From Eubacteriales Family XIII. Incertae Sedis bacterium (GTDB lineage: Bacteria > Bacillota > Clostridia > Peptostreptococcales > Anaerovoracaceae): a stretch of DNA of 58,461 bases. Under the pieces are notes generated by a model that searched no databases, was not told the DNA's origin, and saw only the letters and a list, made by a program, of their open reading frames with translations. Position numbers and translations under genes: made by a program. How positions within the stretch are numbered: position 1 is the stretch's first letter; each line of letters starts with the position of its first letter. Shown one piece after another: positions 1 through 58,461 of this stretch. Where the stretch lies: assembly GCA_031266025.1 (NCBI GenBank), contig JAISBV010000054.1:1-58461 (forward strand), given 5' to 3'.

Positions 1-204
1 GCGGACAGCCCGAGAACAAGCGGCGGCTTTGACGCCTATGACGACGCGGGCGACGTGTCGGCCTGGGCCGAAGAAGCGATGGCTTGGGCCGTTGAAAGCG
101 GTCTGATCACGGGCCGCACAGAGACGACGCTCGCGCCCTCGGGCACGGCTACGCGCGCAGAAGCCGCCGCGATGCTGCAGCGCTATCTCGAAAAGGCGGT
201 ATAG
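1..204 (+). CDS. SLH-domain surface protein, C-terminal fragment
   Basis: Frame 1 is open from the window edge to a TAG at 202-204 and gives the last 67 residues of a protein whose start lies outside. The peptide contains the pattern of an S-layer homology domain: Asp-x-x-x-x-x-x-Trp-Ala then ALA-type helix, 'GLITG' and the closing 'TRAEAAAMLQRYLE'. SLH domains bind pyruvylated secondary cell-wall polymer and anchor exported proteins to Gram-positive walls. The domain is at the extreme C-terminus, the usual place. What the missing N-terminal part does cannot be seen. Confidence 0.85.
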   Translation, partial: ADSPRTSGGFDAYDDAGDVSAWAEEAMAWAVESGLITGRTETTLAPSGTATRAEAAAMLQRYLEKAV

Positions 205-214
205 AGGTATCGAA

Positions 215-979
215 ATGCCGGAGCAAAGCGATTTGATCACGGAAGAAGCTTTACGTCTTCGCACGGAGCAGGCGAGTGATGATGAATACACCTTGTTGCT
301 TCGCGTCATTGCCACATGGGAGTTGTCAAGCTTCGTTCCCGCGAAAAAACAGAGGAAAACGGCTTTGAAATCTCTCGCCGCCGCCTTTGGCGGCAGGGAG
401 TCCGCGCGGCGAGCCGCCGAGCTGCTGCTTGAGTCGGAACAGTCGGCCGAATGTCCGGAAAGTTCCGTAGAAAATTGCGACTGTACCGCGCGTTTGCGGC
501 GCTTGGCGGCCAAGCTCGGCAGAACGCCGCTGCGCGCCGAGGTTTCGGAACCGGATATGGTGCATATACAGCGCTGTCACGGCGGATGGCGAAACGCGTT
601 GGCCCTTGCGAATTTGAAAGCATTGGAGGGGGACGCGCTCGAAAAGGCCCTGCACGGCTATATGCTCGCAAACGCGTCGCCGGATTTTCTCGGCGATGAT
701 ATCAAAAATAAACTGAGCGAAGCGGACGTGCGCGAGCTTCTGCGCATCTGTGATATGGCAAGGTCTATGGGACGCGCGCCTGTGAGGGGCGATATACCGG
801 AGAAGTTTTTTCACAGTATAAACAGCAGCTGCGGTTCTTGGCGCGCGGTTATGGTTCACATGGGCCTTTCGCCGCTTGACAAGAAAACAGACAGGAAGCT
901 TTCGCGCAAGGTCTTGAGAAGGAGGGCAAGCAAGAAAAAAAAGGAAGGCAATACGCCGTTTGGCACGGACAAACTTTAG
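215..979 (+). CDS. Protein with two homing-endonuclease-associated (HNH_repeat) motifs, function unknown
   Basis: 254 residues, start ATG preceded by GAGG six bases upstream, 10 bp after the SLH gene. Two copies of a ~45-residue motif are visible, around residues 90-135 ('LAAKLGRTPLRAEV...GGWRNALALANL') and 172-218 ('MARSMGRAPVRGDI...CGSWRAVMVHMGL'). The order helix, Gly-Arg-x-Pro, then Gly-x-Trp-x-Ala-Leu near the end matches the homing endonuclease associated repeat family, thought to be a DNA-binding unit. The last 35 residues are very rich in Lys and Arg. No HNH or GIY nuclease motif is present, so this is more likely a stand-alone DNA-binding protein than a nuclease. Function is not known to me. 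Confidence 0.6.
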   Translation: MPEQSDLITEEALRLRTEQASDDEYTLLLRVIATWELSSFVPAKKQRKTALKSLAAAFGGRESARRAAELLLESEQSAECPESSVENCDCTARLRRLAAKLGRTPLRAEVSEPDMVHIQRCHGGWRNALALANLKALEGDALEKALHGYMLANASPDFLGDDIKNKLSEADVRELLRICDMARSMGRAPVRGDIPEKFFHSINSSCGSWRAVMVHMGLSPLDKKTDRKLSRKVLRRRASKKKKEGNTPFGTDKL

Positions 980-1017
980 TTTTTCGCCGGAATACTTTCA
1001 TCAAATGGCAAATCCAT

Positions 1018-1168
1018 GATATAATAACCGCGTAGATCGCGGTTATTATACTTTTAAATGCCGTACGATTTTTTCGCCTGACGGCGAAAACGCACATGGC
1101 GGATTATACCATAAAACGCTTCGCTGTTTATGGTATAATTAACCGCGATCTATGCGGTTCATTATACT
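1018..1168. repeat. Palindromic intergenic element with hairpin ends
   Basis: The 200-bp gap between the HNH-repeat gene and the sensor kinase is filled by inverted repeats. A perfect 13-bp stem with a 5-base loop lies at 1020-1050. A second stem (1105-1137) has arms TATACCATAAA and TTTATGGTATA. A near-copy of the first hairpin is at 1136-1167 with its loop inverted (TAGAT against ATCTAT). The left and right units also match each other as inverted repeats, so the whole block is nearly symmetrical around about 1095. Nothing coding is seen inside. It may be a miniature mobile element or a structured leader of the kinase mRNA. Confidence 0.55.
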
Positions 1169-1217
1169 TTTGAGCTTAAAAGAGAGGAATGGGATTGCGG
1201 GAATGAGGTTGAGCTAT

Positions 1218-4136
1218 ATGAAGAAATGCGTATGCGCGGTATTAATTCTTGCGCTGACAGCCGGGGGAACATCCTGCGGCGCCGCAACTTCCGGCGGCGG
1301 CAATGAAGCGCCCGTGACTTATACGGATTTTCGTGATATTCCCGGTGTGACGGCGGAAGAAGTACAGGCCATTGAAGCTCTGACCGTTAAATACAAGGAC
1401 AGAGGATTTTCCTACGGAACGTTTTCAAGTACGGAATCCTTTAGAAAACAGGATGGGACGGTCGGCGGATACAGCGCGTTGTTTTGCGATTGGATGAGCC
1501 GATTGTTCGGTATCAAGTTCACTCCCGAAACATATGAATGGGACGTGCTGTACAACGGCGTATCGACCGGCCTGATAGATTTCACAGGGGAATTGACAGC
1601 CACGCCGGAGCGGCGTGAAACGCTCTTCATGTCAAGACCCTTTGTAGAACGCGCGATTGTGGCCTTTCGGCAGAATGACAGTCTTAGTTTTGAGGAAATA
1701 ATGAAAACGCGCCCGTTAAAGTTTGGTTTTTTGGCGGGTTCCAATACCGCGGAGCTTATTCTTGATTCTTCGCCGTACAACATAATCCCTGTTTACGGAG
1801 ATTCTCTTGAGAGCACAGCCGCTTTGATTTCATCGGGCGAAGCGGACGCGTTTTTGGCCGAAGAGCACGGTGAAGCAAATATGCCCGAAGGATGGCGCAT
1901 AGAGAAGATATTTCCCATAGTTTATTCCCCGTCGTCATTTTCCGCGGGGCGGGAAGAATTAGCCCCAATAGTGTCTGTCTTGGATAAGTATTTGGCCGCG
2001 GGAGGTATGGAATACCTGCTGACGCTCTACAACATGGGTCATGAGGATTATTACAAGAGCACCCTTTACGCGAAGTTTACCGAAGCGGAAAAAGCGTATC
2101 TGAAGAGACGCGCCGAAACCGAAATTCCGGTCAAGCTGATTGCCGAATCCGATAACTATCCGTCCTGTTTTTACAACGCCAAAGAAAAACAGTGGCAGGG
2201 TATCAGCATAGACGTATTGGATAAAATATGCGATTTGACCGGATTACGGTATGAAATTGTCAGCAATACGAATTCCGGGTGGGACGATAATATCATCGGT
2301 TTGGAACGCGGCGACGCGGCCATGATTACGGAGCTCTTGCAGTCCGACGAACGGAAAAGCAGATTCCTGTGGGCGGACGCGCCGTATGCCGACGACTATT
2401 TTGCGCTGCTTTCCTTGATAGATACGCCTGACGTCTCCGTTAATCAAGTATTGTATTCCCGTATCGGCATAGTAACAGGAAGCGCGCATGAAGATTTTTT
2501 CAACAAGTGGTTTCCCGAGCACAGCCATCTTATTCAATGCGCCGGTACTGACGACGCGTTACGGAAACTGAAAACAGGCGAGATTGATTTATTGATGGCG
2601 TCGCGCAATACACTGCTGAGCACCAGCAACTATATGGAAGACCCCGGCTTCAAGATTAATTTGGCGTTTTCATTCTACTACGGCTCATATTTTGGATTCA
2701 ACAAGGATGAGACGCTGCTTAGGTCTATAGTCGGCAAAGCGCAGGCTTATGTGGATACCGTTACAATAGCCGAACGGTGGAAGCAGCGTATTTTCGATTA
2801 CAGCGGAACTATGGCGCAGCAACAGTCCGTGTTTTTGCTTGGCCTGTCCTTGATGCTTGCGGCTATCATCGCGCTGCTGATTTTCATAATAAGCCGCAGA
2901 AAACGGGCGAATACAATATTGGAAACAACAGTCAGGGAGCGCACGGCGGCCTTGGAAGTTCAGACGGAGGCGGCGGAGGCGGCGGCGAAAGCCAAGAGCG
3001 ATTTCCTGTCCAATATGAGCCATGAGATAAGGACGCCCCTCAACGCAATCATAGGTATGACGGAGATTGCGGAAAAAGCCGCGGATATTTCTCAAATGCG
3101 ATCCTGCAACACACGTGTAAAAGATGCTTCAAGGTATTTATTGGGACTCGTTACGGATATACTTGATATGTCGAAAATCGAGGCCGGCAAGATGGAATTG
3201 TATCCGCAGCCGTTTTCTCTTCCCGCGATCCTTGAGCAAGTCAAGGATATGTTCTTGCCCCGCTGTCGGAGCAAAAACATTGATTTTGGACTGATCTGTG
3301 ACGATGTTCCGCAATTTATAAATTCAGACGGACAGCGTATTTTGCAGGTGCTTACGAATCTGCTCTCCAACGCCGTGAAGTTTACGCCGGAGAACGGGCG
3401 CATTGATTTCACCGCCCGTCAAATAGGTGAGACGGACGGGGAGGGCGTCGCCGCGTTGGAGTTTTCCGTGCGGGATACAGGTATAGGCATGAGCGACGAA
3501 CAGCAGGAAAACCTGTTTCAGGCTTTTCAGCAGGGGGATAACAGCATTTCGGCAAGGTACGGCGGCACAGGTCTTGGACTGGCGATTTCAAAACGCATTG
3601 TAAGTATGTTGGGCGGGGATATTCACGTAAGCTCGGCGCCCGGCAAAGGTTCCGCGTTTACGGTTACTGTTCCGGCGCAAGTTTGCGAAGCGTCGGAATG
3701 CGCCGGTAAAGACGATGTGTCCCCCGAAAATTATAACTTTGAAGGTAAAACGCTCTTGTTGGTGGAAGATGTAGAGATAAATCGCGAAATCATTTTAACG
3801 CTTTTGGCGCCGAGCGGCATACGCATCATTGAAGCTGAGAATGGGGACGACGCGGTCAAAAAGTTCGGGCAGTTTTCGTCGGAAACAGATATCGTTTTTA
3901 TGGATATAAAAATGCCCGTTATGGACGGCTTTGAAGCTACCGGCGCTATTCGGGCGAGCGGATTGCCCGGCGCCGACTCTGTTCCCATTATTGCCTTGAC
4001 AGCCAACGCGTTCCAAGAGGATATCGACCGGGCGCGCACAGCCGGAATGAATGATCATCTCAGTAAGCCTATAGATATCGAAAAGGTATTTGCTGTGATG
4101 AGCAAATACCTTTTACGGTCAGGCGCCACGCGCTGA
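1218..4136 (+). CDS. Hybrid sensor histidine kinase with two extracellular substrate-binding domains
   Basis: 972 residues from the ATG at 1218 (GAGG nine bases upstream); an in-frame ATG at 1152 would add 22 residues ahead of what looks like a signal peptide (MKKC..., hydrophobic core, Cys near residue 22 in a poor lipobox). Two bacterial type-3 solute-binding domains in tandem occupy about residues 35-280 and 295-530. A membrane helix follows at roughly 540-562, then HisKA with 'SNMSHEIRTPLNAIIGM' (phospho-His about 602), the N-box 'NLLSNAVKF', G-boxes 'DTGIGM' and 'GGTGLGLAIS', and a C-terminal receiver with phospho-Asp about 896 in 'VFMDIKMPVMDG'. This is the BvgS/EvgS layout. The substrate sensed is unknown and no response regulator gene is adjacent. 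Confidence 0.9.
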   Translation: MKKCVCAVLILALTAGGTSCGAATSGGGNEAPVTYTDFRDIPGVTAEEVQAIEALTVKYKDRGFSYGTFSSTESFRKQDGTVGGYSALFCDWMSRLFGIKFTPETYEWDVLYNGVSTGLIDFTGELTATPERRETLFMSRPFVERAIVAFRQNDSLSFEEIMKTRPLKFGFLAGSNTAELILDSSPYNIIPVYGDSLESTAALISSGEADAFLAEEHGEANMPEGWRIEKIFPIVYSPSSFSAGREELAPIVSVLDKYLAAGGMEYLLTLYNMGHEDYYKSTLYAKFTEAEKAYLKRRAETEIPVKLIAESDNYPSCFYNAKEKQWQGISIDVLDKICDLTGLRYEIVSNTNSGWDDNIIGLERGDAAMITELLQSDERKSRFLWADAPYADDYFALLSLIDTPDVSVNQVLYSRIGIVTGSAHEDFFNKWFPEHSHLIQCAGTDDALRKLKTGEIDLLMASRNTLLSTSNYMEDPGFKINLAFSFYYGSYFGFNKDETLLRSIVGKAQAYVDTVTIAERWKQRIFDYSGTMAQQQSVFLLGLSLMLAAIIALLIFIISRRKRANTILETTVRERTAALEVQTEAAEAAAKAKSDFLSNMSHEIRTPLNAIIGMTEIAEKAADISQMRSCNTRVKDASRYLLGLVTDILDMSKIEAGKMELYPQPFSLPAILEQVKDMFLPRCRSKNIDFGLICDDVPQFINSDGQRILQVLTNLLSNAVKFTPENGRIDFTARQIGETDGEGVAALEFSVRDTGIGMSDEQQENLFQAFQQGDNSISARYGGTGLGLAISKRIVSMLGGDIHVSSAPGKGSAFTVTVPAQVCEASECAGKDDVSPENYNFEGKTLLLVEDVEINREIILTLLAPSGIRIIEAENGDDAVKKFGQFSSETDIVFMDIKMPVMDGFEATGAIRASGLPGADSVPIIALTANAFQEDIDRARTAGMNDHLSKPIDIEKVFAVMSKYLLRSGATR

Positions 4137-4166
4137 AGCGCTGCGCCCGGCGTTAAAGGACGTAAC

Positions 4167-4200
4167 TAAAAAAAGCATTGCCTAATTAGCAATGCTTTCC
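4167..4200 (-). terminator. Rho-independent terminator of the tRNA-Ala (and probably cadA) transcript
   Basis: A 9-bp stem (AAGCATTGC, 4173-4181, with GCAATGCTT, 4189-4197) and 7-base loop is followed on the minus strand by seven T. It lies directly behind the tRNA. Read on the plus strand it lacks a T tract, so it should act mainly on minus-strand transcripts. Confidence 0.85.
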
Positions 4201-4205
4201 AAAAA

Positions 4206-4281
4206 TGGTGGAGAATAGGGGGATCGAACCCCTGACCTCGTGATTGCGAACCACGCGCTCTCCCGGCTGAGCTAATTCCCC
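4206..4281 (-). tRNA. tRNA-Ala (anticodon CGC)
   Basis: 76 nt including an encoded CCA end. On the minus strand the acceptor stem is GGGGAAT paired with ATTCTCC, with the G3-U70 wobble pair that identifies alanine tRNAs. The D arm has AGCTCAG...GAGAGC, the anticodon loop is TTCGCAA, giving anticodon CGC, and the T loop is TTCGATC. It reads GCG, a codon used heavily by the genes around it. Promoter and terminator are both visible. Confidence 0.97.
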
Positions 4282-4311
4282 AAGCTGAATGACGTTCTTT
4301 TACCGAACATT

Positions 4312-4341
4312 ATTATACAGTATAGGGCGCCGGGTATGCAA
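4312..4341 (-). promoter_or_regulatory. Promoter of tRNA-Ala
   Basis: On the minus strand TTGCAT (4336-4341) and TATAAT (4312-4317) are separated by 18 bp and lie about 31 bp before the mature tRNA 5' end. The -10 box is perfect. Confidence 0.7.
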
Positions 4342-4361
4342 GCGTTTTTTTGGCGCGTCAG

Positions 4362-6491
4362 TCAATCGGGCGTTCTCATGGCTCGCATGGCGTTGAGCAC
4401 AGCGATCAGCGCCACGCCCACATCTCCGAATACGGCCGCCCACATCGTCGCCAAGCCGAGCGCGCCGAGCACGAGGATCACGGCTTTTACGCTCAAAGCG
4501 AATACGATATTCTGCCAAACGATAACCCTTGTTTTTTTCGCGATGCGGATTGCGTCAGCCACCTTTGACGGTTCATCCGTCATAAGTACCACATCGGCCG
4601 CCTCTATCGCCGCGTCGGAACCTACGCCGCCCATAGCGACGCCTATGTCCGCGCGCGCCAACACGGGCGCGTCGTTGATTCCGTCGCCCACGAACACCAA
4701 CTTGCCCTTGCCGGATATCCTCCCGGCAAACTCCTCCAATTTCTCCACTTTCATATGCGGAAGCAACTCGGCGCACACCGTATCAAGGCCCAATTCACAG
4801 CCGATTTTTTCAGCCGCGCCGCGCGAATCTCCCGTGAACATGGCTATAGATTTAACGCCGGCATTCTTGAGTTCCGCTATAGCCTGCTTGCTGTCTTGCT
4901 TCACTGTGTCGGAAATGACGATATACCCGGCGAACACGCCGTCAACCGCCATATATATGATGCTGCCCAAGACGTCCGGTTTTTCGCAGACTATATTCGA
5001 CGCATACATCAGCTTGTCGTTTCCGGCCAAAATTGTCCGGTCTCCCATGCGGACGCGGACGCCGTGACCCGCGATCTCCTCGCAGTCCGTGACGCTCTCG
5101 TTTATTATGGGCTTTCCGTACGCTCTTTGAACTGACAGCGCGATCGGATGGTTTGAGCCCGCTTCCGCGTGAGCGGCCAATTCAAGCAGCTCTTCACGTG
5201 AAAAGCCGTTAGCGGTAACGATTTCCGTCACGGAAAAGACTCCGCGCGTCAGCGTGCCCGTTTTATCGAATATGACTGTGTCTACATTGTGCAGCGCGTC
5301 AAGGAAGTTGCTGCCTTTGACCAGTATTCCTCTGCGGGACGCGCCGCCGATGCCGCCGAAAAAGCTCAGCGGAATAGAGATCACGAGCGCGCAGGGGCAT
5401 GAAACGACCAGGAACACCAATGCGCGATTCAGCCAATCGGCGAACGCAGCGCCCTGTATGAAGATCGGCGGAACAACGGCCAACGCGACGGCCGCGAACA
5501 CGACGGCGGGCGTATAGCAGCGAGCGAACCTTGTTATGAAATTTTCCACGGGCGCCTTCGCGGCGCTCGCGTTCTGCACGAGATCGAGAATTTTGGAGAC
5601 GGTGGATTCTCCGAATCCCTTCATGACCTCGATTGTCAGCAAGCCGTTTTTGTTGATGGAGCCCGAAAGGACTTCGCTGCCGGCTTCGACGTCGCGCGGC
5701 AGGGATTCCCCCGTCAGCGCGGATGTGTCAAGGGCGGATCTGCCCGCCCGCACAATACCGTCAAGAGGGATTCTTTCACCGGGCTTCACTATGATCATAT
5801 CGCCCACGCCGACTTCTTCCGGCGAAACGCGCCTTATATCGTCGCCGAGCTTCAGATTCGCGAAATCCGGACGAATGTCCATAAGAGCCGTGATGGACTT
5901 TCGGCTGCGTCCCACGGCATACTGTTGGAACGCCTCGCCTATTTGATAAAACAGCATTACGGCCACGCCCTCCGGGTACTCGCCTATAGAGAACGCGCCG
6001 ACGGTGGCGACGCTCATCAGAAAGTTTTCGTCGAATACCTGTCCTTTGGCGATATTCTTCATGGCGCGCCAAATCACATCGCCGCCTATAAGCAAATAAC
6101 TTGCCAAGAAGACCGCGATTTCGATCTGCCAAACAAATTCGAAAGCGAGTCCGGCGGCAAACAGAACCGCGCCGGCGCCCATACGCGCGCGGGCGAGCCA
6201 AAGCCTTTGCCCGTTTTCATTTTCCTCATCCTTGCCGGGAAGAGCGGCGCCCCTTTCTCTCACTACTATGAACGGCTCCGTGTCCCGCGCGATAGAGCGT
6301 ATATCGGCCGTGACGCCGTTTCGCGCGGCGCTTTCACTGATTTCCATCGTGAGCCGCTGCCCGGCGAAGTCGATCACTGCGGACTTTACGCCCGAAAGCG
6401 CGCCCGCGTCTTTTTCTATCTTCGCCGCGCAGACCGGGCAGCACAACCCTTCAAGAATAAATTCCTTTTTGATTACGGCGTCCATTTTCAC
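4362..6491 (-). CDS. cadA: Heavy-metal translocating P-type ATPase (Cd/Zn/Pb exporter type)
   Basis: 709 residues from GTG at 6491; ATG at 6485 is an alternative, with GAAAGGA upstream serving either. It pumps soft divalent metals out of the cytoplasm using ATP. Visible motifs in order: an N-terminal metal-binding domain with Cys-Pro-Val-Cys at 18-21, a phosphatase (A-domain) 'TGES', the membrane metal site 'SCPCALV', the phosphorylation motif 'DKTGTLT' (Asp about 409), and the hinge 'GDGINDAPVL'. The Cys-Pro-Cys site with a single N-terminal domain fits the Zn/Cd/Pb (P1B-2) group better than copper pumps. It lies 78 bp behind an ArsR/CadC regulator in the same orientation. Confidence 0.92.
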   Translation of the reverse strand: MKMDAVIKKEFILEGLCCPVCAAKIEKDAGALSGVKSAVIDFAGQRLTMEISESAARNGVTADIRSIARDTEPFIVVRERGAALPGKDEENENGQRLWLARARMGAGAVLFAAGLAFEFVWQIEIAVFLASYLLIGGDVIWRAMKNIAKGQVFDENFLMSVATVGAFSIGEYPEGVAVMLFYQIGEAFQQYAVGRSRKSITALMDIRPDFANLKLGDDIRRVSPEEVGVGDMIIVKPGERIPLDGIVRAGRSALDTSALTGESLPRDVEAGSEVLSGSINKNGLLTIEVMKGFGESTVSKILDLVQNASAAKAPVENFITRFARCYTPAVVFAAVALAVVPPIFIQGAAFADWLNRALVFLVVSCPCALVISIPLSFFGGIGGASRRGILVKGSNFLDALHNVDTVIFDKTGTLTRGVFSVTEIVTANGFSREELLELAAHAEAGSNHPIALSVQRAYGKPIINESVTDCEEIAGHGVRVRMGDRTILAGNDKLMYASNIVCEKPDVLGSIIYMAVDGVFAGYIVISDTVKQDSKQAIAELKNAGVKSIAMFTGDSRGAAEKIGCELGLDTVCAELLPHMKVEKLEEFAGRISGKGKLVFVGDGINDAPVLARADIGVAMGGVGSDAAIEAADVVLMTDEPSKVADAIRIAKKTRVIVWQNIVFALSVKAVILVLGALGLATMWAAVFGDVGVALIAVLNAMRAMRTPD

Positions 6492-6527
6492 GTTTTCCTT
6501 TCGGTAATCAATACTAAAAAATCATGA

Positions 6528-6551
6528 TTGAACAATTGATAACTCGTTCAA
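6528..6551. promoter_or_regulatory. Inverted repeat between cadC and cadA, possible second regulator site
   Basis: TTGAAC (6528-6533) and GTTCAA (6546-6551) form an inverted repeat with a 12-bp spacer. The half-site TTGAAC also occurs in the main operator ahead of cadC. It could be a second ArsR-family site or a weak intercistronic hairpin. Confidence 0.4.
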
Positions 6552-6569
6552 CCGAGCAGGTAAAATTTT

Positions 6570-6938
6570 TTACCTTTCGCATACATGCAGCAATCCCTGC
6601 GCGAATATATTCCCAACATGCTCGTCGTCCAATGAATAATAGACCACTTTGCCGTCCCTGCGGTATTTCACAAGCCGTGTCTGACGCAACGATCTGAGTT
6701 GATGCGATATGGCCGATTTCGTCATTCCGAGCAGCGCCGCGATATCGCAGACGCACATATCGGAGTGCTGCAATGCGCAGAGTATCCTTACGCGCGTCGA
6801 GTCGCCGAACACTTTAAAAAGATCGGCCAGATTCATAAGAATCTCATCGTCGGGCATCTTTTCCCGAACTTCGGCCACTACTTCCTCATGGATCACATTA
6901 CAGTCGCATCCAACGATTTCGGCAGCATTATTTCTCAT
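6570..6938 (-). CDS. cadC: ArsR/SmtB-family metal-sensing repressor, CadC type
   Basis: 122 residues; ATG preceded by AAGGAG at eight bases. A winged-helix repressor that should leave its operator when Cd, Pb or Zn binds. The family features are clear: N-terminal Cys11 and Cys13, then 'MCVCDIA' with Cys62 and Cys64 in the alpha-3 position, which together form the CadC soft-metal site; the recognition helix 'TKSAISHQLRSL'; and the C-terminal 'DDEH...H' stretch of the alpha-5 zinc site, also present in CadC and SmtB. An extra Cys120 lies near the C-terminus. The gene heads a two-gene operon with the exporter and its own promoter carries a strong palindrome. Confidence 0.9.
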   Translation of the reverse strand: MRNNAAEIVGCDCNVIHEEVVAEVREKMPDDEILMNLADLFKVFGDSTRVRILCALQHSDMCVCDIAALLGMTKSAISHQLRSLRQTRLVKYRRDGKVVYYSLDDEHVGNIFAQGLLHVCER

Positions 6939-6958
6939 AATTCAAACTCCTTCAACAA

Positions 6959-6982
6959 ACAGTTGAACATATGTACAACTGT
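6959..6982. promoter_or_regulatory. CadC/ArsR operator palindrome
   Basis: A 24-bp palindrome with outer arms ACAGTTG and CAACTGT around ACATATGT; only one internal base pair fails to match. It sits directly after the -10 box and covers the likely start of transcription, the usual repressor position, and resembles the TGAACA-TGTTCA style of ArsR-family operators. Confidence 0.75.
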
Positions 6983-7011
6983 ATTATATAACGCCCGCAT
7001 ACCCATGTCAA
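6983..7011 (-). promoter_or_regulatory. Promoter of cadC-cadA
   Basis: On the minus strand a perfect TTGACA (7006-7011) and perfect TATAAT (6983-6988) are 17 bp apart, both full consensus for the housekeeping sigma factor. Such a strong promoter fits a gene pair held off by a repressor. Confidence 0.88.
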
Positions 7012-7058
7012 GAGGCTTTTCTTAATTTATTTTGGTGAAACAGCTCGGAACGACAGCC

Positions 7059-7087
7059 TTGTTTGAGACCGATTCTTCCGGTATACT
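7059..7087 (+). promoter_or_regulatory. Probable promoter of the LysR gene
   Basis: TTGTTT (7059-7064) and TATACT (7082-7087) with a 17-bp spacer lie 70 bp before the likely start codon. Confidence 0.5.
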
Positions 7088-7156
7088 GTTATTGATATTG
7101 ACGTTTACGATCATTTTCCGAAAACGCTGCAGTCAGAGAAGGAGGAGGTGGTTTTC

Positions 7157-8105
7157 ATTAATATCGATTGGTTGAGATGTTACTATACGGTAATATCGAC
7201 GGGCAGTTTTTCTTCGGCGGCGGAAAAGCTCTATATGTCGCAGTCCACCGTCTCGAAAAACGTAATGTCCCTCGAGAAGGAGTTGGGCGTATCCCTTTTG
7301 AACCGAAACGGAAAATACTTTACCGTTTCGAAAAGCGGCAAACGTTTGATGAGGGATTTTCGTGAAATCCTCGAAGGTTACTCCCATACCCTTTCGACTG
7401 TTGAAGAAATTAAACTTGAGAAAAAAATTGGGGGGGGGGGAGCAATCTATTCATTTGGCCTGTATCCCCACCGTGGCGACTTACGGCGTAGTGGATACTA
7501 TAAAATACTTCACGCGACTGTATCCCAATATAAGGATTATGATGGAGGAAATGGAAGAGGATCGTTTGCTGTATGTGCTTGAAGCAAGGGATTGCGATCT
7601 TGCGTTTTGTTCGACTATCAACCTTGACAAGACATTGTTCGACACCGTGTTTTATTGCAGGGATAAGTTTATGATTGCCGTTTCTTTTGACAATCCCCTC
7701 GCGCAGAGGGAAAGCGTGTCGATATCGGATCTCCGGAACTTCAAATTGATATTCAACAGCAAAGAATCCTCTCTCTACGATATATGCAAGGACGCCTGTA
7801 TCAAGGCCGGATTTGAACCGAATATCCTGTTTACGACGTCGAGACCCGACTTGGCGTATGCGTATCTTTTTGATAAAACATACATCTATATGGGTATAGG
7901 GCATATCATGGAGGGGTTTGACCATGATTCGATAAATGTAATTCCCATCACGGACGGCCCGTCATTCGAGTATCATTTTGTTCGGCATCGAACGAGCGAA
8001 CTTACGCATGGGATAAAGAAATATCTCGAATTTGTGAGCGACAGAGGGGGTCTTTTTTTCGAACAGTCAAAGCCGTTGATAACATTGACGAACAAAACGA
8101 TGTGA
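7157..8105 (+). pseudogene. LysR-type regulator, frame broken at a G11 tract (possibly phase-variable)
   Basis: The N-terminal winged helix ('FSSAAEKLYMSQSTVSKNVMSLEKELG') is in one frame up to the G tract at 7430-7440; the whole effector domain continues in the next frame to a TGA at 8103-8105. Removing one G (11 to 10) joins them into one protein of about 315 residues, normal for LysR. As read, the product stops at 7582 after about 142 residues and would be a bare DNA-binding domain. The start is unusual: GGAGGAGG at 7141-7148 fits an ATT codon at 7157, which gives the classic LysR opening (M)NIDWLR; a GTG at 7148 would overlap the ribosome site. Both halves look intact and undecayed, which favours a reversible slip or a sequencing error over an old pseudogene. 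Confidence 0.8.
7430..7440 (+). repeat. Homopolymer tract of 11 G
   Basis: Eleven consecutive G, preceded by seven A at 7421-7427, lie inside the LysR reading frame at the joint between the DNA-binding and effector domains. It is the only mononucleotide run of this length that I noticed in the window. Confidence 0.95.
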
Positions 8106-8139
8106 CGATTTACTTTTAAAGGGTTTGAGCAATTACACC

Positions 8140-9357
8140 TCATTCGTTTCTGTCCGAGTATTTTTTTTCGATCACTATCCAAATACCGCCGCTGATCAGC
8201 GCCGTCAGAAAATTGATGACGCCTATAGCGGGGATCATGTTGAAGGGGAGCAGCGATGCGGTGATCATACCCAAGCTTCCGAATATAATGCCGCTGAAAG
8301 TGATGACCGCCGACGCGGATCCGATGTCGTTCCGGTGCATCGACAGTAAAAGAAATGTTCCCGGCGGCCTTATACATGATCCCGCGAGCGAAGAGGGGAG
8401 CAGCAAAAAAGAAAAGAGCCAAGGATTTTTCGCGCCCGCCGCCGCTACAAGCATACCGCTGATCAGCAATATGAGAAAGCAGACTTTGACGACTGTATTT
8501 CGGCGGAACCGCTTCGATATCCAAATATAAAGCAAAGGGCCCGCAACCATTCCCACCGCGTTGATTGAAAAGAAATAACTGTAAACCTGCGGAGAAATGC
8601 CGAAGTAGTCCTGAAAGATATAGGCGGAAGCTGTTACGAAAACCATGAGTCCGACAGAGACCGGATGGAACACGAGCGTCAAAATGATAAACGCCGGTTT
8701 TTTCGATACGGCGACGAGCCGCCCCAGTGTCGCAACGATGCCTTCGGCGCCGTATTTTTGAATAGTTTCGGAAAACAGGAACGTTCCGACCGCTACGATC
8801 ACTCCAAAGACGGCTTGCGCGCAGTATATCCCTCTCCAACTTGTGAAATTTAGCAAAACCGCGCCGATGATCGGCGCCGCCACAGGGCATATCATCGTCA
8901 TTGACTGCACAACGGATAATATTGACTCTTGCTTTCTTCCGGTATAAACATCCCGCACGATAGCGGTGGACACCGTAAGCGTCACGCCGCCGCCGAGGCC
9001 CTGAATCACCCGAAAAGCAATCAGATGCGCCGCGGTTCCCGCGATCGAACAAAGAATACTCCCCAATAAGTACAACAGCACGCCTATGATCAAAACAGGC
9101 TTGCGGCCGTATTTGTCGCTCAGCGCTCCCCAAATCAAAGAGGCGATCGCGTATACTATGAAAAAAACGATCAACGTCAGGTTCATCACCGCGTCCGTCG
9201 CGCCGAAGTGTTTTGCCATAGTCGGCAAGGCCGGCAAGTTCATATCCAGCGAAAGAGGCGGAAAGGCGCCAAGCAGGATTATAAAAACTACCAACAATTT
9301 TTCTTTTAATATTTTTTGATGCGTTGATTGCCCGCGCGCCGCGGTTTCTCCGTTCAT
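8140..9357 (-). CDS. Bcr/CflA-family MFS multidrug exporter
   Basis: 405 residues, last gene of a five-gene minus-strand operon. GGAGGG stands four bases before the ATG. A 12-helix major facilitator: the first helix carries the Bcr/CflA signature 'PPLSLDMNLPALP', followed by the loop 2-3 motif 'GALSDKYGRKPVLI' and motif C region 'GLGGGVTLTVSTAIVRD'. The family exports chloramphenicol-like drugs, bicyclomycin or small metabolites by proton antiport. In this operon with an uptake symporter and an amidohydrolase it may instead export a product of that pathway, but this is only inference. It converges on the LysR gene with a 34-bp gap. Confidence 0.88.
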   Translation of the reverse strand: MNGETAARGQSTHQKILKEKLLVVFIILLGAFPPLSLDMNLPALPTMAKHFGATDAVMNLTLIVFFIVYAIASLIWGALSDKYGRKPVLIIGVLLYLLGSILCSIAGTAAHLIAFRVIQGLGGGVTLTVSTAIVRDVYTGRKQESILSVVQSMTMICPVAAPIIGAVLLNFTSWRGIYCAQAVFGVIVAVGTFLFSETIQKYGAEGIVATLGRLVAVSKKPAFIILTLVFHPVSVGLMVFVTASAYIFQDYFGISPQVYSYFFSINAVGMVAGPLLYIWISKRFRRNTVVKVCFLILLISGMLVAAAGAKNPWLFSFLLLPSSLAGSCIRPPGTFLLLSMHRNDIGSASAVITFSGIIFGSLGMITASLLPFNMIPAIGVINFLTALISGGIWIVIEKKYSDRNE

Positions 9358-9462
9358 AACGCCCTCCGGTCATATGGGATGTTCATACGGAATCCGCCGA
9401 AGACCGGGCTTCGACGGATTCCTGAATGTGCTGTGCTTTTTGCAAAAAATCATTCCAAAAGA

Positions 9463-9600
9463 TCATTCGGAAATGTCTTTATCCTTTTGGCGGCCGGTTC
9501 TTTTTTCCCTGAAGTGGCCGTATACGCAAACCGCTACTCCTATAACGAATCCGGCGTACACCGACGCCATCCACGCGCCCAAACCAACGCTGTCGCCCAT
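9463..9600 (-). CDS. Small membrane protein, probable symporter accessory subunit (45 aa)
   Basis: A complete 45-codon frame, ATG at 9598-9600 and TGA at 9463-9465, with AAGGAGG nine bases upstream. The peptide is MGDSVGLGAWMASVYAGF followed by a hydrophobic stretch ending in VYGHFREKRTGRQ, i.e. one membrane helix with a positive cytoplasmic tail. Trp early, a single helix and 'YG' at its end are features of the small accessory proteins encoded next to sodium:solute symporters. Its start overlaps the stop of the preceding 34-residue gene by one base (TGATG), so translation is coupled. The link to the symporter rests on position and shape only. Confidence 0.65.
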   Translation of the reverse strand: MGDSVGLGAWMASVYAGFVIGVAVCVYGHFREKRTGRQKDKDISE

Positions 9601-9704
9601 CAATAACCGCCTCCTTTCTTAAAGGCAAGCCCGACGAGGAAGAGTACGACCACACAAATCACGATGGACAATATCCCTTGAAACAAAAAGCCTCCCAATA
9701 ACAT
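9600..9704 (-). CDS. Small single-helix membrane protein (34 aa) behind the SSS symporter
   Basis: ATG at 9702-9704 with AAGGAGG eight bases upstream, TGA at 9600-9602. The peptide opens MLLGGFLFQG, has one long helix of Val, Ile, Leu and ends KKGGGY. It starts 57 bp after the symporter stop. The AAGGAGG for the next gene is encoded in its own last codons, and the two genes overlap by one base. Two strong ribosome sites and this overlap argue that both tiny frames are real. It resembles small subunits that accompany SSS and NSS transporters; exact family uncertain. Confidence 0.62.
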   Translation of the reverse strand: MLLGGFLFQGILSIVICVVVLFLVGLAFKKGGGY

Positions 9705-9761
9705 TTGACCGCCTCCTTTGTCATATATTCTTGATATTTTACATTATTGCCGTCATTTGCC

Positions 9762-11252
9762 CTATTTTACAAGACGGTTTTCCCTGAGCTCGGCCGGCGT
9801 GTATTTTTTCATCATGGAAAACAGTGATTCTTCGCCCGGCAAAATCGCGGTCAGAACGGCGCCGACAACAAATGACAGGCAGGTTGTAAGGATTGCGTTG
9901 ATATCCTGCCACTGAGGAGGTACGCCGAGCAGGTCGGGCAAGGGGGTCAACGACCACAGTGAATTGACAATCCAAACAAAGATGATATTGACAGTAAAAG
10001 CTTGCTTACTGCATTTCCAGAAAACGCCGAAGAACAGAAATACGAACGGAGGAATGCCCCAAGAAAAACTCCAGTTTGCGGCGCCAGTTATGCTCGGCAC
10101 AAACGTCGCGATCATGACCGACGCTACGACCAATACCACGATTATGACGCGGTTGACCGTATTTTGCTGTTTCTCGGTCGCGTTTTTGTTGTAGTAACGC
10201 TTATAGACGTCATTCGCTATGATCGTGCCCATAGCCATGCAGATGATGCTTGCCGTGGACAGGATGACGCCGAAGAATCCCATAAGCGCGACCACGCCGA
10301 GCCATTTCGGAACAGAATACAGAAAAAGTCCGAGTATATCCAAATTATTGCCTATATCCGAATTTCCGAACATGGCAATGGAAATGATGACAAGCCCGAA
10401 AAGCCCGTTGACGGGTATGGCGACCAGCGCGGCCCTGCGAACGGTTCCCACGCTTTTTGCGGAAATACAGGCTTGAAGGAAAGCGCCGCCGCACGGATGG
10501 GTGAAAAGCTGCGACAGCAGCGACACGACGCCCACCGTCCACAGCAGTTCTTTGTTTTGAACCATGCTGAGCATCCAACTCATATCCTCGCCGTTCGCGT
10601 TTTTGGCCGTTTCGTAAAAATTGTTTACGCCGGACCAGTCTCCCTTCAATATGAACGCGCTGACATAGATGAGCGCTCCTATGATTCCGACGTAAACAAG
10701 GACGGCGTTAACCGTATTGACAATGCCCATTTGCTTCATGCCGCCGAGGAATACGTAGATTATGATGAATACGCCCGCGATCAGGAGCCCTGTTGTATAT
10801 TCGAAATTGCCTCCTATGCTGATGACGGCGCCCATTCCCTGACATTCGAGCGCGAGACCTCCGAAACTGCCTCCTATGCCCGCCGCGATGATCAGGACTT
10901 TGTTGAAATCTCCGAACATTAATTCCATCATTTCGGGCGCGGTGTTCACCTCAAGCTTGCGGGCGAGAGGCCCCGTGATAAGCATGACCGCCGTTACCGC
11001 GGAAACGCCGCCGAGGACAAACCACATGGCGATTTCCCCTTGCCCGAGCACCATGCCGGGAATGCCGAGGACGTGCGGCGTGCCGAGCGGGCCGAGACCG
11101 ACCGTGGCGCCTATGGCGACCGCGCCCATAACGCGGCCGCCATAGGCAAACCCACCCTCTTTTTCAAGGATTTTCTCTTTAAAACTCAGATAAACACCGA
11201 CGCCGACGATGAGTATTACTTCGATAATCATCGCAATGTAAAAGGTTATCAT
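9762..11252 (-). CDS. Sodium:solute symporter (SSS) family transporter
   Basis: 496 residues from ATG at 11252 with AAGGAG seven bases upstream; an earlier in-frame start at 11279 overlaps nothing useful and has no ribosome site. About 13 membrane helices are evident. The region 'GGRVMGAVAIGATVGLGPLG' near the N-terminus and 'TVNAVLVYVGIIGA' in the middle match SSS transporters, which couple Na+ to uptake of organic acids, amino acids or vitamins. It lies 40 bp after the amidohydrolase and is followed by two small membrane proteins. Substrate unknown; by context it is probably what the amidohydrolase acts on. Confidence 0.85.
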   Translation of the reverse strand: MITFYIAMIIEVILIVGVGVYLSFKEKILEKEGGFAYGGRVMGAVAIGATVGLGPLGTPHVLGIPGMVLGQGEIAMWFVLGGVSAVTAVMLITGPLARKLEVNTAPEMMELMFGDFNKVLIIAAGIGGSFGGLALECQGMGAVISIGGNFEYTTGLLIAGVFIIIYVFLGGMKQMGIVNTVNAVLVYVGIIGALIYVSAFILKGDWSGVNNFYETAKNANGEDMSWMLSMVQNKELLWTVGVVSLLSQLFTHPCGGAFLQACISAKSVGTVRRAALVAIPVNGLFGLVIISIAMFGNSDIGNNLDILGLFLYSVPKWLGVVALMGFFGVILSTASIICMAMGTIIANDVYKRYYNKNATEKQQNTVNRVIIVVLVVASVMIATFVPSITGAANWSFSWGIPPFVFLFFGVFWKCSKQAFTVNIIFVWIVNSLWSLTPLPDLLGVPPQWQDINAILTTCLSFVVGAVLTAILPGEESLFSMMKKYTPAELRENRLVK

Positions 11253-11292
11253 GATAAAACTCCTTCTTCTGATGTTCACCTACGGATTATTT

Positions 11293-12480
11293 TCATTTGT
11301 GCCAGTCGGGAGGGTTCTTTCTCCTTTCTTCAAGCAAGTCTTTGTTGTACATTTTGTCGTCGGGGTACATGACTTGATCCATGGGGATATAAGGAACGCT
11401 CTCTTTCCAGTGGATGCCGTTGACGTCCGGGCGCCCGGAAAGGAACATTCTCTCGTAAGGAACGGGCAGTTTGAAGATTTTCGCGGCGTTGCCGCCGAGG
11501 ATTAAGTTTATCTGATCCTGCTCGACCCATTCTTTCAGCCGGTCGATTTGCTTCGCTTCCCAACCCCACCAATCGCACTGATAGAAAGGCGTGGGCCACC
11601 ATTTTTTCATGGACGTCGAATAGGATGTCGGCACATTGCCGGAACGGCGGAGATCAACGGTCAGATATTGCGGTACATTGCCGTAGTCGCTGCCCCACAG
11701 AAGCTGTGTCGGGCCGACGTTCGGATCCGTTATCGCCATATACATCATTTCCGCCGTCCATGTGCCGACTTCAAGGTAAACGTTGGCTGTATCCCGTATA
11801 GAAGGCATACCGGCAATACGCAGGGATTTGCGTATGTTGAAGTCGCCCATAGTGTAAGACCCGATAGAATGGCCGCCGTGATTGACGATGATGGGAACGT
11901 CCGGGTATTTTGTCGCGACCTTGCCGAGCAATACCCAGGGATCCCATTCAAAGAAGCCCCACATTACGTCATGGAAGGCGGCGGGAACATTGTATTTTCT
12001 CGCCAAATCCATAAATACGCAATACTCTTCAAAGCGTTCGTCAAAACGGTAATAGCTGTTTACCCTGTCCCAATCAAGAGGTATGAATTCTCCGATGCCG
12101 ATATATCGTCCTGTTTTCAGCGCCGCTTCGATTTCATCGGCCGCGTCCTGAAGTTTCCATGGCTTTCCGTCACGATGCGCGTTCAATTTTGTTTTCTGAT
12201 CCGCGCAAAACGCTCTGAACTTATCCGGATACTTGTCGACCAACGCAAGTTGGCTTTCATTTGTCGTACCGATCATGCTCGGATACAGTAAGACCATATC
12301 GACGCCGTAGCGTTCCATATCCCAGAGAGTCAGACCGGTGTTGTCGACGGATTCAACTTCTCCCGAACCCGGAGCCATGGGCAAGCCGTCCCATCCTTTG
12401 GGAAACTTTTCTTGCCCCGCCGCTTCGTACAATGTGCTGATGTGTCCGTGCGTTTCCACAACAAACCGTCCAAGTGCCAT
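11293..12480 (-). CDS. Amidohydrolase-2 family metal-dependent hydrolase or decarboxylase
   Basis: 395 residues, first gene of the operon; AAAGGAG nine bases before the ATG. A TIM-barrel metalloenzyme of the amidohydrolase-related group that includes ACMS decarboxylase, gamma-resorcylate decarboxylase and oxalomesaconate hydratase. Visible metal ligands: His11 and His13 in 'ETHGHIS', a His in 'PAAFHD' near 170, His in 'NHGGH' near 205, and the Asp of 'GSDYG' near 275. The C-terminal part is rich in Trp and Pro and unlike the best-known members. Paired with an Na+ symporter it probably processes an imported carboxylate; substrate unknown. Confidence 0.8.
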   Translation of the reverse strand: MALGRFVVETHGHISTLYEAAGQEKFPKGWDGLPMAPGSGEVESVDNTGLTLWDMERYGVDMVLLYPSMIGTTNESQLALVDKYPDKFRAFCADQKTKLNAHRDGKPWKLQDAADEIEAALKTGRYIGIGEFIPLDWDRVNSYYRFDERFEEYCVFMDLARKYNVPAAFHDVMWGFFEWDPWVLLGKVATKYPDVPIIVNHGGHSIGSYTMGDFNIRKSLRIAGMPSIRDTANVYLEVGTWTAEMMYMAITDPNVGPTQLLWGSDYGNVPQYLTVDLRRSGNVPTSYSTSMKKWWPTPFYQCDWWGWEAKQIDRLKEWVEQDQINLILGGNAAKIFKLPVPYERMFLSGRPDVNGIHWKESVPYIPMDQVMYPDDKMYNKDLLEERRKNPPDWHK

Positions 12481-12520
12481 AACATCTCACTCCTTTCAAA
12501 AAACCTCCAATGTACGTTTC

Positions 12521-12539
12521 AACGAGACTTGGTCTCGTT
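12521..12539. promoter_or_regulatory. 19-bp palindrome at the start of the amidohydrolase operon
   Basis: AACGAGAC and GTCTCGTT flank a 3-base centre, a perfect inverted repeat. It lies just downstream of the -10 box of the operon promoter, so it overlaps the likely transcription start: a repressor-type position. The binding protein is unknown. Confidence 0.6.
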
Positions 12540-12546
12540 ATTATTC

Positions 12547-12576
12547 ATAATATTTTCTGCAGGGGGATAAAATCAA
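12547..12576 (-). promoter_or_regulatory. Probable promoter of the amidohydrolase-symporter operon
   Basis: On the minus strand TTGATT (12571-12576) and TATTAT (12547-12552) have an 18-bp spacer. The palindrome at 12521-12539 follows at once. Between 12577 and 12731 I see no gene or further clear signal. Confidence 0.5.
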
Positions 12577-12739
12577 TTCGCAATCGCCGCCAGTATTACA
12601 AAACAGAATACGAAGGCGGTACGCCGCCGTGACCCGGATCGTCCGGTCGCAGTATTTCAACAATACTGTGAATCATCGAATTCGCTATCGGAATACGTAA
12701 CGCAAATACGAATTCGTTCACAACGATAACATTCGTTCG

Positions 12740-12902
12740 GTTACAGTTCAGAGGTTAGTTGCGAAATAAGGCATTACACCTTTAGAATTCAAAAGGATGT
12801 CATTCCGGGCTTGTCCCGGAATCCAAAAATATTATATGGATTCCGGGATAAACCCGGAATGACGGAAAAAGTATCAGATCCGGAGTACCTCTGAACTGTA
12901 AC
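12740..12902. mobile_element. MITE, copy 1, with 16-bp terminal inverted repeats and 8-bp target duplication
   Basis: 163 bp, no coding capacity. Left end GTTACAGTTCAGAGGT (12740-12755) and right end ACCTCTGAACTGTAAC (12887-12902) are perfect inverted repeats. The 8 bp TTCGTTCG stands directly outside each end (12732-12739 and 12903-12910), as expected of a target-site duplication. The middle holds two palindromes that themselves pair, GTCATTCCGGG...GGAATCC (12799-12824) and its mirror (12838-12863). A second copy lies at 26476-26611. It must have been moved by a transposase encoded elsewhere. Confidence 0.88.
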
Positions 12903-12941
12903 TTCGTTCGGAGTCGAACAGCAGTACAGTTTGTGTTCCGC

Positions 12942-12970
12942 TTGATATTTATTCTGTTTTTCGATATGAT
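12942..12970 (+). promoter_or_regulatory. Promoter of dinB
   Basis: TTGATA (12942-12947) and TATGAT (12965-12970) with a 17-bp spacer. The start codon at 12981 is only 11 bases after the -10 box, so the transcript would have almost no leader. Confidence 0.55.
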
Positions 12971-12980
12971 ATACATCAAG

Positions 12981-14234
12981 ATGGATAGGGTAATTCTTCA
13001 TTGTGACATGAACGCGTTCTATGCCTCTGTGGAGCTTCTCTCCATGCCGGAATTGGCCGGGCGGCCCGTGGCTGTCTGCGGTGATCCGGGCAGCAGGCAC
13101 GGCGTTGTATTGGCTAAGAACGAAAGAGCCAAGGCCTTCGGCATACGCACCGCCGAAACCGTGTGGAGCGCCCGCAGCAAATGCCCGGGGCTTGTTCTGC
13201 TGCGCGCGCATCATGAAAAATATCGTGAATACTGCGCGCTGATCAATGATATCTATTATCGCTTCACGGATATGGTGGAGCCGTTCAGCATAGATGAATC
13301 GTGGCTTGACGTGACGGGCAGCGCGCTTTTGTTCGGCGACGGGCGCGAAATAGCCGACCGCATTCGCAAAACGATTCACGGCGAGCTCGGCCTTACGCTG
13401 TCCGTCGGCGTGTCGTTCAACAAGATATTCGCGAAGATGGGCTCGGAATACAAGAAGCCCGACGCCACCACAGTGATAGATCGCGAGAATTACAGGGAAC
13501 TTCTGTGGCCGCTGCCGGCAGAGGAACTCTTTTTCGTGGGCAGGGCGACCGCCGCCAAACTGTCCGGCAAGGGCGTGCACACGATAGGTGATCTGGCGTC
13601 GCGCGAAAGACGCTCTCTCGTTTCATTGCTCGGCAAGCAGGGCGGTATGCTGTACGACTATGCAAACGGCGCGGACGAAAGTCCCGTGCGTCTTGCTGCG
13701 GAGCGCAGACGTATCAAATCCGTGGGAAACGGGATAACATTCAAACGCGACATCAAAGGTTCGGAAGAGATTCGCACAGGTGTTACGGCTCTGTCCGACA
13801 CGGTGGCGGGGCGGCTGCGGAAATACGGGCTCAAGTGCGGCGCCGTGAAGGTCGATATCAAAGATCCTCACTTTAAGACCATATCGCGTCAAAAGCAGCT
13901 TGTTTCCGCGACGGATGTTACGGAGGAAATCGTCCGGGCGGCTATTGCCCTGATCGAACACGCATGGCCGGCCAATGAGCCCATACGCCTTATAACGGTC
14001 ACGGGCTGCAATCTGCGGGACGGCGATGAGACCGAGCAGTTGAGTTTGTTCGGTGCGGACGGTCTGACTCCGTACACGGCCGCAGACGGCATGGCGCGCG
14101 GCGAACGCGTAGACAGGGCGGTGGACAATATTCGCAGTAAGTACGGCGCCGGCGCCATAACATTCGGCAGCATACTGCATAACGATATAGGCGTCGAGCT
14201 TGACGAACAGGTTGAGGAAGCTCTTGATCTGTGA
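12981..14234 (+). CDS. dinB: DNA polymerase IV (Y-family translesion polymerase)
   Basis: 417 residues from ATG at 12981; upstream in-frame ATGs would add a hydrophobic stretch foreign to the family. It copies past damaged bases with low fidelity. Motifs: 'LHCDMNAFYASVE' with catalytic Asp9, 'FSIDESWLDVTG' with the other acidic residues, and the helix-hairpin-helix region 'GKGVHTIGDLA'. Near the C-terminus 'QLSLF' is the canonical sliding-clamp binding motif. No ribosome site is visible and the promoter abuts the gene, so the mRNA may be leaderless. No clear LexA box was found nearby. Confidence 0.93.
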   Translation: MDRVILHCDMNAFYASVELLSMPELAGRPVAVCGDPGSRHGVVLAKNERAKAFGIRTAETVWSARSKCPGLVLLRAHHEKYREYCALINDIYYRFTDMVEPFSIDESWLDVTGSALLFGDGREIADRIRKTIHGELGLTLSVGVSFNKIFAKMGSEYKKPDATTVIDRENYRELLWPLPAEELFFVGRATAAKLSGKGVHTIGDLASRERRSLVSLLGKQGGMLYDYANGADESPVRLAAERRRIKSVGNGITFKRDIKGSEEIRTGVTALSDTVAGRLRKYGLKCGAVKVDIKDPHFKTISRQKQLVSATDVTEEIVRAAIALIEHAWPANEPIRLITVTGCNLRDGDETEQLSLFGADGLTPYTAADGMARGERVDRAVDNIRSKYGAGAITFGSILHNDIGVELDEQVEEALDL

Positions 14235-14246
14235 TACAATAGCACA

Positions 14247-15854
14247 ATGAGTAAAAAAACATTTTTGTCGGGCGCGGCCGTTCTCGGCGCAGCGGGTCTG
14301 ATAGTACAGATGATGGGTGCGGTGTTTCGTATCCCTCTCGCGAATATCATAGGCGACGTAGGCATGGGATACTATCAGACCGCCTATCCCGTCTATATAT
14401 TTTTGCTCGTATTCTCAACGAACGGCGCGCCCGCGGCTATATCGAAGATGATATCGGAGCGCGTCGCGGCCGGGCGCGCCGCGGAAGCCCGGCGCGTATT
14501 CAAGCTGTCCTTTGTCGTTATGCTCGTGTTCGGGCTCGTCGCTTGCGGAGGTCTTTTTGCCTTTGCCGCGCCGCTCGCTCATTTTGTGAAGAGCGAGGGT
14601 TCGTATTATTCCTTGCTCGCCATAGCGCCGTCGCTGCTGTTCGTACCGCTCATGTCCGTGTTTCGCGGATATTTTCAGGGTATGCAGGAGATGCGTCCGA
14701 CGGCTGTATCGCAGCTTGTAGAGCAGGCTATACGCGTGGCCGTCGGTCTCAGTCTCGCCGTGTTCCTCGTTTCCGACAGTTTGGAATTGGCCTCGGCCGG
14801 CGCCTGCTTCGGCGCGAGCGTCGGGCCTCCGGCCGGCATATTGATACTGCTCGTTATGTATACGCGGCGCCGCCGCGAAGGCGGGCGCGCGCGGGACGGG
14901 AGCACCGGCGCGGGTTCTGATGCGGGAGAGCGCGCCGGGGGAATATTAAGAACGTTGATCGTGCTTATCGTGCCCACGACTATAGGCATATCCATATTAC
15001 CCGTCATGAACGTGGTCGATATGCTGATCTGCCGCATACGTCTTACGGACGCCGGTTTTGGCGTTTTGGAAGCAGAAGGTCTGTACGGGCTTATGACGGG
15101 TTTCGCGGCGCCCATAATCAACATTCCGATGGCTTTGGCCCTCAGTATAGCGCTGAGCATGGTGCCGGCCGTAGCTGCCGCGCGCGGCGCGGGGGACGGC
15201 AATTTTCTTGACACAAATATACGTATGGGCTTGCGTACGGCTATGATCATAGGCATGCCGTGCAGCTTCGGTCTCATAATACTCTCAGAACCTATACTCA
15301 GGCTCATATACCCCGCGCAGCCTATCGCTTCGGACGCCGCGCCCTGCCTTGCGATACTCGGCGCCGGCGTAGTGTTCCTCTGTGTGGCGCAGGCCATGGC
15401 CGGCATACTGCAAGGGCTCGGACGCGCCTCGCTTCCCGTGGTGTCGCTGCTTGCGGGGGTCGCGGTCAAGTTCGCGCTGACATATATGCTGACTGCCTTG
15501 CCGGCGCTGAATATAAACGGCGCGGCTTTGGGCAGCACGGCGGGATACGCCGTGATAGGCTTTTTAAATCTCGTATTTGTCAAGCGCTCTGCGGGCGTTC
15601 GCTTCGATATTGTGCTCTCTGTGGTGAAGCCGCTTGCGGCGGGCCTTCTGATGTGCCTTGTCACGGCGGCGGTCTATTTTGCTTGCGCGCTTTTCACGTC
15701 GGGCAGACTTGCCGCGCTAACGGCCATATGCGCCGCCGGCCTTTCCTATGTCATAGCCATCTTGAAATCGGGCGCCGTCATGGCCGACGAGGTTGCGCTC
15801 TTGCCCAAGGGCAAGGCTTTGGCGGCCCTGCTCAGGAAACTCAGGCTCCTGTAG
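14247..15854 (+). CDS. SpoVB/MurJ-like polysaccharide flippase (MOP superfamily)
   Basis: 535 residues, about 14 membrane helices. The opening 'GAAGLIVQMMGAVFRIPLANIIG...GMGYYQTAYPVY' is typical of the SpoVB branch of the MATE-like MOP superfamily, which moves lipid-linked cell-wall or polysaccharide precursors across the membrane. B. subtilis SpoVB acts in spore cortex synthesis and paralogues act in vegetative growth; which role applies here cannot be told from one gene. It starts 12 bp after dinB with no clear Shine-Dalgarno, so it may be translated by coupling. Confidence 0.85.
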   Translation: MSKKTFLSGAAVLGAAGLIVQMMGAVFRIPLANIIGDVGMGYYQTAYPVYIFLLVFSTNGAPAAISKMISERVAAGRAAEARRVFKLSFVVMLVFGLVACGGLFAFAAPLAHFVKSEGSYYSLLAIAPSLLFVPLMSVFRGYFQGMQEMRPTAVSQLVEQAIRVAVGLSLAVFLVSDSLELASAGACFGASVGPPAGILILLVMYTRRRREGGRARDGSTGAGSDAGERAGGILRTLIVLIVPTTIGISILPVMNVVDMLICRIRLTDAGFGVLEAEGLYGLMTGFAAPIINIPMALALSIALSMVPAVAAARGAGDGNFLDTNIRMGLRTAMIIGMPCSFGLIILSEPILRLIYPAQPIASDAAPCLAILGAGVVFLCVAQAMAGILQGLGRASLPVVSLLAGVAVKFALTYMLTALPALNINGAALGSTAGYAVIGFLNLVFVKRSAGVRFDIVLSVVKPLAAGLLMCLVTAAVYFACALFTSGRLAALTAICAAGLSYVIAILKSGAVMADEVALLPKGKALAALLRKLRLL

Positions 15855-15908
15855 TGCAAGGCGCGCATTAAGACAGGTCCGGAATGCCGGATTGACGGCG
15901 GTGATTTT

Positions 15909-18900
15909 TTGAAATGGAATGAAGAACAGAGAAAAGCCATAGAATCCGACAGTAAGCGCATTCTTGTTTCGGCGGCGGCCGGTTCCGGGAAGACCGCTGT
16001 GCTTGTCGCGCGCATAGAGCGTTTGATTTTGGAAAATGGCGTGCCGATCAAAGCCATGCTGATCGTCACGTTCACGAACGCGGCGGCGGCGGAGATGCGC
16101 CGCAAGATCGTTGATTCCCTGACGAAACGGCTCGGGGTGCGCGGAATATCGGACAGTGAGAGCGCATTTCTGCGCGAACAGCTGACGGACGTCCACAGCG
16201 CGCAGATCAGCACATTCCACGCTTTCGCGATCGAGGTTATACGCGCGTATTATTTTAAGACGGGACTTGCGTCGAACCTTCGCATTTGCGATGAAGCGCA
16301 GAGGATCATTATCAGAAACGAAGCTGCGGATGAGCTTTTTGCGCGGCGTTTTTCGGAAGATTATGACGCGTTTACGGATTTTTTGCGGCGCTACGCGGCG
16401 GAAAAAAACGAAGAGCGTTTTCGCGAGGAGATGCTGTTCGGCATTTACGACGCCGCGCGCACGGGCCCCGATCCGTTTGGCAGACTTGGCGAAATGGTCG
16501 AGTTTTTGGAAAAGCCGGCGCATGATATACTTGCGGACGGCGTGGCTGCGGCCGTTTCGGCCGAGGCGACGGCCGAGGTCGCGAAGGCGCTTGCGTTCTG
16601 CCGTGAGACGCGCGCCGTTCTTGAACAAGCCGAGGCGTTTGCGTATATACCCCTTTGCGTCACGGACGAGGACGGGCTTTCATCGCTGCTAAATATAGCG
16701 AGAGACTCGGATTTACAATGTTTTTTGAACGCCGTGTCTGATTTTAAGTTTGTGACGTTTCGGGTTTCCGACAAAGAAGAGCGAGAAAAATACAGCGCGG
16801 TGGAAGAAGATGTAAAACAGCTGCGCGGCAAGGCGAAACGAAGCTTGCAGTCGGTAAGGGATCGCTATTGCGCGCGCACTCTTGACGAATACGCCGCCGA
16901 GATCAATGAAACGGCGCCTTACGCAAAATATCTCGCCGGCATGATTGAGGAATTTCACGGGATATTCACGCGCGCCAAGCGTGAGCGCGGCGTTATGGAT
17001 TTTGCCGACGCGGAGCATTACGCCCTTGAAATTCTTGGCGACGCCGAGGTCGCCGACGCGTACGGCAAGCGCTTCAGCCATATATTCGTTGATGAATATC
17101 AGGACAGCAACGAGATTCAAGAGGAGCTTATACGCAGAATAGGCAAGGATGCCTGTGTATTCAGGGTAGGCGACGTAAAGCAGAGCATATACAAGTTCCG
17201 GTTAGCGGAGCCCGAGCTTTTTATTCGCAGGTACGAGACATATGGGCGCGAAGGGAATGATGAACGCCTGCGTATAGACCTGAGCAGCAATTACCGCAGC
17301 AAGGCGGCTGTTATAGACGCTGTCAACGGGACGTTCGCCCGTCTTATGACGCCCGGAACGGCGGGTATGGCCTACGACGAAAACGCTATGCTGCGCGCGG
17401 GACTTCCTCCCGAGAGCGAGTCCGCCGTTTGGCCTTGCGGCGCCGATCTCTTCGTGGCGGACGTCGAAATGTCCGACGCGAGAAGTGAGACGGAGTCCGG
17501 CGTCGCGGAATTGAAACAGGCGGAGATAGAGGCGCTTGCGGCCGTTCGTATAATAGAAGATATGATTCACGGAGGGAGGGACGGCGCGCCGCGCGAATGG
17601 CTCGATCCCAAGGAAGGCAAGGTCAGGAAACTCAGATTGCGCGATATCGTGATACTGATGCGCGGGGCGAAGAACAGGGCGGACGTGTTCCAAACAGTGT
17701 TTGCGGAAAAAAATCTGCCCGCCTTTACGGACACAGGCTTAGGGTATTTCGATACGGTAGAAATAGAGACGTTTATGAACTTGCTGCGAGTCATAGACAA
17801 CAGACGGCGCGACGTACCGCTGCTGTCGGTTATGTACTCGCCTGTCTTCGGCTTTTCGACGGAAGATATGATGGATATCAGGTTGGCGTCGCCGCGCGGC
17901 GCGTACTGCGACGCCCTGTTTGCCTGCGCGGAATCGGCCGGGACGCCGGAAAGCAAAACCGGCGCGGACATATTGGAGCCGCTGCGCGAAAAAATCCTGA
18001 ACATGCTCGCACAGTTGTCGGAGTGGCGGGAACAGGCCGCGTTCATGCCGCTCGATGCCTTTGTCTGGTCGCTTTTGAAGGAAAGCGGTTATTATACGTT
18101 TGCCGGCGCGCTGCCTTTCGGCGCGCAGCGGCAGGCCAATCTGAGAGGCTTGGCCGACAAGGCCTTGGACTTTCAAAACACGCATATGAAAGGGTTAGCC
18201 GGCTTTATAGGCTATGTTGAACATATAAAGAAAAGGGTGGAGATAAGCCAGGTTCGCATGCTCGGCGAGAGCGAGGACGTGCTGCGCATCATGACCGTTC
18301 ACAAGAGTAAGGGACTTGAATTCCCCGTCGTCATCGTAGCGGGCCTCGGCAGGCGCTTTGTTACGGCGCCCGTCGGCGCGGTCAGCTTGCATAAGGATAT
18401 CGGTCTCGCGCTGCGCCTTGTGTATCCGGCGGAAGGTCTTTACAAAAATACATTATTGCAAAATATCATAGGGCACAGACGGGCGTCGGAAGACGTCGCG
18501 GAGGAAATCCGCATACTGTATGTGGCGTTTACTCGGGCAATACACAGGCTCGTATTGCTCGGAAGCGCGAAGGGAGGTATTGCCGGATTGAAAAGACGCG
18601 GCGCGGCCGCAGACGGGCGGTCTCATCTCGAATTTATCGCGCCGCTCGCAAAGAACGCGGGTTTCAGCGTTCATGAGCTTCCCGCGCCGTCGCTTGCAGG
18701 ATTGTCTTTAGCGGGCCCGGCAAGGGATGATCCGCGCGCCCTTTTTGCGTCAGCCGGGGACTGCGATTCCGATACGGCGCTTGAGGTCGAAAGGCGGCTC
18801 GGTTTCGTCTACCCGTATGAGAAGGCGGCGTCCGTAAAGTCAAAATACGCGGCTACGGAATTGGCGGCGCTTTTGGCGGGCGGCAAGACGACGGATCGCG

Positions 18901-19475
18901 CCGGCGCCGCGTTTCGGACGGATGCGCCGTTTGCCGCGGCCGCGCCGAGGTTTATGTCCGGCGAGCGCGAGCTTTCAGCGGCGGACAGAGGCATACTTGT
19001 ACATCGCGCGCTCGAATATCTGGATTTTCGCGCCGCGCGGGATATTCTCGAACGCACGGGCAGCCTTGCGGAAATGCTTGAGAATATGGTCGCATCGGGT
19101 ATATTTACGCCGGAGGAAGCAGGCGCCGCGGATATGGAGCGGGTTGGGAATTTTATCGCGTCGGATATCTGCCGGCGCGCCGCGTCGTCGCAAGAGCTTT
19201 ACAAGGAAACGCCTTTCGTCATAAGAAAGGAATATAACGGGGAAGAGACGCTTGTTCAAGGCGTGATAGACTGTTGGTTTGTTGAAGACGGCGAAATCGT
19301 TTTGCTTGATTACAAATCGGGATCATCCGGCTCGCGCGAGTCCGCGAAATCTCTCACCGGGCACTACCGTCCGCAGCTTGACGTATACGCGGAAGCGCTC
19401 GAAAGCATCCGCGGCGCGCGCGTATCCGAAACGTATTTGTTTCTGCTCGGCGAAGGTTTATGCTTGAGAGTTTAA
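15909..19475 (+). CDS. addA: Helicase-nuclease AddAB, subunit AddA
   Basis: 1188 residues, probably from TTG at 15909 (MKWNEEQRKAIE). It unwinds and trims double-strand ends for recombination with AddB. UvrD-type helicase motifs run in order: 'AAAGSGKTAVLVARI' (Walker A), 'VDEYQDSNEIQ', 'DVKQSIYKFRLAEPELF', 'LSSNYRS', 'TVHKSKGLEFPVV', 'LYVAFTRA'. The C-terminal nuclease domain ends with 'VLLDYKSG', the RecB-type catalytic Asp and Lys. Normally addB lies directly upstream; here a flippase does, with a 54-bp gap, and no addB is in the window. Confidence 0.95.
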   Translation: MKWNEEQRKAIESDSKRILVSAAAGSGKTAVLVARIERLILENGVPIKAMLIVTFTNAAAAEMRRKIVDSLTKRLGVRGISDSESAFLREQLTDVHSAQISTFHAFAIEVIRAYYFKTGLASNLRICDEAQRIIIRNEAADELFARRFSEDYDAFTDFLRRYAAEKNEERFREEMLFGIYDAARTGPDPFGRLGEMVEFLEKPAHDILADGVAAAVSAEATAEVAKALAFCRETRAVLEQAEAFAYIPLCVTDEDGLSSLLNIARDSDLQCFLNAVSDFKFVTFRVSDKEEREKYSAVEEDVKQLRGKAKRSLQSVRDRYCARTLDEYAAEINETAPYAKYLAGMIEEFHGIFTRAKRERGVMDFADAEHYALEILGDAEVADAYGKRFSHIFVDEYQDSNEIQEELIRRIGKDACVFRVGDVKQSIYKFRLAEPELFIRRYETYGREGNDERLRIDLSSNYRSKAAVIDAVNGTFARLMTPGTAGMAYDENAMLRAGLPPESESAVWPCGADLFVADVEMSDARSETESGVAELKQAEIEALAAVRIIEDMIHGGRDGAPREWLDPKEGKVRKLRLRDIVILMRGAKNRADVFQTVFAEKNLPAFTDTGLGYFDTVEIETFMNLLRVIDNRRRDVPLLSVMYSPVFGFSTEDMMDIRLASPRGAYCDALFACAESAGTPESKTGADILEPLREKILNMLAQLSEWREQAAFMPLDAFVWSLLKESGYYTFAGALPFGAQRQANLRGLADKALDFQNTHMKGLAGFIGYVEHIKKRVEISQVRMLGESEDVLRIMTVHKSKGLEFPVVIVAGLGRRFVTAPVGAVSLHKDIGLALRLVYPAEGLYKNTLLQNIIGHRRASEDVAEEIRILYVAFTRAIHRLVLLGSAKGGIAGLKRRGAAADGRSHLEFIAPLAKNAGFSVHELPAPSLAGLSLAGPARDDPRALFASAGDCDSDTALEVERRLGFVYPYEKAASVKSKYAATELAALLAGGKTTDRAGAAFRTDAPFAAAAPRFMSGERELSAADRGILVHRALEYLDFRAARDILERTGSLAEMLENMVASGIFTPEEAGAADMERVGNFIASDICRRAASSQELYKETPFVIRKEYNGEETLVQGVIDCWFVEDGEIVLLDYKSGSSGSRESAKSLTGHYRPQLDVYAEALESIRGARVSETYLFLLGEGLCLRV

Positions 19476-19483
19476 AGGATTCT

Positions 19484-19517
19484 GTGACTAGTCTTGATTT
19501 GACCTTTGAATAGTAAC
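19484..19517. mobile_element. 34-bp mini-element flanked by perfect 8-bp direct repeats
   Basis: A 34-bp insert between AGGATTCT (19476-19483) and AGGATTCT (19518-19525). Its right end ACCTTTGAATAGTAAC (19502-19517) matches the right end of the larger MITEs at 14 of 16 positions, and its left end GTGACT mirrors AGTAAC. The left direct repeat begins right after the addA stop codon and the right one runs into the csrA stop codon, so addA and csrA may have met tail to tail before insertion. Confidence 0.7.
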
Positions 19518-19523
19518 AGGATT

Positions 19524-19763
19524 CTAAGATTGTTTTTCTTTGATCAGCGCGGCGAGACCGCGTATGGATTCCGCGCGGAGTGTTTGCGCGGACGATTCGA
19601 TATTGCTTTCTATGGTTTCGATCAGTTCCCCGCGCAGTATCGCTATTTCTCTCGGCGCGTCTATGCCTACGGCGACTTTATCGCCGTTGACGGACAGTAC
19701 CGTGAATGTTATGGAATCGCCGACGCGGAGTTTTTCTCCCGCCTTTCTGCTGATTACGAGCAT
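19524..19763 (-). CDS. csrA: CsrA post-transcriptional regulator
   Basis: 79 residues. CsrA binds GGA motifs in mRNA leaders, in Gram-positives chiefly that of flagellin. The sequence is standard: 'MLVISRKAGEKLRVGDSI', 'VGIDAPREIAILRGEL', with the RNA-binding Arg in 'APREI'. It overlaps the end of fliW by one base (TAATG), the arrangement in which FliW antagonises CsrA. The C-terminus is longer and Ala-rich than in E. coli, as usual in Firmicutes. No flagellin gene is in the window. Confidence 0.95.
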   Translation of the reverse strand: MLVISRKAGEKLRVGDSITFTVLSVNGDKVAVGIDAPREIAILRGELIETIESNIESSAQTLRAESIRGLAALIKEKQS

Positions 19764-20245
19764 TACCGGCCCTCCTCTCGCGCGGAGGACGTTTTCTCTT
19801 CGGCCGGCTCGCCGCCGTCAAGAAAAGGGTGATAACGCACGGAATAATCCTCGTTAAGCAGAATGACCTGACGCCCTACCATGCGCAAAGGATTGAGCAC
19901 TACGGGACTCTTCGTGTTTATGGAGAGCTTTTTGACGTCGTCGGCCGGCACGGTGGCTATTACGAGGAATATCAGATCCTTCTCAGAATCGACGCCAAGG
20001 AAACGCATATCTTCTTCGGACATATGCGGATCGAAGCCGGGCGACATATCCCAAGGGGAGAATACAAGAAAGCAAGGGTACGCGGAGCGTACCGCTTGCA
20101 AGTAAACAAAAGAAACACCGTCCTCATCGTGCATAAAAACGGCAAAAGAGTCGACGTCTTCAAAGCCGTAGACTCCTTGCGGAAAAGAATATACGGAATC
20201 ATCCTCAATTTGGATAATCCCAAAATCGCGGGTTGTCACATCCAT
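19763..20245 (-). CDS. fliW: Flagellar assembly factor FliW
   Basis: 160 residues. FliW binds either flagellin or CsrA; when flagellin is exported FliW is freed to sequester CsrA, so flagellin translation rises. The family is clear from 'FPQGVYGFEDVDSFAV' near the N-terminus and 'SINTKSPVVLNPLRMVGRQV' toward the C-terminus. The final 20 residues, rich in Glu, extend past the family core. It lies 17 bp after the DUF6470 gene and overlaps csrA. Confidence 0.93.
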   Translation of the reverse strand: MDVTTRDFGIIQIEDDSVYSFPQGVYGFEDVDSFAVFMHDEDGVSFVYLQAVRSAYPCFLVFSPWDMSPGFDPHMSEEDMRFLGVDSEKDLIFLVIATVPADDVKKLSINTKSPVVLNPLRMVGRQVILLNEDYSVRYHPFLDGGEPAEEKTSSAREEGR

Positions 20246-20262
20246 ACAAAACCCTCTTGATG

Positions 20263-20859
20263 TTAAGCCATCGCTTTGAAGTTGGCCTCGGTTGCGGGCG
20301 GTTCATAATTCGGATCTGCGCTCTTTGGGAAATAGATAGGGCCGCCGATATATTTAATGATGACCTTGGGATATTCTACGATCTCCACCTCAAGGTCGGG
20401 CGGTATGAAATCTGTTTCCGTGTTTTGCGCCGCAGCTCGATCTCCTGAGAGTCTTGCCATATCGAAGTCTATCTTCAAGCTTATTAACGGCATGGACGAC
20501 ACCGGCTGTCTCTCGCTGTTTGAAGCTCTCGGCGCCGCGTCCACCATACGGTCTATGCCGCTGCCCGCAGCTCGGTACCTCACGCCGTCTCCGTTCGGAT
20601 CGTTTTGGAACTGCACGTTCATGCGCAGCGTGCCGTTCTCGGCGTATTCCGTGGTTGCGGTATAATACTGTGGGAAGCCTTGCTCAAAGCGATCCTGCAG
20701 TTGTATCCTGATTGGATTGCTCGTAATGGTGACGCGGTCGTTCTGTGTTGAAACGTTTAATTCCGCAGACTGAACGCGAGTATTGTTCTTCTGCTGCGGC
20801 CTTGTTGTCGTATACTCGATAGATATCGGTACTGTTTCAATTGAAATAAGCGGCTTCAT
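20263..20859 (-). CDS. DUF6470 family flagellar-locus protein (YviE-like)
   Basis: 198 residues; GGAAGGAGG shortly before the ATG. The opening 'MKPLISIETVPISIEY' and internal 'DFDMARLSGDR' with a tail of 'YIGGPIYFPKS' match the YviE/DUF6470 proteins that sit before fliW and csrA in many Firmicutes. Function is unknown; conserved position suggests a role in flagellin or filament assembly. It heads a three-gene operon with a good promoter at 20982-21010, and a short mobile element lies in its leader. Confidence 0.8.
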   Translation of the reverse strand: MKPLISIETVPISIEYTTTRPQQKNNTRVQSAELNVSTQNDRVTITSNPIRIQLQDRFEQGFPQYYTATTEYAENGTLRMNVQFQNDPNGDGVRYRAAGSGIDRMVDAAPRASNSERQPVSSMPLISLKIDFDMARLSGDRAAAQNTETDFIPPDLEVEIVEYPKVIIKYIGGPIYFPKSADPNYEPPATEANFKAMA

Positions 20860-20899
20860 CGGTTGGTTCCCTCCTTCCGTGCAGAAACCTGCTTGTCAT

Positions 20900-20959
20900 G
20901 CGACTGCTCAAACCCCACACTGACGCTGAGCAGCCTTGATTGAATTTTTTTGTAGTAAC
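20900..20959. mobile_element. 60-bp mini-MITE in the DUF6470-fliW-csrA leader
   Basis: 60 bp between perfect 8-bp direct repeats CTTGTCAT (20892-20899 and 20960-20967). The left end GCGACTGCTCAAAC and the right part CCTTGATTGAATTTT...GTAGTAAC share sequence with the larger elements at 22373-22556 and 53492-53667. An internal inverted repeat CTGCTCA/TGAGCAG forms a hairpin. It separates the operon promoter from the first gene. Confidence 0.75.
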
Positions 20960-20981
20960 CTTGTCATAAGGCCTTACGTAC

Positions 20982-21010
20982 ATTATATACTTAATATATT
21001 AATTATGCAA
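20982..21010 (-). promoter_or_regulatory. Promoter of DUF6470-fliW-csrA
   Basis: On the minus strand TTGCAT (21005-21010) and a perfect TATAAT (20982-20987) are 17 bp apart in an AT-rich stretch. This is a housekeeping-type promoter rather than a sigma-28 one. Confidence 0.7.
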
Positions 21011-21076
21011 TACCCAAAAATTCGCTTAAATGGGCGGGCCTTACCGATTGTTACAGTTCATCGTGAAAATGTTAAA

Positions 21077-22366
21077 TCAGCTCATATAATTGAAGATCGA
21101 CATAGGTATTACCTGCGAGCCCATGGCCAGCGCCGCCTGGTACGCGACCTTCTGCGATTCGTAGTATATAATGGCTTTGGCCGGATCGACGAGCTCCGTA
21201 TTCTGCTGCTGCGTGAGGTTGTCAAGTTCGCGCGTATCGAGGGAGTCTTTTACGAAGTTCAGGAACTGCATCTTCGTGCCTACGTTCGTGATTGCGAACT
21301 GCACGGACTGAGCGGTTCCGGCTATATGCTTGGCCGCGATGTTCTCGTACAGAGCGACCAAATTGTCGTATTTTGATTGAACGAACGCGGGATCCGTGCG
21401 GTCAAGCTGCACATCGTAATCCGCATCCGAAATATTGTATTCGGGGTTCAGCGTGACGCCGTCCGCTAAATATTGGTTTGACACGCGTATCGCGTGCGGC
21501 AGCTGCTCTTTCTCCCAGCCGAACAAAAAGCCGAAGAGCTCGTTTGTCTCATCATATGTATATTCCGACGAAGCGAAGCTGTCCGCTATTTCGCCGAGCA
21601 GATCGTATATATTCGTCGAAACCTGCTTGCCCGTGATTTCGGACGTCGTCGTACCCACTCCCGTTATCTCTATGCCGGGCAGCGTGTATGTGAACACTGA
21701 GTTGCGATCCACATAGGCGGACGGCGAAGGCGAGGGCGGTATGTTCTCGGAGCGTATGCCCATGCCGATGTCCACGAAGAGCCCCGAATTCATAAGCTCT
21801 TTGTACAGCGCGGATTCGTCTTTGTTCGCAGTCGCCGGGTTGTCTTCCGTAGCCAAATCCTTCAGCTTGATCCAACGGTAATCATCGCCGTCCTTGACGC
21901 GGTATTGCAGACTGCCGTCCTCCGCAACGGAGAAAGGCTCCTGCCGCACGCTGTTCCCGCCGAAGTAGTAGACGTCGGCGGAGTTGCTGTTCAATAGCTG
22001 CAGCATTTGCTGCTGCAGATTTTTGATGTGCGTCGATATGATCTCGCGCTCCTCGCTGCTCTGCGTGCCGTTCAGCCCTTGTATGATCTTTTCGCGCGAA
22101 TCGTGGAGCAGCTCCTGCACCTTCATAATGGAGGATTCGGCGTTGCTGAGCATGCCGTTGGCATGCTGCACGCTCGACTTGTAGCCCTCGACGCGCGCGA
22201 TGTCCTTCCGTATTTGGAAAGCCTTGACGGCCGCGGGCGTATCTTCCGAAACCTTTGTGAATTTCTTGCCTGTCGTCACCTGATTGTTGAGCCGGTCAAG
22301 CTCGACCGCTATATTGTTGACGGAACGGAGGTATTTTTCCGTTACTATTCTGTTTGTTATACGCAT
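21077..22366 (-). CDS. flgL: Flagellar hook-filament junction protein FlgL (HAP3)
   Basis: 429 residues from ATG at 22366 with AAGGAGG upstream; the longer frame to 22573 reads through a mobile element. FlgL joins the hook to the filament. The N-terminal helix region 'MRITNRIVTEKYLRSVNNIA', 'LNNQVTTGKKFTKVSEDTPA' and C-terminal coiled region 'LAMGSQVIPMSIFNYMS' are typical. The middle carries an insertion relative to the ~300-residue B. subtilis form. Last gene of the flgM-N-K-L operon. Confidence 0.92.
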   Translation of the reverse strand: MRITNRIVTEKYLRSVNNIAVELDRLNNQVTTGKKFTKVSEDTPAAVKAFQIRKDIARVEGYKSSVQHANGMLSNAESSIMKVQELLHDSREKIIQGLNGTQSSEEREIISTHIKNLQQQMLQLLNSNSADVYYFGGNSVRQEPFSVAEDGSLQYRVKDGDDYRWIKLKDLATEDNPATANKDESALYKELMNSGLFVDIGMGIRSENIPPSPSPSAYVDRNSVFTYTLPGIEITGVGTTTSEITGKQVSTNIYDLLGEIADSFASSEYTYDETNELFGFLFGWEKEQLPHAIRVSNQYLADGVTLNPEYNISDADYDVQLDRTDPAFVQSKYDNLVALYENIAAKHIAGTAQSVQFAITNVGTKMQFLNFVKDSLDTRELDNLTQQQNTELVDPAKAIIYYESQKVAYQAALAMGSQVIPMSIFNYMS

Positions 22367-22372
22367 GTTATC

Positions 22373-22556
22373 CTCCTTACTGTAACTACTCAAACCCCAC
22401 GCCATTTTCGCCCATCTCGGAACCTGCCGCCGGTTATTGGCCTTCTCACGTAGCTTCAAGTACGTTCCGAGGGCCAAAACCGTCGGCAGAACCCGATCTG
22501 AACAAAACTGACGCGGCGTTCGAGTAGTCTTGATTGAACCTTTGAGTAGTAGCCCT
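22373..22556. mobile_element. MITE-like element between flgK and flgL
   Basis: About 180 bp. Ends GTAACTACTCAAA (22382-22394) and ACCTTTGAGTAGTAGC (22538-22553) are imperfect inverted repeats of the shared family. Inside, GGAACCTGCCGCCGGTTATT pairs with the GTCGGCAGAACCC side to make a long hairpin with GTAGCTTCAAGTAC at its tip. A full-length copy in the opposite orientation lies at 53492-53667. The 8-mer ATGTTATC occurs at both borders (22365-22372, 22557-22564) and contains the start of flgL on one side and the stop of flgK on the other. Confidence 0.75.
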
Positions 22557-22559
22557 ATG

Positions 22560-24317
22560 TTATCTGCCCACAAGACCCATACTGTTTATAATGGTGTCGA
22601 CGGCCTCGTCCAATACCGTGAAGAAGCGCACGGCGGCGTTGTAGGACTTCTGGTAGGCCATGAGCGCCACGCCTTCTTCGTCAAGGTTGACGCCCGAGAC
22701 GGACTCGCGCGCCGTGAACAGCGTCGTCATGACGTGCTCGGACGTTTTCGAGTAATTTGTGTACAGCGATACGTCGAGCCCAAGCGTCGCGTTCACGCCC
22801 GTGAAGTATTCTTCAAACGTGCCGTTAAACAGCGCGTTCGGGTATTTTGCGCTGTCGCCCTCGCGGTAGAACGCGAAGCCGTGCTCTATAGCCACTATCA
22901 TGCGGCCTATATTCTCGCCTTCCGACGGGTCGCCGGGCTGCGTGACGGTCAGACGCATAGGATCGTCAAGCCAGTCTTGGGATATCTTGATATTTCCCGC
23001 CGTGATAACGCCGGAGCCGTCTATCGTTTCGAACAGATCGCGCCGCGCGGACGCATAGTCGGCTATCATGTTTGTGTGCTTAGACAAGTTGAAAGCGGCC
23101 GCCCCGGCGGGTTTTGGGGGAGTTGTGTTATTGTCAAGCTCCGGATCGTAGTAGGGGTCTGTGTTGTCGTAGTTCGTATTGAGGGTTACCCCGTCGGCAA
23201 GATACATGGACGACACGTTAAACGAACGCGGCAATTCCCCGTTCGGGTTGTACGCGTTGATGTCGTTCAGCGTTTTCGCGAAGTTCACGGCGAATGTGTT
23301 CAGCATGCCTTCGTAGTACAGCGTGCCGCGGAACAGGTTGTCCTCGTTCAGCGGCGAGCCGAATTCGGCGCCCTTGCCGTTGATAACGTTGAGCGCGCCG
23401 CCTATGGTTCCGCCCGTCAGATAGCGCGTGGCGTCCCTGACCCTCGGATTGTCGTTGCCGAACGCGGAGTTTATGTTTATGCTGACCGTCTTGTCGGGAT
23501 TTTTGACGAGACTGAGCGTGTTGTACGTCTCGTCGTTGATAAGGTCGATCTCCTTGCCCGTGTTGTCGTCCACCAAGAACACTTCGACGTGTTCGACCTT
23601 GAGCGTGCTCGAAAGCCACTTGGGCGAGATGTTGACCCTGATGTTCGCGAGCCCCGACAGTTTGTCGAAGAGCAGGTCGCGCTCGTCAAGGAGTTCGTTC
23701 GGCGTATTGCCGTGCGCCATCTCCTCGTTTATCTGCTTGTTCAGCGCGGCGATGTTCTCGACGATACTGTTGAAATTCGTGTCGATATGGACATTTTGCA
23801 GGTCGTATATCTGCTGATCGCGCACATTCTCGATGTGCTGCGAGTATGTATTCAAAAGCGACGCCACCTTCTGCGCCGCGTTGCGTACGACCATGGCCAT
23901 GTCGTTGCTCGGCGGGTTTTCGAGCATTGGATCGAGCGCTTTCTTGAAGTTCGCTATCTCGGCCAGTAAGCCGCCTTCGGCCGATACCTGATCCAAGACG
24001 TTTTCGATGTCGTTGAGTCCCGAGAGTATAGATGCGTACTTACTGTCCTCGGAATTCTGCATACGGTAGCGCGCGTCAAGGAATTGGTCGCGCATACGCG
24101 TGACCCTTTTTGCCTCCACGCCGCCGCCGGCCGTTACGCCCTGCGGTTTGTATCTCTGTATATATCCGCCGTTAGAAACGGAATTGATATCCACGCGCTG
24201 CCTTGAGTAACCCGTCGTCTGCACATTCGCGATATTGTTGCCTGCGGTATCGAGCAGTATCTGGCTTGTGGCTATGGCGCGGTGCGCGGTTTGGAAGGCT
24301 AAAAATGTCGGTCGCAT
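22560..24317 (-). CDS. flgK: Flagellar hook-associated protein FlgK (HAP1)
   Basis: 585 residues from ATG at 24317, GAGGAG upstream. First hook-filament junction protein. 'TSQILLDTAGNNIANVQTTG' and 'YSRQRVDI' are the conserved N-terminal rod-type motif; the C-terminus ends with 'YNAAVRFFTVLDEAVDTII'. Length is normal. It follows flgN (its export chaperone) by 51 bp and is separated from flgL by a mobile element. Confidence 0.94.
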   Translation of the reverse strand: MRPTFLAFQTAHRAIATSQILLDTAGNNIANVQTTGYSRQRVDINSVSNGGYIQRYKPQGVTAGGGVEAKRVTRMRDQFLDARYRMQNSEDSKYASILSGLNDIENVLDQVSAEGGLLAEIANFKKALDPMLENPPSNDMAMVVRNAAQKVASLLNTYSQHIENVRDQQIYDLQNVHIDTNFNSIVENIAALNKQINEEMAHGNTPNELLDERDLLFDKLSGLANIRVNISPKWLSSTLKVEHVEVFLVDDNTGKEIDLINDETYNTLSLVKNPDKTVSININSAFGNDNPRVRDATRYLTGGTIGGALNVINGKGAEFGSPLNEDNLFRGTLYYEGMLNTFAVNFAKTLNDINAYNPNGELPRSFNVSSMYLADGVTLNTNYDNTDPYYDPELDNNTTPPKPAGAAAFNLSKHTNMIADYASARRDLFETIDGSGVITAGNIKISQDWLDDPMRLTVTQPGDPSEGENIGRMIVAIEHGFAFYREGDSAKYPNALFNGTFEEYFTGVNATLGLDVSLYTNYSKTSEHVMTTLFTARESVSGVNLDEEGVALMAYQKSYNAAVRFFTVLDEAVDTIINSMGLVGR

Positions 24318-24368
24318 GAGATCTCCTCGCTGTTTGTGTTTCCGACGGGCGGCAACACGCAATATTTG

Positions 24369-24866
24369 TTATATCTTCTTTTCAAACATCTTTGAGTGAA
24401 GGGATTTTGTGATTTCGCCGGCCTTCTCGTCGTAGGTCGTACTCTCCCATTTGTTCGGCATTCCGGAGAGCTGCTTATCCAGTGTATAGAGTTTGCTTTG
24501 CAGCAATTCGCGGCACTTGTCCCTATAAAAGTCGACCTGTTCGACGATGCGATCAAACTCTCCCAAGAAATCATAAAATCGGAAACGGTCGTCTTCCGGA
24601 AATCCCTGTACGGTTTCTGTCAGTGTGGAAGCCGAAACGCCCAATCGCTTCATGTATCCGGCGATATTGTCGTCGAAGTTGCGCGTTCTGAGCACCAAGG
24701 CCTGCTGCAGCTTGATAGTGTCGTCAAGCGCGGAAACATCATCCCGCGTTATCTGATCTATCTCTTCTCTGAGTACGGGGATGATGTCTATATATATTTG
24801 TTTGACGTCGGACAGATAGTCATAAAACTCGTCAATAATCGTTTTCGCGGCTTGCGCGCTGCTCAT
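24369..24866 (-). CDS. flgN: FlgN-type flagellar export chaperone
   Basis: 165 residues from ATG at 24866 (AAAGGA six bases upstream). Mostly alpha-helical with heptads, 'VLREEIDQITRDDVSALDDTIKLQQALVLR', as in FlgN, which holds FlgK and FlgL before export. Sequence identity in this family is always low, so the call leans on the position between flgM and flgK and on size. Confidence 0.8.
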   Translation of the reverse strand: MSSAQAAKTIIDEFYDYLSDVKQIYIDIIPVLREEIDQITRDDVSALDDTIKLQQALVLRTRNFDDNIAGYMKRLGVSASTLTETVQGFPEDDRFRFYDFLGEFDRIVEQVDFYRDKCRELLQSKLYTLDKQLSGMPNKWESTTYDEKAGEITKSLHSKMFEKKI

Positions 24867-24918
24867 AAAAATCCTTTCCGCGTTCGCGCCGGCTTTCGAT
24901 TTTCGAATCAAAGCCGCT

Positions 24919-25221
24919 CTACCCGAGCAGGGCGTCCGCAAGTTCCTCGTCCGTCACTTTGTAAGAACCCGACTCGACGCGCTCCCTTATCTCTTCAAGC
25001 CTGTCCGTAAACGCACTCAAAGAAACATCGTACAGTACAGCTGACTTCGCGACCGACAAACGCTTGTCCTCAAACAGGCCTATGTGGCTTGCGGATATAT
25101 CGGCGCTGTCAACCCGCCGCGAACCCGCGCTCTTATCGTCTCCGTCCTTTGGCGCCTTGGGCGGATCCTGCGCTGTCTGCGGCTGCAATGCTTTTGTTTT
25201 GCCGATCAAGGAAATTTCCAT
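24919..25221 (-). CDS. flgM: Anti-sigma-28 factor FlgM
   Basis: 100 residues, AAAGGAG upstream. FlgM holds FliA inactive until the hook is finished and is then exported. The C-terminal half 'LEEIRERVESGSYKVTDEELADALLG' is the conserved sigma-binding part; the N-terminal half is polar and disordered, as usual. First gene of a late operon whose sigma-28 promoter lies 163 bp upstream, giving the usual feedback loop with fliA at 45.5 kb. Confidence 0.92.
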   Translation of the reverse strand: MEISLIGKTKALQPQTAQDPPKAPKDGDDKSAGSRRVDSADISASHIGLFEDKRLSVAKSAVLYDVSLSAFTDRLEEIRERVESGSYKVTDEELADALLG

Positions 25222-25383
25222 GATAATCTCCTTTCTTTCAAAGCGGATGTTGCTGTTCGGCCGGTACCCGGCGGATATTCCGCGTTTATAATAACATATA
25301 TCGTAAAAATTTTCGAAAAATCAAGTCAAAAATAAAAATTTTCCCGAAAAATTATTGAGTAAATCTTTTGTAATTACTTAGTC

Positions 25384-25410
25384 ATATCGGTCGTTTTAGC
25401 GAAAACTTTA
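25384..25410 (-). promoter_or_regulatory. Sigma-28 (FliA/SigD) promoter of flgM-flgN-flgK-flgL
   Basis: On the minus strand TAAA (25407-25410, in the context TAAAGTTT) is followed after exactly 15 bp by ACCGATAT (25384-25391). Consensus is TAAA-N15-GCCGATAT; only one of twelve positions differs. The leader to flgM would be about 155 nt. Confidence 0.82.
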
Positions 25411-25440
25411 GCACAATGCATGTTTTTTCGTGAAAATTGC

Positions 25441-25469
25441 TTGTTAAACAATGAACGTTATGTTAAAAT
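25441..25469 (+). promoter_or_regulatory. Promoter of the large flgB flagellar operon
   Basis: TTGTTA (25441-25446) and TAAAAT (25464-25469) with a 17-bp spacer, 45 bp before flgB and divergent from the sigma-28 promoter 30 bp away. The intergenic region 25222-25514 is strikingly AT-rich for this window. A housekeeping-type promoter here fits an early-class flagellar operon. Confidence 0.6.
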
Positions 25470-25514
25470 ATTTTGGAACACTGCAAACAGTATTTGATAT
25501 AGAAAGAGGACAGT

Positions 25515-25916
25515 ATGGTAGGCGATTCTTTGACAACCGCAGTATTGCAGCGCGCGTTGGACGGTACATGGCAGAGGGAGAAATCCACGGCGGCCAATAT
25601 CGCGAACCACGAAACGCCGGGCTATAAGGCCATAAAGGTGGATTTCGAGAACGCTTTGAAAAGCGCCGTTCAAAATATGCGGGACAGCGTCGCGGCTTCG
25701 GGCGGCGGCTATATGAGCGCCCTTGCGCATGTAAAAAACTCGGATATCGGCGTCCGCGAAAGCCGCGTCTATTCGGAGCGCGCCGACGCGAGCAATGTGA
25801 ACCTTGAAGAAGAGAATATCGAGATGGCTAAGGTTCAGATACAATACAGCTATCTGACGCGGCAGATCACGGATACGTTTTCGCGGCTCAGGTATGCCGT
25901 AAGGGAAGGCAGGTAA
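25515..25916 (+). CDS. flgB: Flagellar proximal rod protein FlgB
   Basis: 133 residues; AGAGG five bases before the ATG. 'STAAANIANHETPGYKAIKVDF' in altered form ('STAANIANHETPGYKAIKV') is the rod-protein N-terminal signature and the C-terminus 'NLEEENIEMAKVQIQYSYLT' is the matching helix. First gene of the early operon, 5 bp before flgC. Confidence 0.93.
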   Translation: MVGDSLTTAVLQRALDGTWQREKSTAANIANHETPGYKAIKVDFENALKSAVQNMRDSVAASGGGYMSALAHVKNSDIGVRESRVYSERADASNVNLEEENIEMAKVQIQYSYLTRQITDTFSRLRYAVREGR

Positions 25917-25921
25917 AGCGT

Positions 25922-26413
25922 ATGAATTATCTGAACGCGCTCAACATCTCGGGTTCGGGCATGACGGCGCAGAAGCTGCGCATGGATATCATGGCGCAGA
26001 ATATCGCGAATTCCGACGTCACGCGCACGCAGGCCGGCGGCCCGTACAGGCGTCGTTTGGTCGTGCTTCAGAGCATAGACGAGGGCGGCTTCAAGACAGA
26101 GCTCATGAAGCAGGCGTCATTGTCGAACCCCGTAAAATACAAGGCGCCGCGGAGCATCCTCAGTGATGTCGGCGACGCGAATTCGGGCGGCGTGAAGGTC
26201 GCGCGCATATTTGAGGATCAGTCGGAGCTCGTACCCGTTTACGATCCGACGCACCCGGACGCCGACGAGGACGGCTACGTTTATATGCCGAACGTGAACC
26301 GCACGGAGGAGCTAATCAATATGATGGCTGCCACGAGGGCGTATTCCGCCAATATTACGATGTTCAACGCCACGAAGTCGATGATAAGCAGCGCGCTTTC
26401 CATAGGGCGCTGA
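25922..26413 (+). CDS. flgC: Flagellar proximal rod protein FlgC
   Basis: 163 residues. 'ALNISGSGMTAQKLRMDIMAQNIANSDVTRT' is the FlgC N-terminus; 'YVYMPNVNRTEELINMMAATRAYSANITMFNATKSMI' the C-terminus. Slightly longer than usual. Directly behind flgB; a 335-bp gap with a mobile element follows before fliE. Confidence 0.95.
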   Translation: MNYLNALNISGSGMTAQKLRMDIMAQNIANSDVTRTQAGGPYRRRLVVLQSIDEGGFKTELMKQASLSNPVKYKAPRSILSDVGDANSGGVKVARIFEDQSELVPVYDPTHPDADEDGYVYMPNVNRTEELINMMAATRAYSANITMFNATKSMISSALSIGR

Positions 26414-26475
26414 ATTTTTTTGCTGTTCGTGAGGTTTGACCGGTTACACAAAATTGAGCAGTTACGCAAAATTTA

Positions 26476-26611
26476 GTTACTGTTCAGAGGTTGTCTGCGT
26501 AATAAATGTTTTAGGGCATTTAGGTCGTTAAAATCCAAAAGTACGGTCATTCCGGGTTTATCCCGGAATGACGGAAAAAGTATCAAATCCGGAGTACCTC
26601 TGAACAGTAAC
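26476..26611. mobile_element. MITE, copy 2, between flgC and fliE
   Basis: 136 bp with perfect 16-bp inverted ends GTTACTGTTCAGAGGT (26476-26491) and ACCTCTGAACAGTAAC (26596-26611). Flanking octamers AAAATTTA and AAAATTTG agree at seven of eight positions, a slightly decayed target duplication. The interior shares TCATTCCGGG...CCCGGAATGAC (26546-26572) and GGAAAAAGTATCA with copy 1 but lacks its second palindrome. The rest of the gap (26612-26747) is AT-rich, with a TATAAT at 26674-26679 that lacks a convincing -35 box. Confidence 0.87.
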
Positions 26612-26747
26612 AAAATTTGAGCGCTAATTCAAAATCAGTAATTTTATAGTAGCATTATTATATGGCAGTAGTATATAATAGTAATATGGACGCCGGCGCA
26701 AATAATGACGCCGACGGCAGCAAACCCTTTCAGGAGGCAGTACATAT

Positions 26748-27080
26748 ATGGTTATAGTTCCTATAAGTCCGAATCTGGACGTCAGCAGGATCAATTCGTT
26801 CATAAAGCAAATAGAGGGAATAGCAGGAACGCCCGCCGAAGAAGCGCCGCCGATATACGAGTCCGATTTCAGGAAGGTATTCGAAGGCTTGATCGGCGAC
26901 GTGGAGAAGACGGAAGCCATTGCGGAGCAGGACGCGTATCTCCTGTCGATAGGCGAGATGGAAGACCCGCACACGGCCATGATCAACGCGGCCAAGGCTG
27001 AGCTCACGCTGTCGACCATGGTTCAGATACGAAACAAGGTTCTTGACGCGTATTCCGAGATCATGCGGATCAACGTGTAA
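26748..27080 (+). CDS. fliE: Flagellar hook-basal body complex protein FliE
   Basis: 110 residues, AGGAGG nine bases before ATG. FliE connects the MS ring to the rod. The core 'FEGLIGDVEKTEAIAEQDAYLLSIGEMEDPHTAMINAAKAELTLSTMVQIRNKVLDAYSEIMRINV' carries the family pattern ('DPHTAMI...LSTMVQIRNKVLDAY' region). The N-terminal 35 residues are variable. Confidence 0.93.
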   Translation: MVIVPISPNLDVSRINSFIKQIEGIAGTPAEEAPPIYESDFRKVFEGLIGDVEKTEAIAEQDAYLLSIGEMEDPHTAMINAAKAELTLSTMVQIRNKVLDAYSEIMRINV

Positions 27081-27162
27081 CCGTAAGAGGTTGCCGCCCG
27101 TGCTTTGCATGGGCTGTTGCTCCGATTGACATATTACTAACAGAAAGCCGGTATATGCTTAT

Positions 27163-28752
27163 ATGGGTGAACGATTAGCGAGAATATTTGCGCCCCTGCG
27201 ACAGTTTTGGAGCGGTTTGAGTACGCGGGCCAAGCGAATATCGGTTGCCGCGCTTGCGCTTATTGTTATTGTGGCGCTGGCGGGCAGCATCCTACTGAAC
27301 TCGGAAGACTACGTCGCTATATATACGGAGCTTCCCGAGTACGAACAGACCGAAATCAGGGCGCAGCTGAACGACATGGGCGTCAGCGTGCGCATAGACG
27401 ACGCGGGCCGCATCATGGTGCCGGAGAGCGAGGCGTCGGCTGTTCGCATGCAGCTTGCTACGGCAGGTTATCCCAAAAACGGGCTCAATTACTATCTTTT
27501 TGAAGAAAACAACAGCGTGCTGACGACGGATTACAGCCGCAAGCAGATTCAATATATGGGATACCAGGAGAGGATAGGCGCTACCATCAAGACGCTTGAC
27601 GGGGTAAAGGACGCGATCGTCAATATTCCCATGCCCTCCGAAAGCGTATTTTATTTGCAGGCGCAGGATCCGCCCACGGCCTCCGTTACCATCCATATGC
27701 AGGACGGTCGAAGCCTGACGAAGAATCAGATCGAAGGTATAAGGAACCTCGTCGCCACGAGCGTTCCCGGGCTCACGATCGATAATATTTCGATAACGGA
27801 CGGTTACGGCAACGACATGCTCATCGAGGCGCTCGGCACGGAAGGCGTTTCCGGCATTGAGTACAGGCGTCAGTACGAGAACGACATACGCAAGAAGGTT
27901 TTGGGCGTGCTTACGGGCCCGTACGCCTATGACGATATTCGCGTAGAGGTCACAGCCTCCGTGAACACAAACCCATCTTATTCGGACAGGCAGACATATT
28001 ATGCTTCTCCCGACGGCGACAATACGGGCGTTGTAAACAGGGAAGCCGAGTCCTCCGAAAGCTACAGCTCTACCGAAACGGACGCGGGCCCGCCGGGAAC
28101 GGACACAAATTCACAAGTGCCCATATATCCCACAGGCGGCGGAACCGGTGAAACATCCTCAGCCGGAAGCAGCAGTGAAACCGATTACAGTGTCAGCAAC
28201 GAACGCGTTCAGACGGTATATAACGGCGACTCCATAGAGAACGTCACGGTCGCCGTCGCCTTGAACAGGGCGAATTTCGCTCCGGGCGAGGCCGCAAGCG
28301 TCGTCAGTCTCGTATCTGCGGCCGCGAATGTTCCGGAGGGGAATATCGCCGTACGAAATTTCAGTTTCTGGACGGCGGAGGAACCCGACGCCGGCGAACC
28401 GGCGCCTGAAGTCGAAGGTCTCAACCGTTATCTGCTCCTTGGGATCATAGCGGGCGCAGTTGTGCTCATAGCCCTTGTCATTCTGTTCCTGCTTCTGCGC
28501 AGACGCAAGAAGGCGGCGGAAGCCGCGGCGCTTGCTGAAGCCGAAGCTGAAGCTGCGGCGGCCGAAGCCGCAGCGGCTATGATCGAATACGACGAAGAAG
28601 GCCGCCCGATTTCGCCGGCCGACGCGGAGATAGGCCCCATTACGCCTATGAGGGATAAGCGGCGTGAAGAAATACAGGAATTCGCGAAGCAGAATCCGGA
28701 GATTACGGCGCAGATGATCAAAACCTTGTTAAAATCCGAAGATGTGAGTTGA
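27163..28752 (+). CDS. fliF: Flagellar MS-ring protein FliF
   Basis: 529 residues. Forms the membrane ring on which the rotor is built. Two membrane helices: near residues 24-46 and about 425-450 ('LLLGIIAGAVVLIALVILFL'), enclosing the two YscJ/FliF ring domains. 'YTELPEYEQTEIRAQL' and 'YQERIGATIKTLDGVKDAIV' are typical. A Ser/Thr/Gly-rich stretch lies around 290-345. The C-terminal tail ('EIQEFAKQNPEITAQMIKTLL') is the FliG-binding segment. No strong ribosome site; fliG starts 2 bp after its stop. Confidence 0.95.
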   Translation: MGERLARIFAPLRQFWSGLSTRAKRISVAALALIVIVALAGSILLNSEDYVAIYTELPEYEQTEIRAQLNDMGVSVRIDDAGRIMVPESEASAVRMQLATAGYPKNGLNYYLFEENNSVLTTDYSRKQIQYMGYQERIGATIKTLDGVKDAIVNIPMPSESVFYLQAQDPPTASVTIHMQDGRSLTKNQIEGIRNLVATSVPGLTIDNISITDGYGNDMLIEALGTEGVSGIEYRRQYENDIRKKVLGVLTGPYAYDDIRVEVTASVNTNPSYSDRQTYYASPDGDNTGVVNREAESSESYSSTETDAGPPGTDTNSQVPIYPTGGGTGETSSAGSSSETDYSVSNERVQTVYNGDSIENVTVAVALNRANFAPGEAASVVSLVSAAANVPEGNIAVRNFSFWTAEEPDAGEPAPEVEGLNRYLLLGIIAGAVVLIALVILFLLLRRRKKAAEAAALAEAEAEAAAAEAAAAMIEYDEEGRPISPADAEIGPITPMRDKRREEIQEFAKQNPEITAQMIKTLLKSEDVS

Positions 28753-28753
28753 T

Positions 28754-29755
28754 ATGGCAAATTTGAATTCAAAACAGAAAGCGGCGCAAGTCGTCATAGC
28801 GCTCGGCAGCGATGTGGCCGCCGGCGTCTACAAGCACATGGGCGAGGACGACATAGAGAAGATCACATATGAGATAGCGAGACAGGACTCCGTTTCGCCC
28901 GATGAGGCCGCCGATGTTCTGGATGAGTTTTACCAGCTGTGTATCGCCCAGAAGGTCTATCTTGAAGGCGGCGTGCTCTATGCCAAGAGCGTGCTCGAGA
29001 AGGCTTTCGGCGCGCAGCAGGGCTCAATATTGCTCGAAAAGGTAACAAAAACGCTGAAAACCAAAGCGTTTGAGTTTATACGCAAAGCCGATTACAAGAA
29101 CCTGATGAATATGATCGTCGGCGAGCATCCGCAGACGATAGCGCTGATTCTTTCCTACGCGCGGGCTGATCAGGCTTCCGCTATCATCTCCGAGCTGCCA
29201 AAGACAATAAGGGTCGAGGTCGTCGAGCGCATAGCGCGCATGGACAGAACCTCGCCCGAGATCATAAAGCAGGTGGAAAATATATTGGAGAAGAAATTCG
29301 AGTCCGTCGTTTCCGTGGATCTGCTCGAGGTGGGCGGTATCAACTACATCGCCGAGATAATGAACAGTGTGGATCGCGCCACGGAGAAATATATATTCGA
29401 CGAGCTTTCCAAGACGGACGCCAAATTGGCGGATGATATACGCAAGAGGATGTTTGTGTTCGAAGATATCATATCGCTTGACGGTATGAGCATACAGCGT
29501 TTCCTGCGCGAAGTCGAGACAAAGGAGATGGCAATAGCGCTCAAAGGTTCGAACGAAAACGTCATGCGCGTCATCTTCGAAAATATGTCGCAGCGTATGC
29601 GCGAGACCGTCGAAAGCGAAATGGATTATCTTCACAATATCAGGATGCGCGATGTGGACGAGGCTCAGCAGAAGGTAGTTTCAATCATCAGACGTCTTGA
29701 GGAAGAGGGCGAGATCGTAATCAGCAAAGGCGGAAAGGATGACATGATTGTCTAA
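28754..29755 (+). CDS. fliG: Flagellar motor switch protein FliG
   Basis: 333 residues, standard length. Middle 'EHPQTIALILSYARADQASAIISELP' is the FliG-M signature and the C-terminal domain has the charged torque helix 'SKTDAKLADDIRKRMFVFEDIISLD' with the conserved Arg, Glu and Asp that meet the stator. It ends eight bases inside fliH. Confidence 0.96.
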   Translation: MANLNSKQKAAQVVIALGSDVAAGVYKHMGEDDIEKITYEIARQDSVSPDEAADVLDEFYQLCIAQKVYLEGGVLYAKSVLEKAFGAQQGSILLEKVTKTLKTKAFEFIRKADYKNLMNMIVGEHPQTIALILSYARADQASAIISELPKTIRVEVVERIARMDRTSPEIIKQVENILEKKFESVVSVDLLEVGGINYIAEIMNSVDRATEKYIFDELSKTDAKLADDIRKRMFVFEDIISLDGMSIQRFLREVETKEMAIALKGSNENVMRVIFENMSQRMRETVESEMDYLHNIRMRDVDEAQQKVVSIIRRLEEEGEIVISKGGKDDMIV

Positions 29756-30515
29756 TTCCAAGATTGTCAAAAGCTATCAGCAGTACGAGATTCCGCCCGA
29801 GGTGCTTGCCATCCTGAGATCCTCTGCGGACGAGAAGACTGAAAAAGCGGAAAAAACGGAGAAAACGGAGAAAAGCGTTTCATCAATATACGACGAGGCG
29901 GCGGAAACCGTCCAAAAGATGCTTGACAACGCCGCCGCAAAGGCCGAGGAGCGCATCCGCGCGGCCGAGGAAGAAGCAGCCGGCGTCATTCGCGGCGCGA
30001 CGAAGCAGTGTGACGCTATAAAACAGGACGCGGAAGCGGAGGGCTTTGATGCCGGATACGCGCGCGGCGCCGAGGAGGGCCGCAGAGCGACGGAAACTGC
30101 GGTTGCGGCGTATATAGAAGAGATCAAGGCTCTGGTCGAGTGCATTCGCGCGGAGCGGACAGAGGCGCTGTACAGGGAAGAGAAGGATCTGATCCTCATT
30201 GCCGTCGAGGCGGCGGAGAAGATTATGAGACAACAGTGCCGCATAGATATGAACGCTGTTTCGAATATGCTCGGAGAGCTTGTGAGGGAACACGAGGGTG
30301 CGGTTCGGCTGTATCTCTCGGAATTTCAGCACACATTGGAGCTTCATCTCGACAAGAATATCACAAAGAAAATCAAGCGCTTTGCGTCCGGGCTGAAGAC
30401 AGTCCTCGTCAAGGAGGACGACAGCATCATGCTCGAAACGGATATGGGCGTCGTTGACGCGAGTATCCCCGCACAGCTTGAAACAGTAAAGGAAATGCTG
30501 ATCGAGGATCTTTGA
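29748..30515 (+). CDS. fliH: Flagellar assembly protein FliH
   Basis: 255 residues from TTG at 29748, overlapping fliG by 8 bases. FliH regulates the export ATPase FliI and docks it at the C-ring. A run of Glu-Lys-Thr repeats (residues 29-42) precedes an Ala/Glu-rich coiled coil, then 'GFDAGYARGAEEGRRATE' with the Gly-x3-Gly spacing seen in FliH, then the globular C-terminus. Assignment is supported by place between fliG and fliI. Confidence 0.9.
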   Translation: MSNSKIVKSYQQYEIPPEVLAILRSSADEKTEKAEKTEKTEKSVSSIYDEAAETVQKMLDNAAAKAEERIRAAEEEAAGVIRGATKQCDAIKQDAEAEGFDAGYARGAEEGRRATETAVAAYIEEIKALVECIRAERTEALYREEKDLILIAVEAAEKIMRQQCRIDMNAVSNMLGELVREHEGAVRLYLSEFQHTLELHLDKNITKKIKRFASGLKTVLVKEDDSIMLETDMGVVDASIPAQLETVKEMLIEDL

Positions 30516-30517
30516 GC

Positions 30518-31828
30518 ATGGATGTAAACAAATATCTGAGGAAGATTCGCAACGCGGATACCTACAGACAGTTTGGCAAGATAGACCAGGTCGTCGGCAT
30601 GATGATAGAGTCCAACGGCCCCGAGTGCAAGATCGGCGACTTGTGCAGGATATATAACAGCCGGCGGCTTGAGAGCTACATAGGCGCCGAGGCGGTGGGG
30701 TTTCGCGGCAATAAGGTATTGCTTATGCCGTATGAGGAACCGGAGGGCATAAGCGGCGGAAATCTCGTAGAGACCACGCACTCGTCACTGAAGATAGGCG
30801 TTTCGGAGCAGCTTGTCGGCCGAGTGGTCGATTCCCTCGGCAGACCGATAGACGGCGGCCCGCAGATAGAATGCGAAACGACTTACGATATAAACAGCTC
30901 GGGCGCCAATCCGCTCGACAGACCGCGCATAAGCGAGGTGCTTGAGTTCGGAGTCAAGGCCATAGACGGCCTTTTGACCATTGGCAAAGGCCAGCGTATG
31001 GGCATATTTTCCGGAAGCGGCGTGGGCAAGAGCACGCTGCTCGGTATGATAGCGAGGAACGTCAAGGCGGATATCAATGTGATCGGCCTTGTCGGAGAGA
31101 GGGGCAGAGAGGTTCGGGAGTTCCTTGAAAGGGATCTCGGCGAGGAAGGACTCGCGCGGACGGTGCTTGTAGTCGCCACATCGGACAGACCGCCTATGCA
31201 GCGGCTCAGGTGCGCGCAGGCGGCGACCGCGATAGCCGAGTATTTCAAGGATAAGGGCAAGGACGTGCTCTTGATGATGGACTCGCTGACGCGCTTCGCT
31301 ATGGCGCAGCGCGAGATAGGTCTCGCGACGGGAGAACCGCCGGTGGCGAGAGGTTACACGCCGTCCATATACTCGCTCATGCCCAAGCTGCTCGAGCGCA
31401 CAGGCAATTTTGCGCAAGGCTCTATAACGGGAATATATACCGTACTGGTCGAGGGCGACGATGTGAACGAGCCGATATCGGATACGGTCAGGGGCATTAT
31501 AGACGGGCACATCATACTGTCGCGAACCATAGCCATGCGCAACCATTACCCGGCCATAGACGTTCTGGGCAGCGTGAGCCGGCTTATGAACGACATCGTG
31601 CCGCAGGAACAGATAGACGTCGCCGGCGCTATGCGCAATCTGATGGCGGTCTACGACGCGAATTACGACTTGGTCAGCATAGGCGCGTACAAGAGCGGAA
31701 CCAATCCCGTGCTCGACGAGGCTATAGGAAAGAATACGGGTATCAACAACTTCCTTCAGCAGAAGGTCGAAGAAAAGATATCCTTTGACGACAGTGTGGA
31801 GCTTATGAAAAGGGCAGTGGAGAGTTGA
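30518..31828 (+). CDS. fliI: Flagellum-specific export ATPase FliI
   Basis: 436 residues from ATG at 30518, two bases after the fliH stop; TTG at 30512 is an alternative. Hexameric ATPase that unloads substrates at the export gate. Walker A 'GIFSGSGVGKSTLLGMIA', Walker B 'DVLLMMDSLTRFAMAQREI' and 'GEPPVARGYTPSIYSLMPKLLER' are near-perfect family motifs. Confidence 0.96.
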   Translation: MDVNKYLRKIRNADTYRQFGKIDQVVGMMIESNGPECKIGDLCRIYNSRRLESYIGAEAVGFRGNKVLLMPYEEPEGISGGNLVETTHSSLKIGVSEQLVGRVVDSLGRPIDGGPQIECETTYDINSSGANPLDRPRISEVLEFGVKAIDGLLTIGKGQRMGIFSGSGVGKSTLLGMIARNVKADINVIGLVGERGREVREFLERDLGEEGLARTVLVVATSDRPPMQRLRCAQAATAIAEYFKDKGKDVLLMMDSLTRFAMAQREIGLATGEPPVARGYTPSIYSLMPKLLERTGNFAQGSITGIYTVLVEGDDVNEPISDTVRGIIDGHIILSRTIAMRNHYPAIDVLGSVSRLMNDIVPQEQIDVAGAMRNLMAVYDANYDLVSIGAYKSGTNPVLDEAIGKNTGINNFLQQKVEEKISFDDSVELMKRAVES

Positions 31829-31918
31829 GAGAGGAGAGTTGAGAATTGAGAGTTATAACTGACGGGGACTATGAACAATTGGCAACTGAGGTATAAAGAC
31901 ATATGAAATGAGGATGCT

Positions 31919-32125
31919 ATGTTAGGAACAATAATAGATGTGATATTCGCGATAGTACTTCTGAGCGCAACTGCAATTGAAATGAGAATACTGTGGATTG
32001 GTTGGAAACAGGCTGATTTGGATATAGCTGATATGAAAGTGTATTACGCACACTTACAGGAGGAAAATGAAAAGCTTAAACGAGATACATGCGGGGATGG
32101 AGATAGCGATACGAGACCGATATGA
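31919..32125 (+). CDS. Unknown small membrane protein between fliI and fliJ (68 aa)
   Basis: A hydrophobic N-terminal helix (residues 3-20, 'GTIIDVIFAIVLLSATAI') is followed by a polar, probably coiled part ending 'YYAHLQEENEKLKRD'. GAGG lies eight to ten bases before the ATG. Its TGA overlaps the fliJ ATG (ATGA at 32122-32125), so the two are coupled. Codon use and base composition are visibly AT-richer than the neighbours. In most Firmicutes fliJ follows fliI directly. It resembles no family I can name; the single helix plus coiled coil is loosely like MotE, but it is far shorter and lacks that domain. Confidence 0.6.
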   Translation: MLGTIIDVIFAIVLLSATAIEMRILWIGWKQADLDIADMKVYYAHLQEENEKLKRDTCGDGDSDTRPI

Positions 32126-32580
32126 AGAAATTTATATTTAAGCCGGAAAAATTACTGGATTACAAAACGAAGCTTCTTGAAAACGAAAAACTGGCCTTGG
32201 CGGCGCTGAACGCGGAGCTTGCGGCCGTAAACGGACGTATAGCCGATATGACGGAGGCGGCGTTTAATTGCAGGGAAGAACTTCGCGATATGCAGCTTGG
32301 AGGCGGCGTCACGCCGGCGACGTGCAAGATGTATTTCCGATATGAGGATTTTTTGAAGACCGAGATACAGAAAGCTCGTAAGCTTGCGGCGCAGCTTGCG
32401 CACAAGATCGAAAAGCAGGTGGACGTGATAAAGGATCTGCGTCTCGAAACAAAGTCGCTTGAGCTCTTGAAGGAAGCGAAGCTGAAGGTCTATCGCAAGG
32501 AAGAAATCAAAGATAACGAACGGCAGGTCGAGGAATATGTGAACACCTCGCGCCTTATGCACATGGGATTCGAAAGGTAG
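32122..32580 (+). CDS. fliJ: Flagellar export protein FliJ
   Basis: 152 residues, nearly all charged alpha-helix. Opens 'MKKFIFKPEKLLDYKTKLLENEKLALAALN' like other FliJ proteins ('F.L.kll..r') and forms an antiparallel coiled coil. FliJ is the stalk that links FliI to the FlhA gate. Call made from this pattern and from place between fliI and fliK. Confidence 0.88.
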   Translation: MKKFIFKPEKLLDYKTKLLENEKLALAALNAELAAVNGRIADMTEAAFNCREELRDMQLGGGVTPATCKMYFRYEDFLKTEIQKARKLAAQLAHKIEKQVDVIKDLRLETKSLELLKEAKLKVYRKEEIKDNERQVEEYVNTSRLMHMGFER

Positions 32581-32701
32581 GTGAGCGCCGGCGAACTTGT
32601 TTTCGGCGGACGCGGGAGTTGAAACGGATAATAGTTCTGTGTTCAGCTTCCGCGCCCGGTGAAAACAGGCCGGGACTAAACTGACAGGAAAGGAGGTGAA
32701 A

Positions 32702-34081
32702 ATGAATATGAATGTGAATTTGATAGGCGGAGCGCAAGGCGCGCAGGGCGCGGCGCCGGCGGGAACGGCAAATGCGGCCGACGCCGCGTTGTTTCAAAAT
32801 TTGATGACGGCGGCCTTGATGCAAAAGGGCGGCGCGGCGACGCAGGAAGCAGCGCTTACCGGCGCCGGGAACTCGGACATGCCGGAAAGCGCGGATATCG
32901 GTCTGCTCATGAAGTTATTGCTTGGCGGCGTCATTTCGGAGACAAACGCCCTCGGCGATTCGGAAGCGATCACGGTCGACTCTCTGCTTGCAGCCGTCGC
33001 GGGAACGTCGGCGGAAGAGCTGACAGCGGCGCAAGGCGCGCCGGACGCTGCGGAAGCGGCAGAGCTTCTTGCGGGAATCGGCGCAGTGCTTGATGCTTTG
33101 TCGGCGGTTGGCGCCGGTGTAAGCGCGGCGGCGGCTGACGCTTCGGTAAACAGCACGGCGGTCGAAACGCTCATAGCCAACGGCGAGGCGGCGAACACGT
33201 CTCCATCGGCGGATTTCGCGGGGGCGCTGCGGTCGTTTGTAACGGACGCCGAGATTGGCCGGCTTACGGCGGAGTCAGCAGAGATTGCGAAGGCCGTACA
33301 CGTCGAATTGCCGCGCGCGGATATATTGCAGCAAGGCGCGTTGCATTCGGACGACGGTGAAACTTTGGCGCCGAACGCCGAGACCGGCGTGATGCAGGAC
33401 GCGGCCGGCACTGTGCGGACGCCGGACGTTTTCGTAACCGGCGCGGCGCGGACAGAGAACGCGGAGACAGCTCTCGGCGCGGCGCGCGAGTCCGTCGGAG
33501 CTTATGACGCGGCGGGAGCGGCGGCGCAGGGCGCGGTTACGGCTTCGGCCGCAGAGACAGTCGCGCGAGCTCAGGCCGGGGACAAGGCCGTTTCGAGTCC
33601 TGCCCCTTACAGCCAAATCGCGAACGAGATATTTGCGGCCTTGGCGAACAAGAATGTTCCGGCTGTGCTGTCCGTGCAGCTTGAACCGGCGGAGCTCGGC
33701 AGGATAGACGTGAGTCTGAAGCTTACGTCCGCAGGGAAGCTCGTGATTGACATCGCGGCGGAGAGCGCAAAAACGCAGGCTCTGCTTGCGGGGCGGACGG
33801 ACAGGCTCATACAGGCGCTCGGACTTCAGAACGTGCAGGTCGAAAGCGTGAGTACGGCGGGCCAGACCGTATTTTCGGGGCAGCATTCCGCGTGGGGCTA
33901 CGCAGACCGTAACATGGCCTTCTTCATGGATCTTGCCGGGAACGGCGGCGCCGGCGAAGGAGCGGATCGGAACGGTCACGGGGAGCATTTGCAAAACGGG
34001 CAAACTGTAGCAGGCGTCCCGGAAGAGGGAATATCCGAGAAGGCGGCGCGTTACGCGCGGCGCTTGGATCTTACCGCATAG
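32702..34081 (+). CDS. fliK: Flagellar hook-length control protein FliK
   Basis: 459 residues from ATG at 32702 (AGGAGG five bases upstream); GTG at 32696 overlaps that site. The first 300 residues are very rich in Ala, Gly, Thr and Glu with low complexity, as usual for the ruler part. The conserved C-terminal hook-control domain follows: 'LSVQLEPAELGRIDVSLKL' and 'RLIQALGLQNVQVESVS'. FliK measures hook length and switches the export gate. Confidence 0.9.
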   Translation: MNMNVNLIGGAQGAQGAAPAGTANAADAALFQNLMTAALMQKGGAATQEAALTGAGNSDMPESADIGLLMKLLLGGVISETNALGDSEAITVDSLLAAVAGTSAEELTAAQGAPDAAEAAELLAGIGAVLDALSAVGAGVSAAAADASVNSTAVETLIANGEAANTSPSADFAGALRSFVTDAEIGRLTAESAEIAKAVHVELPRADILQQGALHSDDGETLAPNAETGVMQDAAGTVRTPDVFVTGAARTENAETALGAARESVGAYDAAGAAAQGAVTASAAETVARAQAGDKAVSSPAPYSQIANEIFAALANKNVPAVLSVQLEPAELGRIDVSLKLTSAGKLVIDIAAESAKTQALLAGRTDRLIQALGLQNVQVESVSTAGQTVFSGQHSAWGYADRNMAFFMDLAGNGGAGEGADRNGHGEHLQNGQTVAGVPEEGISEKAARYARRLDLTA

Positions 34082-34097
34082 AAAGGAGGAGATTGAT

Positions 34098-34733
34098 ATG
34101 GCGGACAGTATAAGCAGCGTAAGTGAATTCATAAATCAGGTAAACGCCGCGGGCGTTACGACCCGCAAGGACGACCAAAGCCTGTCGATGGACGACTTCT
34201 TTCAGTTGATGGTGGCCCAGCTTCAGAATCAGGACATGTTCAATCCTACGGACAATTCGGAAATGGTCAATCAGATGGCGCAGTTTTCAATGGTAAACGC
34301 GCTGTCAGACATGCAGGAGCTGTCAAGCGTTACGTACAGCATGTCGCTCATAGGCAAGCTGGCGACGGTCGCCTATATGAAGGACGGGCAGATGTACAGC
34401 GACAGCGGCGTCATAAGCGGCGTCAACCTGTTCAACGGCGCGGCCGAGGTGATCATAGGCAATGCGTCTTACGGCATAGCCAACGTCATGAGCGTCACGG
34501 ATCCGACAAAAGCGGGCGGCGAAAGTTCTTTGGTTTCGAACGCGGGGCTTGTGGGAATGTACGCTACGGCCTTGCAGTCCACGGACGCGGGCGTTGAAAC
34601 CGTACGCGGCGTAATAGAGATGCTGCGGCTTGTGGACGATGAGGTGAAGGCTTACATCGACGGCAGAGCGTTCTCATTGCGCGAGCTGACCGCTCTTTCA
34701 GAAGAGCCCGAAGCTCAGACGAGCAATCCTTAG
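34098..34733 (+). CDS. flgD: Flagellar hook capping protein FlgD
   Basis: 211 residues, AAAGGAGGAG upstream. 'MDDFFQLMVAQLQNQDMFNP' and 'TDNSEMVNQMAQFSMVNAL' are the FlgD N-terminal motifs. The C-terminal part is shorter than enterobacterial FlgD, as in other Firmicutes. FlgD caps the growing hook. Confidence 0.94.
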   Translation: MADSISSVSEFINQVNAAGVTTRKDDQSLSMDDFFQLMVAQLQNQDMFNPTDNSEMVNQMAQFSMVNALSDMQELSSVTYSMSLIGKLATVAYMKDGQMYSDSGVISGVNLFNGAAEVIIGNASYGIANVMSVTDPTKAGGESSLVSNAGLVGMYATALQSTDAGVETVRGVIEMLRLVDDEVKAYIDGRAFSLRELTALSEEPEAQTSNP

Positions 34734-34752
34734 TTCCGAGAGGTAAAAGGCC

Positions 34753-35172
34753 ATGTCCGATCAGATGATCAACGGCGGATACAATCCGCACGCCAATATC
34801 GCCGAAAACGCGGCGCGGCTCAAAAGAGTTCCGGACAAACCAAGTGCCGCCGGGGCGGGGATCGAATCCGGAAATTCATTTCGCGAACTGCTGAACAAGC
34901 GGCTTCAAGGCGACCGAAAGGAGATTTCTTTTTCCAAACACGCGGATCTGCGCGCAAGAGAGAGGAATATCGCCATCGAAGACGCCGATTTGGACAAGCT
35001 CAGCGACGCGTGCGACAGGGCGGCCGGTAAAGGCGTCCGCGACGCGCTCATCGTGATGAACGATTCCGCATTCATCGTCAACGCGGGCAGCAAGGTAGTC
35101 GTGACGGTGGTAGACAAAAACGAGATGAAGGGTAATATATTCACAAACATCGAAGGAGCGGTTTTTCTGTAG
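34753..35172 (+). CDS. TIGR02530-family flagellar operon protein
   Basis: 139 residues. The core 'ISFSKHADLRARERNI...DLDKLSDACDRAAGKG', 'DALIVMNDSAFIVNAGSKVVVT' and 'NIFTNIEGAVFL' is the small family found between flgD and flgE in Firmicutes and related groups. Its function is unknown, though its place suggests hook assembly. The N-terminal 45 residues are variable. Confidence 0.88.
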   Translation: MSDQMINGGYNPHANIAENAARLKRVPDKPSAAGAGIESGNSFRELLNKRLQGDRKEISFSKHADLRARERNIAIEDADLDKLSDACDRAAGKGVRDALIVMNDSAFIVNAGSKVVVTVVDKNEMKGNIFTNIEGAVFL

Positions 35173-35379
35173 CCGGACCTCTCTTGAGGAGGCTGCCGCA
35201 AACCCCGAATGAAGGACGGGTTTGCCGGAAATCGAGTAAGGATCGCATCTTGAGATGTTACGGCGAATGCCGCCGCGTTTGCGGCGGGATTCGCGGGCGG
35301 GGGCTCGCCGAGGTACGGGCGCGATATGCAGCGCGGCCCGCTTACGGCGGTTCCCCAAATCGAAAGGTGTAAAAATTTT
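35173..35379 (+). other. Highly structured 207-nt leader before flgE
   Basis: Four hairpins can be drawn in tandem: GCAAACCC (35198-35205) with GGGTTTGC (35218-35225); CATC/GATG at 35246-35257; a strong one at 35263-35294 with a 6-bp outer stem, one G-G mismatch, a 7-bp CCGCCGC/GCGGCGG stem and a GUUU loop; and GGGC-GCG with CGC-GCCC at 35317-35339. No T tract follows, so they are not simple terminators. The last 40 bases are AT-rich with the flgE ribosome site. It matches no riboswitch class I recognise. Confidence 0.55.
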
Positions 35380-36981
35380 ATGATTGGTTCAATGTATTCC
35401 GCTGTTTCAGGTTTACAGGCCCATCAGACCAAGATGGACGTAATCGGAAACAATATAGCCAATGTCAACACATACGGCTATAAGACAAACAGGGCGACCT
35501 TCGCGGACGTGTTCTATTCCACGCGCCGCGCGGCTTCGCAGCCGAACGCGAATCAGGGAGGTACGAACCCCTCGCAGATCGGCTACGGCGCCAAGGTCGC
35601 TACAATAGACGTTATCCATACACGGGCGGGCGCGGCCACGACGAACAGACCGCTCGACATCTACATCAACGGCGACGGTTTTATAGCGGTCAAGACCGCT
35701 GACGGTCTCGCCAAATATACGCGTGCGGGCGTTTTGTCCATAGACACGGCCGGCAACCTCGTGGATCGTAACGGCAATATGGTGCTCGGTCTGCCTTTGG
35801 ACGCCACAACGGGTATGCCCAAGCTCGACAAGGACGGCAAGGCCACTATCCAGAGCATGGTTCCTGTCAAGCTCGATCCGTCCATAGAGTACACGGGCAT
35901 AGAGATATCAATTAACGGCGAAGTCGTAGCCATGAAGCCCGGCCCGCCCACATTCACGCCGGCCCCGAATACGGGTTGGATGTCCGGTTCCCAGACCGTC
36001 AAGCCGGATTCGCTGTACAGCGGCGAGGTTGTGCTGACTATCAAGAGGGATCCGTCCGCCACGACCGCATTTGTACCCGGAGCCTACAACAGCGCGGCGC
36101 ATTCCGGCCTTGCGGGCGAGCAGATACCTGCGAGCGCCATTACTGTGCCCACGGACGCCGATATCAGCGGCAAGCTTATGCTGAGCGTCGTAAAGACGAC
36201 TGCGACCACGGCGGACTATAAGCTTACGGGAACAAGGGCGGACGGAACCACGTTTGAACTGACGAGCGCCATTCACACGCCGCCGGCGGCGTACGGCGCC
36301 GCGGTGGCGACAACCGCTATTACGTTTGACGCAACGACTGTCGGAGGAACAGGAAACATTACGGTCAATGTAGTCAACGACGCGGCCGCGCCCGCGACGA
36401 TCACTGCGCCGCCCACGGACAGGGTTGTGATCGCGGACGCGCAGGAAGTTTCCGTTACTCTCGGCAACGGCGTCGCCTCGACTATGACGGTAACGGGCTA
36501 CGGATACGAGAAGAGCGGTAATCGTGTGGACTTCCCTTCCGCTACCGTGAATCTGGGCGGCGGCACGCCCGACACCACGTTCGTGATGGGCGACGTTACG
36601 TTTAACATCGACCCGGGTACCTTCGGCGCGCTGCGCGACGGAGTGGTTCAAAACTTTACGGTCGGCAACGTGGCGGCCGGCACGAGCACGCCCGTGAAGC
36701 TCGGACAGGTAGCGGTCGTCACATTCTACAACCAAGACGGCCTGTCACAGGAGGGCGAGGACTATTACCTCGAAACGATCAACTCGGGCGAACCGAAGGG
36801 CTACGTGCCGGGACGCTCGGGCACGGGTACGCTGCTCGCGGGCGCGCTCGAGATGTCCAATGTGGATCTTTCACGCGAGTTCACGGAGATGATCATCACG
36901 GAGCGCGGCTTCCAAGCCAATACGCGCATGGTGACGGTCTCCGACGAGATGCTGCAGGAACTGATCAACATGAAGCGATAA
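35380..36981 (+). CDS. flgE: Flagellar hook protein FlgE
   Basis: 533 residues from ATG at 35380; AAAGGTG about ten bases upstream. N-terminus 'MYSAVSGLQAHQTKMDVIGN' and 'NIANVNTYGYKTNRATFADV' and C-terminus 'EFTEMIITERGFQANTRMVT' are the universal hook/rod helices. The central 150-400 region is a long Thr-, Ala- and Val-rich outer domain that is poorly conserved and enlarges the protein compared with the common ~400 residues. Confidence 0.94.
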   Translation: MIGSMYSAVSGLQAHQTKMDVIGNNIANVNTYGYKTNRATFADVFYSTRRAASQPNANQGGTNPSQIGYGAKVATIDVIHTRAGAATTNRPLDIYINGDGFIAVKTADGLAKYTRAGVLSIDTAGNLVDRNGNMVLGLPLDATTGMPKLDKDGKATIQSMVPVKLDPSIEYTGIEISINGEVVAMKPGPPTFTPAPNTGWMSGSQTVKPDSLYSGEVVLTIKRDPSATTAFVPGAYNSAAHSGLAGEQIPASAITVPTDADISGKLMLSVVKTTATTADYKLTGTRADGTTFELTSAIHTPPAAYGAAVATTAITFDATTVGGTGNITVNVVNDAAAPATITAPPTDRVVIADAQEVSVTLGNGVASTMTVTGYGYEKSGNRVDFPSATVNLGGGTPDTTFVMGDVTFNIDPGTFGALRDGVVQNFTVGNVAAGTSTPVKLGQVAVVTFYNQDGLSQEGEDYYLETINSGEPKGYVPGRSGTGTLLAGALEMSNVDLSREFTEMIITERGFQANTRMVTVSDEMLQELINMKR

Positions 36982-36984
36982 GAT

Positions 36985-37110
36985 TTAGCTGAGATATAAT
37001 TACGTCATTCCGGCCAAAGGAATGTCATTCCGGGCTTGTTCCGGAATCCAAAAATAAGAACATGGATTCCGGAACAGTGTTCCCGGAATGACGTGATAAG
37101 TAATTACACT
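36985..37110. repeat. Palindromic GTCATTCCGGG repeat between flgE and flbD
   Basis: Contains a partial unit GTCATTCCGGCC (37004), then GTCATTCCGGGCTTGTTCC...GGAATCC (37024-37049) and its mirror GGATTCCGG...CCCGGAATGAC (37064-37092). The two units form one large hairpin like the core of the MITE at 12740-12902. Outside them TAATTAC and GTAATTAC with ATTTAG/CTAAAT make weak outer inverted repeats. The usual MITE ends are absent. In many Firmicutes motA and motB follow near here; they do not. Confidence 0.7.
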
Positions 37111-37197
37111 AAATTTGAAAACAATCGGGATTAAAACCCTTTTATATATAGATATTCGGTTAGGTTTTATGTATAATAGTAAAAAGGCGATGAAACA

Positions 37198-37395
37198 ATG
37201 ATTAAAGTAACGCGGCTCAACAAGAAACAACAGAAAGAAACGTTCATGCTGAATTGCGAATTGATCGAAACCATCGAAGAACTGCCGGATACGACGATCA
37301 AGCTCTTGAACGGTAACAGATATGTGGTCGAGGAACCTATAGGCGACGTTATTTCAAAGGTCATCGCGTTTAAGAGAAGCATATACAGCCGTTAA
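37198..37395 (+). CDS. flbD: Flagellar protein FlbD/SwrD
   Basis: 65 residues. 'MIKVTRLN...LNCELIETIEELPDTTIKLLNGNRYVVEEPIGDVISKVI' fits the SwrD/FlbD family along its whole length. In B. subtilis SwrD increases motor power for swarming. A short insertion 'KKQQKETF' follows residue 8. It lies 23 bp before fliM. Confidence 0.9.
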   Translation: MIKVTRLNKKQQKETFMLNCELIETIEELPDTTIKLLNGNRYVVEEPIGDVISKVIAFKRSIYSR

Positions 37396-37418
37396 AGGCT
37401 GCGTGGAGAGCAATATTT

Positions 37419-38441
37419 ATGGCGGATGTATTATCGCAAAGTCAAATAGACGCGCTCTTGAACAGCCTTATCAAGAATGACGACGCAGCGGAAGACGCGA
37501 TCGCGGACGAAATCGCGGCGCAGGATGATAAGAAGGTCAAGGAATACGACTTCAGAAGCCCCAAGCTGTTCACGCGCGAACATATAAAGTTACTGTTTGG
37601 CATATATGAAAACTATGCAAGGATCGTATCTTCGCAGATCACGGGGATACTTCAGACATATACGCTCGTCGAGCTTTTGGAGGTCGAGGAGCAGAAGTTT
37701 TACGAATTCAGCAATGCCCTGCCCGATTCCGTTCTCCTTTCCGTCATCGACTTTCCGGTACTCGGCAGCGACGACGAAGAAAATTTCATGTTTTTGGACG
37801 TGGCCAAGGAAATAGGTTTCTGTACGGTAGACAAACTGCTCGGCGGTACAGGCAAGCCGCTTGACGAGGACAGGGACTATACGGAGATAGAACTCACGCT
37901 GCTTGAAAATTTCATGCGCGGCGTAGTGGGCATTATGAAGAACGTCTGGTTTGATTATGTGGAGGTTATGCCGCGTCTCACAAAGCTTGAAACGAACGCG
38001 CGTATATTGCAGGGAATATCTCCGGACGACAATGTTGTGATAGTTGCAATGAGCATTACGGTCAACGAAACACAGGGCCGAATGAATATCTGTATCCCCG
38101 CTTCAACGCTTGAGGTTATATTCAAAATGCGCGCGGCGCAGAGCAAGAAAAACACGCGAAAAGAAAATATAGAAGCGGAAACACAGAGACGGCGCAATAT
38201 ATTGGGCAATATATATAATTCCGATTTGGAAATGAAGGGTGTTCTCGGTACTGTCATCGTGCCGGCGAGAGACGTAATACATCTCGAAATAGGGGATGTG
38301 ATACGACTGGACAAAACGGAAGATTCTATGGTAGAATTAACTGTTGGAGAATCCGTTTGGTTTAAGGGCGATGTCGGCATATGCAACAGGCGACTCGCCG
38401 TCGCTATAAAGGAATGCCTGAGGGGTGGAAAGGACTCTTAA
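37419..38441 (+). CDS. fliM: Flagellar motor switch protein FliM
   Basis: 340 residues. N-terminal 'MADVLSQSQIDALLNSL' is the CheY-P binding segment; 'YDFRSPKLFTREHIKLLFGIYENYAR' opens the middle domain; the C-terminal SpoA domain includes 'VPARDVIHLEIGDVIRLDK'. It forms the C-ring wall with FliG and FliY. Three bp separate it from fliY. Confidence 0.96.
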   Translation: MADVLSQSQIDALLNSLIKNDDAAEDAIADEIAAQDDKKVKEYDFRSPKLFTREHIKLLFGIYENYARIVSSQITGILQTYTLVELLEVEEQKFYEFSNALPDSVLLSVIDFPVLGSDDEENFMFLDVAKEIGFCTVDKLLGGTGKPLDEDRDYTEIELTLLENFMRGVVGIMKNVWFDYVEVMPRLTKLETNARILQGISPDDNVVIVAMSITVNETQGRMNICIPASTLEVIFKMRAAQSKKNTRKENIEAETQRRRNILGNIYNSDLEMKGVLGTVIVPARDVIHLEIGDVIRLDKTEDSMVELTVGESVWFKGDVGICNRRLAVAIKECLRGGKDS

Positions 38442-38444
38442 AAC

Positions 38445-39605
38445 ATGGCGAATGAAGATTATAGATTGAACGAAATGGAATTGGACGCCATCGGCGAGGT
38501 CATGAACATAAGCATGGGCTCGGCCGCGACGGCCATGTCGACGATTCTGGACAGAAAGGTCAGCATTACTACGCCGCATATAGAATTTGTGGACGTATCC
38601 GAGTTCAACTTTTCATTCCTTGAGCCTGTCATAGGAGTTGTGATCAGATATGTGGAGGGGATAGACGGCTCCAACGTGCTGCTGCTAAGACAGACGGACG
38701 TAGCGAAGATTGTTGCGCATCTTCTTTCCGCAGATCCTGAAGATATGATGGAGCTTGACGAGATAGGCGAGAGCGCGATATGCGAGATCATGAACCAGAT
38801 GATGGGTTCGGCCGCCAGCGCGCTTGCTACATTTCTTGGAAAAAGCGTGAACATTTCACCTCCGGAGATAATGAATACCGCGCAAGAAGAGAATGTAAAG
38901 GAGATATTCGCCATCCGGGGCGATTCTCTTGTCAGCATAAAATTTGATCTAAACATAGAGGGCTTGGTGGAAAGTGAATTTTTGAGCGCTATGGAACCTC
39001 AGCTCGCCAAAGAAATCGTTTCACTGTCCTTCGGAGCGAACGGCGTCGGCGGCGTGAGCGCCGAGTCCGGATCGGCGGCGGATCCCGCCCCTGCGGCTAT
39101 GCCCGCGCCCGCAGCTATGCCCGCTCCCGCGGCTGTGCCCGCTCCCGCAGCGCCTGCGGCTGTGCCCGCTCCTGCGGCTCCCGCGGCTGTGCCCGCTCCC
39201 GCGGCGGCGCCCGCCTACGCTTACGCGCAGCCCGCAGCGGCGCCTCCCGGCTACGGGGTTCCGTCGCCCGGATATTATCCGCCGCCCGCCGACAGGGTCG
39301 CGACCTCGCCTTATATGTTCAAGTCCTTCGACGCGAGCGGCACGGCTTATGAGCAGGACAATCTCGATCTCGTTATGGCCGTTCCTATACAGATCAGCGT
39401 GGAGCTCGGCCGGACAAAGCGAAAGATCAAGGATATCGCGGACTTGGGCGTCGGAAATATTGTAGAGCTTGACAGGCAGGCCGGCGACCAGGTAGACGTT
39501 ATAGCCAACGGCAAGCTGATAGCGAGGGGTGACGTGGTTGTGGTTGACGATAATTACAGCGTAAGGATTACGGAAATAGTGAAACAGCCGGAAGAATTCG
39601 TTTAA
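38445..39605 (+). CDS. fliY: Flagellar motor switch phosphatase FliY (CheC-like + FliN domain)
   Basis: 386 residues. The N-terminal half has two CheC phosphatase helices ('ELDAIGEVMNISMGSAATAM' and 'ELDEIGESAICEIMNQMMG'), with the Glu and Asn that hydrolyse CheY-P. The C-terminal 80 residues are a SpoA/FliN domain ('VPIQISVELGRTKRKIKDI'). Between them lies a linker of repeated Pro-Ala-Pro-Ala-Ala units (about residues 210-265), encoded by imperfect DNA repeats at 39085-39235. FliY replaces FliN in Gram-positive motors. Confidence 0.95.
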   Translation: MANEDYRLNEMELDAIGEVMNISMGSAATAMSTILDRKVSITTPHIEFVDVSEFNFSFLEPVIGVVIRYVEGIDGSNVLLLRQTDVAKIVAHLLSADPEDMMELDEIGESAICEIMNQMMGSAASALATFLGKSVNISPPEIMNTAQEENVKEIFAIRGDSLVSIKFDLNIEGLVESEFLSAMEPQLAKEIVSLSFGANGVGGVSAESGSAADPAPAAMPAPAAMPAPAAVPAPAAPAAVPAPAAPAAVPAPAAAPAYAYAQPAAAPPGYGVPSPGYYPPPADRVATSPYMFKSFDASGTAYEQDNLDLVMAVPIQISVELGRTKRKIKDIADLGVGNIVELDRQAGDQVDVIANGKLIARGDVVVVDDNYSVRITEIVKQPEEFV

Positions 39606-39655
39606 AGTCAACGAAAAACAGGGCAGAGATTTTATTGGTTACAGGAGAGGTAAAA

Positions 39656-40018
39656 ATGGCAAAAATTTTAATCGTGGACGACGCGGCTTTCATGAGGATG
39701 ATGGTCAAGGATAATTTGAAAAAGGCCGGCTATACGGATTTTATCGAAGCGGGAAACGGCGAAGAGGCCATGACGATCTACAATGAACAAAATCCCGATA
39801 TGGTGCTTTTGGACATCACTATGCCCGTCAAGGACGGCATTGAGACGTTGACTGCCATCAAGCAGAAAAACCCGGCGGCCAAGGTGGTCATGTGTTCCGC
39901 CATGGGACAGGAAAGCATGGTCGTGGAAGCTATCAAGTTGGGCGCCCTTGATTTCATAGTGAAGCCGTTCAAGCCGGAGAGACTGGTTCAGACCGTGAAG
40001 AGTATTTTGGGCGAGTAG
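39656..40018 (+). CDS. cheY: Chemotaxis response regulator CheY
   Basis: 120 residues from ATG at 39656 (AGGAGAGG upstream). Single receiver domain: acidic pair Asp8-Asp9, phospho-Asp53 in 'VLLDITMPVKDG', Ser in 'VVMCSAMGQ' and Lys in 'FIVKPFKPERL'. Phospho-CheY binds FliM and FliY. Position between fliY and fliO is standard in Firmicutes. Confidence 0.95.
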   Translation: MAKILIVDDAAFMRMMVKDNLKKAGYTDFIEAGNGEEAMTIYNEQNPDMVLLDITMPVKDGIETLTAIKQKNPAAKVVMCSAMGQESMVVEAIKLGALDFIVKPFKPERLVQTVKSILGE

Positions 40019-40022
40019 TGCC

Positions 40023-40379
40023 TTGTTGGGGGATTTGTTTTCGGTCATATTGACCCTTGTAGGCATAATAGTCATTCTTGTTCTTGCTTATTTTGCCAGC
40101 AAGTGGTATGCCGGCAGGATGGGCGGTACGGCTATGGCTAAGCACATCAAGGTGATAGACAGGCTGTTTATCGGGAAAAACGCGTCAATTCTGATCATAG
40201 AGCTTGCGGGCGTTCAGTACCTGATCGGCGTTACGGAGCAGGGGGTCAGTATATTGAAGGAGTTGGATGAGCCTATAATTCCCGAAGCCGGCGGTCACGG
40301 AACCGGGTTTAACCTGCGGCGGATCGATTTCCGCGATATTCTGACCGGTTACGGCAAGCGGAAAGGCGGCGGTCTGTAA
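40023..40379 (+). CDS. fliO: Flagellar biosynthesis protein FliO
   Basis: 118 residues from a TTG at 40023, four bases after the cheY stop, without a strong ribosome site. One N-terminal membrane helix ('VILTLVGIIVILVLAYFASKW') and a small domain 'IKVIDRLFIGKNASILIIEL...YLIGVTEQGVSIL' fit FliO, which helps FliP assemble. The stop overlaps the fliP start by one base. Confidence 0.85.
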   Translation: MLGDLFSVILTLVGIIVILVLAYFASKWYAGRMGGTAMAKHIKVIDRLFIGKNASILIIELAGVQYLIGVTEQGVSILKELDEPIIPEAGGHGTGFNLRRIDFRDILTGYGKRKGGGL

Positions 40380-41035
40380 TGGCTGATATTGTAATCAACG
40401 GCGGCGCGTCGGACGTCGTCAGGATTATAGTCATACTGACGATCATAACGCTCGCTCCGTTCATGCTTTTGATGATGACCTGTTTTACGCGCATCATTAT
40501 CGTCTTGGGTTTTCTGCGTCACGCGATGGGGCTTCAGCAGACCCCGCCGACGCAGGTATTGATAGGTTTGGCGCTCTTTATAACGTTTTTTATAATGTCG
40601 CCCGTTCTTTCCGAGATTAACGAGACGGCGCTGCAACCTTACAACGAGAGACAGATCGAAACATCGGTTTTTCTCGATAGGGCATCCGCGCCGATCAAAG
40701 AATTCATGCTTGCGCAGACGGGCGTCGACGAATTGGAATTTTTCAGAGAACTTTCAAACGACCCCGCTGTTGAAGGGCTTTCGGGCTTACAGTTGCCGCT
40801 GAGCATAGTGGTTCCTTCTTTTATGATCAGCGAGCTTAAAAGGGCATTCCTGATGGGATTTTTGCTTTTTATCCCATTTTTAGTTATAGATACCATAGTT
40901 GCGAGTACGCTCATGTCTATGGGTATGATCATGCTGCCGCCTGTGATGATATCGATGCCGTTCAAGATTTTGCTCTTTGTGGTCGTGGACGGTTGGGGGC
41001 TTTTGGTGCGAACCCTTGTGACGTCATTCAATTGA
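40379..41035 (+). CDS. fliP: Flagellar export gate protein FliP
   Basis: 218 residues. 'MTCFTRIIIVLGFLRHAMGL', 'QQTPPTQVLIGLALFITFFI', and 'PSFMISELKRAFLMGFLLFIPF' are family hallmarks. The cleavable signal peptide of enterobacterial FliP is missing, as in some other short forms. Confidence 0.96.
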   Translation: MADIVINGGASDVVRIIVILTIITLAPFMLLMMTCFTRIIIVLGFLRHAMGLQQTPPTQVLIGLALFITFFIMSPVLSEINETALQPYNERQIETSVFLDRASAPIKEFMLAQTGVDELEFFRELSNDPAVEGLSGLQLPLSIVVPSFMISELKRAFLMGFLLFIPFLVIDTIVASTLMSMGMIMLPPVMISMPFKILLFVVVDGWGLLVRTLVTSFN

Positions 41036-41070
41036 CCATGATGTGAGAGACAGGCGCCGAGGATTTCGGT

Positions 41071-41340
41071 ATGACGATAATTCAGCTCCAAGAGGTAATG
41101 CGCGACGCCGTTATAACGGGTTTCGCGACGGGCGGGCCGATACTGCTTGTAAGCATAGGCGTAGGTCTTATAATAGCGATATTTCAGGCCGCTACGTCTA
41201 TCAACGAGCAGACGCTGACTTTTGTGCCCAAGATTGTCGTTATGGCTCTGATGCTGATTATATTCGGTAATTATATGTTGCAGCAGCTCTCGGATTTTAC
41301 GTTGCGCATGTTTCAAGTTATGGTTGAAATGACGGGTTGA
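41071..41340 (+). CDS. fliQ: Flagellar export gate protein FliQ
   Basis: 89 residues, two membrane helices, GAGGAT upstream. 'VGLIIAIFQAATSINEQTLTFVPK' is the FliQ signature. Its TGA overlaps the in-frame TTG at the fliR boundary. Confidence 0.95.
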   Translation: MTIIQLQEVMRDAVITGFATGGPILLVSIGVGLIIAIFQAATSINEQTLTFVPKIVVMALMLIIFGNYMLQQLSDFTLRMFQVMVEMTG

Positions 41341-41345
41341 CGCGT

Positions 41346-42113
41346 ATGCCGGATTGGAATTATCTGCTCATTCTCCTGTTTTCGGCATGCAGGATGTTCG
41401 GTGTGATTTTCATGAATCCCGTCTTCGGCAGACAGACGCTGCCGACGATAGCGAAGATTGGCTTGGCGCTCGGCGTCGCGATGTTTGCGGCGCAGGATCT
41501 TGTAAGCGCCGATGTTACGAATTATTCGGGCATAGATATGATGTTTTCCATGGTCAAGGAATTCATCGTGGGCTTTACGCTCGGTTTCGTGATGACGCTG
41601 TTTTTCGGCGTTTTCCACATAGGCGGTCAGATCATAGACTTTCAGATGGGTCTCGCGATGGCCACCGCCTTCGATCCTACGAGCAATTCACAGATCACCA
41701 TTACAGGCAATCTGATGACAATATTTTACACCTTGCTGTTTTTCGTGACGAACAGCCACATGAACCTTTTAGCGATCGCCATGCACTCATACAGGGTCGC
41801 GCCTCTTGGGCTTGAGGCCTTGGAAGGGAATATAGGCGTCTATGTGGCGGAGTTGTTCGCGTATATATTGATCTACGCGGTGCAGCTGTCGCTGCCGTGG
41901 ATCGTGACGATCATGGTAGTCGAGGTCGCGGTGGGTATAATGATGAAAGTTGTGCCGAATATCAATGTATTCGTCGTCAATATACAGATGAAAGTCGTTT
42001 GCGGCTTGGTCGTGCTCGTTACCATCATTCCGACGCTCGTCAGATTTATGACGCAGCTGAACGGTCTCATGATGGAACAGCTCGAGGATGTATTGACGCA
42101 TTTGGCGGTTTAA
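41346..42113 (+). CDS. fliR: Flagellar export gate protein FliR
   Basis: 255 residues from ATG at 41346; a TTG at 41337 would overlap fliQ by 4 bases. About six membrane helices; 'GRQTLPTIAKIGLALGVA', 'GFTLGFVMTLFFGVFHIGGQIIDFQMGL' parts and 'PNINVFVVNIQMK' are conserved. FliR completes the FliPQR pore. Confidence 0.94.
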   Translation: MPDWNYLLILLFSACRMFGVIFMNPVFGRQTLPTIAKIGLALGVAMFAAQDLVSADVTNYSGIDMMFSMVKEFIVGFTLGFVMTLFFGVFHIGGQIIDFQMGLAMATAFDPTSNSQITITGNLMTIFYTLLFFVTNSHMNLLAIAMHSYRVAPLGLEALEGNIGVYVAELFAYILIYAVQLSLPWIVTIMVVEVAVGIMMKVVPNINVFVVNIQMKVVCGLVVLVTIIPTLVRFMTQLNGLMMEQLEDVLTHLAV

Positions 42114-42116
42114 GGC

Positions 42117-43217
42117 ATGGCGGATACCAACAAAACGGAAAAAGCCACAAGCAAGAAGCGGAATGATGAGCGCAAGAAAGGAAATGTGTTCAAAAGCCGC
42201 GATGTGGTGAGCGTCGTTTCCCTGCTCCTCGGGTTTATGATTATAGCCTTGATGAGCGGTCATATATACAGTCAAGTCAAGGAATTGTACCTTTACATTA
42301 TGGATTACGCCGGTTCTGCGGATGGTCTGACCATAGTGCAGTCCGGCGCTATAGCGAGACGTATGACAGTGTCTGCGGCCGCTGCTGCTGCGCCCGTGCT
42401 TGCGGTGATGTTTTTGGTGGCTGTTTTAGCGAACGCGCTGCAGACGAAGTTTCTGTTGTCGTGGGACTTGCTCAAGCCGAAATTCAGCCGCATGAACCCG
42501 ATATCGGGCATCAAGCGCGTGTTCTTTTCGCTCAATTCCGTTGTAGAGCTTTTGAAGAGCATCGTGAAGATCGCCGTGGTGTTTTGGTTGGTATACGGAA
42601 CGATAATGACCCTGCTGTCCGTAGCGCCGGATCTGTTGAATACCGCGCTTGACGCCGGGCTTTTGTTCATGCGCGACGAGATCATGGATATGGTTTACAT
42701 CGTATGCCTTATCTTCACTGCCGTCGCGATACTCGACTACTTCTATCAGCGATACGACTACGAGAAGAAGCTGCGCATGTCCAAGCAGGAGGTCAAGGAC
42801 GAGTATAAACAGACGGAAGGCGACCCTATGATCAAGGGCAAGCGGCGCGAAAAGCAGCGTGAGATCAGCATGAGCCGCATGATGCAGCAGATACCGCAGG
42901 CGGATGTGGTAGTGAGGAATCCTACCCATTTTGCCGTGGCGCTCAGATACGATATAGACAAGGATCCCGCGCCCGTCGTGCTCGCAAAGGGTCAGGATTA
43001 CGTGGCTCTGCGCATTATCTCCATAGCGGAGGAGCACGAGGTTTTGATGACGGAAAATCCGTCCTTGGCGCGAAGTCTTTATGGGGCGGTCGAGGTGGGC
43101 GGATATATACCTGCCGAGCTGTACAACGCCGTGGCGGAGGTCATGGCTTGGGTGTATGAACAGCAGAAGAGAGAGATCATTGGGGCGCAGCCGGTGACGG
43201 TAACCGCTCAAGGGTAA
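42117..43217 (+). CDS. flhB: Flagellar export switch protein FlhB
   Basis: 366 residues. Four membrane helices, then a cytoplasmic domain with the self-cleaving 'VVRNPTHFAVALRY' (cut between Asn and Pro), which changes substrate class from hook to filament. N-terminal 'EKATSKKRNDERKKGNV' is typical. Three bp after fliR. Confidence 0.96.
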   Translation: MADTNKTEKATSKKRNDERKKGNVFKSRDVVSVVSLLLGFMIIALMSGHIYSQVKELYLYIMDYAGSADGLTIVQSGAIARRMTVSAAAAAAPVLAVMFLVAVLANALQTKFLLSWDLLKPKFSRMNPISGIKRVFFSLNSVVELLKSIVKIAVVFWLVYGTIMTLLSVAPDLLNTALDAGLLFMRDEIMDMVYIVCLIFTAVAILDYFYQRYDYEKKLRMSKQEVKDEYKQTEGDPMIKGKRREKQREISMSRMMQQIPQADVVVRNPTHFAVALRYDIDKDPAPVVLAKGQDYVALRIISIAEEHEVLMTENPSLARSLYGAVEVGGYIPAELYNAVAEVMAWVYEQQKREIIGAQPVTVTAQG

Positions 43218-43257
43218 ACGCCGACAAAGGTATTAAGGTTGGTCAATCGTCAGTACG

Positions 43258-43284
43258 GTCATTCCGGGCTTGTCCCGGAATGAC
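43258..43284. repeat. GTCATTCCGGG palindromic repeat before flhA
   Basis: A 27-bp palindrome of the same core as at 12799, 26546 and 37024, including the preceding AGTACG and following ACGG seen at 26541-26575. No MITE ends were found around this copy. Confidence 0.75.
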
Positions 43285-43289
43285 GGTAA

Positions 43290-43358
43290 ACTCCAACCGG
43301 CTGAAGCCGGGGAGTTCTCGAATGGCGCCTTCCAACCGTTTGCATAAGGCGCAAACGG
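43290..43358 (+). promoter_or_regulatory. Alternative hairpins in the flhA leader
   Basis: Three stems lie in the flhB-flhA gap. ACTCC...GGAGT with CCGGC/GCCGG (about 43290-43315) is one. Then GCGCCTT (43325-43331) can pair with AAGGCGC (43346-43352), or CCGTTTGC (43336-43343) with GCAAACGG (43351-43358); the two cannot form together because they share bases. The ribosome site of flhA (GGGAG) follows at about 43374. Confidence 0.45.
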
Positions 43359-43382
43359 GGATAGGCGCGCAACGGGAGAAAG

Positions 43383-45443
43383 ATGAAGAATATTTTAAAC
43401 AACGTAATAGTGTTTTTCGTAATAGGGATCATTGCGCTGATCATTATCCCGCTGCCCACCTTTGTTCTTGATTTTATGTTCATCGTCAGCATTACAGTTT
43501 CGCTCTTGGTGCTTGTCATGACCATGTACATCAGGGGGCCGCTCGATTTTTCGATATTTCCGTCGCTGCTTTTGATTACGACAATACTGCGTCTCGCTCT
43601 GAACATTTCGTCTACGAGACTCATACTGTCGGAACAGGGACAGGCCGGCAAGGTCATAGAGACGTTCGGCACATTCGTTCTGCGCGGCAACCCAATAGTC
43701 GGATTCATCGTGTTTCTGATAATTATCGTCGTGCAGTTCATCGTTATAACGAAAGGCGCCGAGCGCATAGCCGAGGTTTCCGCGCGCTTCACCTTGGACG
43801 CGATGCCCGGCAAGCAGATGGCCATAGACGCGGACATGAACTCAGGGCTGATCTCGGAGGATGAGGCGAAGCTGCGACGCGAAAAGATACAGCGCGAGGC
43901 CGAATTCTTCGGGGCTATGGACGGCGCCACGAAGCTCGTCAAGGGCGACGCCATAGCCGCCATAATCATAGCCTTTGTCAACCTTGTCGCGGGCTCTGTC
44001 ATAGGCATGGTGCAGAGCAGCATGACGTTTACGGAGGTTTTGAACGTATATTCGATAGCAACCGTCGGGGACGGTCTCGTCAGCCAACTCCCCGCGCTCA
44101 TGATATCGACGGCCACGGGTATGATAGTCACGCGCTCCGCTTCGGAGGGCAACCTGAACGAGGACGTCAAGCGCCAGTTCATATCACAGCCGCGAACGCT
44201 CGTGCTCGCCGGGATCACGATACTGTGCATGGATTTCATACCCGGCGCTCCTCGCATACAGATAACCGCGATGGGGCTTTTGCTGCTTATACTCGGCATT
44301 GTGCTCATTCGCAACAAAAAGAAGGGCGAGATTGCGGAAGAGCGTTCCGAGATGCAGGGTCTGATAGAAGAGGAAGGCACGGAAGCCGATTACTACAGGA
44401 ATATAGACAACGTATACAACCTGCTCGGCGTCGAGCCCATTGAGATGGAATTCGGGTATTCGTTGCTGCCCCTTGTAGACGAGGCGAGCGGCGGCAGCTT
44501 CATAGACCGTATCGTCATATTCCGCAAGCAGTTCGCGCTCGATATGGGAGTTGTGGTGCCGACCGTGAGACTGCGTGACAACGGCCTTATCAATCCCAAC
44601 CAGTATCTTGTGAAGATCAAGGGCGAGGAGGTCGCGCGCGGCGAGGTGTTGGTGGACTACTATCTGGCTTTGGATCCGGGTAACGCGGCCGGAGAGATAG
44701 AGGGCATAGACACAATCGAGCCGGCGTACGAAATTCCGGGCAAATGGATCAACGAGAGCGAGCGGGAGATGGCCGAAGTCTACGGATATACGGTTATAGA
44801 CGCGCTTTCCGTCATAGTGACGCATATGTCCGAGGTGATCAAGCGTCACATACACGAGCTTATAAGCAGACAGGATATAAACGTGCTGCTCGAAAATGTG
44901 AAGAAGCACAATCAGGCTATTGTGGACGATGTTATACCGACTGTCGTCAGTATATCGGATTTGCAGAAGATATTGATGAATTTGCTGCGAGAGGGTATTC
45001 CGATTCGCGACATGGAGAGCATACTTGAAAGCATAGGGGATCACGGAAATACGATCAAGGACACGGATATGCTGACGGAATACGTGAGACAGAGACTCAA
45101 GAGAACCATTACGAGGAAGTACACGGACGGCGGCGGCATCAAGGTGCTGACGCTTGACCAAAGTATAGAAAACAACATACTGAATTCGGCAAAGCAAAGC
45201 GATCACGGCACGTATCTCGCTATGGAACCGCAGACGGTTCAGCGGATCGTTGAGGATGTGAACGCGCAAATCAACAAGGTGAAGGAAATCGTCCATCAAC
45301 CCGTCATACTGACTTCACCGATAGTGCGCATATACTTCAAACGGCTTATTGATCAATTTTTACCCAATTTGACGGTATTATCGTTCAATGAGATAGATTC
45401 CGACATACAGATACAGGCCATAGGACTCATACAGGGCAATTGA
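43383..45443 (+). CDS. flhA: Flagellar export gate protein FlhA
   Basis: 686 residues. About eight helices, the FHIPEP signature region '[20 protein letters not shown]', '[31 protein letters not shown]' in local form ('[15 protein letters not shown]'), and the large cytoplasmic domain. It forms the nonameric docking ring of the export apparatus. flhF and flhG, which often follow, are missing; fliA overlaps its end region instead. Confidence 0.96.
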   Translation: [686 protein letters not shown]

Positions 45444-45466
45444 TCATCGGTGAAAGCGGGAGCGAT

Positions 45467-46243
45467 ATGGATGCAGTCCGTCCGGAAAACGACGACAAAT
45501 ACACGGCTCAGTGGAAAGCATACAGGGAAAGCGGCGATACGGATGCGAGAAATGACATCGTGCTCGCGTATATTGAGCTTGTCAAGCGTATCGTTTTTCG
45601 CTTCAAGGGCAGTTATAACAATTACGGACAGCTTGACGACATGATTAATCAGGGGATGATCGCGCTCATTGACGCCGTCGAAAAGTTTGATCCGGGTATG
45701 GGTTATAAATTCGAGACGTTCGCGTCGCTCAAAATCAAGGGCGCGGTCATAGACTTCATGCGCAAGCAGGACTGGATACCGAGGAATCAGCGCAGCCTTG
45801 TCAAGGAGCTCAACTCGGCGTATAACGCGCTTTACGCCGAGTACGGACGCGAACCGAGCAAGGAAGAGATCGCCGAAAGGATGGGCGTCGATACGGAGCA
45901 GCTTGAAAAGATACTTCAAAAACGTCAGAACGCCATGATACTTTCGTATGAGGAGGCCATAAACGAAAAGATGATGACGGCTTTCCCTCTTCTTACGGAG
46001 CAGAAGGAACTCGAAGCGCCCGAAGCGGAGATGCTGAAGGAAGAATTGAAGCAGCAGCTTACGGCGGCTGTAGGTGAGCTCGGCGAGAGGGAACGGTTGG
46101 TTGTTTCGCTTTACTATTATGAGAATCTGAAGCTGCGCGAGATCGCCGGCGTAATGAATATAACGGAATCAAGGGTTTCGCAGATACATTCGTCGGCAAT
46201 CATGAAGCTGCGGCATAGGATAGATATGTACGAGAACAGTTGA
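45467..46243 (+). CDS. fliA: RNA polymerase sigma factor FliA/SigD (sigma-28)
   Basis: 258 residues from ATG at 45467 (GGGAG upstream); an in-frame TTG at 45440 overlaps flhA. 'YIELVKRIVFRF', 'LDDMINQGMIALIDAVEKFDP' (region 2), 'EYGREPSKEEIAERMGV' (region 3) and 'GELGERERLVVSLYYYENLKLREIAGVMNITESRVSQIHSSAI' segments (region 4) are typical. It should read the promoter at 25384-25410 and be held by FlgM. Confidence 0.95.
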   Translation: MDAVRPENDDKYTAQWKAYRESGDTDARNDIVLAYIELVKRIVFRFKGSYNNYGQLDDMINQGMIALIDAVEKFDPGMGYKFETFASLKIKGAVIDFMRKQDWIPRNQRSLVKELNSAYNALYAEYGREPSKEEIAERMGVDTEQLEKILQKRQNAMILSYEEAINEKMMTAFPLLTEQKELEAPEAEMLKEELKQQLTAAVGELGERERLVVSLYYYENLKLREIAGVMNITESRVSQIHSSAIMKLRHRIDMYENS

Positions 46244-46309
46244 CGCAAGGTTGCGGAACGATTGCCGGAGCGTACGGGTGCCGGATTTCCGGCGGAAAGG
46301 ATATCGACT

Positions 46310-47092
46310 ATGGTAAGGGGATTTTATGAAGCTGCCTCGGGCGTACTGGCGCAGCAGCGAAATTTCAACGTGATCTCCAATAATATCGCGAATGTGACGA
46401 CCACGGGTTATAAGGCGGAGGGCGTGGTAGGCTCTTCATTCGCCGAGCATCTGGTGGCGCGCATAGGGGACGGGCCGATCTTTCCTCGGCGCAGCATCGG
46501 GCCCGCCACGTTTTTTACGACGAACATAGATGAATACACTGACTTCACGCAAGGCAACATAGAAAACACGGGACGTGATTTGGATGTCGCCCTCGTCGGA
46601 AACGGGTTTTTCATGATTGATTCCGAGAGCAAGGGTGAGATACTGACGCGCAACGGGCAGTTCAGCGTCGATTCGGATATGAATCTCGTTTTGCCCGGCG
46701 TAGGCCTTGTGCTCGACGACGGCGGTTCGCCTATAACGCTCGACAGCAGCAACATCACGGTGGATGAAAGCGGCGGCATACGTTATGTTGATACCGAGGG
46801 CGAAGAGTCTGCGGAAGAGGTCGCGCGCCTTGGCGTATACGTCGCAGAGGATGAGAGCGCGCTCGAAAACGCGGGCCAAGGTTTCTACCGCAGCGAGCAG
46901 ATGCCCGACGTCGCGCCGGCGGGTTCATACAGGGTAGCGCAGTACGCGATAGAGAAATCCAACGTAAACATGGCTATGGAGATGAGCCGCGTTATGGCGG
47001 GGCAAAATCAATACAATGCCTGTACGCAGGTAGTGAAGATGTACGATCAGTTGAATGAAGCGCTTGTAACGCAGATAGGACGCGTCAGTTAG
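46310..47092 (+). CDS. flgF: Flagellar basal-body rod protein, FlgF/FlgG family
   Basis: 260 residues from ATG at 46310 (GGAAAGGA nine bases upstream). 'GFYEAASGVLAQQRNFNVIS' and 'NNIANVTTTGYKAEGV' are the rod N-terminus; 'GRDLDVALVGNGFFMIDS' the middle motif. It is the first of two paralogous rod genes behind fliA. Calling it FlgF rather than FlgG is based on order and on the less FlgG-like C-terminus, so the symbol is uncertain. Confidence 0.75.
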   Translation: MVRGFYEAASGVLAQQRNFNVISNNIANVTTTGYKAEGVVGSSFAEHLVARIGDGPIFPRRSIGPATFFTTNIDEYTDFTQGNIENTGRDLDVALVGNGFFMIDSESKGEILTRNGQFSVDSDMNLVLPGVGLVLDDGGSPITLDSSNITVDESGGIRYVDTEGEESAEEVARLGVYVAEDESALENAGQGFYRSEQMPDVAPAGSYRVAQYAIEKSNVNMAMEMSRVMAGQNQYNACTQVVKMYDQLNEALVTQIGRVS

Positions 47093-47156
47093 AGCGGCGG
47101 ACTTTTGTCGGCGGCTCGGTTTGCATTGACCGGCGCGTCGGAGTAAAGGAGACGGT

Positions 47157-47864
47157 ATGATAAGAGGTTTTTACGCGGCGCGCTCCGGCGTGCTCGGACA
47201 GCAGCAGAATATGAATATGATCGCGAACAACTTCGCGAATATCAGTACGATGGGCTACAAACCGCAGCAGGCTGCCTTTTCAACGCTGCTTTACGCCAAG
47301 GTTCACGGCGGCGGCGGCGTCATGATAGATACGGGGCACGGTTCGCGTGTGGAGCACACGGCTGTCAATTTTGCCCAGGGAGGGCTCGCGACGACGGATG
47401 TGCCGACGGACATGGCCATAATAGGCGACGGTTTTTTCGCTGTGACAGGCGGTGAGGACGGCGAAATATTCTATACAAGGGACGGACAGTTCAACTATTC
47501 CGTAGACGGCGACATGAAATATCTGGTAGACGCGAACGGCTATTACGTTCTTGATGATTCCGGCGCACAGATAGAGCTTGAAGGCGACGCGGAGGTCACG
47601 CCGGACATGATAGGCGTTTTTCGTTTTCCCAACAGACACGGACTGTCGCTGATGGGTGCGAACAGATTGGCCGAAACCGAAGTTTCGGGCGAAGCGGAGG
47701 TTGTGGAACTGCCGGAAGTCAAGGCCGGTTATCTGGAGCGCTCCGGGGTTTCCACCGCCGCCGAAGTGGTCAGAATGATAGAGTCGCAGCGAGCGTTCAG
47801 CTTAAATACTCGGGTTCTTACGACAATAGATGAAATGGACGATGTTGCTAATCAGATGAGATAG
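47157..47864 (+). CDS. flgG: Flagellar basal-body rod protein FlgG
   Basis: 235 residues; GGAGAC upstream. 'GFYAARSGVLGQQQNMNMIA', 'NNFANISTMGYKPQQAAFS', 'PTDMAIIGDGFFAV', and a C-terminus 'VVRMIESQRAFSLNTRVLTT' that matches FlgG well. Shorter than the ~260-residue norm. Distal rod. Confidence 0.82.
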   Translation: MIRGFYAARSGVLGQQQNMNMIANNFANISTMGYKPQQAAFSTLLYAKVHGGGGVMIDTGHGSRVEHTAVNFAQGGLATTDVPTDMAIIGDGFFAVTGGEDGEIFYTRDGQFNYSVDGDMKYLVDANGYYVLDDSGAQIELEGDAEVTPDMIGVFRFPNRHGLSLMGANRLAETEVSGEAEVVELPEVKAGYLERSGVSTAAEVVRMIESQRAFSLNTRVLTTIDEMDDVANQMR

Positions 47865-47913
47865 ACGCCAAAACGGCGCGATTTGACGCGTAACGGTAAC
47901 GAGGAGACTCGCG

Positions 47914-49299
47914 ATGGGCAAATATACTGTCAAGATCAATGTCAACGGCGACGGCACGGAAGCGACCGTCATCATCGGGCAAGCGCCCGACGGCAATCCG
48001 GAACCGCTGACCAAGGAAGACTTGCAGCGCGCGGTCGACGGGGCGCGAATTTCTTTCGGTTTGGACTCGGCCACATTACGGGCCTTGTCGGCGGGGCCTT
48101 TGCTTGATACGTCTATACCGATAGCGACAGGCATGCCGCCGGTAGACGGAGAGAACGGCGCCGCTGTATTTCATGTAAAAAAATCGGATGAGTTCAAGCC
48201 GGATTACGGCGGCGACGACGCGAAACTTGTGGATTACAAAAATGTGGATGTATTTCAGATAGCCGAGAAAGGACAGGCGCTGTGTGAAATTACGCCGCCG
48301 ACACAGGGAACAGACGGCACAAACGTATACGGAGGCGCTATCCCGGCCCGGCCCGGCAGAGCCGCTCCCGATCCCCGCGGCGCGAATACCGTATGGTCGG
48401 AAGACGGTAAGACGCTGCTTGCCGATGCGGACGGCGTTGTGAATTTTAACGGAACGACCATAAGTATTTCGGAATTGCTGAACATACCCGGAGACGTCGA
48501 CCTTTCGACCGGCAATATACGCTTCGGAGGCGACGTCATTGTGAAGGGTTCCATAAATGAGGGTTTTATTGTCGAATGCGGCGGTAACCTGACGGTAAAA
48601 GGCAAGATCGGCAGTGCGGACGTCAGCGTAAAAGGGAACTTGATCGTCGCGGACGGTGTCAACGGAAGTAGGCAGAAAACCATAACGGTGGGCGGATATA
48701 TGCGCGCGCGCTATATAGAAAACGGCACGATCAAAGCCGAAGGCGATATTTTCGCGGATTATATAATAGACAGCAGTGTAGAGTGTAGGGGCAATATCAC
48801 GCTGTCAGGTTCCAAGTCGGTGCTCGTGGGCGGCAGAACCGCAGTTTTCGGGCAGTTGTCCGCGAACTATATGGGGAACGAGCGCGGCATAAAGACGCGC
48901 GTAGAGCTAATGAGACCTCCGATCGACGAAGAAAAGTTGGCGCGGCTTACGGAGGAGCGCGAAGCGTTGAACGTCGAGCTTAAAGCGAACGCGGAGAATG
49001 TCTCAAAGCTAAGGCACCTCATGGGGCAAACGGATAAGCCCGAGGTCGGTCTGCTGCATAAGCAGCTCATGGGTCAGGCGCCTATTCTCAGGGAAAAACT
49101 CCACTTGTTGGACGACGAGATTCTGCGCGTGAAGGGCGAGGGCGTTTCGGATTGCCCCGGCAGCATCGTATGCCGACGGATACTGTATTCGGGCGTGGAT
49201 ATTTTTGCCGGCAGCCTTATGCTGCAGAGGGATCATTCGAACCTTGAACATTGCAAACTCTGCTTGGACAAGGGCGACTGGACAGTCGGCTTGGCTTGA
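47914..49299 (+). CDS. FapA family (DUF342) polymerising protein
   Basis: 461 residues. An N-terminal domain, then a right-handed beta-helix ('FGGDVIVKGSINEGFIVECG', 'GNLTVKGKIGSADVSVKGNL') and a C-terminal coiled coil (about 330-400), the FapA/DUF342 layout. These proteins are frequent in flagellar and chemotaxis loci of Clostridia and resemble bactofilin-like scaffolds; their role in motility is unclear. 'GMPPVDGENGA' near residue 72 is a typical family element. It starts 49 bp after flgG. Confidence 0.85.
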   Translation: MGKYTVKINVNGDGTEATVIIGQAPDGNPEPLTKEDLQRAVDGARISFGLDSATLRALSAGPLLDTSIPIATGMPPVDGENGAAVFHVKKSDEFKPDYGGDDAKLVDYKNVDVFQIAEKGQALCEITPPTQGTDGTNVYGGAIPARPGRAAPDPRGANTVWSEDGKTLLADADGVVNFNGTTISISELLNIPGDVDLSTGNIRFGGDVIVKGSINEGFIVECGGNLTVKGKIGSADVSVKGNLIVADGVNGSRQKTITVGGYMRARYIENGTIKAEGDIFADYIIDSSVECRGNITLSGSKSVLVGGRTAVFGQLSANYMGNERGIKTRVELMRPPIDEEKLARLTEEREALNVELKANAENVSKLRHLMGQTDKPEVGLLHKQLMGQAPILREKLHLLDDEILRVKGEGVSDCPGSIVCRRILYSGVDIFAGSLMLQRDHSNLEHCKLCLDKGDWTVGLA

Positions 49300-49398
49300 T
49301 CCTCGGCGCCGATTCTCCGCTTTTGCTCGGTGCTTCGCTGAGCCGATATTGAGTACTTACGTGCGAAAGGCGCAAGATTTGCCGGAAAAGGGGTAGAT

Positions 49399-50061
49399 AT
49401 GGCAATTACAAAACGAATTGTAAAGGTTGATATTTCAAAGCTTGATGAGGGTCTGCACGCTTCTGCGGATAATGTGACGATCGAACCGGATCGTCTGATT
49501 ATGCGCGGCGTCGATTTCATGAATATCCCGCATCAAACGCCGGTGGATATCATTATCTATTACGAGGACGGCATACAGTTTTTTTTCGGTGAGATTACGC
49601 TTTCATTGTCGACGCAGATCAATGTCGAAATACTGTCGGTTGTGAGCGACAAAAAGGAGAGAAGACGCAGTTTGAAGGTAAGGACGTCCTTCGACGCGTC
49701 TGCTGTTCTCATGTTTTCCATGAAGGAGCGCCGCCATATGCGCGTCAATGTGCCTATTCGCGTGCGTGACCTGTCTATGGGAGGTATAGGTTTTTTTTGC
49801 AATCATCCGTTTTTCAGAAGGCAGAAGCTTATACTTGACATGAGCTATTTGAAGAAAGATTTTGAGTTGGAATTTCAGATTCTCCGCAAGGAGAAGATAG
49901 AGGCGCATATGGTTGACGGCGTTGAAATATCAAAAGTAGGCTTCAAGTTTCGCTATGGAGGCTGCATATTGAGTATCACGGCCGAACAGGAGCGCCTGAT
50001 TACGGAATACGTGTTTAAGGTTCAGTTGTCGGAACATCAAAGGAGGAAGGAAGCGGAGTAG
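49399..50061 (+). CDS. PilZ-domain protein, YcgR-like flagellar brake candidate
   Basis: 220 residues. A 80-residue N-terminal YcgR-like beta domain is followed by a C-terminal PilZ domain: the basic run 'KKERRRSLKVR' (85-95) and 'RDLSMGGIGF' (Asp124 to Gly129) correspond to the two halves of the c-di-GMP site. The spacing fits best if Lys93 takes the place of the second Arg of RxxxR, so binding strength is open to doubt. Such proteins slow the motor when c-di-GMP is high. It lies ahead of ParA and ComFB genes. Confidence 0.82.
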   Translation: MAITKRIVKVDISKLDEGLHASADNVTIEPDRLIMRGVDFMNIPHQTPVDIIIYYEDGIQFFFGEITLSLSTQINVEILSVVSDKKERRRSLKVRTSFDASAVLMFSMKERRHMRVNVPIRVRDLSMGGIGFFCNHPFFRRQKLILDMSYLKKDFELEFQILRKEKIEAHMVDGVEISKVGFKFRYGGCILSITAEQERLITEYVFKVQLSEHQRRKEAE

Positions 50062-50099
50062 GGCGGCTTTTTTCAGAGCCTTGCAAAAAGGATAACATT

Positions 50100-50888
50100 A
50101 TGGGCAAAACGATCGTGATCACAAATCAAAAAGGAGGCGTCGGCAAGACGACTACGGCGAGCGCACTGATTACGGGTCTTTCCATGAAGGGCTTTAAAAC
50201 GCTCGGAATTGATCTTGACCCCCAGGGCAACTTCGGCTTCTGTCTGGGCGCCGACACAGAAACGAGTCCCACGATCTACGACTTAATGAAAGGCGTCAAA
50301 CCCGCAGTCGACATCATTCAGACCAAGAACGATATAGATATAATACCTTCGAATATACTGCTTTCCGGAGCCGAACTCGAATTTTCGATGATAGGCAGGG
50401 AAACATTGCTTAAAAGGGGCTTGGCGCCCGTAAAGGACAAATATGATTACATTATAATAGATACGCCGCCGGCTTTGAATATCCTTACTGTGAACGCTTA
50501 TACCGCGACCGATGCGCTTATTATATTGATGATACCCGAGATATTGAGCCTTATGGGCATTTCTCAGCTTCGGGAAACGGTTGAGTTAGTGAAAAGCATC
50601 TACAATCCGAGGATAGAAGTTCTCGGTATATTGCTTAACAAATACGATAAGAGAAGGATACTTACGCGCGACGTCGAGGAAATGGCCGGCGTCATAGCGA
50701 AGGAACTCCATACGAAGGTTTTTAAGGCAAAGATTCGTGCTTCTGTCGCCGTGGCCGAGTTCCCCGCGCACGAGGGAGGAAGTCTGTTCAAATACGCGCC
50801 AAGGTGCAACGCCGCAAAAGACTATCTTGTATTTGTTAATGAGCTGATCGCGGAGAAGGGGATGAAGCTGCATGGCAAGAAGAGATAA
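50100..50888 (+). CDS. ParA/Soj-family ATPase in the chemotaxis part of the cluster
   Basis: 262 residues. The deviant Walker A 'QKGGVGKTTTA' has both Lys11 and Lys16; 'GIDLDPQGNFGFCLG' and 'DYIIIDTPPALNILTVNA' are the A' and B motifs. 'VAVAEFPAHEGGSLFKYAP' near the end is typical of Soj/ParA, not of FlhG, whose 'GKGGVGKT' form and N-terminal activation helix are absent. ParA ATPases of this type position chemotaxis arrays or other complexes by forming gradients on DNA. It overlaps the next gene by 17 bases. Confidence 0.88.
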   Translation: MGKTIVITNQKGGVGKTTTASALITGLSMKGFKTLGIDLDPQGNFGFCLGADTETSPTIYDLMKGVKPAVDIIQTKNDIDIIPSNILLSGAELEFSMIGRETLLKRGLAPVKDKYDYIIIDTPPALNILTVNAYTATDALIILMIPEILSLMGISQLRETVELVKSIYNPRIEVLGILLNKYDKRRILTRDVEEMAGVIAKELHTKVFKAKIRASVAVAEFPAHEGGSLFKYAPRCNAAKDYLVFVNELIAEKGMKLHGKKR

Positions 50889-51750
50889 CAAAACAGAACA
50901 TGTTATGAAGCTAATTACGAAAGACGGCACGGTTGTGGGCGGCGTGTCCGAAAGCGGCGTCGCCGAGATCGGGGCTATCGAGACCGAGGTTCGTCCCGCA
51001 GAGGGCAGTCCGCCGAGTTACAAGACCAAGCTGAAGATTGAAATAGAGCCTGAGGTTGAGGTCAAGGAACCGAACAGGCTGAGACAGCCGAGAGGTCAAT
51101 CCGTTTCAGTCAGCGCCCGTGATACGGACGCGGATGATTCGCGCCCGCCCGAATACAGCGAGGACTCGTCGTCCGACGCTCCGGAATACGGAGACGCTTT
51201 GGAGTCGATACCGGACGGCACGCCTTATGAGATGCTCAATATGAATGTCAAACCGGCGGCCCCGGTCGAGATACTTGATGAGAAAGTCGGTTCGGCGCCG
51301 CCCGCCGAGACGGTCAATAAGAATACCGGCTCGGCGCCATCCTTCGGTATGTTGGTGTTCGATGAAGTAAAGGCATTGCGGGAATCCGATAATGACATGC
51401 TGAAGCAGGATGAACTCAGGCGCGCAAAAAAGATGCAGATCGAGAATTCTTTGCTTAACAAAAGCAGAAGTTTGATCAATCTTTCCGAAGTGCTTACAAA
51501 GGAATTACTGCCGTCGGTAATGGAGCGCATGGATGTCTGTACCTGCCCCGTATGCACAGGCAATGTACTGGCCTTGGCTCTTAACTCGCTGCCTACCAAG
51601 TACGTTACGACCGACGAAGGCAAGCAGTATACGCAGCTTGAGGTCTACAAACGGCAAAACGAGCTTGATGTTATGGCGGCGCTGACAAGGGCTTGCTTGC
51701 GTGTAAAAGGTTCGCCGCGACACGAGATTATAGATGATTTGAATGAATGA
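50872..51750 (+). CDS. ComFB-domain protein with long disordered N-terminus
   Basis: 292 residues. Residues 1-195 are polar, Pro/Glu/Ser-rich and probably disordered, with loosely repeated 'GSAPPAETVNKNTGSAPS'. The C-terminal 202-285 is a ComFB domain: 'LTKELLPSVMERM', Cys223-Thr-Cys225-Pro-Val-Cys228, 'LALALNSLPTKYVTTDEG', 'RVKGSPRH'. The three Cys probably bind zinc. ComFB is named from the B. subtilis competence operon; I recall recent reports of cyclic dinucleotide binding by the family, which I cannot verify here. Overlap with parA and the next gene suggests a coupled pair. Confidence 0.82.
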   Translation: MARRDNKTEHVMKLITKDGTVVGGVSESGVAEIGAIETEVRPAEGSPPSYKTKLKIEIEPEVEVKEPNRLRQPRGQSVSVSARDTDADDSRPPEYSEDSSSDAPEYGDALESIPDGTPYEMLNMNVKPAAPVEILDEKVGSAPPAETVNKNTGSAPSFGMLVFDEVKALRESDNDMLKQDELRRAKKMQIENSLLNKSRSLINLSEVLTKELLPSVMERMDVCTCPVCTGNVLALALNSLPTKYVTTDEGKQYTQLEVYKRQNELDVMAALTRACLRVKGSPRHEIIDDLNE

Positions 51751-51764
51751 CGGGAGGGCTTCAA

Positions 51765-52385
51765 GTGATCAGCAATTACGAAGAACTTAGTGATACCCAC
51801 ATAGACGTTTTAAAGGAGATAGGCAATATAGGCGCGGGTAATGCGGCTACATCGCTTGGAATGATCTTGAACGCCGAGGTAGGCATCAACCTTCCTACCG
51901 TACGGATATCGGATTTTGACACGGCGTTGAACGCAATGGGCGGCGCGGAGAGCATGACGGTCGGCGTGCTGCTGAATTTTTCCGGCGAAGCGTCGGGCAT
52001 GATCATGTTTCTGCTCGGTATGGACGATGCGCAGAACATTACGAGTATTCTGGTACAGGACGACGCGCCCATAGAGGACGGCTTGAGTGAGATGAAGCTC
52101 TCCGCTATAAAGGAGATAGGTAATATACTGGGTTCCGCCTATATAAATTCCATAGCCCTTCTCACGGGACTTCAAATAGATCTGTCTGTGCCTTATATTG
52201 CGATAGATATGGCAGGAGCCATTCTTTCCGTTCCTATTATTGAGTTCGGCGCCGTTGGGGACAAAGTCATGTTCATAGAGGAAAGTTTTTTTACGGACGA
52301 GCAGCAGTTGAACAGCAACATCATCATGTTTGCGGAAGTGGACACGTTGCAGCGAATCATGGGAAGATTAGGAATTGAAGGATGA
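51765..52385 (+). CDS. cheC: CheY-P phosphatase CheC
   Basis: 206 residues from GTG at 51765, with GGGAGGG upstream at good spacing; an ATG at 51747 overlapping the ComFB stop would add six residues. Both active helices are present, 'VLKEIGNIGAGNAATSLGMI' and 'AIKEIGNILGSAYINSI', each with the catalytic Glu and Asn. CheC removes phosphate from CheY and is stimulated by CheD. The stop overlaps cheD (ATGA). Confidence 0.94.
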   Translation: MISNYEELSDTHIDVLKEIGNIGAGNAATSLGMILNAEVGINLPTVRISDFDTALNAMGGAESMTVGVLLNFSGEASGMIMFLLGMDDAQNITSILVQDDAPIEDGLSEMKLSAIKEIGNILGSAYINSIALLTGLQIDLSVPYIAIDMAGAILSVPIIEFGAVGDKVMFIEESFFTDEQQLNSNIIMFAEVDTLQRIMGRLGIEG

Positions 52386-52864
52386 GCGAACTAAAAAAGG
52401 TAGGAATTTCGGATTACGCCGTTTCGCGCGCGCCCGATATTGTGGTGACGTACGCGTTGGGCTCCTGTGTAGGTATCTGCCTTTATGACAGCGCCAAAAA
52501 GATAGGCGGGCTTTCGCACATCATGCTGCCGGAGAGCAGTATGGCGCCAAGGGGTGAGACCAACAGGATGAAGTTCGCCGACACCGCTATCACAGATATC
52601 GCGCGCGACCTCAAAAATATGGGGGCACTGAGACTTACGGCGAAGATAGCGGGCGGAGCGCAGATGTTCGCGACGCAGGCTATGGGCGCCATGGGCAACA
52701 TAGGCGAACGCAATGTCAAGGCCGTAAAGACCGCGCTCGCCGCTCTGCGCATTCCCATCATTGCCGAGGATACGGGCAGAGATTACGGCAGAACAGTATT
52801 CTTCGACTTGGCTACAGGGATTATGAAGGTTCAGTCGATAGGCAAATCGACGCATGAGTTGTAA
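52382..52864 (+). CDS. cheD: Chemoreceptor glutamine deamidase CheD
   Basis: 160 residues. The catalytic Cys29 in 'YALGSCVGICLYD' and His46 in 'GLSHIMLP' are in place. It deamidates Gln in receptors and pairs with CheC. It overlaps cheC by four bases. Confidence 0.95.
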   Translation: MSELKKVGISDYAVSRAPDIVVTYALGSCVGICLYDSAKKIGGLSHIMLPESSMAPRGETNRMKFADTAITDIARDLKNMGALRLTAKIAGGAQMFATQAMGAMGNIGERNVKAVKTALAALRIPIIAEDTGRDYGRTVFFDLATGIMKVQSIGKSTHEL

Positions 52865-52922
52865 AGATATAACTGCTTAAATGTTTGCTGAGCAGTTGCA
52901 CAAAAGACTAATGGAGGCAAAA

Positions 52923-53432
52923 ATGGCGGAAAATTTTGAGGAAATCAGGGATGAGCTGCGCGAAGAGGATACACTGCAAGGGCGTTTCCTCACGTTTACA
53001 TTGGTGGACGACGTATACGGACTTCCGATAGAGTATATTGTTGAGATTATAGGCATTCAGTCCATAACCATAGTTCCCAATGTGCCCGATTATATAAAGG
53101 GCATCATAAACTTAAGGGGGAAGATCATTCCGGTTATAGACGTGCGCTTGAAATTCGGCAAGTCGCCGGCGGAGTATAACGACAGAACATGCGTGATTGT
53201 AATAGAGATCAGTGATATATCGGTGGGTCTGATCGTGGATAATGTGGACGAGGTGCTGACGATAGAGGACGACGACATAGCGGCGCCCCCCGCAAACCGC
53301 ATGGGCTTTGAGAACAGGTATATAATGGGCATTGGTAAGATCGGCGGGAATGTTCAGCTGCTTCTGGATTGCCAAAAGCTGTTGCTTGGCGATGAATTCG
53401 CCAATATGAATATGCCGGATGAGGCGGAATAA
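52923..53432 (+). CDS. cheW: Chemotaxis coupling protein CheW
   Basis: 169 residues from ATG at 52923 (GGAGG five bases upstream); frames starting at 52881 or 52911 lack this site. 'GRFLTFTLVDDVYGLPIEYI', 'VPNVPDYIKGIINLRGKIIP', 'VIDVRLKFG' and 'VGLIVDNVDEVL' are CheW motifs. It links receptors to CheA, which is not in the window. Confidence 0.95.
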   Translation: MAENFEEIRDELREEDTLQGRFLTFTLVDDVYGLPIEYIVEIIGIQSITIVPNVPDYIKGIINLRGKIIPVIDVRLKFGKSPAEYNDRTCVIVIEISDISVGLIVDNVDEVLTIEDDDIAAPPANRMGFENRYIMGIGKIGGNVQLLLDCQKLLLGDEFANMNMPDEAE

Positions 53433-53491
53433 CAGTCTTATGGCCGAGATAAGGAAAAAGGGCGGTCGGTTGAGTAGCTACATAACGGTGT

Positions 53492-53667
53492 TATAATTGT
53501 TCAAAGGTTCAATCAAATCTACTCAAACGCCGCGATAGTTTTATTCGGATTGGGTTCTGAAGGCGATTTTGGCTCCCGGAATGTACTTGAAGCTACATGA
53601 GGAAGCCAATAATCGCAATCAGGTTCCAAGCCGGGCAAAAATGGCGTGGCGTTTGAGTAGCTACAAT
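53492..53667. mobile_element. MITE-like element between cheW and cheB
   Basis: About 175 bp, in inverse orientation to the copy at 22373-22556 and alike along nearly its whole length. Left end carries GTTCAAAGGTTCAATCAA, right end TTTGAGTAGCTAC; the middle forms a long hairpin with GTACTTGAAGCTAC at its tip. ACGGTGT stands at both borders (53485-53491, 53668-53674), a probable target duplication. A further TTGAGTAGCTACA lies just outside on the left (53470), hinting at an earlier insertion at the same site. Confidence 0.72.
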
Positions 53668-53680
53668 ACGGTGTAAGCTT

Positions 53681-54766
53681 ATGATGTCAAATATCAGGGT
53701 CTTAATAGTTGACGATTCCATAATGTTCCGTGAGTCTCTTGCGCGCGAGCTGCGCAAAGATCCGTATATTGTGGTCGTCGGTACGGCGGCGGATCCTTTC
53801 GAAGCGCGCGACAAAATTATATCGATGACGCCCGATGTTATGACGCTTGACGTTGAGATGCCCAAGATGAACGGTATTGAGTTTCTGCGCAGACTGCTGC
53901 CGCAGTATCCTTTGCCCGTCATAGTGAGCAGTTCTCTGGTCGTCTCCGTCTTTGACGCGATGGCTGCGGGCGCCGTCGATTTCGTAGCGAAGCCGGCTGC
54001 GGGCGCCGCCGCAATGGAGGCGTACGCGGCGGATATGATATCAAAGATAAAGATTGCCGCGGGTATAGACGTGTCGGCAAAATTCAAACCCGTTCCTAAG
54101 TCACGGCCCGCGCCGCGTTCCGTTTTGCGGCCGGCGTCCGCGCCCGGCGCCTTGCCTTCTCAGCGGCTCACGAGACTGCCCGACAATAACCGCGTGATTG
54201 CGATAGGGGCGTCTACAGGAGGAACGGAGGCGATATTCAACGTATTGACGAAGCTTCCCGCAGATATTCCGGGAACGGTTATCGTACAGCATATGCCCGG
54301 CGGCTTTACAAAGCTGTATGCCGAGCGTTTGAACAAGTCTTGCGCTTTCGAGGTCAGGGAGGCGGCGGATAATGACGCGCTCAGGCAGGGACTCGTGCTT
54401 TTGGCGCCGGGCGGAGAATACCAAATGAAACTCGTAAAGAACCCGAGCGGCTATTCGGTCAAATTGGTGGAAATGGAAAAGGTCAGCGGGCACAAGCCGT
54501 CAGTGGACTTTCTGTTCGACTCCGTGGCCGACGCGGCGGGGAGTAATGCGATAGGCGTCATATTGACGGGCATGGGCGCCGACGGCGCGAAAGGTTTACT
54601 CAAGATGCGGGAAAAGGGCGCGTATACCATAGGTCAGGATGAGACGAGCTGCGTGGTTTACGGCATGCCAATGGTCGCCTTTAAGAATGGCGCCGTGGTC
54701 AAGCAGCTGCCGCTTGATCAGATATCACAGGATATATGCGGACGTTTGTCCTTTTATACACGATAG
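53681..54766 (+). CDS. cheB: Chemotaxis response regulator protein-glutamate methylesterase CheB
   Basis: 361 residues; ATG at 53681 or 53684. Receiver domain with phospho-Asp57 in 'MTLDVEMPKMNG', a Pro-rich linker (135-160), then the methylesterase with 'GASTGGTEA' (Ser), 'VQHMPGGF' (His) and 'TGMGADGAKG' (Asp). It removes methyl groups from receptors. The partner methyltransferase cheR and the kinase cheA are not found in this window. Confidence 0.96.
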   Translation: MMSNIRVLIVDDSIMFRESLARELRKDPYIVVVGTAADPFEARDKIISMTPDVMTLDVEMPKMNGIEFLRRLLPQYPLPVIVSSSLVVSVFDAMAAGAVDFVAKPAAGAAAMEAYAADMISKIKIAAGIDVSAKFKPVPKSRPAPRSVLRPASAPGALPSQRLTRLPDNNRVIAIGASTGGTEAIFNVLTKLPADIPGTVIVQHMPGGFTKLYAERLNKSCAFEVREAADNDALRQGLVLLAPGGEYQMKLVKNPSGYSVKLVEMEKVSGHKPSVDFLFDSVADAAGSNAIGVILTGMGADGAKGLLKMREKGAYTIGQDETSCVVYGMPMVAFKNGAVVKQLPLDQISQDICGRLSFYTR

Positions 54767-54774
54767 CACTATGA

Positions 54775-58317
<3,543 letters not shown>

Positions 58318-58383
58318 ATATCAGATGCCGCTCAAGGAGCTTAGGATCTGTCGGAAAATAACCTATACATTTGACTTGCCCTT

Positions 58384-58461
58384 TTGTACCCCGGCCGTGT
58401 TGCCGGAACCCTTGAATACTACAAGTATTCGCGGAACCCGGCGCCTTGCCGGGACACAAAA
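58384..58461. repeat. Large hairpin repeat behind nifJ, cut by the window end
   Basis: TTTTGTACCCCGGC at the left and GCCGGGACACAAAA at the right edge mirror each other; inside, CCGGAACCC mirrors CGGAACCCGG only in part, and GAATACT/AGTATTC forms the tip. The tip resembles in style the GTACTTGAAGCTAC tips of the elements at 22.4 and 53.5 kb. It may end the nifJ transcript although no T tract is visible. Confidence 0.5.

Follow-up and report, generated by a model that had tools for sequence, protein, structure and literature searches.

A Soj-like ParA ATPase paired with a ComFB-domain protein in clostridial flagellar-chemotaxis operons: a candidate substitute for FlhF/FlhG

The flagellar-chemotaxis operon of the window (the whole analysed contig of 58,461 nt, from a 2.6 Mb draft genome that is 82% complete) contains a gene for a Soj-like ParA ATPase, which we call ParA-F, followed directly by a gene for a ComFB-domain protein. 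We consider it probable, with a rough probability of two in three, that these proteins form a cognate ATPase/partner pair that stands in place of FlhF/FlhG and controls the positioning or number of the flagellar-chemotaxis apparatus. This reading is carried by sequence comparisons: the two genes occur together and are lost together, a short N-terminal peptide of the ComFB protein goes with ParA-F, ParA-F is restricted to flagellated genomes within the order, and FlhF is absent from the genomes that have it.

The locus and its ATPase

The gene order in the operon is flgB ... flhA-fliA-flgF-flgG-fapA-pilZ-parA-comFB-cheC-cheD-cheW-cheB (Table 1), and the ORF map of the window has no flhF or flhG between flhA and fliA. 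The overlap of 17 bases between parA and comFB, which an earlier note on this DNA had described, is confirmed (50872-50888). The N-terminus that comFB encodes is conserved in relatives, which supports its start. The same note had comFB overlapping cheC as well. An overlap of 4 bases does result when the ATG at 51747 is taken as the cheC start; however, this is doubtful, since the more probable start is an in-frame GTG, which is preceded by a good Shine-Dalgarno sequence (GGGAGGG, 51752-51758) and agrees with the start in a relative (L124), so that the two genes are probably separated by a 14-base gap.

Table 1. Positions of the features in the window.
Feature	Position	Strand	Support	Remark
flhA, then fliA	43383-45443; 45440-46243	+	ORF map	directly adjoining
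fapA	47914-49299	+		upstream flank of pilZ-parA-comFB
pilZ	49399-50061	+	PF07238, E 1.8e-6	clade-specific neighbour
parA (ParA-F), 262 aa	50100-50888	+	AAA_31, E 2.6e-50	
comFB, 292 aa	50872-51750	+	PF10719, E 1.6e-16	N-terminal peptide, linker and ComFB domain; candidate ParA partner
Conserved basic N-terminal peptide of the ComFB protein, MARRDNKTEHVMKLITK, residues 1-17	50872-50922	+		proposed ParA-stimulating peptide
Linker of the ComFB protein, residues 18-162	50923-51357	+	pLDDT ~50	low confidence, variable
Predicted helix of the ComFB protein, residues 163-195	51358-51456	+	AlphaFold2 model	runs into the ComFB domain
ComFB domain, residues 203-282	51478-51717	+		putative zinc-type cysteines C223, C225, C228, C275
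cheC, followed by cheD, cheW and cheB	51747-52385 (probable GTG start 51765)	+	CheC, E 4.3e-17	

ParA-F carries the ParA/MinD motifs, i.e. a deviant Walker A (KGGVGKT), a Walker A' (DxDPQ) and a Walker B, and the stretches KGGVGKTT, DLDPQG and DTPP are conserved in 23 ParA-F homologues. In a phylogenetic tree ParA-F forms a clade of its own (support 97/99), which lies towards Soj and is separate from FlhG. An AlphaFold2 model of the protein fits Soj/ParA structures best (Z 33-37, with 36.9 for the Soj-like fold), with lower fits to McdA (30.7), MinD (28) and FlhG/FleN (25-27, FlhG itself 25.7). The FlhG-type N-terminal helix with DQAxxLR ahead of the P-loop strand is absent, as ParA-F begins at the first strand (residues 3-9). 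Identity with FlhG was rejected because of the separate clade, the closer Soj fold and the absence of FlhF from the genomes, and the suggestion in the earlier note of a Soj-type ParA in the place of FlhG is borne out by the tree and the structural fits, with ComFB on a long flexible arm as its neighbour.

ParA-F also stands apart from the chromosomal partition ATPase. ComFB, and not the ParB gene of chromosomal Soj-ParB, lies next to it, and the window's genome has a separate Soj beside parB (L250). When a profile built from the window's ParA and its relatives was used to score 394 genomes of the order, 31 ParA-F genes scored 353-510 bits and Soj-type genes at most 232 bits, which is a clean split; two plasmid-like ParA genes (in G103 and G544) fell between, at 260-271 bits. 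We rejected a plasmid partition origin of ParA-F because of these intermediate scores and because no ComFB accompanies the two plasmid-like genes. With regard to DNA binding, the equivalent of Soj R189 is found in 25 of 26 ParA-F sequences and that of R218 in 0/26, and 22 of the 26 have an arginine four columns before the R218 position. Binding of ParA-F to nucleoid DNA is uncertain because, judged from the alignment, only the R189 equivalent is kept.

Conservation of the pair and absence of FlhF

The earlier note had proposed a survey of gene neighbourhoods and would have given up its reading had the pair proved not to be conserved; the survey shows that it is conserved. Across the 394 genomes comFB follows all 31 ParA-F genes, in 30 cases by coordinates and in one (G010) by a comFB start that overlaps parA at a contig end. 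The settings of the pair vary: it lies between fapA and cheC, points convergently at cheD, is found close to fliW, comes after cheY or adjoins fliD/fliS. Because the two genes are together at 31/31 loci of the order and the arrangement around them takes at least four forms, the pairing is more than a coincidence of neighbourhood. It also extends to loss, as in one genome (G294) fapA is followed directly by cheC, with pilZ, parA and comFB missing together. A scan of named genomes gave at least 80 loci, e.g. in Sinanaerobacter chloroacetimidivorans, Anaerovorax odorimutans DSM 5092, Flintibacter muris, Anaerotignum sp. MB30-C6, Mediterraneibacter, Acutalibacter and Butyricicoccus, and many uncultured Clostridia have the pair too; at the named loci a partner with the N-terminal peptide, or with a diverged form of it, follows ParA-F wherever the contig continues.

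PilZ, which the earlier note had counted as a member of the unit, had to be dropped from it. Other lineages lack a pilZ gene at their loci, as does a close relative (L099/L148), and in the clade that has it the c-di-GMP motif DxSxxG is kept while RxxxR is altered to RxxxK. It is a clade-specific neighbour of the pair, and the unit is ParA plus ComFB.

The surroundings of the pair are those of motility genes. Among the at least 80 named loci, 73 of 80 have flagellar or chemotaxis genes no more than 4 kb away. Typically fliS-fliD stand to one side of the pair and EAL-HDOD, cheV, cheD and cheC to the other, and cheC/cheD adjoin the pair in several lineages. Within the order FlhA is present in 31/31 ParA-F genomes versus 139/363 others (Fisher p ~1e-12, uncorrected for shared ancestry). 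In the window's family ParA-F occurs in 27 of the 31 flagellated genomes; the remaining four are G294 with its joint loss, G300 with contig ends, G340 with parA deleted, and G392.

FlhF, called by TIGR03499 above its cut-off, was found in 0/59 ParA-F genomes (0/31 in the order, 0/24 named and 0/4 others from a class sample). The count is likewise 0/35 when the 31 genomes of the order are taken with G294, G300, G340 and G392, and the window's own genome has none. By comparison, 26 of 31 flagellated comparators have FlhF, mostly adjoining FlhA. One ParA-F genome (G663) belongs to a family, f37, where FlhF occurs in other members of the sample (e.g. G455, G514, G539 and G562). The claim that FlhF is absent is based on flagellated genomes; a class-wide two-by-two comparison of ParA-F with FlhF alone (0/5 vs 104/296, p 0.17) is not significant. 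Some flagellated relatives (G107, G203, G270) have neither protein, and the mutual exclusion of FlhF and ParA-F is due in part to shared ancestry.

The ComFB protein and its N-terminal peptide

The N-termini of ComFB proteins linked to ParA-F follow the consensus M-[ASP]-[KR]-[KR]-[ST]-[NS]-K-T-x-H-V-[LM]-x-L-[IL]-[TSA], in which K7, T8, V11 and L14 are invariant across 23 diverse pairs. In a larger set of 96 proteins the median net charge of the peptide is +4; this set was drawn by a motif search that fixed some of the peptide positions, so that invariance within it is partly a result of selection. Counted locus by locus, the peptide, in the form M-[AS]-[KR]-[KR]-[ST]-[NS]-K-T-x-H-V-L-x-L-[IL], is present in 34/34 distinct ParA-F-linked ComFBs versus 2/42 ComFBs without ParA-F, the latter being the proteins with a readable N-terminus from a set of 45, of which 3 were cut by contig ends. 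These unlinked proteins include second ComFB paralogues from ParA-F genomes and ComFBs of the cheY-comFB-cheC type.

The two exceptions are instructive, although they also weigh against the proposed pair. In G340 the peptide is kept although parA, which there lies between pilZ and comFB, has an internal deletion, possibly an assembly artefact; in G392 the ComFB has a diverged peptide, and no ParA-F was found in the 93% complete draft. Where ParA-F has diverged the peptide has diverged too, and in G684 the peptide is retained on a protein with a degenerate ComFB domain. As far as the sequences tell, the peptide is strictly linked to ParA-F.

A short, conserved, positively charged N-terminal peptide together with a flexible region is the mark of partners that activate ParA/MinD ATPases (PMC7993993; PMC10241942). 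Such a peptide occurs in PomX, ParB, ParG and MinE and has been proposed for TlpT and McdB (PMC7993993; PMC10241942). The ComFB protein has the same two elements, which suggests, by analogy, that its N-terminal peptide is the element that stimulates ParA-F. The earlier note had given the role of ParA tether or stimulator to the arm of the protein in general; this can be refined, as the contact is probably made by the conserved basic peptide of 17 residues and not by the entire arm.

The arm itself, described earlier as 195 disordered residues, is only in part disordered. AlphaFold2 predicts a helix at residues 7-19, a low-confidence stretch from about 20 to 160 (pLDDT ~50), a helix at 163-195 and then the domain, so that the description holds for the middle but not for the conserved peptide at the start or the predicted helix at the end. 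Across the 96 proteins the linker has a median length of 164 residues (26-417) and consists to 45% of E, A and P; among the 23 diverse pairs it is unalignable. In 11 of the 96 proteins, mostly from Oscillospiraceae, the linker holds 1-7 copies of [LM]SQ[DE][DE]IE[KR][LM]L, a motif that shuffled sequences never produced. It resembles the EIDAL-type motif at the N-terminus of FliM/FliY, and LSQEEIDSLL starts a FliY-like protein at one locus (L035). The ComFB protein of the window does not have this motif, which, where it occurs, offers a possible clue to the cargo.

The C-terminal domain of the window's protein scores 60.6 bits against PF10719 (curated cut-off 25). A Foldseek search with it found B. 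subtilis ComFB (4wai, TMt 0.75) and, more weakly, CdgR with c-di-GMP (8hja, E 4e-3). Three of its cysteines (C223, C225, C228) are invariant and C275 is at least 90% conserved across the 23 pairs, so that the putative four-cysteine zinc site, known from B. subtilis ComFB (4wai; PMC4381287), appears to be kept. At a few loci (L214, L217, G684) the domain is weak or unrecognised. Since cyanobacterial ComFB/CdgR proteins bind c-di-GMP and c-di-AMP with micromolar affinity (PMC12313861), it is plausible by analogy that the window's domain is a cyclic-dinucleotide sensor. Both messengers can be made in this organism, because its genome encodes GGDEF and DAC enzymes.

Proposed working, alternatives and known systems

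We propose that ParA-F would bind ATP, dimerise and be held on a matrix, for which the nucleoid is the likeliest candidate. The ComFB protein would dimerise via its ComFB domain, and its basic N-terminal peptide would contact ParA-F and make it hydrolyse ATP and detach, in the manner of ParB, PomX, ParG and MinE with their ATPases. The long flexible linker would lead to a C-terminal domain seated on a flagellar or chemotaxis cargo (the CheC/CheD/CheY side or the C-ring), which would set the place, the spacing or the number of that cargo. Cargo binding may be switched when the ComFB domain binds c-di-GMP or c-di-AMP.

FlhF/FlhG is regarded as a conserved switch for flagellation patterns (PMC12826062), and ParA-F/ComFB names a candidate replacement for it in a large group of Clostridia, cultured species included, for which the survey supplies a defined peptide, a partner and a ligand class. 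If the proposal is true, this ParA system would carry its own receptor domain for cyclic dinucleotides and join the messenger of the motile/sessile decision to the placement machinery, and ComFB, a domain of little known function in Firmicutes, would gain a partner. More tentatively, and as a possibility only, an undescribed and widespread cyclic-dinucleotide-gated ParA system may have taken over from FlhF/FlhG in many flagellated Clostridia, among them gut commensals, with the ComFB partner converting the messenger into the location, or the number, of flagella and chemotaxis arrays, in some lineages via FliM/FliY-motif copies offered to CheY or the switch complex. The belief of the earlier note that no system of this form had been described is upheld in the literature searched, outside which lay preprints and most subscription papers. 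The ComFB literature, judged by titles and abstracts, makes no link to flagella of Clostridia or to a ParA, and the text of a paper on Roseburia/Eubacterium motility makes no mention of the gene by name. The pair most likely belongs with the ParA/partner positioning systems and is itself undescribed in that literature.

A narrower form of our proposal, in which the cargo is the chemoreceptor array alone and flagellar placement is unaffected, is somewhat unlikely. It would make the pair an analogue of Vibrio ParC/ParP or of PpfA/TlpT, and cheC, cheD, cheV, cheW or cheB do adjoin the pair. In Vibrio parC lies directly upstream of its partner in a chemotaxis operon, and ParP combines an N-terminal ParA contact, a long proline-rich linker and a C-terminal cargo domain (PMC5706961), a build that the ComFB protein shares. 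In its working ParA-F/ComFB would, by analogy, be most like this system; yet the partner is not a ParP, because Pfam finds a ComFB domain and no CheW-like AIF domain in the window's protein. Moreover, many loci lie by fliD/fliS or fliW, and the pair excludes FlhF, a gene of flagellum placement, whereas Vibrio also has FlhF/FlhG. The Rhodobacter sphaeroides pair is similar in that PpfA is a ParA-like ATPase for chemoreceptor clusters and TlpT has a positively charged N-terminal extension (PMC7993993), but TlpT, a chemotaxis protein, has no ComFB domain.

Control of number or expression without positioning is an unlikely alternative on our weighing. Here ParA-F/ComFB would act like FleN/FlhG with FleQ, as a brake that depends on nucleotide and second messenger, involves no moving gradient and acts on the expression of flagellar genes or on assembly of the C-ring. 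That ParA-F occupies the FlhF/FlhG position among the flagellar genes, with a presumed role in flagellar placement or number, is consistent with such a brake, as are the linker motifs, since FlhG works via FliY or the N-terminus of FliM (PMC12826062). However, no FleQ-type transcription factor was seen at the loci examined, the motif is missing from the window's protein, and ParA-F is Soj-like and lacks the N-terminal activation helix of FlhG, with a ComFB partner replacing the GTPase FlhF.

It is improbable that the ComFB protein is a cyclic-dinucleotide-dependent modulator of CheY/CheC, with ParA-F controlling merely its localisation or stability. Members of the family without ParA-F do have cheY-comFB-cheC operons, which would suit such a function, but the ComFB encoded there is short, free of cysteines and devoid of the N-terminal peptide, and where ParA-F is present the peptide and the ATPase are inseparable. 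A chance neighbourhood, with a stray partition ParA caught in the operon, can be set aside: ParA proteins are common and plasmid-like ones occur in relatives (L121, L122), but the survey contradicts this account with the 31/31 pairing, the co-loss, the several arrangements, the dedicated clade and the separate Soj.

Returning to the cognate ATPase/partner pair, other known systems share parts of it. B. subtilis ComFB and cyanobacterial ComFB/CdgR have the same domain and the four-cysteine site, in a family that includes binders of c-di-AMP and c-di-GMP (PMC12313861; 8hja), but they are short or otherwise built, and neither a ParA partner nor an N-terminal peptide has been described for them. 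PomZ/PomX and McdA/McdB likewise join a dedicated ParA to a partner with a basic N-terminal peptide, a disordered region and a C-terminal scaffold or cargo part; their cargo, however, is the division site or the carboxysome, and they have no ComFB domain. In BcsRQ-BcsE an ATPase of the ParA/MinD superfamily works together with a partner that senses c-di-GMP (PMC7439463), although BcsE is not a ComFB protein and the system serves cellulose secretion.

ComFB types with and without the N-peptide

Family members (Anaerovoracaceae) lacking ParA-F, the ParA ATPase type of the window's flagellar locus, have the gene order cheY-comFB-cheC-cheD-cheW-cheB, and the ComFB encoded there is short, Cys-less and devoid of the conserved basic N-terminal peptide (N-peptide) found in ParA-F-linked ComFB. 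This is a second ComFB type linked to chemotaxis. Second ComFB paralogues of ∼100-150 aa without the N-peptide also occur in the family's genomes (loci L125, L126, L127, L131 and L141).

At L124 only the first ∼20 parA codons remain, joined to the parA end, with pilZ and comFB intact; this is either a natural internal deletion or an assembly artefact. At L123, ComFB carries a diverged N-peptide (NTTRKTANVMNLLSRT) and is flanked by flgG and fliD in a flagellar cluster, and ParA-F was not found in that draft genome.

Linker motifs and neighbouring genes

The linkers of some ParA-F-linked ComFB proteins contain 1-7 copies of a motif resembling the FliM/FliY N-terminus (GGKMSQDDIEKMLAGM and similar), which may possibly act as a CheY- or switch-binding decoy.

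Genes for EAL-HDOD proteins adjoin or lie near comFB at many loci of Oscillospiraceae/Lachnospirales (L184 and 21 more), which also hints at c-di-GMP signalling. The PilZ protein of the window's clade keeps DxSxxG; because RxxxR reads RxxxK, its binding of c-di-GMP is uncertain.

A pyruvate:ferredoxin/flavodoxin oxidoreductase-like gene immediately follows cheB in the window, as in many relatives (e.g. L046, L053, L057, L102, L105, L133, L136).

Positions of the features discussed (L-numbers, loci in other genomes)
Feature	Positions	Further loci
Short Cys-less ComFB between cheY and cheC	L049:8614-8952; L057:8151-8522	L058, L132-L136
Shortened parA	L124:9216-9284	
ComFB, diverged N-peptide	L123:8293-9327	
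ComFB linker with FliM/FliY-like motif	L159:4796-5854; L110:9901-11013	L158, L162, L163, L166, L169, L170, L176, L182, L188
EAL-HDOD gene	L184:5687-7075	
PilZ protein	window 49399-50061	
Oxidoreductase-like gene	window 54790-58317
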